Positions 1-47,966 of a DNA stretch of 47,966 bases are shown here, piece after piece. The notes beneath the pieces are model-generated. The model worked only from the letters and a program-made list of their open reading frames with translations. It did not search any database and was not told the DNA's origin. Source of the stretch: Ignisphaera sp. GTDB lineage: Archaea; Thermoproteota; Thermoprotei_A; Sulfolobales; Ignisphaeraceae. The stretch spans positions 1-47,966 of the forward strand of contig JAPWTX010000009.1 of the NCBI GenBank assembly GCA_028275825.1. The letters run 5' to 3'. The first letter of the stretch is position 1; every line of letters starts with the position of its first letter. A program made the translations under genes and the position numbers.

Positions 1-19
1 CACTAGCTTCAAACATATA

Positions 20-77
20 AACAATGCTCATGAAACCACCAGAACTATAGAAGTCAACAAAATTTATAAGCATTGTT
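20..77. repeat. 9-bp inverted repeat upstream of tnpB remnant
   Basis: AACAATGCT at 20-28 is matched by AGCATTGTT at 69-77, with a 40-base loop. It lies just upstream of the tnpB-like pseudogene and may be part of the left end of that element, but no tnpA gene or clear insertion boundary is visible in the window. Confidence 0.35.
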
Positions 78-106
78 AGCAAATTTTCTACTTGCTGTGA
101 ACGCCA

Positions 107-1350
107 ATGAGCCTCTCTATGAGGGTTCTGGCAACAGCCAAGATTGAGGCGGCTGCCCCCGAGGGAGGCGAGTCTATACTAATTCAATTCCTAAAAGCAT
201 ATAGAGATGCAGTTCAGTATGTAGTTGATGGTATTTGGCTTTTAGGTGATACTCCATCTGAAGAGAGTTTGCATAAGATGTTCTACAACGAGTTGAGGAG
301 GCTTGGTTTTAGGGCTCATCATGTATCTGAAATCTATAAGAGGGCTAGGGAGGTTGTTGAGGGTGCTAAGAGGAATAGGGGTTCTAAACCTGTTTTAAAG
401 AAGCTGACTGCAAGGATACACCCACTAGACTATAGAGTAGACTTCAGCGCAAAGGTGTTGAGAATAGCTGTTTTGAATAGTCAGTGGGTTGGGCTGAGGC
501 TCAAGTGGTATAAGTATTTAGATAAGTACCTTGATGGCTCTTGGAAGCCTGGTGAGATACTTGTTAGCTGTAGAAATAGAAAAATACTTGTTTACATAAC
601 ATCTCACAGAGATGTTAAACCCATAGATTTTAGGACTGTTATGGGTATAGACATAAACTTCAACAACATAACATACACAGTCATAGACTTGAGTGGAAGT
701 CTAGTTACAATAGGTGTCATACCTTTCAAAGGGTTGGAAAAGCTCTTCATCTGAAGAGGCTTTCTGAAGAGCTTCAGAAGAGGTTCCCAAATTCTTGGAG
801 GTTTTTGAAGTGGGTTAGGGGGGTTAGGGGTAGGTGGCTTAATAGAGCGAGGAACATATTGATGGATTCAGCCCACAGAGAATCTAAGAGGCTTGTGTAT
901 ATAGCCAGAGAGTATAGAGCATTGATTGTTTTTGAGGATTTGGAGAAGCTTAAAGAGAATAGCAAACATTGTTACAAGCTCTCATGGGAAAAGTCTTTGT
1001 GGTGCTACAAGAGAATACAGATGTTCACAGAGTATAAAGCAGCTTTTCACGGAATTAAAACAATTTATGTAAACCCATTTAAAACTTCTAGGAGGTCTCC
1101 AAATGGCAAAAAGCTTAAGTTCGTAAACTACAGATATGCCATACTAGGCAATGTAATAACATCTAGAGATGTTATAGCATCTTGGAACATAGCTTTAAGA
1201 GGTTTGAAGAAGTTAAAGCGTGTGAGGGGCTCTCGGGTTTTGTTGAGCCCTGATAGCCCCCGCAATGAAGCAGTGAAAACCCGAGCAAAGCGGGGGAACC
1301 CCGAGGCAAGAAAAATATATCCACAAATATTTACAGCTATTCACAAATAA
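107..1350 (+). pseudogene. tnpB: TnpB-like (IS200/IS605 OrfB) transposon nuclease, frameshifted
   Basis: This is a TnpB/OrfB-type RNA-guided nuclease gene split into two frames. The first part (107-754) ends soon after the first RuvC aspartate (GIDINFNN). The second part (open from about 756, first ATG at 805) carries the FEDLEKL glutamate and the DVIASWNIA aspartate. One missing A in the A run at 738-741 explains the break, because adding it joins the frames through a typical LHLKRLSEEL segment. The usual four-cysteine zinc finger is gone: the expected CPxC site reads SRRSPNGKK. No tnpA is visible upstream. The RuvC residues survive, but the frameshift and the lost zinc ligands argue for a dead gene. 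Confidence 0.85.
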
Positions 1351-1367
1351 TTGCCTCGGGGGAACCC
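1299..1367. repeat. Inverted repeat at 3' end of tnpB remnant
   Basis: CCCCGAGGCAA at 1299-1309 pairs perfectly with TTGCCTCGGGG at 1351-1361. GGGGGAACCC also occurs twice, at 1293-1302 and 1358-1367. GC-rich hairpins ending in GGGGAACC are common at the right ends of archaeal IS605-type elements (recalled family feature), so this probably marks the right end and the 3' part of a TnpB guide-type RNA. Confidence 0.5.
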
Positions 1368-1393
1368 TTACATAGATTGATGTTGTTGAAGTC

Positions 1394-1690
1394 TTATAAG
1401 CGCTGAGAAAACATATTTAACTAATGTGTTCAGTAAGGGATGAAGAGCCTGGGGTACTTCAAAGTATCTTGAGATGTGGGGTCCCTGGGTGGCCCGAATG
1501 CCTCCTGAGCAGATGCGGATTCAAGGAGCTATGAAGGGGGAGAGGATGAGGCTATGACCATAAACCCCTATGAGAGCTGAACTCCGATCATTGCAGGGCA
1601 TCAGACCCTACAAGTGAAGTGAGGGTGGTAGCCCTTGATGCAACCATGATCAAGCTCAAAATGAATGGGATGAGCATCAAGGGATAGACG
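1394..1690 (+). ncRNA. Structured non-coding element, copy A
   Basis: This 388-base gap (1351-1738) has no convincing gene. It holds a TATA-like TTATAAG at 1394-1400 followed by a GC-rich stretch. Positions 1434-1582 align with a second copy at 4024-4189 (shared GATGTGGGGTCCC, TGGCCC, AAGGAGCTATGA, CTATGACCA and GAGCTGAAC blocks). Further downstream CCCTTGATGC (1632-1641) pairs perfectly with GCATCAAGGG (1674-1683). The strand is inferred from the TATA box. I do not recognise it as SRP RNA, RNase P RNA or a standard box C/D RNA. It sits between the tnpB remnant and the eL42 gene, so it could also be a piece of a mobile element. Confidence 0.45.
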
Positions 1691-1738
1691 ATGAGCAAAA
1701 ATAGGGCACAGTATGAAACTGGTAATGGGTAAACATAT

Positions 1739-2026
1739 ATGGAGATCCCAAAGTCAATTGTAACGTATTGCCCTAGGTGCCGTGCACACACAGAGCATAG
1801 TGTATCGATATATAAACATGGGAAAAGGAGAACTCTAGCGCAAGGACAGAGAAGATATTTGAGAAAGCAGGAAGGTTATGGATCTAAAAGAAAGCCAGAG
1901 CAGAAGAGATTTGCTAAAGTCACTAAGAAAGTGGTTTTAAGACTGAAATGTAGTAAATGTGGTTATACTATTCATAGAAAAGGTATTAGATTGAAAAAAG
2001 CTGAGCTTGTTGAAAAACATGGGTGA
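1739..2026 (+). CDS. rpl44e: Ribosomal protein eL42 (L44e)
   Basis: This 95-residue large-subunit zinc ribosomal protein sits near the ribosomal E site in archaea and eukaryotes. The sequence starts [20 protein letters not shown] and has two cysteine pairs (CPRC near residues 11-14, CSKC near 72-75) that form the zinc site. The QGQRRY and GYGSKRKP segments are typical. The stop overlaps the start region of eS27, so the two are co-transcribed. This begins the conserved archaeal group L44e-S27e-aIF2alpha-Nop10. Confidence 0.96.
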
Positions 2027-2034
2027 TGCACAGT

Positions 2035-2241
2035 ATGGGTAATGTAAAAAGGAAAATACTCATTCCACAACCTAAGAGCAGGTTCATAAGAATAAAATGT
2101 AATACGTGTGGAAATGAACAGACAATATTTGATCATGCAACTTTTCCTGTAAGATGCTTAGTCTGTGGAGCAGTTCTCGTAAAACCCACAGGCGGAAAAG
2201 CGCAATTTATAAACGCAGAGATTGTTAAGGTTTTTAGCTGA
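2035..2241 (+). CDS. rps27e: Ribosomal protein eS27
   Basis: This small-subunit zinc protein has the four-cysteine site CNTC...CLVC and the family C-terminus [14 protein letters not shown] place the start at ATG 2035 (68 residues), with GGTGA at 2022-2026 as the ribosome binding site. The frame is also open to GTG 2023 and ATG 2026, which overlap the eL42 stop. It is followed by aIF2-alpha after about 46 bases. Confidence 0.94.
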
Positions 2242-2287
2242 AATTAAAATCATTAGAATCTTAAGTGGTAATTGCAGAGGGGGCTAT

Positions 2288-3106
2288 ATGAGTATTCCAT
2301 TCAAAAAGAAGGGGTTGCCAGAAATTGGAGAATTAGTAGTAGCACAGATAAAGAAAGTATTTGATTACGGTGCTTACACAAATCTCTTGGAGTATGAAAA
2401 TCTGCAAGCCTTTATTCCATGGAGCGAAGTTAGCACGAAATATGTAAAAGATATTAAAGACATTTTGAAAGAAGGCCAAGTTGTTATAGGTAAAGTAATC
2501 AGAGTTGAGAAAAAACAAGGAAGAATAGAAGTTGATATATCATTGAAAAGGGTATTTGAGGGAGAGAAGAAGGTGAAGATGCTTAGGTGGAAGAGAGTTC
2601 AGAAAGCTCAAAAAATAGTTGAAATAGCCGCAAAGAACCTTGGTAAAACTCTTGATGAGGCATACAAAAATGCATGGATCTTTTTAGAGAAAAACATTGA
2701 TCCAATGGCTCTAATCGAAGAAACTGTGTTAAAGGGACCACAGGAATTTATGAAAATAGGTATTAATGAAGAATGGGCCAAGGCTCTATATGAAGAGGCA
2801 AAGAAACATATTACGATAAAAATGGTTAGAATTAGAGGTATTGCAAAACTCATTTCCTATAAACCTGATGGTGTTGAAAAAATTAAAGGTGTTTTAATTG
2901 AAATCAAAAACAAGTTTAAAAGAGATGATATTAACCTCAATATATATACTGTAGGAGCTCCTAGATACAGAATAGAGATTGAAGCGCATGACTATAAGGT
3001 AGCTGAGGAGGTCTATAACCAAATTGCAACCTTTCTTAAGGATGTGACACAGAGCATAGGTGTGGACTTTGTCGAGTTTGAAAGAGAAGAGATAGAAAAA
3101 GGGTAG
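2288..3106 (+). CDS. eif2a: Translation initiation factor aIF2 alpha subunit
   Basis: This is the 272-residue alpha subunit of the heterotrimeric aIF2 that delivers initiator Met-tRNA to the small ribosomal subunit. An S1-type RNA-binding domain occupies residues ~10-85 ([17 protein letters not shown], then FIPWSEVS), followed by the helical domain and a C-terminal alpha-beta domain. The start ATG 2288 follows the purine-rich GAGGGGG, while an upstream in-frame ATG at 2222 lies inside eS27 and is not used. It sits 4 bases upstream of nop10 in the expected order. Confidence 0.95.
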
Positions 3107-3110
3107 TACA

Positions 3111-3314
3111 ATGAGGTGGAGAATCAGAAAATGCCCTAAGTGCAAAACATATACACTTAGCGAAACATGCCCTAGGTGTGGGACAAAAACTTTTGTACCA
3201 CATCCACACAGGTTTTCACCTGAAGATAGATATGTTGAGTACAGGCTTTGGAGCAAATATCCACAACTCATAGAGAAAGTTACGCAGAGAAAGGAAAAAG
3301 TGCATCTTCTTTAG
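3111..3314 (+). CDS. nop10: H/ACA RNP protein Nop10
   Basis: This small 67-residue zinc-ribbon protein of the box H/ACA pseudouridylation complex binds Cbf5 and stabilises its active site. It has CPKC at residues 8-11, CPRC near 21-24 and the family segment [13 protein letters not shown]. It follows aIF2-alpha directly with an AAAGGGT ribosome binding site. Its partner Cbf5 is at 29521 and a likely H/ACA guide RNA is at about 4985. The PAC2-type proteasome assembly gene that often follows nop10 is absent here. Confidence 0.96.
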
Positions 3315-3333
3315 TGTCAAGCTCTTTTCACAA

Positions 3334-3936
3334 TTATAACCAAGTTATTCCATAGTCTGTTATGACAAACTTGTATGAGGTTTTCAAAGCAGGTTTAATG
3401 ATTTTTAGCACCCTTGTTTTATTTGGCAGTACAGAAAGTTCTAACATAGTGTCACACCATGCTTCAAGATATTCAAAGCCTGCAGGGGTATTTTCATCAA
3501 ATCTTACTTGGGCTGAAGCTATTATCGTGACTCCTTTTTCATTTATAGAATTGAGCAAGACTAGTAGGTAAGTAAAGGGATTGCGACTTCCATTCTCTTT
3601 AAATTCAACTCTATATAGATGATTTATACTATCTATAATAATTAAAGCTGTGCGGTACTTCAAAGAGTCTAATATTAAAGAAATCAAGTGATCTTGAGAA
3701 AGTGCAAGCGCAAAATAGATGTTTTTAGTTTCAATACCTAATCTAGTAACTCTATTTATAAAGGTCATACCTTCCGTAGATATGAATATTGTCGCTAGGT
3801 TATCAACTTTCGAGCATTTGAGAATACTTAGAAGAAGGTTGGTTTTACCTGAGCCTGCAGCACCATAAATAACAGCTCTTACTGGTTTTTTAAAAAGTAT
3901 CTCATCTAGATTTTCATTACATGTAGAGATCTTCAT
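3334..3936 (-). CDS. RadA/RecA-superfamily ATPase paralog
   Basis: This 200-residue P-loop ATPase has Walker A GAAGSGKTN at residues ~25-33 and Walker B ALIIIDS near 100. There is no N-terminal helix-hairpin-helix domain, unlike the full RadA at 26047. It is similar to the short RadA paralogs (aRadC/RadB-like) thought to assist recombinational repair in archaea. It converges on nop10, leaving 19 bases between them. The first ATG gives a sensible N-terminus (MKISTC) with the ATPase core starting early. Exact subfamily not determined. Confidence 0.8.
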   Translation of the reverse strand: MKISTCNENLDEILFKKPVRAVIYGAAGSGKTNLLLSILKCSKVDNLATIFISTEGMTFINRVTRLGIETKNIYFALALSQDHLISLILDSLKYRTALIIIDSINHLYRVEFKENGSRNPFTYLLVLLNSINEKGVTIIASAQVRFDENTPAGFEYLEAWCDTMLELSVLPNKTRVLKIIKPALKTSYKFVITDYGITWL

Positions 3937-3980
3937 TAGATAACCTTTGCCCTTTTGCTGCTGTTTTCAGTTTCATTAGG

Positions 3981-4190
3981 TTTATAAGGTTGCATTATTA
4001 AACATCTTGATGAGATTCCCTGTGAGGGGTGAAGAGCCGTAGATGGCTCTCCCCAAGGGCAGCAACTCAAGATGTGGGGTCCCCGGGATGGCCCTGAAAG
4101 CCCCAAGGCATATGCAGACCCAAGGAGCTATGAGGGAAAAAGATGAGACTATGACCACAAAACAATATGAATCTATATAAGAGCTGAACC
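3981..4190 (+). ncRNA. Structured non-coding element, copy B
   Basis: This 262-base gap between two minus-strand genes contains a good TATA box (TTTATAAGG, 3981-3989). Downstream, ACATCTTGA (4002-4010) pairs perfectly with TCAAGATGT (4067-4075). This encloses a nested hairpin AGAGCC/GGCTCT (4033-4038 with 4045-4050) inside GGGG/CCCC. Positions 4024-4189 align with copy A at 1434-1582, at roughly three quarters identity by eye. No ORF is shared between copies. A transcript would run on the plus strand, antisense to its neighbours. The RNA family is not recognised. Confidence 0.5.
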
Positions 4191-4198
4191 CCTATAAT

Positions 4199-4885
4199 TT
4201 AAGCCTTTCCCAGTAAATATATGAGCTCATTGTTTATCTTTTTTATGATACCCTTTTTAACAAGAATATTTACTGCGCTATTGAAATATCTGTTATCAAC
4301 TTGAATACCGTACCACTCTTCAAATTCTCTTACAATTTCATCTAGCGTCCACGTACTCTTCTTTTTCTCATTATAATTCGCTTCAATTATTCTCTTTATG
4401 AACTGAGTAACATCCTCTAATCTAGTCCATGGATATTGAAACCAGATCCATTCTTTAACTTCCATGTAATAGTAATCAGGTTTTATCTTTGCTACTGGCG
4501 AAATCCACTGAAGTGCTGCTATACGTAATTCCTTTGGTTTCCAGGTATTCAATATATAATCTCTTGCTAGGATTACAGATTCCCCCGTATCAATGATGTC
4601 ATCAATAAGTAAGGCTCTTGCGTTTTCAAGATTAATTACATACTCAAACTTTATTATAGCTCTTTCCCCCTTTTTCGCAGCTTCTGTCCAATGCTGCGAC
4701 TGAATTGAAATAAGGTTTTCAACACCTAAGAAATCACATAATAGCCTAGCTGGAACATAGCCCCCGCGTGCAATTGCTATTATTACGTCAGGAACATAGT
4801 TGCTTTCCTCGATTTTCCTTGCTAAACCCCAGCTCCATTCTACAATTTCATTCCACTCAACTAACTTTACAGGTATTTTTGGCAT
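4199..4885 (-). CDS. Phosphoribosyltransferase with C-terminal extension
   Basis: This 228-residue protein has a type I phosphoribosyltransferase fold. The PRPP-binding motif is ALLIDDIIDTGES at residues ~91-103, and a typical early segment is PDVIIAIARGGYVPARLL. It resembles archaeal hypoxanthine/xanthine-guanine type enzymes used in purine salvage. About 70 C-terminal residues (from RLEDVTQFIKRI) form an extra helical region that could be a winged-helix-like domain, so a regulatory role is also possible. The substrate cannot be read from sequence. Confidence 0.8.
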   Translation of the reverse strand: MPKIPVKLVEWNEIVEWSWGLARKIEESNYVPDVIIAIARGGYVPARLLCDFLGVENLISIQSQHWTEAAKKGERAIIKFEYVINLENARALLIDDIIDTGESVILARDYILNTWKPKELRIAALQWISPVAKIKPDYYYMEVKEWIWFQYPWTRLEDVTQFIKRIIEANYNEKKKSTWTLDEIVREFEEWYGIQVDNRYFNSAVNILVKKGIIKKINNELIYLLGKA

Positions 4886-4984
4886 TTTATATAACCCTAT
4901 TAGCAGTCTGCATAGGGATATATAAACCTAGTTTAAATGAGTTATGTAAATAAAAATATTTTGGAGATCTCTGGAAGAAAATTA

Positions 4985-5075
4985 AGGGCCCCCGTTTCGG
5001 CCGACCCGTGCAAATCTGTGAACCTTGAACTATATGGCGAAGATGTACACGGGGTCTCTGCGGGGGTTACAATCC
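4985..5075 (+). ncRNA. Probable box H/ACA-type guide RNA with k-turn
   Basis: The lower stem CCCCCG (4989-4994) pairs with CGGGGG (5061-5066), and ACA follows two bases later (5069-5071). The upper stem GACCCGTG (5003-5010) pairs with CACGGGGTC (5048-5056, one bulged G). Above it, ATCT/AGAT leads into tandem G.A pairs (GA at 5020-5021 with GA at 5039-5040), closed by CC/GG, which is a k-loop as expected for L7Ae binding. The internal loop TTTCGGCC / TCTG would be the pseudouridylation pocket, with the ACA at about the usual distance. An AT-rich TATA-like stretch at 4950-4960 fits a start near 4983. The short ORF covering it is not a gene. Confidence 0.65.
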
Positions 5076-5132
5076 GTGCATTTTTAGTGCAGATGTACTC
5101 AGGTTTAGTGAGGTATTAGATGACTTTGATTT

Positions 5133-6578
5133 TTAGCCCTTAATAACAGCAATTGGGACGAGTCGAACAACAGGTTTTAATAGCTGTGCCCGAGCACCTA
5201 CATCTACAACTCTATCAACATCCTTATAAGCTTCTGGAGTTTCTTCAGAGAGCTCTCTCATTGTTGCAGCTCTTACCATAACCCCCTTCCTTTCTAGCTC
5301 TTCAATAACTTCTCTAGGAGGCTTTGTTCGTATGGCAGCAGCTCTGCTCATCCATCTACCTGCACCATGTGGTGCTGACCACCATGGGTCCTTAGCTTTT
5401 GGAGCTGGTATTGTAATGTAACTTGCTGTACCCATGCTTCCAGGTATCAGAACGATCTGTCCAAACGCTTTATGATCCTCTGGGATTTCTGGATGCCCTG
5501 GTGGAAATGCCCTTGTAGCACCTTTTCTATGCACAACTAGTTTAATTCTCTTATTCTCAACTTCGTGTTCCTCTACTTTTGCGATATTGTGAGCCACATC
5601 ATATATCATCCTTATTCCTAGCTCTTCATAGTCTGTGCCAAACACCTTTGCAAAAGATTCTCTGGCCCAATGTGATATTAATTGTCTATTAGCCCATGCG
5701 TAATTGGCAGCCGCAGCCATTGCAGCAAAATAGTCTTGCCCTTCATTACTACTGAATGGTACTGCTGCAAGCTCTCTATCAGGCACTTCTATACCATATT
5801 TCCTCATAGCTCTTTCCATAATTACTAGATAATCACTTGCAACTTGATGACCGAGTCCTCTGGACCCTGTGTGCACCATTATTGTTATTTGGCCCTCCCC
5901 AAAAATTCCTATATTCTTAGCTATGTTGGGAAGATATATCTTATCCACTACTTGAATTTCGAGAAAATGATTACCACTACCAAGAGTCCCAAGCTGAGGC
6001 GCTCCTCTCTCTTTAGCCTTTCTACTCACTTTTGATGAATCAGCCCAGTCCAGTTTTCCTTTAGATTCAGTATAATCGATGTCATGTTCCGATGCATAAC
6101 CTTGTCTCAACGCCCACTGAGCCCCTTCTTCAAGAACATTATCAAGTTCTCTTTCTGTTAACCTAATTTTACCCGTAGCACCTACACCACTTGGTATATT
6201 TCTGAATATTATATCAACCAACTCTTTTAATTTTGATTTTATATCCTTTATTGTTAAATCTGTTCGCAGAACCCTAACACCGCAATTAATATCGTAACCC
6301 ACACCACCAGGACTTACAACACCATCATCAACAGTGAAGCCTGCAACACCTCCTATTGGAAAGCCATAGCCCTGATGCCCATCAGGAAGAGTATAGCTTG
6401 AACCAACAATTCCTGGTAGACAAGCCACATTTGCAGCTTGTTCTAATGTTGCGTCTTCCTTCATCTTATTTAGTAAAAATTCATCGGCATAAATTATTGC
6501 AGAAACTCTCATACACTTCTTGTATTCCCTAGGTATCATCCAAACAACATCATCAATTCTCCTCAGATTTATTACCAT
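5133..6578 (-). CDS. rtcB: RNA-splicing ligase RtcB
   Basis: RtcB is the GTP- and Mn-dependent ligase that joins 2',3'-cyclic phosphate and 5'-OH ends after archaeal intron excision. At 481 residues it has the usual length. Metal and guanylylation residues are visible: GYDINCGVRV (Cys), GSGNHFLE (His), HTGSRGLGHQ, YDVAHNI (His) and APHGAGR (the guanylylated His). I choose ATG 6578, preceded by GGTGG at 6588-6584, over the earlier in-frame TTG 6590. It is functionally linked to the intron-bearing cbf5 at 29521. Confidence 0.96.
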   Translation of the reverse strand: MVINLRRIDDVVWMIPREYKKCMRVSAIIYADEFLLNKMKEDATLEQAANVACLPGIVGSSYTLPDGHQGYGFPIGGVAGFTVDDGVVSPGGVGYDINCGVRVLRTDLTIKDIKSKLKELVDIIFRNIPSGVGATGKIRLTERELDNVLEEGAQWALRQGYASEHDIDYTESKGKLDWADSSKVSRKAKERGAPQLGTLGSGNHFLEIQVVDKIYLPNIAKNIGIFGEGQITIMVHTGSRGLGHQVASDYLVIMERAMRKYGIEVPDRELAAVPFSSNEGQDYFAAMAAAANYAWANRQLISHWARESFAKVFGTDYEELGIRMIYDVAHNIAKVEEHEVENKRIKLVVHRKGATRAFPPGHPEIPEDHKAFGQIVLIPGSMGTASYITIPAPKAKDPWWSAPHGAGRWMSRAAAIRTKPPREVIEELERKGVMVRAATMRELSEETPEAYKDVDRVVDVGARAQLLKPVVRLVPIAVIKG

Positions 6579-6615
6579 AAATGCCACCAAATCTGTTGCT
6601 CGAAAAACGTTTCGT

Positions 6616-6639
6616 CAACTCACTCACTTCTGTGAGTTG
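6616..6639. promoter_or_regulatory. Inverted repeat in rtcB/rpl22 divergent region
   Basis: CAACTCAC (6616-6623) and GTGAGTTG (6632-6639) form a perfect 8-bp inverted repeat with an 8-base spacer, in the 267-base region between divergently transcribed rtcB and rpl22. It could be an operator or a hairpin in the rtcB leader. Nothing else in 6591-6800 looks like a gene. Confidence 0.35.
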
Positions 6640-6803
6640 GCTAATAAGCTTAAGCATTAAGTATGGTGATTAATCATATAATTGATACGAAATTGAATAA
6701 GATACATGCTACAAGAAATTTTCATGAGCATCGCGACCATGACTCTTCATTTTAAAGAAGTTGAGCTCAATAAAGCTTTTATTTCTTTTTCCAAAATCAA
6801 CAA

Positions 6804-6835
6804 GTATATATCCTGAAGCCCTGAATGCTTATAAT
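6804..6835 (+). promoter_or_regulatory. TATA-box region for the L22 ribosomal operon
   Basis: TATATAT at 6804-6811 and TTATAA at 6829-6834 are both candidate TATA boxes upstream of the first ribosomal gene. The first would give a short leader before ATG 6846. The second would give an almost leaderless start at ATG 6861. The ribosomal cluster therefore appears to be promoted from here rather than continuing from S19. Confidence 0.45.
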
Positions 6836-6845
6836 AATCTATATC

Positions 6846-7343
6846 ATGGTGCACGAATTAATGGGGCATTGGCGCTACTCGCAAATTGAGAAATATGATA
6901 AAAGTAAAATAGCTGTAGCTGTAATTAGAGATGCGCCTATGTCGTTTAAGGAAGCTTATGAAGTGTGTAAAGTGATTAGAGGAATGATGCTAGCTGAAGC
7001 AAAGGAGTTCTTAAGGAAAGTTATAGAATTGAGAGAGCCTGTTCCATATATAAGGTACAAGTTGAATGTGGGTCATAGGAGGGGTTTAGCAAATAAGTGG
7101 TCTAAGTGGAGATCTCCCATAGGGAGATACCCCATAAAAGTGGCAAAATATATTTTGAGACTCTTAGACAATGCTGAAAATAATGCTATTAGTAAAGGTC
7201 TTGATGCAGAAAAACTTAGGATTGTGCATATTGCTGCTCACAAGAGTTATTACCTAAAGAAATGGATGCCTAGAGCATTTGGCAGGGCTACGCCTTGGTT
7301 TAGAATACATACAACTGTTGAAGTAATAGTTGCTGAGGTGTAA
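6846..7343 (+). CDS. rpl22: Ribosomal protein uL22
   Basis: This 165-residue protein lines the peptide exit tunnel. The family core IRDAPMSFKEAYEVCKVIRGM and the C-terminal HIAAHKSYYLKKWMPRAFGRATPWFRI loop region are clear. The start is ambiguous between ATG 6846 and ATG 6861, and the longer frame to 6825 is unlikely. It opens the operon: S19, L2, L23, L4 and L3, which often precede it, are not in this window. Confidence 0.95.
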   Translation: MVHELMGHWRYSQIEKYDKSKIAVAVIRDAPMSFKEAYEVCKVIRGMMLAEAKEFLRKVIELREPVPYIRYKLNVGHRRGLANKWSKWRSPIGRYPIKVAKYILRLLDNAENNAISKGLDAEKLRIVHIAAHKSYYLKKWMPRAFGRATPWFRIHTTVEVIVAEV

Positions 7344-7348
7344 GGGTA

Positions 7349-7975
7349 ATGGTTAATATAAAGAGGTACTTCATTGAACAAGGTATAAAGAAAGTAGCTG
7401 TTGATGAATACTTAGCAAGTAAATTTTGGAGAGCAGGTTATGCAGGTGTTGATGTAATCAAGACCCCTTTAGGCACGAGGGTAATAGTATATGCATTAAG
7501 GCCGGGCCTCATAATTGGTCGTAAAGGCCAAACATTAAAAACAATTCAAACAGTACTAGAAAAAGTTTTTGGGATTGAGAACCCTCAAATAACGGTGGTT
7601 GAAGTTGAGAACCCCGATATGAATGCGAGGGTTGTAGCAGCAAATATAGCGCTTGCCTTGGAGAGAGGAGTACACTTTAGAAGAGCTGCCTTTATAGCTT
7701 TACGAAGAATTATGGCAGCAGGAGCACTAGGATGTGAAATTGTTATTAGTGGTAAACTTGTAGCTGAAAGGTCACGTTATGAAAAACTTAAAGCTGGCAA
7801 GGTATATAAATCAGGTGAACAAAGTTTAAGACTAGTAGATAGAGCTGTAGCTCATGTACTACTAAAGCCTGGTATGTATGGGGTAGAAGTACTGATAACA
7901 AAACCGGGCGTAACAGCAGATTACATTGAGGTTCTTTCTCAGAGTCCACAAACAGAAGTAAGCAAGGTGGGATAA
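7349..7975 (+). CDS. rps3: Ribosomal protein uS3
   Basis: This 208-residue small-subunit head protein lies at the mRNA entry channel. The KH-type motif LRPGLIIGRKGQTLKTIQ lies near residues 51-69, and the C-terminal domain contains GCEIVISGKLVAERSRYEK. It starts 5 bases after the uL22 stop with a GGGTA ribosome binding site and precedes uL29. Confidence 0.97.
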   Translation: MVNIKRYFIEQGIKKVAVDEYLASKFWRAGYAGVDVIKTPLGTRVIVYALRPGLIIGRKGQTLKTIQTVLEKVFGIENPQITVVEVENPDMNARVVAANIALALERGVHFRRAAFIALRRIMAAGALGCEIVISGKLVAERSRYEKLKAGKVYKSGEQSLRLVDRAVAHVLLKPGMYGVEVLITKPGVTADYIEVLSQSPQTEVSKVG

Positions 7976-7979
7976 GACC

Positions 7980-8201
7980 ATGAGTGATAGACCATTATCA
8001 GCAGAGGAAATAAAGGCTATGAATCCAGATGAAAGGATTAAACTACTATATGAACTAAAATTAGAATTAGCGAGACTAAGATCACAAGCAAAAATGGGTA
8101 TACTGACAAACGTTGGGAGAATAAAAATTGTTAAGAAAAATATAGCAAGGTTGATGACTGCTGTCAATGAAGAGTTGAGAAAGGTGCAAAGCAGTGCTTA
8201 G
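7980..8201 (+). CDS. rpl29: Ribosomal protein uL29
   Basis: This 73-residue helical large-subunit protein near the exit tunnel has the family pattern LYELKLELARLRSQAKMG followed by GRIKIVKKNIARLMT. It overlaps the GTG start of the next gene (p29) by 8 bases, indicating translational coupling. Confidence 0.95.
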   Translation: MSDRPLSAEEIKAMNPDERIKLLYELKLELARLRSQAKMGILTNVGRIKIVKKNIARLMTAVNEELRKVQSSA

Positions 8202-8493
8202 AACAGGAGATAACATAATTTATCATGAAATCATAGGCTTGAAAGTGAAAATATTATCACATGTAGATCCAACCTTAATTAACACAACAGGTATAGTCGT
8301 TGATGAAACTATGAATACCTTGCAGATGCTTAGTGACAAGCGCAAGAGAGTAATTAGGGTGTCTAAAAGGGGAGGGATATTTCTTTTTACAATACCTGAA
8401 ACCGGTGAAGAGATAGTAGTAGACGGTATGCAAATTTTTGGAAGACCCGAGGATAGGCTTAAAAGGATTAAATCTGTTAGTATAAGAAGGTGA
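8194..8493 (+). CDS. rnp1: RNase P protein component 1 (p29/Pop4)
   Basis: This 99-residue Sm-like protein of RNase P is needed for tRNA 5' maturation. It is conserved at exactly this position in archaeal ribosomal operons, between uL29 and uS17. Family features are HEIIGLKVKIL, GIVVDETMNTLQM and FGRPEDRLKR. It starts with GTG overlapping uL29, with GGTGC in front. Confidence 0.94.
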   Translation: MLRTGDNIIYHEIIGLKVKILSHVDPTLINTTGIVVDETMNTLQMLSDKRKRVIRVSKRGGIFLFTIPETGEEIVVDGMQIFGRPEDRLKRIKSVSIRR

Positions 8494-8503
8494 CACTTTT
8501 ACA

Positions 8504-8857
8504 ATGCCTATGCAAAAAGTGAAAAACACCGGTATCGCTCATCCTGGTCTAAAACCTCCTGAGAAACCATGTAATGATAAAAAGTGTCCATGGCATGGTG
8601 ATACCAGAGTAAGGGGGTTGGTCCTTGAGGGGAGAGTTATTAAAGCCAAGATGCAGAATACTGCTGTTGTTGAAAGAGAATACAATATATGGATCAGAAA
8701 GTTCAAGAGATATGAAAGAAGAAGAAGTAGGATCCATGCTCATATTCCTCCATGCATAGATGTAAAGGAGGGCGATATAGTACTTATAGGCGAGACAAGA
8801 CCACTTGCAAAAAGTGTAGCTTTTGTTGTACTAGGCGTTATTAAAAAGGCAAGCTAA
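8504..8857 (+). CDS. rps17: Ribosomal protein uS17
   Basis: This 117-residue small-subunit OB-fold protein has the archaeal N-terminal extension (GIAHPGLKPPEKPCNDKKCP), then RVRGLVLEGRVIKAKMQNT and GDIVLIGETRPLAK. Both the position after p29 and the length are typical. Confidence 0.96.
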   Translation: MPMQKVKNTGIAHPGLKPPEKPCNDKKCPWHGDTRVRGLVLEGRVIKAKMQNTAVVEREYNIWIRKFKRYERRRSRIHAHIPPCIDVKEGDIVLIGETRPLAKSVAFVVLGVIKKAS

Positions 8858-8868
8858 GGTGATGAAAT

Positions 8869-9294
8869 ATGGCAGCGAAAAGAGCGAAGACTGGTGTAGC
8901 AGCACCTAGAAGAAGGAGAGTTGTAGGAGTAATTAATGGTACGAGGCTTGCAGTAGCAGACAATAGTGGAGCTAAGGAGGTCATGGTTATGGGTGTCATA
9001 GGGATAAAGACAAGGTTGAGGAGGGTTCCATTTGCATCAGTAGGCGACATGGTGATAGTTACTGTGAAGAAAGGGACGCCAGAATTAAAAGGACAAATGT
9101 CAAGAGCTATCATAATAAGACAGAGAAAGCCCTATAGAAGGCCTGATGGTACTTGGATAGCTTTTGAGGATAATGCTTGCGTTCTTGTAAATCCTGATGG
9201 CACTCCCAAAGGTAAAGAAATAAGGGGACCTGTTGCAAGAGAAGCCATAGAGCGTTGGCCTCAAATTGCTAACATGGCCACAATTGTTGTATAG
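8869..9294 (+). CDS. rpl14: Ribosomal protein uL14
   Basis: This 141-residue large-subunit beta-barrel protein contributes to the subunit interface. The core GTRLAVADNSGAKEVMVMGV and the segment GDMVIVTVKKGTPELKG are diagnostic, and an archaeal N-terminal basic tail is present. It comes 11 bases after uS17 with a GGTGA binding site. Confidence 0.97.
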   Translation: MAAKRAKTGVAAPRRRRVVGVINGTRLAVADNSGAKEVMVMGVIGIKTRLRRVPFASVGDMVIVTVKKGTPELKGQMSRAIIIRQRKPYRRPDGTWIAFEDNACVLVNPDGTPKGKEIRGPVAREAIERWPQIANMATIVV

Positions 9295-9306
9295 GGTGTC
9301 GAATCG

Positions 9307-9753
9307 ATGGAACTGAAAACAAAACAACCTAGAAAGCAGAGAAAGAGAATTTTTAATTTACCTCTTCACTTGAAGTGGAGGTTATTAACAGCATCGCTTT
9401 CAAAAGAATTAAGAAAAGAATTAGGAATAAAAAGGCTGTATATAAGGAGAGGTGATGTTGTGAGAATTGTTAGTGGTGATTGGAAAGGTCATGAAGGTAA
9501 GGTTGTGGGTGTTGATCTGAGAAGAGGTAGAATTCATATCGAAGGTGTAACGATAAAGAAAGCCGATGGAACAGATGTTTTCTATCCAATACATCCATCA
9601 AAAGTGGTTATAGTGAAATTAGGCGAAATTGATGATGTTAGAAGGAAGATTATTGAAAGAAGACAGAAAGCCAGGGAAGAACTTGTTAAAAATGGTAAAG
9701 CAAAACCGCTAAGTGAGGAGCAGATGAAGCTTGTTAATGCTACTCAGAAATAA
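9307..9753 (+). CDS. rpl24: Ribosomal protein uL24
   Basis: This 148-residue protein carries the KOW motif [24 protein letters not shown] at about residues 47-70, followed by [20 protein letters not shown]. It has the archaeal-length N-terminus ([18 protein letters not shown]) and a basic C-terminal tail. It initiates large-subunit assembly. The position after uL14 is canonical. Confidence 0.96.
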
Positions 9754-9770
9754 CTTTATGGGTGTTGATA

Positions 9771-10529
9771 TTGGCTAAAATGGGAGAATCTAGACATTTA
9801 AAAAGGTTAGCAGCACCATGGTTCTGGCCCATTCTTAGAAAAGAATATAAATGGGTTGTAAAACCATCTCCAGGACCGCATCCAATTAATCGAAGTATGC
9901 CATTATTAACTGTGATTAGAGATGTGCTGGGATATGCAAAGACAGCTAAGGAGGCTAAGTATATTATATATAGTGGCAAAGTGTTGGTTGATGGAGTGGT
10001 GAGAAAAGATTATAGGTTTCCTGTAGGAATCATGGATGTTGTTGCAATACCTGAAATAGAGCTATATACACGTTTCATACCATATCCCACAAAGTATTTG
10101 TGGTTCACTAAAATACCAAAAGAAGAGGCTAATCTAAAGATTGTTAGAATAGAGGACAAGGTTATAGTAAAAGGTGGGCATATACAATTAAACCTGCTAG
10201 ATGGCAGAAATATAGTTATACGTGTTAAGGATCCCAAGCAACCAGCTGAAGCCACCAATTTCGCAACACTTGATTCATTACTCATTGAAGTACCATCACA
10301 GCAAATAATTCAACATATTAAATTAGATATAGGTAAAATAGCTATAGTTATAGATGGTAAAAATGTTGGGAGGATAGGTAAAATAGTTAATATGGATGTC
10401 AAGCCAGGATTGAAAAGAAGGAGGTCTGTAGTTACATTAGAAGATATGCAAGGTCATAGGTTTCAGACAATATTAGATTATATTATGGTTGTAGGAGACG
10501 AAAAACCTTTGCTAACATTAGTGAGTTGA
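9771..10529 (+). CDS. rps4e: Ribosomal protein eS4
   Basis: This 252-residue small-subunit protein has an S4-like RNA-binding region (AKEAKYIIYSGKVLVDG) and a central KOW-type segment (KNVGRIGKIVNMDVK). I choose TTG 9771 because it gives the family N-terminus MAKMGESRHLKRLAAP and is preceded by GGTG at 9761-9764. GTG 9762 is also in frame. It lies between uL24 and uL5 as in other archaea. Confidence 0.95.
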   Translation: MAKMGESRHLKRLAAPWFWPILRKEYKWVVKPSPGPHPINRSMPLLTVIRDVLGYAKTAKEAKYIIYSGKVLVDGVVRKDYRFPVGIMDVVAIPEIELYTRFIPYPTKYLWFTKIPKEEANLKIVRIEDKVIVKGGHIQLNLLDGRNIVIRVKDPKQPAEATNFATLDSLLIEVPSQQIIQHIKLDIGKIAIVIDGKNVGRIGKIVNMDVKPGLKRRRSVVTLEDMQGHRFQTILDYIMVVGDEKPLLTLVS

Positions 10530-10544
10530 TGATGGTGAGTAAAA

Positions 10545-11171
10545 ATGTCAGTTATTGCAATTAGGAATGGTTCATTAACCTTAGCTACAGTTCCAGAGAC
10601 CTTTACAAGCTCGGTATTAAGCCTTGAAGAGGTGAATTCCATTTTAAAGTGGTGGAGGGAAAACCCCATGAGAGTGCCATTAATAAGCAAAGTCACGATA
10701 AACATTAGTGTAGGTGGGGCCTCTGAAAGATTAGACAAAGCCGCGAGGCTTCTTGAGCAATTAACAGGGCAAAAGCCTTCAATAAGAAGGGCTAGAAAAA
10801 CCATAAGGGAATTTGGAATCAGTAGAAGACAGCCCATAGCAGCCATAGTAACGCTTCGTGGGCAGAGAGCTCTAGAGTTTCTTAAAAGAGCTCTGTATGC
10901 AGTTAATAATACGCTTAAACTGAGCTCATTTGACGAATATGGCAATATATCTTTTGGAATTAAAGAACATCTTCTTTTGCCAGGAGTAAGATATGACCCT
11001 GATATAGGAATATTTGGAATGGATGTTGCTGTAACAATTGAAAAACCTGGTTTTAGAATTGTAAAGAGAAGAATTAAAAAAGTGTCATCAATACCACATA
11101 GACATAGAGTTCGCAAAGAAGAAAGCATATTACTACTTGAAATATTATTTAGTGCAAGAATTTCAAGATAA
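10545..11171 (+). CDS. rpl5: Ribosomal protein uL5
   Basis: This 208-residue central-protuberance protein binds 5S rRNA. The core is KVTINISVGGASERLDKAARLLEQLTGQKP, with GIFGMDVAVTIEKPGFRIVKRR near the C-terminus. The first ~35 residues are longer than in many family members, but an ATG at residue 1 with GGTGAG upstream fits. The ATG 10545 start is preferred. Confidence 0.95.
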   Translation: MSVIAIRNGSLTLATVPETFTSSVLSLEEVNSILKWWRENPMRVPLISKVTINISVGGASERLDKAARLLEQLTGQKPSIRRARKTIREFGISRRQPIAAIVTLRGQRALEFLKRALYAVNNTLKLSSFDEYGNISFGIKEHLLLPGVRYDPDIGIFGMDVAVTIEKPGFRIVKRRIKKVSSIPHRHRVRKEESILLLEILFSARISR

Positions 11172-11182
11172 AGGTGAGAAAA

Positions 11183-11347
11183 TTGGGGAAGTTCCGGCCT
11201 CCTACTGAAAGAAAATATGGTCGTGGTGTACAGGTCTGTAGAAGATGCGGTAATAGAGATGCTGTAATACAGAAATACGGTATGTATCTCTGTAGGCAAT
11301 GTTTTAGAGAGGTTGCCATGACTATGGGATTCAAAAAATATAGTTGA
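11183..11347 (+). CDS. rps14: Ribosomal protein uS14 (zinc form), TTG start
   Basis: This 54-residue small-subunit protein is easily missed because it is short and starts with TTG. Translation from TTG 11183 gives the family N-terminus [15 protein letters not shown], followed by two CxxC pairs (CRRCG near residues 19-23, CRQCF near 37-41) that bind zinc. GGTG at 11173-11176 is the ribosome binding site. It fills the gap between uL5 and uS8 exactly where uS14 is expected. Confidence 0.95.
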
Positions 11348-11361
11348 GGTGTGTTGCACAG

Positions 11362-11763
11362 ATGGCGTTGTTGGATCCTTTGGCAAGCGCTCTTGTAACG
11401 ATAACAAATTCAGAAATGCGTAGAAAGCAAGAAGCAGTAATATGGCCTGCATCAAAGTTGATAATAAGGGTGTTGAGAGTTATGCAAAAATATGGATATG
11501 TAGGAGAGTTTGAATATATTGATGATGGTAGATGGGGGAAGATAATGGTACAACTCTTAGGCAGAATAAACAAAGCTGGTGCTGTAAGACCTAGGATATC
11601 TGTTACGTATAGAGATGTTGTCAAAATGCCTCATTATCTCAGAAGATATTTACCATCTAAAGACATTGGAATATTGATAATATCAACGAATCAAGGCGTA
11701 ATATCGCATAGAGAAGCCATTGAAAAGAAAGTGGGTGGAGTGCTTTTAGCATATGTCTATTAA
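11362..11763 (+). CDS. rps8: Ribosomal protein uS8
   Basis: This 133-residue 16S rRNA central-domain binding protein starts [20 protein letters not shown] and carries the C-terminal [13 protein letters not shown] signature. ATG 11362 has GGTG at 11348-11351 upstream. The frame also opens at TTG 11344, but that overlaps the uS14 stop and lacks conserved sequence. Confidence 0.95.
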
Positions 11764-11783
11764 CAGATAGGTGAGCATTGTCT

Positions 11784-12332
11784 ATGGCAAGGACTGTACA
11801 TATAGTGGATTACATAGAGATCCCAGAAAATGTTAAAGTAGAGGTCAGGGGCAAATCAGTCATGGTCAAGGGGCCAAAAGGTGAATTGATGAGGAACTTT
11901 GATTATGCGAGGGATATAGATATAAGAATTGAAGATGGCAAAGTAGTGTTAGAGACTTTTTTTGCTGATAGCAGAAAGAGAGCATTAATTTACACAATAT
12001 CTTCACATATAAGTAACATGATTATAGGCACTACGAAAGGTTGGAGATACAAACTCAAGGTGGTTTCATCACACTTTCCAGTTTCAGTAAAAGTTGTAGG
12101 CAACTATGTTGTTATTGAAAACTTTTTGGGTGAAAAAGCTCCTAGAAAAGCCCGCATATTGGAGAGTGTCAAGATAAAGATCGAAGGAAAGGATATAATA
12201 ATTGAAGGTGTAGATATTGAAAAAGTTGCGCAAACAGCTGCAAATATTGAACTGGCCACTAAGATCAGAGATAAGGATAGGAGGATATTTGTAGATGGTA
12301 TATACATATATGAAAAAGGTGTAGCTGAATGA
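11784..12332 (+). CDS. rpl6: Ribosomal protein uL6
   Basis: This 182-residue large-subunit protein is built from two repeated domains. Visible features are IPENVKVEVRGKSVMVKGPKG at the N-terminus and GTTKGWRYKLKVVSSHFPV at the domain junction. ATG 11784 follows AGGTGAG; TTG 11778 is an alternative two codons upstream. The stop overlaps the start of eL32 (ATGA). Confidence 0.95.
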   Translation: MARTVHIVDYIEIPENVKVEVRGKSVMVKGPKGELMRNFDYARDIDIRIEDGKVVLETFFADSRKRALIYTISSHISNMIIGTTKGWRYKLKVVSSHFPVSVKVVGNYVVIENFLGEKAPRKARILESVKIKIEGKDIIIEGVDIEKVAQTAANIELATKIRDKDRRIFVDGIYIYEKGVAE

Positions 12333-12757
12333 GTTCAGATTATGAAATTGTCATGTCAAAAAGATTAGAAGCGTTTAAAAAGATTAGCACTCGGAGAAAG
12401 ATAGCTTCATTGAAGCGTAAAATGAGGAAGCATGAGTTTTTGCGCTGGTCTTGGTGGAAATTTACAAAATTTGAGAATGAATTGAAATGGAAAAAACCTA
12501 GAGGAAAGGATAACCCAGTTAGATTAGCATTAAAAGGATACCCGCCTAAAGCATCTATAGGTTATGCTACACCACATGAGATTAAGAACATGCATCCTTG
12601 TGGCTTAAAGCCCGTCATTATAAGGTGTGTAAAGGATTTAGAAAATCTGGATCCAGAAAAACACGTGCTCTACATAGCATCTGATCTAGGTTTAAAAAAG
12701 AAATTGGAATTGATTAGGATAGCTAGTTCAAGGGGGTTTAGAATAACAAATGCTTAG
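12329..12757 (+). CDS. rpl32e: Ribosomal protein eL32
   Basis: This 142-residue archaeal/eukaryal large-subunit protein has the segments FLRWSWWKFTKF, WKKPRGKDNPVRLALKGYPP and GYATPHEIKNMHPCGLKPV, which are diagnostic. Its ATG overlaps the uL6 stop, indicating coupling. Confidence 0.95.
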   Translation: MSSDYEIVMSKRLEAFKKISTRRKIASLKRKMRKHEFLRWSWWKFTKFENELKWKKPRGKDNPVRLALKGYPPKASIGYATPHEIKNMHPCGLKPVIIRCVKDLENLDPEKHVLYIASDLGLKKKLELIRIASSRGFRITNA

Positions 12758-12768
12758 GTGAAGATGTC

Positions 12769-13227
12769 ATGGATCTTGGTTATCAAAGAAAACTAGCTGC
12801 AGAGATATTAGGTGTTGGCGAATCCAGGATAAAGTTTGATGCAACAGCAGTGGATAGAATAGAGGCTGCTGTCACAAAAGATGAGATAAGGAGGCTGATA
12901 AAGGATGGCATAATCTATGCTATTCCTGTAAGAAGTAACTCTCGAGGTAGATGGAGAGAATTTCATGAAGATCGTAAGAAGGGTAGACACAGAGGTGAAG
13001 GAAGAAGAAAAGGTAAGAAAGGTGCTAGAACAAATCCGAAGAAACAATGGGTAAACAAGATTAGAAAAATAAGAAACTTCTTAAAATGGCTTAGAGATAA
13101 CGGTGTCATAGATAAAAAGACATATAGATTACTTTATAGAAAGGCAAAAGGAGGGGTGTTTGATAGTCTTGCCTCGCTTAAGAGGTTTATGAAGGACCAT
13201 AACATGTTACCACAGAACTATAGGTGA
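12769..13227 (+). CDS. rpl19e: Ribosomal protein eL19
   Basis: This 152-residue very basic large-subunit protein begins MDLGYQRKLAAEILGVGESR, followed by the RHRGEGRRKGKKGAR basic stretch and a helical tail (YRLLYRKAKGGVFDSL). The position between eL32 and uL18 is canonical. Confidence 0.96.
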   Translation: MDLGYQRKLAAEILGVGESRIKFDATAVDRIEAAVTKDEIRRLIKDGIIYAIPVRSNSRGRWREFHEDRKKGRHRGEGRRKGKKGARTNPKKQWVNKIRKIRNFLKWLRDNGVIDKKTYRLLYRKAKGGVFDSLASLKRFMKDHNMLPQNYR

Positions 13228-13233
13228 TTTAGA

Positions 13234-13881
13234 ATGGCACATGGTCCTAAATATAAGGTGCCAAGAAAAAGGAGAAGAGAGGGGAAAACAAACTATCATA
13301 TTAGATACAGGCTTATCAGAAGCAGACCTATAATACTAGTGGTGAGAAAAACGAATAAGCATATTGTGGCACAATTTGTGTATCCGACACCTATAGGTGA
13401 CTATGTACTTGCAGCTGCTCATAGCAGAGAGTTGGTAAAATTATTTGGATGGAAGGCAGGTACAAAGAATACTCCTTCATCATATCTTGTGGGGCTATTG
13501 GCAGGGCTAAGAGCTAAGAAACTGGGTATTAAAAAAGTTGTTCCCTATATAGGTCTTCATAGACCAGTAAAGGGTTCAAAGATTTTCGCTGTTATTAAAG
13601 GGGTTATTGATGCAGGAATTGAGGTTTCTGTAAATAAAGAAATGTTCCCAGATGATGATAGGATAAAAGGTTTAGTAATAGCTGAATATGCCAAAATGCT
13701 AAGCGAAAAAGATCCAGAAAAGTTCAAGAGACAATTCTCTGCTATGCTAGCAACAGGATTTGATCCTAGAAGCATTGTTGAACATTTCGAACAAGTAAGG
13801 GATCTAATTCTTAAAGTTTATTCAAATATCCCTGAAAGTAGGGAAGGAACAGCATTCATAGAACAACTCCTTAGTGGGTGA
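13234..13881 (+). CDS. rpl18: Ribosomal protein uL18
   Basis: This 215-residue 5S rRNA-binding protein starts MAHGPKYKVPRKRRREGKTN and contains the archaeal/eukaryal type features YRLIRSRPI, AHSRELVKLFGWKAG and a long C-terminal helical extension. It lies 6 bases after eL19. Confidence 0.96.
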   Translation: MAHGPKYKVPRKRRREGKTNYHIRYRLIRSRPIILVVRKTNKHIVAQFVYPTPIGDYVLAAAHSRELVKLFGWKAGTKNTPSSYLVGLLAGLRAKKLGIKKVVPYIGLHRPVKGSKIFAVIKGVIDAGIEVSVNKEMFPDDDRIKGLVIAEYAKMLSEKDPEKFKRQFSAMLATGFDPRSIVEHFEQVRDLILKVYSNIPESREGTAFIEQLLSG

Positions 13882-13887
13882 TTTTGT

Positions 13888-14523
13888 ATGAGTACAAGTA
13901 TTGAGGAATGGACTCCAAGGACAAAACTGGGCTGGATGATCAAGGAAGGCAAAATAACATCGATGGACCAGATATTTGCTATGAATGCTGTGATTATGGA
14001 GCCTGAAATTGTAGATATGCTACTTCCTAACCTAAACCAAGAAATTCTTGATGTGGTGCTAGTACAAAAGATGACAGATGCCGGCAGAATATCAAGGTTT
14101 AGAGCTGTTGTGGTGGTGGGGAATGGAGATGGATATGTGGGGTTAGGCATTGGCAAAGCAAAACAACTTAGAACAGCTATTGAAAAAGCCACAATAGATG
14201 CAAAACTAAATATAATCCCAGTCAGACGTGGTTGTGGAAGTTGGGAATGTAACTGTAGAGAACCTCATTCAATCCCCTTTAGAGTTAGAGGAAAGGCTGG
14301 AAGTGTTGAGGTGACGTTGATACCTGCACCACTAGGTGCCGGGCTTGTAGCAGGAGATGTTGCAAAGATTATCTTGCGATTAGCCGGCATAAGAGATGCA
14401 TGGACCTTTAGCAAAGGTGAAACTAGGACAACAATAAACTTTGCAAAAGCTGTTTACAATGCTCTTAGAAATACAAATAAATTTACAACACCTTTAGACT
14501 GGGGTAAAAAGGCATGGGAGTAG
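13888..14523 (+). CDS. rps5: Ribosomal protein uS5
   Basis: This 211-residue small-subunit protein, linked to decoding accuracy, has an S5 dsRNA-binding core ([21 protein letters not shown], residues ~67-88) and a C-terminal domain ([18 protein letters not shown]). Its end overlaps the uL30 start by 10 bases. Confidence 0.96.
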
Positions 14524-15008
14524 AGGGATACACACCAATATATGCAATAATTAGGCTACGAGGAATTGTTGGTACACCACAGGATGTTGAATACACACTT
14601 AGATTACTAAGACTTGCCAGGAAGTATCATTGTGTAGTTTATCCAGGAACGCCAGCAATTAAAGGAATGCTAGAAAAAGTAAAGGATTGGGTTACATGGG
14701 GAGAGGTAGACCATGAGACACTAGTTCAATTACTTAAATCACGCGGCAGAGTAAGAGGAGATAAACCCCTTACAGATGAATATGTTAAGAAGGTTTTAGG
14801 TTTAGAAAGTGTTGAAGACCTTGCAAAAAGCATAATTGAAGGTAAGATGCTGCCTCATGAAATGGAGAGATTTGGGATAAAACCAGTATTTAGGCTACAC
14901 CCACCCAAAAAAGGATTCAAAGGAAGCATTAAAAAGCATTATAAAGATGGTGGAGAATTAGGTTATAGAGGGAAAGAAATAATTGATTTATTAAAGAGGA
15001 TGATATGA
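14514..15008 (+). CDS. rpl30: Ribosomal protein uL30
   Basis: This 164-residue protein is the archaeal/eukaryal long form. The core [25 protein letters not shown] is followed by [20 protein letters not shown] and the C-terminal [15 protein letters not shown]. It overlaps uS5 and is followed after one base by uL15. Confidence 0.95.
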
Positions 15009-15009
15009 T

Positions 15010-15459
15010 ATGGTGGTTCGTAGAGAAAAAAAGAGTCGAAAAATGCATGGTTATAGGAATAGGGGTTGGGGAAATGTGGGTCAGCATAGGAAATCCGGAT
15101 CGAGAGGTGGTAGAGGTGCTGCAGGTATGCATAAACATAAATGGACTTGGGTTGTAAAATACTTTAGAGAATGGTTTGGCAAAGAGGGTTTTGTACCTAG
15201 GAAAACTGCCATAGAGGAATCATCAATAAACCTTACTCAGCTAAATGAAATTATAGCAAAGATTTTGCAATCGGGTTCAGCTACAGTAGAGGAAGGAAAA
15301 GTTGTTGTAAACTTAGCTACTATGGGTATAAACAAATTACTGGGAGAAGGGGTTGTAGAGTATCCAGTAAAAGTTTTGGTGCACAAATGTTCTAAAAAAG
15401 CAAAAGAGAAGATAGAGAAAATGGGAGGCATTGTACAGCTCCTTAGCCTCAGCACGTAA
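15010..15459 (+). CDS. rpl15: Ribosomal protein uL15
   Basis: This 149-residue large-subunit assembly protein starts with VVRREKKSRKMHGYRNRGWG. The glycine/arginine-rich GQHRKSGSRGGRGAAGMHKHKW follows, and the C-terminal globular part ends GVVEYPVKVLVHKCSKKAKEK. It is the last ribosomal gene before secY, from which it is separated by 97 bases that may hold an extra promoter (ATTTTATT near 15512). Confidence 0.96.
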   Translation: MVVRREKKSRKMHGYRNRGWGNVGQHRKSGSRGGRGAAGMHKHKWTWVVKYFREWFGKEGFVPRKTAIEESSINLTQLNEIIAKILQSGSATVEEGKVVVNLATMGINKLLGEGVVEYPVKVLVHKCSKKAKEKIEKMGGIVQLLSLST

Positions 15460-15556
15460 ACCAGCCGAATAAATGCATTGATTAACAGCTTATATCTTAA
15501 GTAGTTAAATAACATTTTATTCATGTATTAAATAGTAGTAATATGTGGTGTTATAG

Positions 15557-16930
15557 TTGGGGATTATAGAATTATTGGCTAAGATAGGGCAAATAATACC
15601 ATCTGCCCCCAGACCTGTGAAAAAAGTTTCACTAGGCAAGAGACTAGTCTTCACAGTATTGGTTGCCATAGCTTACATAATGCTAGCATCAACAAAATTA
15701 TATGGTATTCAAACAGCTGGGCGTGGAACCTTATCACCTATAATAAGCATCATTCTCGCTATGCAGTCAGGGACTTTTGCACAACTTGGAATAGGTCCTG
15801 TAGTTACTTCAGGGATGATACTGCAGATACTGGTAGGAGCAAAAATTCTTGATATGGATTTAAATGATCCTGAAGGCCGAAAGAATTTTACACTAGCCTC
15901 AAAAGGACTTGGAATAGTTTTAGCTATTGTTGAGGCAACAGGATTTGCAGTGAGTGGGATATACTGGTATATACCACAATCAGTTCCAATATGGATCAAA
16001 ATTGCAGTAGTGCTTCAACTTATTTGGGGAGGAATAATAATCATAATGCTGGATGAGGCTGTGCAAAAGGGGTGGGGCATGGGCAGTGGTGTAAGCCTAT
16101 TCATACTAATAGGTGTTGCATGGAGATTTTTCAGCGAGTTGCTTACACCATACCCTGTTCAAAGCAGTGGCGAAATCTATGGTCTAATACCATATATCAT
16201 TACAATGGTAAAGAATGGTGTACTAAACTTCTGGTACATTTTCATTGGGAGGCTTGCAGGAGGATACCCCACAATTGTGGGGTTAATAACATCACTAATT
16301 CTCATAATAATACTATCTTATCTCAATGCAGCAAAGATAAATATTCCAATAGTAATTAGTAGGTATGGTGGTATGAAGACTAGGGTACCACTTCAGCTTC
16401 TCTATGTAACAAATATACCGGTACTACTTACAGGGATATTGATATCGGATATAATATTGTTCTTGAACCTGCTTCAAAACTATATTGGCACTAGCACCAT
16501 CAGTACTGTTCAAGCTTATCTAACACCACCAACGTTGTATCACTTTATGTATATGCCATGGGCTTCCATAACCTATACAGTGATATTCTTTATACTTTGC
16601 GTGCTTTTTGGGCTTTTATGGGTAGAAATAGCAGGGCTGAATCCTGAAGCTCAAGCAGAGAATCTAATTAATGCAGGACTTGATATTCCTGGTATGAGGA
16701 GGAATCCAAGGGTTTTAGCATCGTATCTCTCTAGATACATCTATCCACTAACTGTCTTTAGTTCCATAGTAGTTGCAGTAATTTCGCTTGTTGGAGATAT
16801 ATTTGGATGTTATGGTACTGGTACGGGTATTCTGCTTGCAGTTGGAATACTGTTCAATTATTACCAGATGTTGTTATACGAGAGAACTATTGAGATGTAC
16901 CCAGTACTTAAGAGGTTTATAGGCGAGTAA
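15557..16930 (+). CDS. secY: Protein translocase channel SecY
   Basis: This 457-residue ten-helix membrane channel exports proteins. Family features are VTSGMILQILVGAKIL, GWGMGSGVSLFI, TRVPLQLLYVTNIPVLLTG and the C-terminal cytosolic region before GNVL-like helices. The start is TTG 15557, preceded by GGTG at 15547-15550; no in-frame ATG lies nearby. Archaeal secY is usually followed by adenylate kinase, which is missing here. Confidence 0.96.
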   Translation: MGIIELLAKIGQIIPSAPRPVKKVSLGKRLVFTVLVAIAYIMLASTKLYGIQTAGRGTLSPIISIILAMQSGTFAQLGIGPVVTSGMILQILVGAKILDMDLNDPEGRKNFTLASKGLGIVLAIVEATGFAVSGIYWYIPQSVPIWIKIAVVLQLIWGGIIIIMLDEAVQKGWGMGSGVSLFILIGVAWRFFSELLTPYPVQSSGEIYGLIPYIITMVKNGVLNFWYIFIGRLAGGYPTIVGLITSLILIIILSYLNAAKINIPIVISRYGGMKTRVPLQLLYVTNIPVLLTGILISDIILFLNLLQNYIGTSTISTVQAYLTPPTLYHFMYMPWASITYTVIFFILCVLFGLLWVEIAGLNPEAQAENLINAGLDIPGMRRNPRVLASYLSRYIYPLTVFSSIVVAVISLVGDIFGCYGTGTGILLAVGILFNYYQMLLYERTIEMYPVLKRFIGE

Positions 16931-16934
16931 TAAG

Positions 16935-17396
16935 TTGAACAAAGCAATACCATTAACATTTGCAATAAGTTTTGCAATAAATTCAATAGCCTTATATGGA
17001 GTTGTAGGCATTGTAAAGCGTTATAATGTAGTTCAGCAGAGTTCAAGAATTGAAAGGTCTGTGAGAAAGGCTTACATAAGTAGAAAGAAACGCGAAGTAG
17101 TATCAACACAAATTAAGAGAATTAGAGGTGAAGTTTTTAGACTTTCGTTATTTCAGTTTATAATTCCTTTTACATCCTATATATTTTCATTAGTACTTTA
17201 CATACTACTATCATTTGCTCTATTTGGTGAATATATAATGATGATTTCAATTAGAGGTGCGTGCCTAGCTCCTTTACCTATAGAATATCCTGAGACCCCT
17301 AATTCATGTTCAGTTTCATTGATGTGGATACATTTTCTAGTCTTCCTATTATACCTTCCACTATATGATTACTATGCGAGGAAATACCTTAGGTAG
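16935..17396 (+). CDS. EMC3/TMCO1-type (DUF106) membrane protein
   Basis: This 153-residue protein has an N-terminal membrane helix (~3-25), a charged loop (SRKKREVVSTQIKRIRGE) and two to three C-terminal helices. Layout and operon position (after secY, before eL34 and cmk) match the archaeal DUF106 family, a distant Oxa1/YidC-like insertase. The first charged region would form the cytosolic coiled coil. TTG start four bases after the secY stop. Assignment rests partly on context. Confidence 0.75.
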   Translation: MNKAIPLTFAISFAINSIALYGVVGIVKRYNVVQQSSRIERSVRKAYISRKKREVVSTQIKRIRGEVFRLSLFQFIIPFTSYIFSLVLYILLSFALFGEYIMMISIRGACLAPLPIEYPETPNSCSVSLMWIHFLVFLLYLPLYDYYARKYLR

Positions 17397-17425
17397 AACA
17401 ATATTATAAAGAATTGAATTAAAGC

Positions 17426-17475
17426 TTATAAGCATGTAAATACCTAATAGTAATTAAGGTAAGACCTGGGTGGTG
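17426..17475 (+). promoter_or_regulatory. Promoter and ribosome binding site of eL34
   Basis: CTTATAAGC at 17425-17433 is a TATA box giving a transcript start near 17457. GGGTGGTG (17468-17475) is a strong ribosome binding site 4-6 bases before the ATA where eL34 must begin. GTAAGACCTG occurs twice (17459-17468 and 17483-17492), directly flanking this binding site, so a local duplication may have altered the start region. Confidence 0.6.
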
Positions 17476-17479
17476 TAAG

Positions 17480-17755
17480 ATAGTAAGACCTGCATTACGC
17501 TCAAGATCCTGCAAAAGAATTCGTAGAAGAACTCCGGGTGGTAGAACAGTTACTCATTATGAAAGGAGGAAGAGAACATTAATGAGATGCGCTAGGTGTG
17601 GAGCTATATTAAATGGTTTACCTACAACAGATCATCTAAGAAGAAATCTTCCCAAAACTTCTAAAAGACCAGAAAGAATGTTTGGAGGTTTTCTTTGTTC
17701 ACGATGCTTAAGGGAGGTCTTAAAGAATGTGGTGAGAGGGTCTGTGCTCAAATAG
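17480..17755 (+). CDS. rpl34e: Ribosomal protein eL34, apparent ATA start codon
   Basis: This is a 91-residue large-subunit zinc protein. The frame reads VRPALRSRSCKRIRRRTPGG, then CARCG and a second pair CSRC (RMFGGFLCSRCLRE), as in archaeal eL34 proteins that start MPRPALRSRS. The codon in the Met position is ATA (17480-17482). The frame stays open upstream but has no ATG, GTG or TTG, and a GGTGG binding site stands at correct spacing before the ATA. The first in-frame ATG is internal, at about residue 35, after conserved sequence. I therefore place the start at ATA. It is followed immediately by cmk. Confidence 0.88.
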   Translation: MVRPALRSRSCKRIRRRTPGGRTVTHYERRKRTLMRCARCGAILNGLPTTDHLRRNLPKTSKRPERMFGGFLCSRCLREVLKNVVRGSVLK

Positions 17756-18317
17756 GCTCGTCATAGCGATTGGGGGTCCTCCAGGCAGTGGCAAAACAAC
17801 TGTAGCAAGGCTCTTAGCTCAAAAGCTTAACATAAAACACATTTCTATAGGGCAATTTTTCAGAAAATTAGCTGAGGAGCGGGGACTAACGCTAACAGAG
17901 CTAACTAAGCTTGCTGAAAAAGACCCGTCAATAGACCTTATGCTGGATTCTTTTGCAAGAAAGGAGGCTGAAAGAGGTAATGTTATCATAGATGGCCATG
18001 CTGCTCCATGGCTTTTAAAAGACTTAGCAATGCTACGGGTAGCGGTAGTAGCTAGCCTTAATACTAGGGTTAAGAGACTTGCTGAAAGAGATGGTAAGCC
18101 ATTTGACCAAGTTATGGAGGAGACGTTGGTTAGAGAGGAAGTTGAGAGGAGAAGGTATCTTAAATGGTATAATATAGATATTAGGGATTTTACAGATTTT
18201 GATATGGTGGTGAATAGTGAGAGATTTTCACCAAATGAGATCGTTGAAATAATACTTAAAGCACTTGAAATCATATGTAAAAAGAACTTAGCAACCTCAA
18301 CTCTAAACTCACCTTAA
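17742..18317 (+). CDS. cmk: Cytidylate kinase, no canonical start codon
   Basis: This archaeal CMP kinase converts CMP/dCMP to the diphosphate. The P-loop GGPPGSGKTTVARLLA starts at about 17769. DGHAAPW and RLAERDGKP (LID region) follow, with a C-terminal helix. The frame is closed upstream by TGA at 17733. Between that stop and the P-loop the only codons are GAG GGT CTG TGC TCA AAT AGG CTC GTC ATA GCG ATT. No ATG, GTG or TTG is available; the first ATG (17940) is far inside the protein. CTG 17742 has GGTGAG 5 bases upstream and is my best guess; ATA 17763 is an alternative. Confidence 0.85.
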   Translation: MCSNRLVIAIGGPPGSGKTTVARLLAQKLNIKHISIGQFFRKLAEERGLTLTELTKLAEKDPSIDLMLDSFARKEAERGNVIIDGHAAPWLLKDLAMLRVAVVASLNTRVKRLAERDGKPFDQVMEETLVREEVERRRYLKWYNIDIRDFTDFDMVVNSERFSPNEIVEIILKALEIICKKNLATSTLNSP

Positions 18318-18327
18318 TTTATAGTGA

Positions 18328-19062
18328 ATGGTGCTTAAAGTGGGTGCAGTTAGACAAATCCTCAGATTAATAGAATCTTTTTCAACAATCATAATACTAA
18401 TTTTTATAAGTTTTTTCATATTTTATTTCAGAAAACAGTTGATTAAATTCTTTATTAGCATGAACTTTCTTATAGCATCATTCTTCATTTCATTATTAGC
18501 CTCTGTATCCCTATTTCCAATACCTTATACATATATACTATTCCTAGTGACTTCCATATATAATTTAAGCCCCAGCTTTATAGTATTTCTATCGATTGTA
18601 AGTGGGCTGGGATCTGCACTAGGTGAGGCTGTAGCTTGGTTTATAGGAAGAATTAGTGTTAAGGTATTGAGGAATACGCAATACTTTAACAGAGTAGATG
18701 CTTTACTTAAGCTCATCAATATGTGGGGCTTCAAAGCTGTGGCATTCCTCGTGTTTCTCTTCTCACTTACACATCTTCCAGACAAGGTGCTATATCTACC
18801 TTTAGGCATGATGGGTTATAGTCTTTGGAGAATTTTGCCAATCACATTCATTGGGAAAACTACTATGACGCTTGCAATCTTGGTTGCAGGAAAGGTTGTA
18901 AGCAAATTCTTTAAAGAGTTCCTCATAGAGAATGAGGTTCTCGTATTCGGAATCATGACTGCATTACTTGTGGTTGCAATGGCTTTTACAATGTTTGTTA
19001 GATGGGATGAAATACTACTCAAATACCTTCATTCAAAGGATAATGCTATTTCTGAGCAATAA
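18328..19062 (+). CDS. VTT/DedA-family membrane protein
   Basis: This 244-residue protein has about six hydrophobic segments. The VTT (SNARE-associated/DedA) signature region is FIVFLSIVSGLGSALGEAVAWFIGR, near residues 84-110, and a second conserved part is SLTHLPDKVLYLPLGMMGYS. Members act in membrane and lipid homeostasis, including lipid-carrier recycling. It begins 10 bases after cmk and may be co-transcribed. Confidence 0.75.
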   Translation: MVLKVGAVRQILRLIESFSTIIILIFISFFIFYFRKQLIKFFISMNFLIASFFISLLASVSLFPIPYTYILFLVTSIYNLSPSFIVFLSIVSGLGSALGEAVAWFIGRISVKVLRNTQYFNRVDALLKLINMWGFKAVAFLVFLFSLTHLPDKVLYLPLGMMGYSLWRILPITFIGKTTMTLAILVAGKVVSKFFKEFLIENEVLVFGIMTALLVVAMAFTMFVRWDEILLKYLHSKDNAISEQ

Positions 19063-19106
19063 AAATTTTTATTTTTACACCTATACTTTAAGTTGCTGTG
19101 AGATTT

Positions 19107-20603
19107 ATGGGCAAAAACCTTGTTGTACTAGCATTTGACCTAGGGGCAAGTAGCTGTAGAGCAATGATAGGTCTTGTTGATGAAAAAGAAAAGAAGGTGA
19201 GTGTTGAGGAACTTTATAGATGGTCCAATTTCATGATAAAACTTGGCGACAGTCTTTATTGGGATGTTTTGAGAATATGGCATGAAATGAAACAAGCAAT
19301 AAAAATGGCTTATAAAAGATACGGCAATAGTCTTGTATCTATAGGTGTTGATACGTGGGGTATAGATTTTGCTCTTCTAGACGAGAAGGGCATGCTTATA
19401 GAAAACCCTCATACATATAGAGATCCCAGAACTGAGGGTATGATGGAAGAGGTGTTTAAGAGGATTTCAAAGGAGAGGATATATGAAAGAACAGGCATAC
19501 AGTTTATTAGGATAAATACACTATACCAGATTTTCTCAATGGTCTACTACGATGATCCTAAGCTGAGAATTGCAAAGACATTTTTAATGATACCAGACAT
19601 CTTCAATTATTGGCTTACAGGTGAAAAACTTGCTGAATATACAGAGGCTACAACAACACAGTTTTTAGATCCACGTGTAAAGAATTGGGCGTTTGATATT
19701 TTAGAGGCCCTCAGAATACCCATTCATATCTTTCCTGAAGTAATAGAACCTGCAACGAAAATTAGTAAAATTCATTCAAAGCTAGCTTCAGAACTTGGAA
19801 TACCTGGGGATATAGAGGTTGTAGCTCCTGCAACACATGATACAGCATCAGCTATTGCAGCAGGACCTATGGTTTCAGAAAATGTAGGGTATGTGAGCTC
19901 TGGTACATGGTCCTTAGTTGGTGTAGAGCTTCCACAGCCGCTGATAAACAAAAAGGCCATGGAATATAATTACACAAATGAGGGTGGAGCGTTCAATACA
20001 ATAACATTTCTCAGAAATGTTCAGGGGATGTGGATCGTTGAGGAGATTAGAAGGGTTCTTGCTGACAAAGGACAACAACTATCATATGAAGAGATATTGA
20101 GGATGGCGCAGGAAGCAAAACCCTTTACAGCATTCATAGATCCAGATTACGAAGGTTTTATAGCTCCTGAAAACATGATTGAAGCAATACATGGCTATCT
20201 CGATAAGACGAATCAAAGAAAGCCTCAGGGAATAGGTGAATTGTTTAGAATAGTTTTTGAAAGCCTTGCATTAAAATATAGACTTGTATTTGAGCAGGCA
20301 GAAGATTTGCTAGGTAGAAAGTTACAAGGTATAAACATATTTGGTGGTGGTTCAAGAAATTGGTTCTTAAATCAGCTCACAGCAGATTTCACAAATAAAG
20401 TCGTATATGCAGGACCGGAGGAGGCTACATCAATAGGCAATGTGCTGCTTCAAGTTGCAGGGCTAGGTGTTATAAGGTCTTTAAAGGAGTTGAGGGAGTA
20501 TGTTAAAAATTCTTATAGTATAAAGGTGTTTGAGCCTAGATACACAGGGGAACATGAAGAGGCTTATGAGAGATTTAAAAAGATTCTGAGTGGTACTGCA
20601 TAG
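19107..20603 (+). CDS. FGGY-family sugar kinase, rhamnulokinase-like
   Basis: This 498-residue ASKHA-fold kinase has the phosphate-1 motif AFDLGASSCRAMIG at the N-terminus, the catalytic-region VDTWGIDFALLD, and the C-terminal INIFGGGSRNWFLNQLTAD adenosine site. The overall pattern (WGIDF, TNEGG, SRNWF) resembles L-rhamnulokinase, which phosphorylates L-rhamnulose; I see no rhamnose isomerase or aldolase nearby, so the substrate may differ. ATG 19107 is chosen; GTG 19098 is in frame upstream. A TATA-like TTTTTATTTTT lies at 19067-19077. It is followed by a second FGGY kinase 11 bases later. Confidence 0.82.
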   Translation: MGKNLVVLAFDLGASSCRAMIGLVDEKEKKVSVEELYRWSNFMIKLGDSLYWDVLRIWHEMKQAIKMAYKRYGNSLVSIGVDTWGIDFALLDEKGMLIENPHTYRDPRTEGMMEEVFKRISKERIYERTGIQFIRINTLYQIFSMVYYDDPKLRIAKTFLMIPDIFNYWLTGEKLAEYTEATTTQFLDPRVKNWAFDILEALRIPIHIFPEVIEPATKISKIHSKLASELGIPGDIEVVAPATHDTASAIAAGPMVSENVGYVSSGTWSLVGVELPQPLINKKAMEYNYTNEGGAFNTITFLRNVQGMWIVEEIRRVLADKGQQLSYEEILRMAQEAKPFTAFIDPDYEGFIAPENMIEAIHGYLDKTNQRKPQGIGELFRIVFESLALKYRLVFEQAEDLLGRKLQGINIFGGGSRNWFLNQLTADFTNKVVYAGPEEATSIGNVLLQVAGLGVIRSLKELREYVKNSYSIKVFEPRYTGEHEEAYERFKKILSGTA

Positions 20604-20614
20604 AGGTAAAAACT

Positions 20615-22072
20615 ATGAGCAAGCAATTATTCATAGGAATAGATGTTGGAAGCAGTGGAGTTCGTGTTGAAGTATATGATGAAGAGGGGAATCTAATAGC
20701 TGTTGGAAGAAGTAGCATAAGCAAACAGGATATAAATGAATGGATTGAGGCATTACGTAAGGCCATGCCTCATGTAGTAAAAGAGTGCATAAACTGTGAA
20801 AAGCATGTCTCCATTGATAGCACGTCTGGTACATTCATAGCAATAGACAAACGCGGCGAGGTTCTTTATGGCCCTGTTATGTATTATGAGAAGAAAGCTG
20901 ATGTTTTTGAAGAAGTTAAGAATATGCCAGAAATTCAAGAACTTGCCAAGCGTGGAATAACAACGGATGCTACATCCCCATATTTAAAAATACTCTACAT
21001 GAAGAGGACTTTAAAAGACATATATATAAATGTTCATAAATTTGTCCCAGCTGCAACATGGCTTCTCCATAAACTCTGTTACTCTAGAGGAGAAGAGTGG
21101 AGCAATGTTAGAACTGATTATACAAATGCATTAAAGTTTGGTTTAGACATAACAACAATGCCTCCATCATGGTTCAAACCTTTGTTCGAGGCTCTGGAAA
21201 TAGACCTAGATAAGTTACCAGGGCTTGCTCCCTCAGGTGAGTTTATCTGTAGAGCAAAAAGCGAGCTTGCTGAAGAAATAGGTCTTAAAAATGCTAGTGT
21301 TTACCAGGGATTGACAGATGGGAATGCTGCTGCATTGGCGGGAGGAGCTCTGGATAGAGGTGATGTAAACATCTATACAGGGTCCACAACAGTGCCCAAA
21401 GCAGCTGTGGATAAAATCATAACGCACCCAGCTCTCTATTATCACATTCATCCACTTTATGGTTATTTAGCAGGCTCAGCTACTGGATTTACAGGTGCTT
21501 ACATATCCTGGTTTGCTGAAAAGATACTAGGTCTCACAATTGAAGAGGCTTTAAGGTATGCAGAGGTTGTTGAAGCTGGTACTGAGTATTTGTTCTTTCC
21601 GTATGGAGATCGTGGACCATTCTACGATTCATTGTTAATGCCTGCTTTAGCAAATATTGCGATGTATGATCAGCCTCGTGAAATTGTTATAGGCAGAATT
21701 TTTAGGAGCCTGGTATTAGGCGTTACATTGTTAGAAAACATCTACTTAAAGTTATTTGAAAATGTATTTGGTGTAAAAATAGCTGAAGTAAACTTGACTG
21801 GTGGAGGCTCAAAATCAAAGTTCTGGAATAGGCTTAGGGCTTCTGTGTATGAAAAGCGTGTTGTTATACATGGTGATTTGGTGGGTGTGGGAACAATAAT
21901 ACCAGTGTTATATAGGAGTGGATTATATACCCGCATTACCGAAATTAAGCAAAGGTTCTTAAAACCAGTAGATTTCATAGAACCTGATAAAGAGCTTGCA
22001 AATGTGTATAAGCCATTTAAGGAGCGCTTTGAAAGTAGGTGGATGAAGTTAAGAGAGCTTTATAGAGGCTAA
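20615..22072 (+). CDS. FGGY-family sugar kinase, ribulokinase/xylulokinase-like
   Basis: This 485-residue kinase has the N-terminal FIGIDVGSSGVRVEVYDEEG, the STSGTFIAIDKRGEVLYGPVMYY segment, the central YQGLTDGNAAALAGG and the C-terminal VNLTGGGSKSKFWNRL. The SGTF...MYY pattern recalls D-ribulose kinases of the XK-1 type more than classical xylulokinases, but this is from memory. It forms an operon with the preceding kinase (GAGGT binding site) and converges on the phosphatase next to RuBisCO, so a role in feeding pentose phosphates to the RuBisCO route is possible. Confidence 0.8.
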   Translation: MSKQLFIGIDVGSSGVRVEVYDEEGNLIAVGRSSISKQDINEWIEALRKAMPHVVKECINCEKHVSIDSTSGTFIAIDKRGEVLYGPVMYYEKKADVFEEVKNMPEIQELAKRGITTDATSPYLKILYMKRTLKDIYINVHKFVPAATWLLHKLCYSRGEEWSNVRTDYTNALKFGLDITTMPPSWFKPLFEALEIDLDKLPGLAPSGEFICRAKSELAEEIGLKNASVYQGLTDGNAAALAGGALDRGDVNIYTGSTTVPKAAVDKIITHPALYYHIHPLYGYLAGSATGFTGAYISWFAEKILGLTIEEALRYAEVVEAGTEYLFFPYGDRGPFYDSLLMPALANIAMYDQPREIVIGRIFRSLVLGVTLLENIYLKLFENVFGVKIAEVNLTGGGSKSKFWNRLRASVYEKRVVIHGDLVGVGTIIPVLYRSGLYTRITEIKQRFLKPVDFIEPDKELANVYKPFKERFESRWMKLRELYRG

Positions 22073-22086
22073 CAAAAGCTATTTGA

Positions 22087-22851
22087 TTAACTAATTCTCA
22101 TGAAATAATTCAATAATGCTAGCAGAAGGTATTTTGTTGATTGCGATGCCTTGTATGGTAAAACTATCTTTGCCTCTTTCTTCACCTCTTCATCAGCGTC
22201 ACCTACAACAGCACCTATTCCGACGCTTTTAATCATGTCCATGTCAGTAACACTATCACCTATAGCAATAGCTTTTTCGAGATCCACACCAATCTTTTCT
22301 GCAATAATCTTTATTGCAACGCTTTTGCTACAGTACTTAGGATATATATGTAGAACATAACCTGTGTAGAGAGCATTTATATGTGGATATCTTTCCATAA
22401 TCGCCTTTTCAAGTCTTCTCACATCTTCATGTTTAGCTTTCATAGCTTCAGGTATGTGAAAAGCTCTATCACAAAGCCTATATAAATTGCTTGTAGATCT
22501 CTTCAATGAAAATATTTTTTCAATTTCATCTACAATCTCATCTAAATTTTCTCTACATAATCTAATCAACTCTTTATTTACCTGGATAACGCAACCATTT
22601 TCCGCTACAAATATTTGTGAAAGGCCTAGATATCTTTGAAGAGTTAAGACAGTGGGATATGCATTTCCAGAGACCAAACAAACAGGAATATTGTATGGCA
22701 TCAATCTCCTAAGTAGATCTATAGTCTCTAAGTCAATAACATAGGAGCCTCTCTCAACAGTTATTACACCATCTATATCGATGAATATAGCTGATGGTTT
22801 TGCTCCATGTAGATGTTGCGATAATAGTGATTCAATGAAGTTTTCCAACAT
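22087..22851 (-). CDS. HAD phosphatase, archaeal phosphoglycolate phosphatase type
   Basis: This 254-residue HAD enzyme with a C2-type cap has motif I FIDIDGVITV (residues ~23-32), motif II LVSGN, and motif IV AIGDSVTDMDMIKSVG with GDAD. It resembles archaeal phosphoglycolate phosphatases (TA0175 type), which hydrolyse 2-phosphoglycolate and some sugar phosphates. It lies directly downstream of RuBisCO on the same strand, 79 bases away, with its own GGTGA binding site. In phototrophs phosphoglycolate comes from RuBisCO oxygenation, so the pairing is suggestive, but a RuBP-pathway phosphatase role is equally possible. Confidence 0.8.
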   Translation of the reverse strand: MLENFIESLLSQHLHGAKPSAIFIDIDGVITVERGSYVIDLETIDLLRRLMPYNIPVCLVSGNAYPTVLTLQRYLGLSQIFVAENGCVIQVNKELIRLCRENLDEIVDEIEKIFSLKRSTSNLYRLCDRAFHIPEAMKAKHEDVRRLEKAIMERYPHINALYTGYVLHIYPKYCSKSVAIKIIAEKIGVDLEKAIAIGDSVTDMDMIKSVGIGAVVGDADEEVKKEAKIVLPYKASQSTKYLLLALLNYFMRIS

Positions 22852-22930
22852 AAATCACCATTAGCGATATGCTAAAGTGGATCTCAGGATAAAAAGAGAG
22901 AAAGGGATAAAAATAAAAGATTTAAATAAG

Positions 22931-24280
22931 TTATATAGGTCTTGCAGTACCCCACTTTTCGAGGGCTCTTCTAAGTTCTTTATGATCTTTAGCATAATCT
23001 TCGAGTGGAATTCCTTTAGATATTGCATCAAGCGCTTGCCTAACAGCAGCTGCACCAGCTCTTGGCCCATCTGGATGCCCTATTGTTCCTCCTCCTATTT
23101 GCATCACTAGATCTCTTCCCAAAACCTTGACGACTTCAGGTAGTGTACCAGGATGTAAGCCTCCTGATGAAACCGGTACTGCCGGCTTTATTGATCCAAA
23201 CTCCTGCTCTAGGTGGAAAGTGTCATTGGCATCAGGTTTGAATGGGTTTTCTCTTAATACCTTTGCATTTCTTATGACATCTATGGTTTTAGCCTCTAAT
23301 TTTCCAACTTCAGGAGTACCTATATGAAGCTGGTCAACTCCTATTATTCTAAAAAGCTTTGCCAATGTAAACATGGATATTCCGTGGTACGCGTTCCTAG
23401 TTATTGCTGCATGCATTGCTCTATGAGCATGTATTGCAAGACCATATTCTTCCGCTAAATCCCTTACATATGTTAATGCTGACCACCCTGTTACAACAAC
23501 ATCGACCATGATATATGGGTTTCCGTAATCTGCAACAAGTTTTAATCTTTTCTCCATTTCTCTAATATCTGCTGTTATGTTTGCAAACCAAACCTTTCTC
23601 TCTCCTGTCTCTTTCTCAACCTTATCTATCACCTTCATTATGGCCTTTGCCCTAGCTTCAAATCTACAATAGTTAGGGCCAGTAAGATTCTCGTCATCCT
23701 TTATATAATCCATACCCCCTGAAAGAATCTCGTAAGCCAGCTTCTCAACTTCTTCAGCGGTATAACCCACCTTAGGTTTTGGAACAGTTCCAACAATAGG
23801 TCTATCATAAACCTTGAAAATATCTCTAACACCTTGAATTCCCTTAACAGGGCCTTTGAAAAACTTTACGAAGTCTAATGGCATGTATATATCCTCAACT
23901 CTAAGCCACTTAGCTCTTCTCATGCCAAATATATTACCAGCAACACTAGCCAAAAATCCAGGCATATTACCTTCCTCAAATAGCTCCGCAGGATAAGCTA
24001 TTCTAACAAGCCATGAACCATCACCTAAATCCATGAAGTGATAAGCCCTACCCTTAAGTTTCTCTAACCTATTCTGATCATACCAAACGTAAAGCGTTGT
24101 CCAAGTACCAGTACTACTCTCAGCAGCAACACCACCTGCAACTTCCTCTATGGAGAAACCCTCAGCAGGGGTAACTCTAAATGTTACAATAACATCCTTT
24201 TTAAAGTCTGGTACATATCCTTTATCAACCCATACATGATATGGCTCAAAATCTGCTTTAGGTTTATAGCTCATACTCAT
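22931..24280 (-). CDS. rbcL: RuBisCO large subunit, archaeal form III
   Basis: This 449-residue protein converts ribulose 1,5-bisphosphate and CO2 to 3-phosphoglycerate, in archaea mainly in the AMP/pentose bisphosphate pathway. Active-site features are TVPKPKVGY, GGMDYIKDDEN (the carbamylated Lys), HAHRAMHAA, loop 6 HIGTPEVGKLEAK, SSGGLHPG and QIGGGTIGHPDG. I choose ATG 24280 (M5 of the longest frame) because the TATA box at 24307-24315 predicts transcription from about 24285, close to leaderless. ATG 24292 and 24274 are alternatives. No small subunit gene is present. R15P isomerase and AMP phosphorylase are not in this window. Confidence 0.96.
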   Translation of the reverse strand: MSMSYKPKADFEPYHVWVDKGYVPDFKKDVIVTFRVTPAEGFSIEEVAGGVAAESSTGTWTTLYVWYDQNRLEKLKGRAYHFMDLGDGSWLVRIAYPAELFEEGNMPGFLASVAGNIFGMRRAKWLRVEDIYMPLDFVKFFKGPVKGIQGVRDIFKVYDRPIVGTVPKPKVGYTAEEVEKLAYEILSGGMDYIKDDENLTGPNYCRFEARAKAIMKVIDKVEKETGERKVWFANITADIREMEKRLKLVADYGNPYIMVDVVVTGWSALTYVRDLAEEYGLAIHAHRAMHAAITRNAYHGISMFTLAKLFRIIGVDQLHIGTPEVGKLEAKTIDVIRNAKVLRENPFKPDANDTFHLEQEFGSIKPAVPVSSGGLHPGTLPEVVKVLGRDLVMQIGGGTIGHPDGPRAGAAAVRQALDAISKGIPLEDYAKDHKELRRALEKWGTARPI

Positions 24281-24306
24281 ACCCAGTAACATCCTATGTA
24301 TTTCTG

Positions 24307-24344
24307 CTTATAAAATTAACTGAAAATAAAATTATTTTCAGTTA
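24307..24344 (-). promoter_or_regulatory. RuBisCO promoter with perfect 13-bp palindrome
   Basis: On the minus strand the TATA box TTTTATAAG (24307-24315) is immediately preceded by a perfect inverted repeat: TAACTGAAAATAA (24317-24329), two bases, then TTATTTTCAGTTA (24332-24344). It occupies the BRE/upstream position. This geometry is that of an operator: a dimeric regulator bound here would compete with TFB/TBP or recruit them. Confidence 0.65.
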
Positions 24345-24421
24345 CAAAAATACTAGCTAAGCAACTAGATCATTAGACTTCTACAAAAACTAAAATGTAC
24401 GTTAATTAAAGAAATATATTA

Positions 24422-24500
24422 GGGCCCGTAGCTCAGCTAGGAACAGAGCGCCGGCCTCCGGAGCCGGTGGCCCCGGGTTCAAATCCCGGCGGGCCCGCCA
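24422..24500 (+). tRNA. tRNA-Arg (CCG anticodon), CCA encoded
   Basis: The acceptor stem GGGCCCG pairs with CGGGCCC. The D stem is GCTC/GAGC and the anticodon stem CCGGC/GCCGG, with loop CTCCGGA, anticodon CCG. The T stem is CCGGG/CCCGG with loop TTCAAAT. The discriminator is G and CCA (24498-24500) is encoded in DNA. No intron. It decodes the CGG arginine codon. Confidence 0.97.
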
Positions 24501-24963
24501 CACAATAGAATGTTAAAGGGGTTCATTTTCAACTTCTTTTCAATAAATAAACTGATTTCATATTGCATGTGATGAATATCAGGCATGCAATGGTGATGTT
24601 CATTGAAACTGTCCATTGACGATGTATATCAGCTGTTGGTTTTCTGCATGTTGTAGGAGTAGACAATTTACTGTAGTTTCTCTAGGTACTTGGGCTATTT
24701 CGAAGTTTATGGCTAAGAGTTATTAGATTTACAAATTTTCATTTTATTTGCATTTATTGTAAATCTGTGTTGATGAGGGAGCAGTGTTCTAATAAATCAC
24801 TATAACAACTCCCAAGAGGCTCCTGCTACTAGCCTCAATGCCCATTGAACTCGCTTCAGAGGTAGTAGTGCTACCTATGAGGGGGTGGGGTGAGGAGAAA
24901 GCCCTAGATACAATAAAATAAATGTAAATTGTTAAAAATAAGCATCTAGAGACAAACGAAAGT
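24501..24963. other. Gap without recognised gene
   Basis: About 460 bases downstream of tRNA-Arg have no plausible coding frame. A GTGATGA (24558) and a GTGATGT nearby look like boxes C and C', but no matching CUGA boxes are correctly placed. GC-rich short segments around 24780-24890 (GAGGGGGTGGGGTGAGG) have no clear structure. It leads into a dispersed repeat at 24964. Confidence 0.4.
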
Positions 24964-25119
24964 TTAGAACAATCTCAAAGACCTTGCATACTGTGTTTCT
25001 TGGGAAGCGCTTCTAGCCCCATCAACATACTAAAATAGATTTTTCCTCACAAACTTTAGCAACAATCCATATAAAACAGCATAAACCTATATTAAACTCA
25101 AAACAGTAGCCAAAAGGCA
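24964..25119 (+). repeat. Dispersed repeat copy 1 (mobile-element 3' remnant)
   Basis: This stretch is nearly identical to 31810-31953. From CATACTGTG (24987) to GGCA (25119) only a few bases differ over 133 bases, while the upstream part has an 11-base gap. Both copies end an open frame with HTVFLGKRF followed by TAG, then carry about 100 bases of non-coding tail. This suggests the 3' end of a transposase gene plus element terminus. It precedes the HIT gene by about 250 bases (25120-25374), which hold no recognisable gene. Confidence 0.7.
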
Positions 25120-25374
25120 ATTGAATACCTTAAAAACTGGAGTAAGAAAAGTACAGAAGCTGAGCAACATCGTTATGTTAATTTGCTTGAACTTAAAATC
25201 TCTTACATCTAAATATCTTTATCGAGTTGATGTAAATCATCCACTACTTGAAGATATAAAAGATGCTAAAAATTTTTGAGAGTGATGGAAATAGGAAGAC
25301 TCAAGAAGAGCAAGTTAAAATTTAATAAGGGTATAATAGTAAAGCATATTGTACACTAAATCAGGGTGCTAAAA

Positions 25375-25875
25375 ATGAGCACTACAGAATTTAGGAGGCT
25401 ATTATGGGCTCCATGGAGAGAATCTTATGTAACTCAATACCATAGTAGTGGATGCATCTTTTGCATGGCCTTAAATCAAGATGAGAAACTGCACTTAGTG
25501 GTTTACAAGTCTAAGTACAGCATAGCCATACTCAACAAATTTCCCTACAATAATGGACATGTAATGGTTGCTCCAGTGCGGCATGTGCCGAGCATCGAAA
25601 TGTTATCAGAGGAGGAGTTGCTTGATTTAATGAAGGCTTTGACCAAGGTAATTAAGGCTATTAGAGTATGTTACCAACCACATGGAATTAATGTAGGTGC
25701 TAATATAGGGAGGGCTGCAGGAGCTGGCATAGAGGGGCACCTTCATATTCATGTCGTACCTAGATGGAATGGTGACACAAATTTTATGCCTGTAATTGCC
25801 GGTGTAAAGGTTATTCCTGAAGATATACATATCACTTGGGAGAAGCTCAAAAATTGCTTAGAAAAATCAGATTAG
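25375..25875 (+). CDS. HIT-family nucleotide hydrolase
   Basis: This 166-residue histidine-triad protein has the active site HLHIHVVPRW at residues ~122-131, preceded by INVGANIGRAAGAGIEGH. An N-terminal CIFC pair resembles the zinc site of archaeal and Fhit-like members. It likely hydrolyses AMP-containing nucleotides such as Ap4A or adenylylated lysine conjugates. ATG 25375 follows GGGTG by six bases; GTG 25366 is in frame but poorer. Its 3' end overlaps an antisense C/D RNA. Confidence 0.88.
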   Translation: MSTTEFRRLLWAPWRESYVTQYHSSGCIFCMALNQDEKLHLVVYKSKYSIAILNKFPYNNGHVMVAPVRHVPSIEMLSEEELLDLMKALTKVIKAIRVCYQPHGINVGANIGRAAGAGIEGHLHIHVVPRWNGDTNFMPVIAGVKVIPEDIHITWEKLKNCLEKSD

Positions 25876-25921
25876 AGCCCATCATCACAAAAACTCAGAT
25901 TTGCTACATATCATCATATTG
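25863..25921 (-). ncRNA. Box C/D guide RNA, antisense to HIT gene end
   Basis: On the minus strand the order is box C ATGATGA (25911-25917), a 12-base guide (25899-25910), box D' CTGA (25895-25898), a 6-base spacer, box C' GTGATGA (25882-25888), an 11-base guide (25871-25881) and box D CTGA (25867-25870). All four boxes match consensus and the spacing is standard for archaeal dual-guide C/D RNAs. The predicted modified base is a G for both guides (fifth base from each D box). It overlaps the last codons of the HIT gene on the opposite strand. Confidence 0.85.
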
Positions 25922-26046
25922 CTGTTATACACCAAAAAGCATACATTGCATGCTTTTATGTTTTGTAAAATGATTTTAGTATTTTAACACCATAGTAATT
26001 AACAATTAACACTAGAATTCGATATTATTTTCATGTTTTATTGAAT

Positions 26047-27012
26047 TTATTCAGGGTCTCTTATTCCAACATCTATAATTACAAATACAGCTTCGCTTTC
26101 TGGTAAATGTGGAGCATCAACTATTCTCGCAATCCTTCTATTGCCTCTGCTTTTCTTTAGCTGAACCCTTATACCGGGAGCATGATACAGTACATGCCCC
26201 CCTATTGCTGTTGTGGGGTCTCCATAAAATACATCCGGCCTTGCCATAACTTGATTTGTTATCACTACTGCAACGTCATAGAGCTCAGCTAGAGACATTA
26301 ATTGATGCAGGTGCCTGTTGAGCTTCTGCTGCCTTACAGCTAAATTTTCGCGCCCAGCATATTCTGCTCTGAAATGCCCTGTCACAGAATCTACTATTAC
26401 AAGTCCTATACTCTCTTTAGAGATAAGATCTTTGAGTTCTTCAACAACAGCCATTTGATGATCACTATTCACAGCTCTTACATAAAATATGTTTTCCATG
26501 GCTTTGTCGGGATCAAGCCCAAACCCCCTTGCCATTGCTTCTATTCTTTCCCATCTAAAAGTTCCTTCACTATCTATATACACAGCTTTTTTGCCAAGCC
26601 CACCCTTCTCTATCGGCAGTTGCACATTTATGGCAAGCTGATGACATAGTTGTGTCTTGCCACTACCGAATTCTCCAAAGAATTCCGTTACAGTCTTTAT
26701 TTCAACACCCCCACCAAGAAGACTATCAAGATTTTTACTACCTGTAGTAATCTTTGGAAGATTTGCCCTCTCCTTCTTTATTTCTAAAGCTGTCTTAAAG
26801 CCTAATCCTAGGGCCATTCTAGCCTGAGAAATAAGCTTTTGTATTGTTGGAAGGGGTACAGCAAGATTCTGACTAAGCTCCTGAGGATTAGCAGCAGCTA
26901 AAGCCTCCAAAGTAGTTATGCCCATTTCTTGCAATTTCTTAATTATTGTTGACGAAATTCCGAGTTCATCTAAACTCTTAATTTTTCTTTCACTTTGGCT
27001 CACAGCACTCAC
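26047..27012 (-). CDS. radA: DNA repair and recombination protein RadA
   Basis: This 321-residue archaeal recombinase forms filaments on single-stranded DNA for homologous recombination. An N-terminal helix-hairpin-helix domain spans residues ~10-65 ([21 protein letters not shown]). The core carries Walker [10 protein letters not shown] (~112-120), Walker B GLVIVDSV, the L2 region [15 protein letters not shown] and [14 protein letters not shown]. Length is typical. A shorter paralog is at 3334. Confidence 0.97.
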
Positions 27013-27136
27013 ACTTATGATATTTTTCTCAAAGAGCTAATATATTGTTATACTCTGACCCGAAACTATTCCTAAACAACATCGAGCAACCGACAGTAAT
27101 TTCTAGACCTGGCTTTCTAAGAAAAAGCAGAGAAGG

Positions 27137-27221
27137 CGCCGGGGGCGGGATTTGAACCCGCGCGGGGCAAAACCCCACCGGCTCTCAAGGCCGGCCCCTT
27201 AGACCGCTCGGGCACCCCGGC
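27137..27221 (-). tRNA. tRNA-Ser (TGA anticodon)
   Basis: Minus strand: acceptor GCCGGGG pairs with CCCCGGC, the anticodon stem CCGGC/GCCGG encloses the loop CTTGAGA (anticodon TGA), and a long variable arm GGGGTTTTGCCCC marks a class II tRNA. The T arm is CGGG-TTCAAAT-CCCG. The discriminator is G. CCA is not encoded, unlike the tRNA-Arg at 24422. It decodes UCA. Confidence 0.96.
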
Positions 27222-27440
27222 ACTTTATGTACCTTAGATTATTATCACCTACACACATTTTTATTTTTAGCTGTTCATAGGCTAAGCTAGTTCTGATGCC
27301 AAAGTTTGGATAGTTGCGGATGATGTCTTGTTAGATATTTAAAGCTTTGACAACACGCACTGTGATTAGCTTAAGTAGTGAAGACACATGATGACAAGCT
27401 CACTAATCATCCGTGAAATGCCACACAATTGAAAGGTAAC

Positions 27441-28235
27441 CTAGTATAACATCAGCAACAAGGTGTTATATAGTATGAGGTACGTTGCTACGGCTAGTGA
27501 CATAAATGTTATCATTGGAATACCCCATGACACTACTATAACTAGGTTATCAGGAATATTGCTTAACCTCTGCTTCCACACCTCATCGTCTTCATATATA
27601 TTAAACGATACTCTGCTTATAATTGACTGCACATAGACTGGATAATAAAATTTCTTTCTGCGATACTCTTTTACATACATAAATCTGCAGAAAAGCGTAT
27701 ACAGAATTTTGTTTGTCAGCGGTACTCTTAAAGTCTTTATCTCTTTATGAAACCTTAAGTTGTTGAGTAAATTAAATAGTATTAAAGAGATCATGATTAC
27801 TGAGTATATTATTAAAACCCATAGAATTGGCGGCAAGAAAAATAATAGCTGTAATACAATGATATTTTCTGAATAACCTAAAACTAATAATCTATTAAAT
27901 GGGTAAAGAGCGATGAATGAGGCAACAGCAAGAAAATCAGCTCCACCAATTATCTTAATAATGAAAACCAAGATGCTAATTATGCAGAGCAGTATTAGTG
28001 AAAGAATGAGTTGTAGTAGTTGAAGTTGGAATTGATATTTACATATAGTAGCAAAGTAATTGCTACAGTATAGGAAGTAGTATAAAATATTTACAGAGAT
28101 CCCAATGATTACTGGCATTATCCAAAGTGTAGGTGGGATTTCCCTCCACCACCAGTCAAGTACACCAGCAAGAGTAAAGATTACTATAGTAGTTAGTGAT
28201 GCCACTAATTCAATTAGTATTATATCCATGCTCAA
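27441..28235 (-). CDS. Prepilin/preflagellin peptidase-like membrane protease (A24)
   Basis: This 264-residue protein has about six membrane segments and the two aspartates of the A24 aspartic protease family. The first is in LDWWWREIPP near residue 26 and the second in the G-G-A-D motif (IIGGADFLAV) near residue 96. Such enzymes cleave class III signal peptides of archaella and type IV pilins. The middle loop (~170-225, KEYRRKKFYYP) is longer than in minimal FlaK/PibD proteins. No pilin or archaellum genes are nearby. Confidence 0.78.
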   Translation of the reverse strand: MSMDIILIELVASLTTIVIFTLAGVLDWWWREIPPTLWIMPVIIGISVNILYYFLYCSNYFATICKYQFQLQLLQLILSLILLCIISILVFIIKIIGGADFLAVASFIALYPFNRLLVLGYSENIIVLQLLFFLPPILWVLIIYSVIMISLILFNLLNNLRFHKEIKTLRVPLTNKILYTLFCRFMYVKEYRRKKFYYPVYVQSIISRVSFNIYEDDEVWKQRLSNIPDNLVIVVSWGIPMITFMSLAVATYLILYNTLLLMLY

Positions 28236-28333
28236 GTCACATTCTCACAATTTCATATTCTTAGCGGCAACTTAAAAGGTTTATCATAGAATTCAAAACT
28301 TAAAAATAAATAATGCAATTCTGAAACTGCTTC

Positions 28334-28355
28334 TCTCCCCACTCTTTAGGGGGAG
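28334..28355. repeat. GC-rich hairpin, possible IS200/IS605 end remnant
   Basis: CTCCCC and GGGGAG flank ACTCTTTAG in an otherwise AT-rich gap (28236-28458). The CTCTTTAG..GGGGGAGGA pattern recurs at 47872-47884 and recalls right ends of archaeal IS605-type elements. No transposase lies next to it. Confidence 0.25.
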
Positions 28356-28458
28356 GATTCCATTCATCTATTCATATGCTTTTCATATCTATTTGACTTG
28401 CTAATGCTTGTAGATATGTTTACAAGCTTTTATTTCAGTTCATACCTTAGTAAAATCC

Positions 28459-28599
28459 TTGGGTATATATGTCTTTGAGAACAAGGTTATTAGGTATGGT
28501 GGTGGTAGATACGTGATATATCCATTGAGAGGTATCAGAGGGGGTTTAGAAGTTCCATGGGAGGAGGTTGAGGCTGTGGTGATTGAAGAGAACTATTAA
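28459..28599 (+). CDS. Small possible protein, SpoVT/AbrB-like pattern
   Basis: This 46-codon frame begins TTG and reads MGIYVFENKVIRYGGGRYVIYP near the start, ending EAVVIEENY. The Y-G-G-G-R-Y-V-I-Y-P run is reminiscent of small beta-strand DNA-binding or antitoxin-like proteins, but I do not recognise it firmly. A TATA-like TTTTATT at 28430-28436 would give a leaderless start at the TTG. It may be a fragment. The ACAACT/AGTTGT hairpin at 28652-28666 lies downstream. Confidence 0.35.
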   Translation: MGIYVFENKVIRYGGGRYVIYPLRGIRGGLEVPWEEVEAVVIEENY

Positions 28600-28671
28600 A
28601 CTATGCATTTATAGCCACTCATAGATAATTACAGCTGATACACAACTTGCTACTACAACTTTTAGTTGTGA

Positions 28672-28935
28672 TTATCTTAGCATTCCTCCTGATGCAGGTG
28701 GAAATATTACTACTTCACTATCCTCATATATTTTATCTGATTTTTGAAGGAGTAGACCATTAACTAGTATTATTGGGGGGAACTCCCTGATAAGTTTATC
28801 AAATTTTGTATTTATTGAAGCTAAGATGTTTATGAGTTTTTCAACTGTTATTTCATTTTCATATAGCTCTAGCGACATCTCATTTGAACCAAAAGCCTCT
28901 TTATATAATGAGAAGAATTTTATCTTAATTTTCAT
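28672..28935 (-). CDS. MoaD/SAMP-like ubiquitin-fold protein
   Basis: This 87-residue beta-grasp protein is of the MoaD/ThiS/SAMP type. It has IKFFSLYKEAFGSNE at the start, the central PPIILVNG and the end VVIFPPASGGMLR. The family works as a sulfur carrier (molybdopterin/tungstopterin or tRNA thiolation) or protein modifier after activation of a terminal Gly-Gly. Here three residues (MLR) follow GG, so activation would need trimming. A second such protein is at 39161. No E1-like or MoaE gene is nearby. Confidence 0.8.
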   Translation of the reverse strand: MKIKIKFFSLYKEAFGSNEMSLELYENEITVEKLINILASINTKFDKLIREFPPIILVNGLLLQKSDKIYEDSEVVIFPPASGGMLR

Positions 28936-29096
28936 AGAACATCTCCTTTAGCAAATTATTAAAGCATTCACTTTATTTAGCTTTACACGTCTGAGATTTT
29001 AATGCTTTGAACTTAATGCATTTGTAACTGGGTTTAGTATAGCTTAAAAACCCTTTCATAGAAACTAATAAGTAATGTTCATAGGGTATGGTGTCC

Positions 29097-29399
29097 ATGC
29101 CTGCAATAGAAATAGGTAGAATATGTGTAAAGGTAGCAGGTAGAGAAGCAGGTAGGAAATGTGTTATAGTTGATATAATAGATGAAAACTTCGTAGTGGT
29201 AACAGGTCCTAAGCAGTTAACTGGTGTAAAGAGAAGAAGATGTAATATAAACCATATAGAGGTTTTAGATAAGAGAGTAGAGATTCAGAAAGGAGCCTCA
29301 GATGAGGAAGTGACAAAGGCATTGGAACAAGCAGGTCTAGTAGATTACATGAAGGAGAGGGTTAAGGTTCGTTTAACACCTGCTCTACTTAGAAGATAA
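29097..29399 (+). CDS. rpl14e: Ribosomal protein eL14
   Basis: This 100-residue large-subunit protein has a KOW-like N-terminal domain: [20 protein letters not shown], then [17 protein letters not shown] and [17 protein letters not shown] 29097 is chosen, with GGTG just upstream; ATG 29088 is also in frame. In many archaea eL14 lies between cmk/eL34 and cbf5. Here it keeps cbf5 downstream but is separated from cmk by 11 kb. Confidence 0.95.
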
Positions 29400-29520
29400 T
29401 TTGCTTTTAAATTAATTGAGAGTTAAAAGACTTATTTAACACTATAGTACAAGTAGTTTAGTTAGCAAAATACAGCTCTTTTATAAGGTGATTTTCCTGG
29501 GGTTTTTAGGAAGTAAGGGT

Positions 29521-30584
29521 ATGGAGTTTTTGAAGAGATTAGATGAGCTTGCAAATAGAGAACATAGCTATATAGTTAAGTCTGAGGAGACAACAAGTGA
29601 GAAGTATGGTTACTATCCACTTGAGAGACCTATCAATGTATATATAGAGTATGGCTTCATACCTTTGGATAAGCCTCCTGGGCCTACAAGTCATGAAGTT
29701 GTTGCATGGATTAAGAAAATGTTTAATATTGAAAAGGCTGGTCATGGGGGGACCCTAGAACCCCAAACCACCTAAATAGGTGGTTTGGGTGGGGATACCC
29801 CAAGGTAACAGGAGTCTTACCTGTAGCACTGGGAAGAGCAACAAGGATTATAGGGTTGCTGATGCACTCAGGTAAGGAGTATGTGGCACTTATGGAGCTT
29901 CATGGTGATGTTGATTTAAAGAGACTTTATGAGGTTTTTGGAATGTTTACTGGAAAAATTTACCAAAGGCCTCCTCTAAGGTCATCTGTCAGGAGATCTC
30001 TAAGAATTAAAGAGATTTATTCATTAGATTTACTCGAGTTCTCTGGCAGGCATGTTCTCTTTAAGGTTAGGTGTGAGTCTGGAACTTATGTAAGGAAGTT
30101 GTGCCATGACATAGGTCTTGTTTTAGGCGTTGAAGCACATATGAAGGAGTTGAGGAGGGTTGCAGTAGCGCATATAAAAGAAGATTTGCCCGTGGTTACA
30201 CTACACGAGGTTAGCGAGGCTGTGTACTTGTGGAAGAGATATGGTGATGAAACTCTTCTTCGTAAGGTTGTTTTGCCTGCAGAGTACATTGTGGCGCATT
30301 TGCCTAAAGTCATTGTGAAGGATTCTGCTGTTGATGCTATTGCCCATGGCGCTCAATTAGCTGTGCCAGGTGTGGTGATACTGTCAAGCGATGTTAAGAA
30401 GGGTGAAAGGGTTGCTATATTTACGTTGAAGGGAGAGCTTGTGGCTGTTGGTAAAGGTGCTATGGATGCAGAGGAGATAGTCAAAAACGAGAAAGGCATT
30501 GCAATAAAAATTGAGCGAGTTGTTATGAACAGAGGAATATATCCATCTTTATGGAAAAAAGCTGAAAAGGAGGAGAAAAAGTGA
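29521..30584 (+). CDS. cbf5: Pseudouridine synthase Cbf5, interrupted by a 38-base intron
   Basis: Cbf5 is the catalytic subunit of H/ACA RNPs. I read it as join(29521..29758, 29797..30584), 341 residues. Exon 1 ends GHGGTL plus one base; exon 2 gives PKVTGVLPVALGRATRI and the rest of the TruB domain and PUA domain (from about HLPKVIVKDSAVDAIAHGAQL). Read straight through, the frame has Glu in the catalytic position and stops at TAA 29773. Spliced, the codon becomes GAC and restores the conserved GGTLDPKVTG with its catalytic Asp. ATG 29521 matches family N-termini and fits the TATA box at 29479-29487. Confidence 0.93.
29759..29796 (+). other. Archaeal pre-mRNA intron (bulge-helix-bulge) in cbf5
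   Basis: The folding I see has four parts. An outer helix pairs GGGG (29748-29751) with CCCC (29798-29801). A four-pair central helix joins CCCT (29753-29756) and GGGG (29791-29794). The two three-base bulges are AGA (29757-29759) and ATA (29795-29797). A long inner hairpin joins CCCAAACCACC and GGTGGTTTGGG. Cutting after the second base of each bulge (AG^A and AT^A) removes 38 bases and restores the frame. An intron at this place in cbf5 is known from other crenarchaea. Splicing needs the endonuclease and RtcB (5133). Confidence 0.85.
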
Positions 30585-31189
30585 GTGATAATCACTACTA
30601 CAAGAGCTCGCATAAAAGAGCTTCGCAGTATATACTCATTTCAGACTTCATCAGAGGAATCACAGTAGAGTTTGAGGCTATTCCAGGGCTCTTTTCCTAT
30701 AAGTATGTAGATGAAGGTACAAAGCTCTTACTTGAATATGCAGAAATACCATCTGAGGGTGCTGTGCTTGATGTGGGTTGTGGTTATGGCGTTATAGGAA
30801 TTACTATAGCTAAATTGAATCCCAGATTGAAAGTTTATATGATTGATGTAAACGAAGAAGCAGTTAGATTAACAAAGCGAAATGTTGCTAGAAATGGGTT
30901 AAAGGAAGACAGGGTTATTGTGCTGCAAGGAGATGTTTATGAACCTGTCAAAGACATGACTTTCAATGCTATTTACAGTAACCCGCCCTTTGCCGCAGGA
31001 CTACATATAGTAAAAAGGATAGTAATTGAAGCTCCACACTATATGAAGCCTGATGCCACATTGCAAATAGTTGCTAGAAAAGGAGCAGAAAAAGTCAAGA
31101 ACTTAATGTGTCAAGTATTTGGCAATGTAGAAACAAAAATTTCGAAAAAAGGATACAAAGTATTACTATCGCGAAAACAAGAATTCTAA
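30581..31189 (+). CDS. Class I SAM-dependent methyltransferase, RsmC-like
   Basis: This 202-residue protein has the SAM motif VLDVGCGYGVIGITIAKL (~63-80), acidic loop VYMIDVNEEAV, and the catalytic SNPPF motif near residue 130 typical of N-methyltransferases acting on guanine/adenine in RNA. An N-terminal FSYKYVDEGTKLLLEY segment matches RsmC-type 16S rRNA G methyltransferases. It overlaps the cbf5 stop by four bases (GTGA), so it is co-transcribed with an RNA-modifying enzyme. Confidence 0.85.
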   Translation: MSDNHYYKSSHKRASQYILISDFIRGITVEFEAIPGLFSYKYVDEGTKLLLEYAEIPSEGAVLDVGCGYGVIGITIAKLNPRLKVYMIDVNEEAVRLTKRNVARNGLKEDRVIVLQGDVYEPVKDMTFNAIYSNPPFAAGLHIVKRIVIEAPHYMKPDATLQIVARKGAEKVKNLMCQVFGNVETKISKKGYKVLLSRKQEF

Positions 31190-31614
31190 CATAGTTTATG
31201 ATCTGAGTATTCACTGAAATCATCAAATACAATGCAATATAACATGGAAGTTCTGTTGCCAGGTCATTATAGAAGAGTCTATGCAGTTTTTCATAGATTT
31301 TCATTTAACTTCTAAATCCTATTTACAATGACTTGATCAGCATTACAGTAAAGCCTCAAGAAATTTAATAGATGGTCATAGCTGCTCTCGGGAAGAGTCC
31401 CTGGCTACAGTTTTTGGTTTCATACAGGTTTATTGTATTTGATATCATTCTTCTGCAATAAGTACTACATGAACTCTCTTACCATAATAACGACTTTACC
31501 TCTTTCTGATACTTTGCTAAGCTAATGGATATATGACCACAGTTTCACTTCTATATTTTGTTATAGAGCACTTAGCATATATGAATTTAGATATGCAAGC
31601 ATCTATGATTGTGA
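31190..31614. other. Gap without recognised gene
   Basis: About 420 bases between the methyltransferase and a short remnant ORF show no coding frame, tRNA or box C/D pattern. A CTGAG..CTGA cluster near 31204 has no matching C box. Confidence 0.4.
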
Positions 31615-31851
31615 ATGCTAGAAATTTTTATAAGTATTGAAAGCAATTTCAAGTTTGTGAGCTACTCTATGAGAGACGAAGAGCTTGTTGTTATAGAGAC
31701 TTTGAAAGTGAGGGGGTTCAGCTCTTATATAGATTCATATTGCTTTATGGTCATAGCCTCATCTCTATTCCCCCATATCCCACTCAGAGCTTCATTGGAC
31801 TTAGAGATGTTAGAGCAATCACATACTGTGTTTCTTGGGAAGCGCTTCTAG
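31615..31851 (+). pseudogene. Short ORF, probable transposase 3' remnant
   Basis: This 78-codon frame begins MLEIFISIES and ends HTVFLGKRF. Its end lies inside the dispersed repeat whose other copy (24964) preserves the same terminal codons. I do not recognise a family for the middle part (VVIETLKVRGFSSYIDSY). The shared C-terminus followed by a conserved non-coding tail suggests the end of a transposase. Base composition is like the surroundings. Confidence 0.4.
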
Positions 31852-31953
31852 CCCCATCAACATACTAAAATAGCTTTTCCCTCACAAACTTTAGCAACAA
31901 TCCATATAAAACAGCATAAACCTATATTAAACTCAAAACAGCAGCCAAAGGCA
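31810..31953 (+). repeat. Dispersed repeat copy 2 (mobile-element 3' remnant)
   Basis: This copy is nearly identical to 24964-25119, missing about 11 bases after TTAGAGCAATC. It carries a GAAGCGCTTC palindrome (31839-31848) and ends 53 bases before thrS, so the thrS promoter lies in or just after it. Confidence 0.7.
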
Positions 31954-32006
31954 GAAAAAGTTAATATGAATTGTGTGGTGTAATATCTTTTTCAATGGTG
32001 TGTATT

Positions 32007-33866
32007 ATGCGCATACTTTTAATTCATGCTAAAGACTTTTGGTATAAGGCTAAAGAAAAAGCTGTAGATGATGCAGATGAACTTACAACAGATATTACTG
32101 AGAAGGCGTTTGAAAATGTTTTAGTTATTTTTACATCTGTTGAAGAATCTGATGAAGGTGATGTTGAAGGTGTTGTGGAAAAGGCTGTAGGTGAGATTAT
32201 TAGTGTGTATAAGAATGTTGGTGCAAAGTATATATTGGTTTATCCATATGCTCATCTATCTTCTTCTTTAGCACATCCTAAGGTTGCTCGTGTAGTTTTG
32301 GAAAAACTAGCTCAAAAACTATCGAAGGAGATTGGTGAAGGACTAGTCCATAAAGCTCCCTTTGGTTGGTACAAAGAATTTAGATTGCATTGTTATGGGC
32401 ATCCATTGAGTGAATTATCCAAACATATATCTGTTGCTGTAGAAGCAAAACGAAGGGTTATCGAAAAGAAGTATTTCATATTAGTACCTGAGGGGGTGCT
32501 TTTAAAGCCAGAAGAATACAAGTTTGATGATGAATTCAGAGTGCTGGTTGAAAAAGAGGTGTTTAAAAAAGAGGTGGAAGGGGGGCAGGGAAGAGTATAT
32601 CATTATTTAAGAAAATTTGGTTTTGAATGGGAGGAGCTATCAGATAGAGGCCACATGAGATTCGAGCCCCATGCCACTACGATACTAGAAGCTGTAAGCA
32701 TGTATTCATGGCATACAGCTAATTCCCTTGGAATCCCTGTTTTTAGAGTCAAAGGCACTAATATGTTTGGTCTTCATGCAGAGCCTGTGAGACAACATGC
32801 TGAGCTTTTTGGCGAAAGAATGTATGAAGTTAAGATGAATGGTGATAAATTTATACTCAGGTTTGCAGCTTGCTATCAGCAGTTTTCTATACTAAAGGAC
32901 TGGGTTCTTAGTTATAAAGACTTGCCACTAGGTATGTTTGAAGTCGCAGATAGCTACAGATATGAACAGAGTGGAGAATTAGTATTAGGTTTTAGATTAA
33001 GAAGATTTCACATGCCTGATCTACACATCCTTACAAAGGACTTAGAAGAGGCAAAGAGCATTACTTTAAAGGTTAGGGAAAAAATAGTTGAGGAAGCAAA
33101 GAAAGTTGGACGAGAATATCTAGCCATATACAACGTTACTGAAGATTTCCTTAACACCAATTTTAATTACATAGTAGAGCTTGTGAAAAATGAGGGTAAG
33201 CCAGTTCTCCTAGTAGTCTACCCTGCTGGGATATACTACTGGGTTATAAATGTGGAGTACATAATAATAGATGAGCTTAATAGACCTAGAGAAATAGCAA
33301 CATGGCAAATAGATGTTGGAAATGCTAAGAGATTCAACATAAAATATGTTGATGAGAATGGCAATGAAAAATACCCAGTAATAATACACACCGCAATACT
33401 GGGATCCATTGAGAGGTACATATACATGGTATTCGACACTATAGCAAAAAATGAGAGACGTGGTACTCCACCAACATTACCATTATGGCTTTCACCAATA
33501 CAAGTCAGAATAATACCTGTTTCCCAAGAGCAGTTAGACTATGCCATCAAAATAGCGCAAGCACTATTAAGTAAGGGCTTTCGTGTAGATGTTGATGATA
33601 GGAATGAGGGATTAGGTAAAAAGATTAGGGATGCTGGCATAGAGTGGATACCTTATGTCGTAGTAATTGGAGTTCGTGAAGTAAAAACAAATACATTGAA
33701 TGTTAGAATCAGGATTGAGGGAACCCAAAGGGTGATGACTTTAGATGAATTCATCTCATTACTTGAAAAGGAGATGGAGGGGTACCCTAAAATAGACATG
33801 ACAATGCCTATGCTCATAAGCAAAAGACCTACACTAAGCTATATTCAGCAACTAAGAGGTGCCTAG
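32007..33866 (+). CDS. thrS: Threonyl-tRNA synthetase, archaeal type
   Basis: This 619-residue enzyme charges tRNA-Thr. The archaeal N-terminal editing domain (MRILLIHAKDFWYKAKEKA, DTD-like) spans residues ~1-140. The class II core has motif 2 FEVADSYRYEQSGEL with FRLRRFHMPDLHI. The zinc ligands are visible as Cys (RFAACYQQ), His (RFHMPD) and His (PVIIHTAILGS), followed by an anticodon-binding domain from ~515. ATG 32007 follows GGTG; earlier in-frame starts are unlikely. It has both catalytic and editing parts in one chain, unlike crenarchaea with split ThrRS. Confidence 0.96.
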   Translation: MRILLIHAKDFWYKAKEKAVDDADELTTDITEKAFENVLVIFTSVEESDEGDVEGVVEKAVGEIISVYKNVGAKYILVYPYAHLSSSLAHPKVARVVLEKLAQKLSKEIGEGLVHKAPFGWYKEFRLHCYGHPLSELSKHISVAVEAKRRVIEKKYFILVPEGVLLKPEEYKFDDEFRVLVEKEVFKKEVEGGQGRVYHYLRKFGFEWEELSDRGHMRFEPHATTILEAVSMYSWHTANSLGIPVFRVKGTNMFGLHAEPVRQHAELFGERMYEVKMNGDKFILRFAACYQQFSILKDWVLSYKDLPLGMFEVADSYRYEQSGELVLGFRLRRFHMPDLHILTKDLEEAKSITLKVREKIVEEAKKVGREYLAIYNVTEDFLNTNFNYIVELVKNEGKPVLLVVYPAGIYYWVINVEYIIIDELNRPREIATWQIDVGNAKRFNIKYVDENGNEKYPVIIHTAILGSIERYIYMVFDTIAKNERRGTPPTLPLWLSPIQVRIIPVSQEQLDYAIKIAQALLSKGFRVDVDDRNEGLGKKIRDAGIEWIPYVVVIGVREVKTNTLNVRIRIEGTQRVMTLDEFISLLEKEMEGYPKIDMTMPMLISKRPTLSYIQQLRGA

Positions 33867-33875
33867 CATCGCTAT

Positions 33876-33944
33876 CTATATGATGATCTGTCGCCTACGC
33901 TGAAAACTTAAATACAGATGATGATATGAACCTCCTCTGATTTT
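33876..33944 (+). ncRNA. Box C/D guide RNA between thrS and mvk
   Basis: Box C ATGATGA (33880-33886), a 13-base guide (33887-33899), box D' CTGA (33900-33903), a 14-base spacer, box C' ATGATGA (33918-33924), a 12-base guide (33925-33936) and box D CTGA (33937-33940). All four boxes are perfect. The D guide would pair with an AGGAGGTTCATA-type target and the D' guide with CGTAGGCGACAGA. It is squeezed into the 89-base gap and ends 12-16 bases before the mvk start, which uses GGTGA at 33945-33949. Confidence 0.9.
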
Positions 33945-33955
33945 GGTGATAAAGA

Positions 33956-34972
33956 TTGTACATTATTAAGGTGCCTTTAAAGGTGACACTACTAGGAGAA
34001 TATGCAGTTGTCTTTGGAAAGCCAGCAATAGCATCTACACTACCTGTGTATATGATAATAAGAGTTAGTGAATGTAGTGATAAAAGTTCTATACGTGTAA
34101 AGCTTAATGGTATTTCGGTACCAATCATTAGTGTTTCAATTAATAGAGATGATTCTAAATATATGAGGGTCTCAGTTAATGAAGGTGAAGTTGAGAAAAT
34201 GCTTCAGTATATCATAAAAGCCATATATTTATGTGAAAATGAGTTGAGACCTGGTACATTAATGGGTTTCGATATAGAGATTCAAAGCCCTGTTCCACCA
34301 GGTGTTGGCTTGGGTACATCAGCAGCTACCTCAGTTGGTTTAGTCGCTGCATGTTTCGCTATGTACATGAATGAAAAACGTGTAGACAAAGACCTGGTAG
34401 CAAAAATTGCGTGGAGAACTGAACAAATTGTGCAAGGCGCTGCAAGTCCTATGGATACTTATACAATAACATTTGGTGGCTTGAGATACATAGAGCCATT
34501 AACACCAAGAACAGAGCCGCTATTAATACCTAAAAAACCTTCCCTAGTAATTGGATATACTCTAAAGAGATTTACAACTGCAGATCTAGTAAGTAGCGTA
34601 AAGAAAAAAATGGCCTTAATGCCTGCTGTTATTAGCAAAATCATAGAGACTATAGGAGTTGTTGTAGAAGAGGCAAAGAAATCTCTCCTAAGTGGCGACA
34701 TACAATCACTTGGCACATTAATGAACTTGAACCACGGTCTTCTTGATTCATTGGGTGTTGTTTCAAATGAGCATCACCTCATAGTGAATACTCTTAGAAA
34801 TAGTGGGGCTTTGGGTGCAAAAACATCTGGTGCAGGTGGTGGTGGTGCATTTATAGCCCTAGCAAAGAGTGATGCTGATGCAATGATGCTCAGCAGAGTT
34901 TCAGAAGCTTTGGGTGCAAAGATTGTATCACTTGAGTTAGGATCAAGCGGTGTTGAGATTACACATGTTTAA
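33956..34972 (+). CDS. mvk: Mevalonate kinase
   Basis: This 338-residue GHMP kinase phosphorylates mevalonate in archaeal isoprenoid synthesis. It has the N-terminal VPLKVTLLGEYAVVFGKPAIA, ATP loop PVPPGVGLGTSAATS (~105-119) and C-terminal GAKTSGAGGGGAFIAL. The start is TTG 33956 with GGTGA six bases upstream. Together with the UbiA/GGR genes at 42388-44598 it serves ether-lipid production. Confidence 0.95.
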   Translation: MYIIKVPLKVTLLGEYAVVFGKPAIASTLPVYMIIRVSECSDKSSIRVKLNGISVPIISVSINRDDSKYMRVSVNEGEVEKMLQYIIKAIYLCENELRPGTLMGFDIEIQSPVPPGVGLGTSAATSVGLVAACFAMYMNEKRVDKDLVAKIAWRTEQIVQGAASPMDTYTITFGGLRYIEPLTPRTEPLLIPKKPSLVIGYTLKRFTTADLVSSVKKKMALMPAVISKIIETIGVVVEEAKKSLLSGDIQSLGTLMNLNHGLLDSLGVVSNEHHLIVNTLRNSGALGAKTSGAGGGGAFIALAKSDADAMMLSRVSEALGAKIVSLELGSSGVEITHV

Positions 34973-34980
34973 TACTTGGT

Positions 34981-35688
34981 ATGATCATGATGAGTAGCTA
35001 CATATTGCTAGGAGATGTGTTTGAGCATTTATTTAAGTATAGAAAAATTAGTCGAAATGAAGTTAAGTTTCTAAAGCTTCACGATAGATCAATATTTGAT
35101 AGAATTATATCATCTGGGATGGAAAAAAGTCTTTTAAGTGTTGAGGAAAACGAAATAACTCTTTTAAAGCCTATAGAACTTCTTCTTTTATTGGAGGAGT
35201 TGATAGCTGTTGATATTGAAAAGCTTGCGAGGTACATAGGATGGGATGAATTTGAAAGATATGTAGCTGAAAAGCTAAGGTCTATGGGATTGGATTATGT
35301 ATCTAGCTATAAGCATAATAGAATAGCACGTTTTCAAATAGATGTCTTGGCACTGGACTTGGCCAACAAGATAGGTTATATTATAGAATGCAAGCATTGG
35401 AAAAAGTCTATGAGCGCTTCTCAGATTCGTCAAGTTGTAGAGAGTCATTTAATTAGAGTAGAGAAATTATTGAAAAACTGTGAGTGGATTGCTGTAGAGA
35501 TACCTGCAATTCGTAGGATTAAGTATTTCATACCCCTGATATTCACACTCTATGCACCGAAAATCCATTCTCTGGACGGTATTCCGATAGTGGCAATAAG
35601 ATTTTTGAATGAATTTCTTGCCAAAATAGATATGTACATAGATTTGCTGGAAATCAAAAAGTATGGTAATGCATGCTATAGTTTGTGA
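34981..35688 (+). CDS. PD-(D/E)XK nuclease-domain protein, Mrr-like
   Basis: This 235-residue protein has an N-terminal helical region and a restriction-endonuclease-like fold: WDEFERYVAEKLRSMGLDYV (~103-122), then FQIDVLALD and IIECKHWK, giving the D...ECK catalytic pattern. Such proteins include Mrr-type restriction enzymes and archaeal nucleases with unknown roles. It lies in the mvk-MEMO neighbourhood, so a housekeeping role cannot be excluded. It ends directly against the convergent MEMO gene. Confidence 0.7.
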   Translation: MIMMSSYILLGDVFEHLFKYRKISRNEVKFLKLHDRSIFDRIISSGMEKSLLSVEENEITLLKPIELLLLLEELIAVDIEKLARYIGWDEFERYVAEKLRSMGLDYVSSYKHNRIARFQIDVLALDLANKIGYIIECKHWKKSMSASQIRQVVESHLIRVEKLLKNCEWIAVEIPAIRRIKYFIPLIFTLYAPKIHSLDGIPIVAIRFLNEFLAKIDMYIDLLEIKKYGNACYSL

Positions 35689-36591
35689 TCATCTATAGAA
35701 TAGAATAGATGCATAACCTACCACAACATCCTCTTCACCGGTGATCTCGGCAGAATTATAGTACTTTAATAATTTCGCTCTTCCTTCAACAAGCTTTGCA
35801 TACTCCATAATTATAGCTATAGCCCCAAATCCACAAACAGTAGCATCGTACTTTCTTATCAGAGAGAGAAACTTCTTTGTATCAAGCTCCACAATGGCGT
35901 TTATAAATTCCATGTCAAGTCTTTTCACGTTACTTGAAATATTTGAGGTAAACATGACATAGTCATAGATCGAGCCATGATGAGTAAAATCAGATGATGA
36001 TATGACAACGATGTCCCTACCCAAGGAAGTTACAACGTTTTTTAAAGCCCTAGCGAATTCCTCGGCTTGAACATGATCAACCGCCTTAACAACTATTGGC
36101 ACAATCTTGAATGTATCTCCATAAATGAGTTGTAGAAACGGTAGTTGCACTTCAAGTGAGTGTTCCCTCATATGAGCTAGTGCATCATCGTCTAAAGCAC
36201 GATATTCCTTTTTCAGAAGCTTTATAAGTTCTAAATCAACTTCCACACGACCTAAGGGAGTTAGCCATGCAGAAAAGTATGTTGTTGTCGTTATAGCACC
36301 TCCAAATCCGCTGTGGTTCGTGCCAATCAAAACAATTGTATCAACATGAGGCTTATTCTCACCAATTTCCTTATATAGCCATGCTGCGCAAGGTCCAGAG
36401 TAGCTATATCCAGCATGTGGAGCTATGCCACCTATTATCTGAATTAATTGAGTTTTTTTCTCAGGTAATGCGCCAGGCCCTAGAGTAGGATTTTTAAATG
36501 ATTGCTCAAGTTCCTTCAGCAATTCATTGCGTTTAAATGAGTAGAATCCCCATAGGGCAGCTTGAGGCTCTCTAATGTTCGATGAGCTCAT
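35689..36591 (-). CDS. MEMO family protein (AmmeMemoRadiSam protein B)
   Basis: This 300-residue protein resembles the metal-dependent dioxygenase fold. Conserved features are GGIAPHAGYSYSGPCAAWLY, IGTNHSGFG, REHSLEVQLPFLQ and ISSSDFTHHG, with metal-site histidines visible in three of them. Its biochemical role in archaea is not settled. MEMO genes commonly neighbour mevalonate kinase and rpsB in archaea, as here with mvk. ATG 36591 has GGTG six bases upstream; TTG 36603 is an unlikely longer start. Confidence 0.88.
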   Translation of the reverse strand: MSSSNIREPQAALWGFYSFKRNELLKELEQSFKNPTLGPGALPEKKTQLIQIIGGIAPHAGYSYSGPCAAWLYKEIGENKPHVDTIVLIGTNHSGFGGAITTTTYFSAWLTPLGRVEVDLELIKLLKKEYRALDDDALAHMREHSLEVQLPFLQLIYGDTFKIVPIVVKAVDHVQAEEFARALKNVVTSLGRDIVVISSSDFTHHGSIYDYVMFTSNISSNVKRLDMEFINAIVELDTKKFLSLIRKYDATVCGFGAIAIIMEYAKLVEGRAKLLKYYNSAEITGEEDVVVGYASILFYR

Positions 36592-36627
36592 GGACAACAC
36601 CAAAGGTTCATACTGTACTAAGCTATG

Positions 36628-37446
36628 CTATACCATACTTAGTTTGTTTAAATCCTCTTCATCTAATCTTAGGTCTATAGCTTCTCTATCTTCAACTACA
36701 TGCTCAATTCTTTCAGTTTTTGTAAGTGCAATTACACGTGGTCTTGCAATTACATAATTTAGAGCTACTTGAGCAGCAGTTCTACCATGTTTACTAGCTA
36801 CCTGAAGCACTACCGGATGCTTTAAAACACGTCCCTTTTCTAATGTGGTGCAAGCCTGAATAGTGATACCTGTTTTTACTGCGAATGGTATTAAATCTTT
36901 TTCTATTCTCTTCTCAAAAACACTATACCTGCTCTGAACCATTACAACATCATATTTGTGTAGCATATGTAACACCTCATTGATCTGCCTCACCTTAAAC
37001 TCGCTTAACCCTAAATACCTAGCCAAGCCCTTATCAGCTATAGCTTCCAATGCCTTAACTACTGTATCTAATGACACGAAATCTGTATAGCCAGCAGGCA
37101 TAAGCACATCAACGAAGTTTGTACCCATCTTTCTTAATATTTGTTCAAATTTCATAATAGCGGTACTTGGATCAGAAAGTACTATTGGTGAAACCCTGAA
37201 AGTTATGAATATTTCGCTTCTCTCAATATTTGCCAGAATTTTCTTAATTAAATCCATGCTTAAACCAAAAGCATAGGAATCAGAGACCTCAATGACATTC
37301 AAACCTAGCTCTATTGCCTTAAGCAATGCCCTTTCAGCACTTACAAAATCCCTAATACTGAGAGTGCCAAGACCTAAGGTAGCTACCTTTTCATTTGTTT
37401 TTCCAAGAGGCTTTTTATTGGCATAGTCTAATACATGGTAAGACAT
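36628..37446 (-). CDS. Aldo/keto reductase homologue, catalytic residues missing
   Basis: This 272-residue AKR-fold protein keeps the N-terminal LGLGTLSIRD and the Asp-Tyr pair (VSDSYAFG). The usual catalytic lysine site (TKV) reads ITFRV, and the usual histidine site (LHxP) reads DVLMPAGYTD. It therefore lacks two of the four catalytic residues and may bind a ligand without reduction, or be a decaying paralog. A TATA-like CTTTATGC near 37476 suggests a nearly leaderless transcript. Confidence 0.78.
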   Translation of the reverse strand: MSYHVLDYANKKPLGKTNEKVATLGLGTLSIRDFVSAERALLKAIELGLNVIEVSDSYAFGLSMDLIKKILANIERSEIFITFRVSPIVLSDPSTAIMKFEQILRKMGTNFVDVLMPAGYTDFVSLDTVVKALEAIADKGLARYLGLSEFKVRQINEVLHMLHKYDVVMVQSRYSVFEKRIEKDLIPFAVKTGITIQACTTLEKGRVLKHPVVLQVASKHGRTAAQVALNYVIARPRVIALTKTERIEHVVEDREAIDLRLDEEDLNKLSMV

Positions 37447-37724
37447 AGCTATTCACAACAATACGATATCTTTGTACGCATAAAGCACTCTATCAAAGCA
37501 GCTCTCTAATTAAATTTTATAGCTGAAGGATTTATTATTCATTAAAAGAAATGAAAGCAAGAATGTTATGTAAAGTATACGAAGCCCAAAGTCCTTGGAA
37601 AAGCTACCCTATTATTTAATTCTGTTTTACTTTATCATAGATAAGGACTTTTTATCTTTGTATTATAAAAATATTTAAGCTTTAAGAGGTAGATATATCC
37701 TATAATAATCTTAGGTAATGCTGT

Positions 37725-38597
37725 ATGGAGTATAGGAGGTTAGGTAGAACGGGTCTAAAAGTCTCAATCCTTACTATAGGTGGCTATGGACCTGGCGTTT
37801 ATCCGGATATTCATCAGGCTATCAATGCTGTTGAGAGTGCTTTGAATGAAGGTTTGAATATGATTGATATAGCTCCAAGCTATGGCGATGCCGAGGTTAG
37901 GCTAGGTCCTCTAATAAAGAAGTATAGAGAGAGGATTGTTATAGCTGAGAAAACTCTTGAAAGGAGTTATGAAGGGGCTTGGAGAGAGCTAAGAACAACT
38001 CTATCCAGGTTTGGAGTTAACTCAATAGATATCTATCAATTCCATGCTGTGAGTTCCTTAGATGAGTTAGACAAGATCTTTGGAGAGAATGGTGCTATGA
38101 AAGCGTTTTTAGAGGCTCGAGATCAGGGCATAGTGAAATTCATTGGCATAACTGTTCATTCAGATATGAGGATAGCTTTGAAGGCTTTAGAGATGTTCGA
38201 TTTCGATACAATCCTCATACCTGTTTATGCAGCTGCTATGGTCATGCCTAGACCTGAGAACGATTTCAGACCCATTCTGAAAGTTGCTATGGATAGAGAT
38301 ATTGGTGTAATAGCTATAAAGTCCATAGCTAAGAAGAGATATGAGGGGGAGAAGAAGTATACAACATGGTACGAACCCTTTGATAACCAAGAAGATATAG
38401 ATAAGGCCGTCTGGTATACGCTATCCCAAGAACCAGTAGCAACATACTCAATGGCAGGAGATGTAAGGCTATGGCCAATGATTTTAAGCGCAGGCAAAAG
38501 ATTTAAGAAACTATCCATAGAAGAACAAAAGAAAATAATCGATGAATTCAAAGCTAAGGGAGCTAAACCACTGTTCCCCGAAACATTGTACAAATAA
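37725..38597 (+). CDS. Aldo/keto reductase
   Basis: This 290-residue NADPH-dependent reductase has a TIM barrel. N-terminal YRRLGRTGLKVSILTIGG; Asp-Tyr in MIDIAPSYGDAE; Lys in IVIAEKTLERS; His in SIDIYQFHAV. All four catalytic residues are present, unlike the divergent neighbour at 36628. The C-terminal FKAKGAKPLFPETLYK has no cysteine cluster. A TATTTAAG TATA-like box lies near 37672. Substrate not determinable. Confidence 0.88.
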   Translation: MEYRRLGRTGLKVSILTIGGYGPGVYPDIHQAINAVESALNEGLNMIDIAPSYGDAEVRLGPLIKKYRERIVIAEKTLERSYEGAWRELRTTLSRFGVNSIDIYQFHAVSSLDELDKIFGENGAMKAFLEARDQGIVKFIGITVHSDMRIALKALEMFDFDTILIPVYAAAMVMPRPENDFRPILKVAMDRDIGVIAIKSIAKKRYEGEKKYTTWYEPFDNQEDIDKAVWYTLSQEPVATYSMAGDVRLWPMILSAGKRFKKLSIEEQKKIIDEFKAKGAKPLFPETLYK

Positions 38598-39160
38598 AGT
38601 GCATCAAACTACTGTTTGTTTTTAGGTACCCATTACCATTAATTCATTTTTATCTAATGCATTTAAGGCTGTTACAGGTTTGAAGTTATTTGTGAATAGC
38701 TGTAAATATTTCTAAATACTTCTCAGAGCAATGCTAATACGCTAAGCAAAAACCTATAAGCTTCAATAGCTTATATTCTTTATGATGACCTCGAGTTTCC
38801 GAGACCTGCAGGGCTTTGAGCCACTAGGCAACTAGGTGAGCCGCTGTGGTGAGGGGGCTCAGGGGTAGTATGAGGGGTCTTCCACCAGGCTCTGTAATTA
38901 TGATATTTAGTGGATGACAAAGTTCTCCTCACCCATTTCCTCTATTAGTATATAATTTACATATGCAAACTCAAATATATGCAGGGAGCTTGTAAACTAT
39001 CTGAAGGAAACCCTCGTACTTTAGTGTAGAGAGGAGATCAGCTTAACAGTGAATTTACTGAACATTGTAGTAAACCAGAATACGCCCGTCGAAAGCTTCA
39101 TTTATAATATAGATCTAAACTAGAACATATTGTTCAAGATTTATGCATAAATATGTACAT
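38598..39160 (+). other. Gap with a possible structured RNA
   Basis: No gene is seen in 38598-39160. A CCTATAAGC TATA box near 38750 precedes a GC-rich stretch from about 38780 to 38900. This contains AGACC/GGTCT pairing over a long distance, a CTAG-GCAA-CTAG hairpin with a GNRA-type loop, and GAGCC/GGCTC. It starts with ATGATGA, but no CUGA boxes follow, so it is not a C/D RNA. 38686-38711 is a 26-base inverted copy of 1325-1350 in the tnpB remnant, so an IS relic is possible. Confidence 0.35.
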
Positions 39161-39421
39161 TTACATAAATGTTGAACCTCCACGTGCTAAAGGATAAAGC
39201 TCAATTTCTTCACAACTTGTTGGGATTTCATCATCGAGATAAAGCATTTTATCATTACATATTATAAGTACCTCGTCTTCCTCTACAGTTATATTCAAGC
39301 GCTTAAATACTTCTTTAATCACAACATCTACTACTTTTCTCTCTTCTTCATTCAATTGAATATTTATTGCGAGCGGTTTGGGGAAGCCTCTAAAGCCTGC
39401 AATCTTAACCTTAACCTGCAT
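39161..39421 (-). CDS. Second MoaD/Urm1-like ubiquitin-fold protein
   Basis: This 86-residue beta-grasp protein opens with VKVKIAGFRGFPKPLAINIQL. The end YPLARGGSTFM has Gly-Gly followed by four residues, so it is not directly ready for adenylation. It is longer in the first loop than the protein at 28672. It follows an unrecognised gene by 18 bases on the same strand, suggesting an operon and possibly a dedicated sulfur-carrier or modifier role there. Confidence 0.65.
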   Translation of the reverse strand: MQVKVKIAGFRGFPKPLAINIQLNEEERKVVDVVIKEVFKRLNITVEEDEVLIICNDKMLYLDDEIPTSCEEIELYPLARGGSTFM

Positions 39422-39439
39422 TGCATCACCTATTTTTTA

Positions 39440-40309
39440 TTATGCACTAAGGTTTGCAATTATGTTGTGTACATATCTATTGAGAGTATCTTTACTAACT
39501 TTTATAGGTTTTGGTATGAGAGGTTTTGCATTTTTTAGTACCATACCCAGTTTTCCATCATATAAATTATACAGCTTTTCTAAAGCATTTTTCTCTTTCT
39601 CGCCAATACTTTTTTCATTCAATTCTAAAGCTACAGCAAACTTTATGTTGAGACTTTTTGATTTATGCAGTTCTAGAATTGAAAGAGGAATACCTTGAGA
39701 TGCTACTTCCATTAGATCTACAGAGAGAATCAAGTTTGGAGATTCCAATAATATTTTCTCAATAATTTTACTCATACTCCTTACATTTTTAACATAAATT
39801 ATTAAAACAGTGTCGCAGGCCTCGGCAACATAGCCATAGGATTCTATTATAAACATATCCTTATAACTGTAAAGAGCTTCGCCAGCTTCCCCAAGCTTAT
39901 ATAATGTGGTATCAGAAATAAGTATTGCTAAAGGCTTTGACTCGCAGAATCTTTGTACAATGTTTCGAGTAAGAAATACTAGGGCAGAGACCATATTAGG
40001 TTCTGAGAGCAGGGTCTTATCTTGATAATGTATGCGTTCAGCTAACTCAAAAAAGCTGGGCAATGCAAATCCTTTGCATATTTCAGGTATGCTGATATGA
40101 GGATATATTTCAAGCAATCTCTCTATAAACTCAATGCGCAGATCGTATACAGAGTTGTTTTTAGGTACTACAACACCGCTTTCAGCCATGATATTGATGT
40201 AGTGCTTCACCAAATCTTCTACTAATGGTGCTAGAAAAAGTATTGACATACTACCATTTCCATTAATTTCATCTTCCATTAAGGGCCCTACATACATAAC
40301 TAAGCTCAT
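39440..40309 (-). CDS. Unrecognised protein, possible MetE/UROD-like barrel
   Basis: This 289-residue protein has no motif I can name confidently. The arrangement of segments (FALPSFFELAERI, LVFLTRNIVQRF, LAILISDTT, ILSVDLMEVA, KFAVALELNEKS) loosely tracks archaeal MetE-type barrels, but the zinc-ligand positions (HVCG, PDCG) read as YVKN and NAKP, so it would be an inactive relative at best. It lies upstream of a MoaD-like gene in the same operon. This comparison is from memory and weak. Confidence 0.5.
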   Translation of the reverse strand: MSLVMYVGPLMEDEINGNGSMSILFLAPLVEDLVKHYINIMAESGVVVPKNNSVYDLRIEFIERLLEIYPHISIPEICKGFALPSFFELAERIHYQDKTLLSEPNMVSALVFLTRNIVQRFCESKPLAILISDTTLYKLGEAGEALYSYKDMFIIESYGYVAEACDTVLIIYVKNVRSMSKIIEKILLESPNLILSVDLMEVASQGIPLSILELHKSKSLNIKFAVALELNEKSIGEKEKNALEKLYNLYDGKLGMVLKNAKPLIPKPIKVSKDTLNRYVHNIIANLSA

Positions 40310-40389
40310 GCCGTAGACACCTAAGATATATTTAGTTAGAAACTATTAGCTTAAAATTGTTTTAAAAAGGCGCCACAAAAATCATAAAT

Positions 40390-40449
40390 TGTAATGATGA
40401 TGGAAGGAGAGATAATGAAATTCATGATGAGGCTCACCATGCTGAAGAA
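40390..40449 (+). ncRNA. Possible box C/D guide RNA
   Basis: Box C ATGATGA (40394-40400), a 14-base guide, a weak D' ATGA (40415-40418), a 5-base spacer, C' ATGATGA (40424-40430), an 11-base guide and D CTGA (40442-40445). TTTTAAAA near 40361-40368 could be its TATA box. It lies in the 184-base gap between two minus-strand genes. The D' box has one mismatch, so this is less certain than the other two. Confidence 0.45.
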
Positions 40450-40493
40450 TATGCTAGTATGATGAATTTGAACCTCCCTGAAAACAGTGTTCT

Positions 40494-41492
40494 TCATATA
40501 AATACAACCTTGGTCTTTGAGTTTACTATTATATTTTTGAGTAGTAGTGAAATCCAAATTCTTTTACTATTTATTGCGCCAAACTCTGCAAATAGGTCTT
40601 GTAAAAGTGCCACTTTTATAATTTTGGGCATAGTATTTCTTGAAGCTAGCATTCTCCCAGCAATACTGAGGTCTTTAACCAAAGGTGTAAAAAACCATAT
40701 ATAATCATATGCATCTCTATCTAAGTAAACCATAGAGCTCCAGAACTCAATAAATATTTTTTCCATTTTTTTCAAGTTATCGTATTGAAATCTTTGAAGA
40801 AATTCGATTTCATTGTTAAATGAATATGGTGAGGATATAGCAACATCTATGCATGTAAGGGGATTACATATTTTCTTACTATCTTGGTACAGAGGTGTAG
40901 GGGTAATTATATATGCTTCTCCAGAATTCACGTCTATAGGAAGATCCTTAAAGGCACTATACCTCGTAAATTGTACAACGCTAAACTCTTTGCATTTGCC
41001 TATGCTCAATATTTTATCGTAGTCAACACTTATAATGATTGGAATATCACTTAATAGAATTTGCCACAATGTCTCTCTATCATAATAGATCATAAAACTT
41101 AATTCAAGATCCTTATCTATAGTCTTTGAAGAATCGTGCTTCATAATCCTATTAATCCACGTTGCAGCGTCATGCTGAAGCATTTCAAGACTTGTAAGTG
41201 ATGTTATATAACTACGCTTAACCACAATGAGAATCTGATGAGTGAAAAATGGTATATTGAGAACTCTTGATATATAAGGAGCAACCCCAAGAACTGGTGT
41301 AAATAGGCAATAATCATAACTACTCATTTTTATGTCTTGAATATATTTGTTTAATATCCTCCACAGCATTATAACATCGTCTACATGTGAAATTCTAAAG
41401 ATTTTGATGTATTTAAGCAAGTCCTCAGTTTTATGTAGTACAGCAGTCAAAATAGATAAATTGGAGCTTGTAACAAGAATTTTAATACGCAT
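40494..41492 (-). CDS. Unrecognised conserved-looking protein
   Basis: This 332-residue protein has no motif I can name. The first ~30 residues (MRIKILVTSSNLSILTAVL) look like the start of an alpha/beta nucleotide-binding fold. It has a cysteine pair in CNPLTC. The segment WFFTPLVKDLSIAGRM near 285 resembles FLAPLVEDLVKHYINI in the next gene downstream, so the two may be distantly related or interact. A TATA box (CTTATAAA near 41523) gives a nearly leaderless start. No membrane helices. Confidence 0.6.
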   Translation of the reverse strand: MRIKILVTSSNLSILTAVLHKTEDLLKYIKIFRISHVDDVIMLWRILNKYIQDIKMSSYDYCLFTPVLGVAPYISRVLNIPFFTHQILIVVKRSYITSLTSLEMLQHDAATWINRIMKHDSSKTIDKDLELSFMIYYDRETLWQILLSDIPIIISVDYDKILSIGKCKEFSVVQFTRYSAFKDLPIDVNSGEAYIITPTPLYQDSKKICNPLTCIDVAISSPYSFNNEIEFLQRFQYDNLKKMEKIFIEFWSSMVYLDRDAYDYIWFFTPLVKDLSIAGRMLASRNTMPKIIKVALLQDLFAEFGAINSKRIWISLLLKNIIVNSKTKVVFI

Positions 41493-41823
41493 AACTAGAG
41501 CTCCGCTATAAAATAAGGGTTTATAAGAGGAGGAAAGCTAATACAAATACTTGATAACACTATGAAATTGAGTTGAATCCTCAGCACAGAACTATGAAAT
41601 TCAATGCCACATTCTAGGGACGATTTCAAATCCTTTGGTAAAGGAGGTGGCTAAAGCAACCCACACATGTGATTATAAAATGTTGTGTAAAAGATTGTAT
41701 ATGGAGAAATGTGCTGCGTTGTATTTTGGTCTATGATTAGCTTATTTGCAGCTAACAATCTATAAGTATAAATATGCCCTTAATTATCATACTTCATATA
41801 AGTATCAATGTAATCTGGTTATT
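41493..41823. other. Divergent promoter gap
   Basis: This 331-base gap lies between divergent genes. It contains TATA boxes for both (CTTATAAA near 41523 on the minus strand; ATATAAG at 41796-41802 on the plus strand). A short direct repeat of CTATGAAATT sits near 41562 and 41590. No gene or RNA seen. Confidence 0.45.
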
Positions 41824-42372
41824 ATGATGTTTAAGCGCATTCATCGTGGTGATGATGGTTATACAGATGTTATTGGAGGTAGGGTTACAAAAGATTCTCC
41901 CATAATAGAATTCATTGGCGAGTTAGATGAACTGATTTCGTTTATAGGGCTAGTTAAGGCATATTTGAAGAGTAGTGGTGGTAAGGATTATGAGCATATA
42001 GTAGCCATGCTTGCTGAGATTCAGCAAAGATTAATGCATATAGCAAGTTATGTTGCTACTTTAGGAAGAAAAAGTTCGCCTATCAGTAAAGATGTATTGA
42101 ATAGCATTGATAGAACTATAGAGGATTTGTCAAGTAAAATTTCTATACCTAGAGGATTTATAATACCGGGCTCATCAATATACTCTTCATTATTTCATGT
42201 TGTAAGAGCAATTTGCAGACGAGTTGAAAGAAAATCCGTTAGGCTACTTAGAGAAAACATAATCGACAATAACACTTATGTATACATCAATAGACTTTCA
42301 GACTTGTTCTACCTCTTAGCATTATACTTGGATAAAATTAATGATGTTACGGAGGATGTGCTCTTGTTATGA
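41824..42372 (+). CDS. Cob(I)alamin adenosyltransferase, PduO type
   Basis: This 182-residue ATP:cob(I)alamin adenosyltransferase makes coenzyme B12. The N-terminal FKRIHRGDDGYTDVIGGR loop binds ATP, followed by FIGELDELISFIGLVKAYL and the C-terminal RRVERKSVRLLRE and INRLSDLFYLLALYL. ATG 41824 is about 25 bases after the TATA box at 41796, which fits a leaderless mRNA. The longer frame from 41746 is unlikely. No other cobalamin genes are present here. Confidence 0.9.
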   Translation: MMFKRIHRGDDGYTDVIGGRVTKDSPIIEFIGELDELISFIGLVKAYLKSSGGKDYEHIVAMLAEIQQRLMHIASYVATLGRKSSPISKDVLNSIDRTIEDLSSKISIPRGFIIPGSSIYSSLFHVVRAICRRVERKSVRLLRENIIDNNTYVYINRLSDLFYLLALYLDKINDVTEDVLLL

Positions 42373-42387
42373 GACATATTAGGTTTG

Positions 42388-43236
42388 TTAAATGGAATGC
42401 AAAAGAAATGCGAAGAGCCCTGCAAAAGCTGCTGACTTTAGCATTCTAGTGGCTTTTAAAGCATCATAGGATCTTAAAGATCTTGCATACATAAGAGAGA
42501 TTATAACTATAGCATCTACAAATAACGCCAATACTGTATAAGCTACACCATATCCAAGGATGAATATGGGCATTATACTTAGCATGATTAGCAATATGAA
42601 TACTGTTACTGATATGTAAAAAGCTACTTGAGTTCCATAAATCGAGGCAATAGTAATTATTCCAAACATCTTATCACCTTCAACATCTTCAATGCCTTTC
42701 AAAAACTCTCTTCCCAAATTAAAGAGAAATGCGTACAAGGATGCTAGAGCTACATGTATCGTAAATTGTGAAAAAGCAGAGCCATAGATTATTGCTAGTG
42801 CCGTTAAAAAAGCTATTGTAATGTTACCAACAAGAAATACTTTCTTTAGGCAATAAGAGTACAGATACACAAGAACAATTGCAATAAAAGCTATTAAACT
42901 ACAGACAATGGAGTGTGATAATGCTAGTAGCATTCCTATAACGAAAAATATTAGAGACATGATTAAAGCTTCTCTAGGCTTTATTAATCCTGAAGGTATA
43001 GGTCTCCATGGCTTATTAATAGCATCAACATTTCTATCATAGTAATCATTTATAATATTGCCTCCACTACCAATAAAAAAAGCTGTAGAAAACAGCTTAA
43101 CCATGTTTAGGATGTTCATTCCATTACCAAGTACATATCCCGCTACTGAGGCTATTCCTAATGCGGTAACATTGCCAATTCTAATAATATTGAACCAAGC
43201 AAAAAGTTTTCTTTTAAAAACAATATAGCTAGAGAT
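42388..43236 (-). CDS. UbiA-type prenyltransferase (DGGGP synthase-like), no canonical start
   Basis: This membrane prenyltransferase probably adds the second geranylgeranyl chain to GGGP in archaeal lipid synthesis. It carries the NDYYDRNVDAINKPWRPIPSG motif and a second Asp-rich region (KGIEDVEGDKMFG), with about eight helices. Homology extends upstream of the first ATG (43119) into FNIIRIGNVTALGIASVAGYVLG, the normal first helix. No ATG, GTG or TTG exists between the stop at 43245 and 43119. The GAGGTGA at 43248-43242 lies 6 bases before ATC 43236; ATT 43224 is another candidate. Confidence 0.82.
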   Translation of the reverse strand: MSSYIVFKRKLFAWFNIIRIGNVTALGIASVAGYVLGNGMNILNMVKLFSTAFFIGSGGNIINDYYDRNVDAINKPWRPIPSGLIKPREALIMSLIFFVIGMLLALSHSIVCSLIAFIAIVLVYLYSYCLKKVFLVGNITIAFLTALAIIYGSAFSQFTIHVALASLYAFLFNLGREFLKGIEDVEGDKMFGIITIASIYGTQVAFYISVTVFILLIMLSIMPIFILGYGVAYTVLALFVDAIVIISLMYARSLRSYDALKATRMLKSAAFAGLFAFLLHSI

Positions 43237-43242
43237 GTTACT

Positions 43243-44598
43243 TCACCTCATTTCAGTGTTAAGCCATTCCTTGTATTCCCTGAAAAACTTTTGCTCCTGC
43301 TCACGCCATTCAATATATTTGCTTGGATCTTGTGGAAAGTTTAAATAGAATTCTCGAGCTTTGTCCATGTATTGCTTAAGCTTGTAAAGCTTCAATAAGA
43401 ATCTAGGCTTTGTTAGAAGTGAAGCGAAGGATCTTGCCTTCTCTAAAATTGAGGTATTTAGGTTTCCTTTAGAGCCCATGTCATAAACCTCATCTCCACC
43501 AACAAGTCTTGATTTGAACACGAAGTTCAATTCACTATTTGACATCCTCTGTAGAAACATTCTTAATACGTCTAGAGATGCCTGCTTTGCACCATAGACC
43601 TTGTGAAACTTTATGTGATAGCTCCAGAGGCTTCCAAGACTGGTGTCACTCTTTTCAAGGGCTTCAACAATTACCTCGCTAGCAATCTTAGCGCTGAGCA
43701 TAGCTGAGCCTATTCCACCGCCATGGATGGGATTAGCCGTAGCAGCAGCATCGCCTATTGCGATAAAACTGTTCCAAACCATGCATGGTATAGGTCTGCG
43801 TGTAGGTACAATACCGCCACCACTATGAATAACCTCAGTAACTTTATTACCTATTTTCCGAAGTATGTGCTTCTGAAATTGCGTCTTTGGATTAGGGTTT
43901 CCATCCTTCCATTGAACCCCCAAACCTATGTTATAAACACCTTTACCCTTTGGAAAAAGCCACCAATAACCACCAGGAGCTATATCAACGTTTAAGTATA
44001 TGTATGCAAATTTCTCATCAAGCCCAAAATCTCCCATCACAACTTCTCTATAAGTCACATTATAATCTTCTTTTGGAATAGGCTCAGAGACCCACCAATC
44101 ACTAGGAAGACTCCTTCTAACAACAGCTGCTGCTCCAGAAGCATCAACAATAACCTTACCCTCCATTGCTTTCCTATAACCATTCTTATCCCTAACCTCA
44201 ACTCCTACAATTCTTGAACCTTCAATAATGGGGTTCACAAATGAGTGCTCTAATAGCATCTCAACACCTTGATTTACTGCCATTCGATATAAGCGCATGC
44301 CAAAATTCTTTCTATTCAACGAATACCCTTTTCCAGAGACAATAATAGAGTTATTCTCATCAGGCGAAATTAGTGCGACCCCGTCATATTCATGATCTTT
44401 GTCAAATCCTTGCATTGGTGGCTCTAAACCAAGCTCTATGAAGTGGTGTTCTCCAATAGCATCACCACATACCTTATCTCCAATATTCTTCTCACTTTTC
44501 ATTTCTATTACAGCAACATTTAAACCATTTTTAGATAAGATATATGAAGCGTAGAGCCCTGCTACCCCACCACCAACCACAAGCACATCATACTTCAT
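43243..44598 (-). CDS. Geranylgeranyl reductase family flavoprotein
   Basis: This 451-residue FAD enzyme saturates the isoprenoid chains of archaeal lipids. FAD-binding YDVLVVGGGVAGLYASYIL at residues ~2-20, GDKVCGDAIG, VDASGAAAVVRR and IAIGDAAATANPIHGGGIGSAM are diagnostic. ATG 44598 is chosen; TTG 44607 is also in frame. Its last codons carry the ribosome binding site for the prenyltransferase downstream, so the two lipid genes are translationally coupled. Confidence 0.93.
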   Translation of the reverse strand: MKYDVLVVGGGVAGLYASYILSKNGLNVAVIEMKSEKNIGDKVCGDAIGEHHFIELGLEPPMQGFDKDHEYDGVALISPDENNSIIVSGKGYSLNRKNFGMRLYRMAVNQGVEMLLEHSFVNPIIEGSRIVGVEVRDKNGYRKAMEGKVIVDASGAAAVVRRSLPSDWWVSEPIPKEDYNVTYREVVMGDFGLDEKFAYIYLNVDIAPGGYWWLFPKGKGVYNIGLGVQWKDGNPNPKTQFQKHILRKIGNKVTEVIHSGGGIVPTRRPIPCMVWNSFIAIGDAAATANPIHGGGIGSAMLSAKIASEVIVEALEKSDTSLGSLWSYHIKFHKVYGAKQASLDVLRMFLQRMSNSELNFVFKSRLVGGDEVYDMGSKGNLNTSILEKARSFASLLTKPRFLLKLYKLKQYMDKAREFYLNFPQDPSKYIEWREQEQKFFREYKEWLNTEMR

Positions 44599-44653
44599 AC
44601 CTTTCAAGACCTAGCACCAATTCAAAATGTGGAAAACGAAACCCTTTTTAACC

Positions 44654-45715
44654 TTAAGGTGTTTTACTAAGTAGGCATATAAAGTATCCCTCCATATTAT
44701 GCCTATGAGGCCATATTCTGATGCAGTTCTTTACGTCTTCATCAAATTCTAGACTAGAATATTCAGAGAGCCCATGAGACCAGTAATTGAATGGCGGCGG
44801 CTTAATAGACATCTTGTCGTTTAACTGAAGAACTTTTGTAACTACGTACTCATTCTCTTCTGGTGCAATGCTACATGTCGTGTACACAATTTTGCCACCA
44901 TTTCTAACTAATGTTGTAGCAGCATACAGAAGCTTTATTTCTCTTTCAACAAGCTTTGCCAAATCTTTAACAGAAGTTTTGATCTTTCTACTAGGATCAA
45001 ACATTATGCTACCCTCTGCACTGCATGGCGCATCCACAAGTATGTAATCAAATTTCAATCTCAATTTTTTTACAAGTTCAATTCCATCTTCATTGAGAAC
45101 AATATACGATTTGAACCCCATTCTTATAAAATGCGATAAAAGTGAAGTAGCTCTTCTTGTAGAAATATCATTTGCTACTAGAAGTCCAGAATCATGCATT
45201 AGTAATAGAATATGAATGGCTTTACCACCAGGAGCTGCACACATGTCTAGGGTTAATGAACCTACACCAGGATTCAAAATTAATGGCGCAATCAATGATG
45301 CCTTATCCCTATAAACGTAGTAATACCCTTTAAGATACTCGTGTGTAGAGCCTATGGATGGAGAAGTGGGGGCTACAACAACTGTATAACAATAACTACA
45401 CCACTCTATTCTCTTCAATGAAAAGCTCAAGCTATTGAGTTTGTCTACAACTGCTTCACAGTTGGATCTAAGATAGTTACACAATATTGCAGGCTTTTTA
45501 TCAAAATGCTCAAATGACTCTAAAAGCTTCAATGTCTCTTCATAACCCAGCATTCTAAAATACCGCTCTATCATATATGGCATGTAACCATATTTTTCAG
45601 CAACTGCATGTGCCTCTCTTGAAATATCATCAACTTTTATTTCCTTTAAGACATCCCCCGCAGTAATTGATGAAAGCCTCTGTATTGAAGCATCAGCTGC
45701 GGGTTCACCGTTCAT
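44654..45715 (-). CDS. RNA cytosine-C5 methyltransferase, NOL1/NOP2/Sun family
   Basis: This 353-residue m5C methyltransferase acts on rRNA or tRNA. SAM site MCAAPGGKAIH (~160), motif IV DAPCSAEGS and the catalytic-cysteine motif TTCSIAPEENEYVV. The N-terminal ~120 residues may be a helical RNA-binding region; a second cysteine pair (WCSYC) is present there. Specific target unknown. Confidence 0.93.
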   Translation of the reverse strand: MNGEPAADASIQRLSSITAGDVLKEIKVDDISREAHAVAEKYGYMPYMIERYFRMLGYEETLKLLESFEHFDKKPAILCNYLRSNCEAVVDKLNSLSFSLKRIEWCSYCYTVVVAPTSPSIGSTHEYLKGYYYVYRDKASLIAPLILNPGVGSLTLDMCAAPGGKAIHILLLMHDSGLLVANDISTRRATSLLSHFIRMGFKSYIVLNEDGIELVKKLRLKFDYILVDAPCSAEGSIMFDPSRKIKTSVKDLAKLVEREIKLLYAATTLVRNGGKIVYTTCSIAPEENEYVVTKVLQLNDKMSIKPPPFNYWSHGLSEYSSLEFDEDVKNCIRIWPHRHNMEGYFICLLSKTP

Positions 45716-45886
45716 TGCTATCCCAGCTCACACCTTGTAAGTTTCATCACATTACTTTTCCCAATACCATCTAACATAATACAAAAATATCTTTAACTTT
45801 AAATAATCTTGTTGCCTGAGCCTACTGTTTCGAGTTTCTTGCCGGTTTATAAGAGTTGATATTGATTTTCTTATTTAGGGAATGAA

Positions 45887-47685
45887 GTGCTGAGGCCTAA
45901 GGAGGTTTGTGAGAGACTCGGCATCAGCTATACTACTTTGAGGGACTATGTTAGGAGGGGCTGCATAAAGCCCGTGTTGACTCCTGGTGGTAAGTGGAGG
46001 TTTAGAGAAGAGGATGTGAGAGGTTAATTGGTGTAGTTAAGCAGAAGAGAGTAGTGCTCTACGCTAGAGTATCATCTAATAGTCAGAGAGACGATTTGGA
46101 GAGGCAGGTCAGAGCGTTGGAGGATTGGGCTAGGCAAAACAACATAGTTGATTACGAGGTGGTGACAGATATTGGAAGTGGGTTAAATGAGGATAGGAAG
46201 GGATTCAAGAAGATACTGAAGCTAGCTGTTGAGAGAAAGATATCGAAGATAGTCATAGCATACCCAGATAGATTGACGAGATTTGGCTTCAAAACGATTG
46301 AAGAGCTACTGAGAGCTTTCGGAGTTGAAGTAGTTGTCTTAAACCATGAGGATAAGGATGCTAGGGAGGAGCTTGTAGAAGACCTTATCACAATAATATC
46401 CCACTTTGCGGGAAGACTCTACGGTATGAGGAGCCACAAGTACGAGAAGTGGTTGAAGGTGCGAGAAAGCTCATTGAAGACCCTTAAACAGGTCAGAATG
46501 TACTCAATACCAGTAAGTGATTCAAGAGTTAGTGAGCTGATAACATGGTATCTAAGGACTCTACAGAGAGCAATAGACATAATCTGGGAGAGCATTGATT
46601 GGAGGTATAGGCTCTCGAAAATAGAGAGGAGGAAGAGGAAACAAATAGTAATCATCCCCTATAAGCTTAAAGTCCCCGAGCTACCAAAGAGTAAGTCTTT
46701 CAAGAAGAAGCTTCGTGATGATCTCCTACAAAACTGCCCATACGCTAGACACTGGGTTGACGCTGTTATTAGGACAGCATACTCCATAATGGAGTCATGG
46801 AGGAAGAGGTATATTAAGGGAGGAGCTAGGAAGGTTAAGCCAAGAGTTAAGAAGAGGTTTGCTAGATGTAAGACGACGCTGATGAGTGTGGACTACGAGG
46901 AGAAGAAAATCAGGATTACTGTTAAGCCAGGAGAGTATATAGAGGTCTCTTGGAGTAGTAGGTGGTTCACTAGGATGGTTGAGGGCTGGAGGATTGGAGA
47001 AGTTGTATTGAAGGATGACAGGATACTTATACCATTCAAGTCCACGAGAATTATAGAAGTGAGAGATGTTATTGCGTGGGACTCCAATGAACTATCGCTC
47101 GATGGATTCTCGCCGAGAATAGGCTTCATCAGGGTTGACCTTAAGCCCTTGCAGAGCATGAAGATCACATATGAGAAAAAGAAGAGGATAGCACAGAGCA
47201 GGGGCTTGAAGGACGTCTATGAGAAGTATGTTGCTAGAGAGCGTAATAAGGAGAGGGATTTCGTAAATAAACTAGCAAGTGGGTTAACTAGGCTATTCCC
47301 AAACACTATTCATGTTTTCGAGGATTTAGATAAGGAGGAATTGGTTAGTAGGAGAAAAAACCCCGAAGAGTAGGAGGAAGAGGAATGCTAGAACTCCTTG
47401 GAAGATCATTCAGAAAAAGATCTCTGAGAGAGCTGTTGTAGTAAAGGTTTCCCGAAGAATACCTCTCGGACCTGCCCACGATGCAGGTATGTTGTGAAGA
47501 CCCGAGTGGGCAGGTTATTTAAGTGTCCCAGGTGCGGCTTTGAGCTAGACAGGCAGAAGCTAGCATCAATAAACATATACCTAAAATACCTCAGGATGTG
47601 GGGGTTACCCCACAGCAATGACCTGGAGGAAGCGGTGAAGGGGGGCTGTGGGCTGGGGTCACCCCAAGTGGGTGGAGCCCTGTGA
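45887..47685 (+). mobile_element. Decayed IS607-family element with fused tnpA-tnpB
   Basis: A MerR-type HTH start (RPKEVCERLGISYTTLRDYV) opens at GTG 45887 and ends at TAA 46025. After a one-base shift near 46021 the serine recombinase continues (VLYARVSSNSQRDDLERQV). At about 46489 this runs in frame into TnpB (VRMYSIPVSDSRVSE) with no stop between, giving one 439-codon frame to 47373. Two more shifts follow, an extra A in the A run at 47355-47360 and a missing C at 47451-47453, after which the zinc finger CPRC...CPRC and the last RuvC Asp (LDRQKLASINI) appear. All catalytic residues survive but no intact protein is possible. Confidence 0.9.
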
Positions 47686-47688
47686 CAT

Positions 47689-47763
47689 GGATCCCGATGA
47701 AAAGGGATCCCGAGAGCTGTGAAACCAGGGGAAGAGGGCTTGGTATCAAATGATATCAAGCCC
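47689..47763 (+). terminator. Hairpins at right end of IS607 element
   Basis: GGATCCC (47689-47695) pairs with GGGATCC (47704-47710). GGGCTTGGTATC (47736-47747) pairs with GATATCAAGCCC (47752-47763), loop AAAT, with one G-T pair. These strong hairpins just past tnpB are where the right end and the 3' part of a TnpB guide RNA would be. Confidence 0.55.
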
Positions 47764-47966
47764 AATGAAACCTAAACCCCTAATAACTTTTACTTAATTA
47801 AAATTTACAGATATAAATACGAATAGATGTGGGAAACCCCTGAACACCCTAAAGGGGGTCCTAGCTCTTTAGAGTGGGGGAGGAGATTAGTTAGCGGATG
47901 CCTTACTTATGAAGCTGAGGTATAGGGGTGATGGTGCCAATGGTTTGCTTTTGAATTCGGGATGTG
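47764..47966. other. Downstream flank with IS-end-like motif
   Basis: No gene is seen to the window end. The segment from about 47850 to 47890 contains CACCCTAAAGGGGGT and CTCTTTAGAGTGGGGGAGGAG. The second resembles right ends of archaeal IS605-type elements and the hairpin at 28334. It may be a nested or earlier element remnant. Confidence 0.3.

Follow-up and report, generated by a model that had tools for sequence, protein, structure and literature searches.

A probable AUA start codon for ribosomal protein eL34 in Ignisphaera and candidate near-cognate starts elsewhere in the genus

The infC gene of Escherichia coli starts at AUU and is subject to autoregulation by IF3. As a rule, gene finders recognize no starts other than ATG, GTG and TTG, so genes with other start codons are missed or shortened. 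In Staphylococcus aureus, ribosome profiling identified AUA starts in infC, ccpN and citZ and an AUU start in cvfC1, with extended Shine-Dalgarno (SD) sites, and reporters for ccpN and citZ gave about 10-30% of the AUG output in that host (PMC13009471). For archaea, a review names only AUG, GUG and UUG as starts, the strings AUA and CUG being absent from its text (PMC7531240), and Ribo-seq of Methanosarcina mazei detected CTG initiation in about 5% of unannotated small ORFs (PMC11456600). A survey of start-codon switches in 36 prokaryote groups, based on annotated starts, counted 3 genes among 61,358 in which AUG had given way to CUG or AUU (PMC5622118). Our literature search found no report on non-standard starts in Ignisphaera.

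Here we describe a window of 47,966 nucleotides (the whole stretch of DNA analyzed) from Ignisphaera sp., an archaeon of hot springs, in which the gene for ribosomal protein eL34 appears to begin at ATA. We consider it very probable that translation of eL34 starts at this AUA (17480-17482) by SD-anchored near-cognate initiation with Met-tRNAi, as one of a recurrent class in Ignisphaera. Like infC of E. coli, this would be a near-cognate start in a translation gene with an SD site; unlike that of eL34, the infC start is conserved and autoregulatory. To our knowledge, archaea lack IF3, and we know of no role for eL34 as an initiation regulator. The S. aureus sites likewise combine an AUA start with a well-spaced SD, which is strong there, and some of them are conserved between species; however, they belong to a bacterial, IF3-modulated system of four sites in largely regulatory genes (PMC13009471), whereas the present cases lie in housekeeping genes of an archaeal genus, ribosomal protein genes included, involve several near-cognate codons and are candidates drawn from sequence. 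With archaeal GUG and UUG starts they share the initiator tRNA, SD-led mRNAs and the use of non-AUG codons (PMC7531240). The M. mazei data also represent archaeal near-cognate initiation at CTG, but concern small unannotated ORFs and CTG only (PMC11456600), whereas the Ignisphaera candidates are conserved full-size genes and extend to AUA and ACG. A near-cognate start is of a known kind, and it is the frequency, the number of codons, the ribosomal protein genes and the archaeal genus that are unusual.

The eL34 frame and its putative start

The eL34 frame is open from stop to stop (17432-17755, + strand) and its neighbors are a secY-like gene and cmk. The product matches PF01199 (Ribosomal_L34e) with 74 bits over residues 3-83, nearly its full length. 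No in-frame ATG, GTG or TTG was found from the upstream TAA (17429-17431) to codon 35, and 34 codons would be lost under standard gene finding. When the 5' end was aligned with those of 51 other eL34 loci, the sister species being set aside, 50 of the 51 showed a standard codon exactly at the ATA position (ATG in 37, GTG in 8 and TTG in 5); the sole exception is a distant locus (L050), where AAG occupies the position and GTG follows as the next codon. The coordinates of these and other features are collected in Table 1.

Table 1. Features of the eL34 region and further genes with putative near-cognate starts. Coordinates refer to the window unless a locus is named.
Feature	Coordinates	Strand	Basis or remark
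rpl34e (eL34)	17480..17755	+	91 codons from ATA plus stop; PF01199 and alignment to relatives
ATA, putative eL34 start codon	17480..17482	+	aligned codon is ATG/GTG/TTG in relatives and ATA in G010
GGTGG, Shine-Dalgarno-like site	17469..17473	+	6 nt (TGTAAG) before ATA; 6 is the genus peak for GTG/TTG starts
GCTTATAAG, TATA-box-like element	17424..17432	+	contains the in-frame stop TAA 17429-17431
GTAAGACCTG, upstream copy of codon 2-4 sequence	17459..17468	+	incidental; not in G010, not an insertion
GTAAGACCTG, eL34 codons 2-4	17483..17492	+	second copy of the repeat
cmk (cytidylate kinase)	17742..18317	+	overlaps the eL34 3' end; cytidylate kinase profiles
CTG, putative cmk start codon	17742..17744	+	6 nt after GGTGA; aligned CTG in 8/11 Ignisphaera genomes
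GGTGA, cmk Shine-Dalgarno site	17731..17735	+	within eL34 codons
UbiA-family prenyltransferase	42388..43236	-	putative start ATC 43236-43234, alternative ATT 43224-43222
TIM-barrel (AP_endonuc_2) gene	L188:12931-13854 (this genome, contig C25)	+	ATA here, aligned with ATG, GTG or TTG of relatives
eL30	L189:19445-19762 (this genome, contig C52)	+	apparent ACG start

The only other ATA at this codon was found in the sister species, Ignisphaera sp. Bin S33 (G010, whose locus L040 is the same as sister locus L051); all other close relatives have ATG, GTG or TTG. Leader and start there read AGG TGA TGC AAA ATA GTA AGA CCT, which places ATA 6 nt after AGGTGA. A tree built from eL34, cmk and the neighboring membrane-protein gene joins G010 and the genome of the window (G000) as sisters with 91% ultrafast bootstrap, and the two ATA codons therefore probably go back to one evolutionary event. 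The second species also bears on whether a sequencing or assembly error at 17480-17482 masks an ATG or GTG. The assembly of G000 is unfinished, in 86 contigs, which would leave room for such an error. However, G010 is a separate assembly with 78% protein identity; its leader has otherwise diverged, yet the ATA is shared, which a mistake confined to a single assembly could not produce. Many similar cases also occur across the genus; we regard an error as scarcely credible.

A start farther upstream or in another frame, by way of N-terminal extension, frameshifting or leader splicing, is somewhat less remote but still very improbable. In the window copy, 16 codons are open before ATA, with near-cognate codons among them; the G010 leader contains an out-of-frame ATG, and the window holds a gene whose reading frame is split, cbf5. 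Against this, a TGA in frame two codons ahead of ATA closes the G010 leader to any in-frame start farther upstream, and where G010 has its out-of-frame ATG, the window copy reads GTG and then TAA. The in-frame stop inside the TATA-like box of the window copy would leave about 25 nt of leader, and the SD spacing suits ATA. The preliminary description had placed ATA at the Met position, with no in-frame ATG, GTG or TTG between it and the promoter, and had proposed aligning rpl34e 5' ends of related genomes as a check. The exact alignment with the starts of relatives bears out the first point, and the absence of an in-frame ATG, GTG or TTG after the TAA within the TATA-like box the second; the alignment itself gave a standard codon in all but one of the loci and added the shared ATA of G010.

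As for the TATA-like element, AGCTTATAAG also occurs in the leaders of G004, G005, G006 and G010, and transcription would start about 25 nt downstream of the TATA-like box, which would give a leader of about 25 nt. No Rfam match was found at the eL34 start site, and no bacterial-type promoter or terminator at the eL34 site. The GGTGG site, described earlier as normally spaced, indeed lies at the distance from ATA at which GTG and TTG starts peak in the genus. Its duplex has a calculated energy of -9.4 kcal/mol with an anti-SD that was assumed from the observed GGTGA signal. The SD is weaker in the window copy (GGTGG, G-U pairs needed) than in G010.

A local duplication had also been suggested as the origin of the ATA. 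GTAAGACCTG is indeed present twice around the binding site, but G010 carries only the second copy and has the same ATA, and the window leader is shorter than that of G010, so that no duplication is needed and this origin was rejected. Thus, AUA initiation at eL34 gains support from the second species, the aligned starts of relatives, the SD spacing and recurrence in the genus, while the proposed origin falls; what had been taken for a single oddity appears to belong to a recurring class that includes the next gene, cmk.

Putative near-cognate starts in cmk and across Ignisphaera

The first 66 codons of cmk contain no ATG, GTG or TTG and would be lost under standard gene finding. Of the 11 Ignisphaera genomes, 8 carry CTG at the aligned start; G001 has ATG there, G003 has TTG, and G009 has TTG one codon beyond the aligned position. 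Most relatives from outside the genus offer a usable TTG, ATG or GTG close to the start. The SD and start codon of cmk are embedded in the last codons of eL34. In G001 and G003, eL34 ends upstream of the cmk start, and the start codon there is standard. The cmk CTG would be the only widely conserved near-cognate start and is constrained by the overlap with eL34.

The genus was sampled as about 1.7 Mb from 11 Ignisphaera genomes with 1638 predicted genes, about 650 kb of this genome was covered, and a control sample of 0.4 Mb (468 genes) was taken from other families of the order. The census covers stretches of genomes, with genes predicted by a simple codon model. The orthologue screen was run on predicted genes, as an all-ORF version was swamped by antisense ORFs. 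It returned 33 genes without a standard start; these include 6 cbf5 fragments, 7 cmk copies and several short or single-orthologue entries that are noise, and 33 is therefore not a count of near-cognate starts.

The spacing from SD to standard start in Ignisphaera peaks near 6 nt, most sharply for GTG and TTG, with 11 GTG and 27 TTG starts at 5 nt, 35 and 40 at 6 and 8 and 17 at 7. When distinct SD-led genes lacking a usable standard start were considered, a near-cognate codon occupied spacing 6 in 11 of 15; at the remaining in-frame spacings of these genes the count was 21 of 116 (Fisher p=3e-5). The ATA codon is common in this AT-rich genome, and the spacing signal is seen in genes without a standard start; over all genes, under a looser 5-nt SD criterion, ATA was not enriched at spacing 6 in a table too noisy for this codon. 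The control families gave 2 of 3 at spacing 6 versus 0 of 17 at other spacings, so the pattern may reach beyond Ignisphaera. Taken at face value, roughly 1% of Ignisphaera genes would have a near-cognate start (AUA, ACG, CUG, perhaps AUC) exactly 6 nt after GGUGR. This is far above the 3 of 61,358 genes recorded from annotated starts (PMC5622118), and start-codon choice in Ignisphaera looks looser than gene finders assume.

This genome contributes about 5 cases (eL34, cmk, UbiA, TIM-barrel and eL30) in about 580 sampled genes. The UbiA-family gene has no ATG, GTG or TTG over 39 codons, and GAGGTGA is followed after 6 nt by ATC; the orthologue in G002 has an ATG that aligns with ATT, four codons after ATC. 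The gene probably starts at ATC, with ATT as the alternative. For eL30 (further loci L225, L223 and L222), apparently started by ACG in this genome, the congeners G010, G004, G005 and G006 have ATG, and G003, G007 and G008 have ATA, placed 6 nt behind GGTGR and lacking a standard start over roughly 10 codons or more. A GltD-like oxidoreductase shows ATG in G000, CTG in G010 and ACG in G005 at one aligned codon, and a 122-residue protein has ATA in G006 versus ATG in G004 and G005. Further candidates are the purQ, TtuA-like and HepT-like genes of G006 with ATA, in which the domain or coding signal begins upstream of the first standard codon, and homoserine-kinase-like and TFS-like genes of G005 with ACG (gene names assigned by eye). 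The ATA of purQ is also backed by alignment with orthologues; across all these genes, one orthologue is the basis in some cases.

This diversity of codons bears on two other accounts of the eL34 AUA. Editing of the mRNA to AUG would account for AUA in an essential gene, and some chloroplasts do convert ACG starts to AUG in this way. However, the same role at the same spacing falls to ATA, ACG, CTG and possibly ATC, and no single editing activity yields AUG from all of them; editing is barely conceivable here. The second account accepts the same start site and differs on its purpose: AUA initiation would be a regulatory brake, as in bacterial infC or S. aureus ccpN, and not near-neutral drift. 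The affected genes include those of two ribosomal proteins, eL34 and eL30, and the non-canonical starts of S. aureus lower reporter output to about 10-30% of AUG (PMC13009471). Yet the codon of eL34, eL30 and the GltD-like gene varies over the genus among ATG, GTG, TTG, ATA, ACG and CTG, which looks like drift, and the eL34 ATA is confined to G000 and G010 rather than conserved across the clade, other congeners having ATG, GTG or TTG. A regulatory role is thus unlikely, although it deserves more weight than the other alternatives.

Initiation machinery and a possible mechanism

Near-cognate AUA initiation at eL34 would make use of ordinary components. G000 and G010 both have an initiator-type tRNA-Met with anticodon CAT and a GGG/CCC anticodon stem; an altered initiator anticodon was not seen in these two genomes and was rejected as an explanation. 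In Sulfolobus and Pyrococcus, the factor aIF1 selects against codons other than AUG (PMC6237735, PMC8211752). It is present in 11 of 11 Ignisphaera genomes, so no fidelity factor is obviously missing, and loss of aIF1 as the cause of relaxed selection was likewise rejected.

In the mechanism that we propose, the GGUGG in the short leader of the eL34 transcript would pair with the 3' end of 16S rRNA and hold AUA in the P site. Ordinary Met-tRNAi (anticodon CAU) would then initiate on AUA with a mismatch at the third codon position, the SD pairing presumably compensating for the weaker codon. Methionine would be the first residue of eL34.

A broader reading, whose chances we consider evenly balanced, is that in Ignisphaera, and perhaps in other SD-using Thermoproteota, the start is placed mainly by SD pairing at a fixed 6 nt. 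AUA, ACG, CUG and similar codons would then be ordinary starts in about 1% of genes, ribosomal protein genes included, drifting to and from AUG, GUG and UUG. If confirmed, these starts would make it testable how far archaeal start selection depends on SD geometry versus codon-anticodon checking via aIF1 and aIF2.

Two further features were noted. The second part of cbf5 in the window (29732-30581, + strand) has a split reading frame, as would be expected from the intron known for archaeal cbf5. An interrupted N-terminal part is seen in serine-recombinase genes, IS607-like by eye, in the window (46005-47370, + strand) and at L077:12596-13157 (+ strand).
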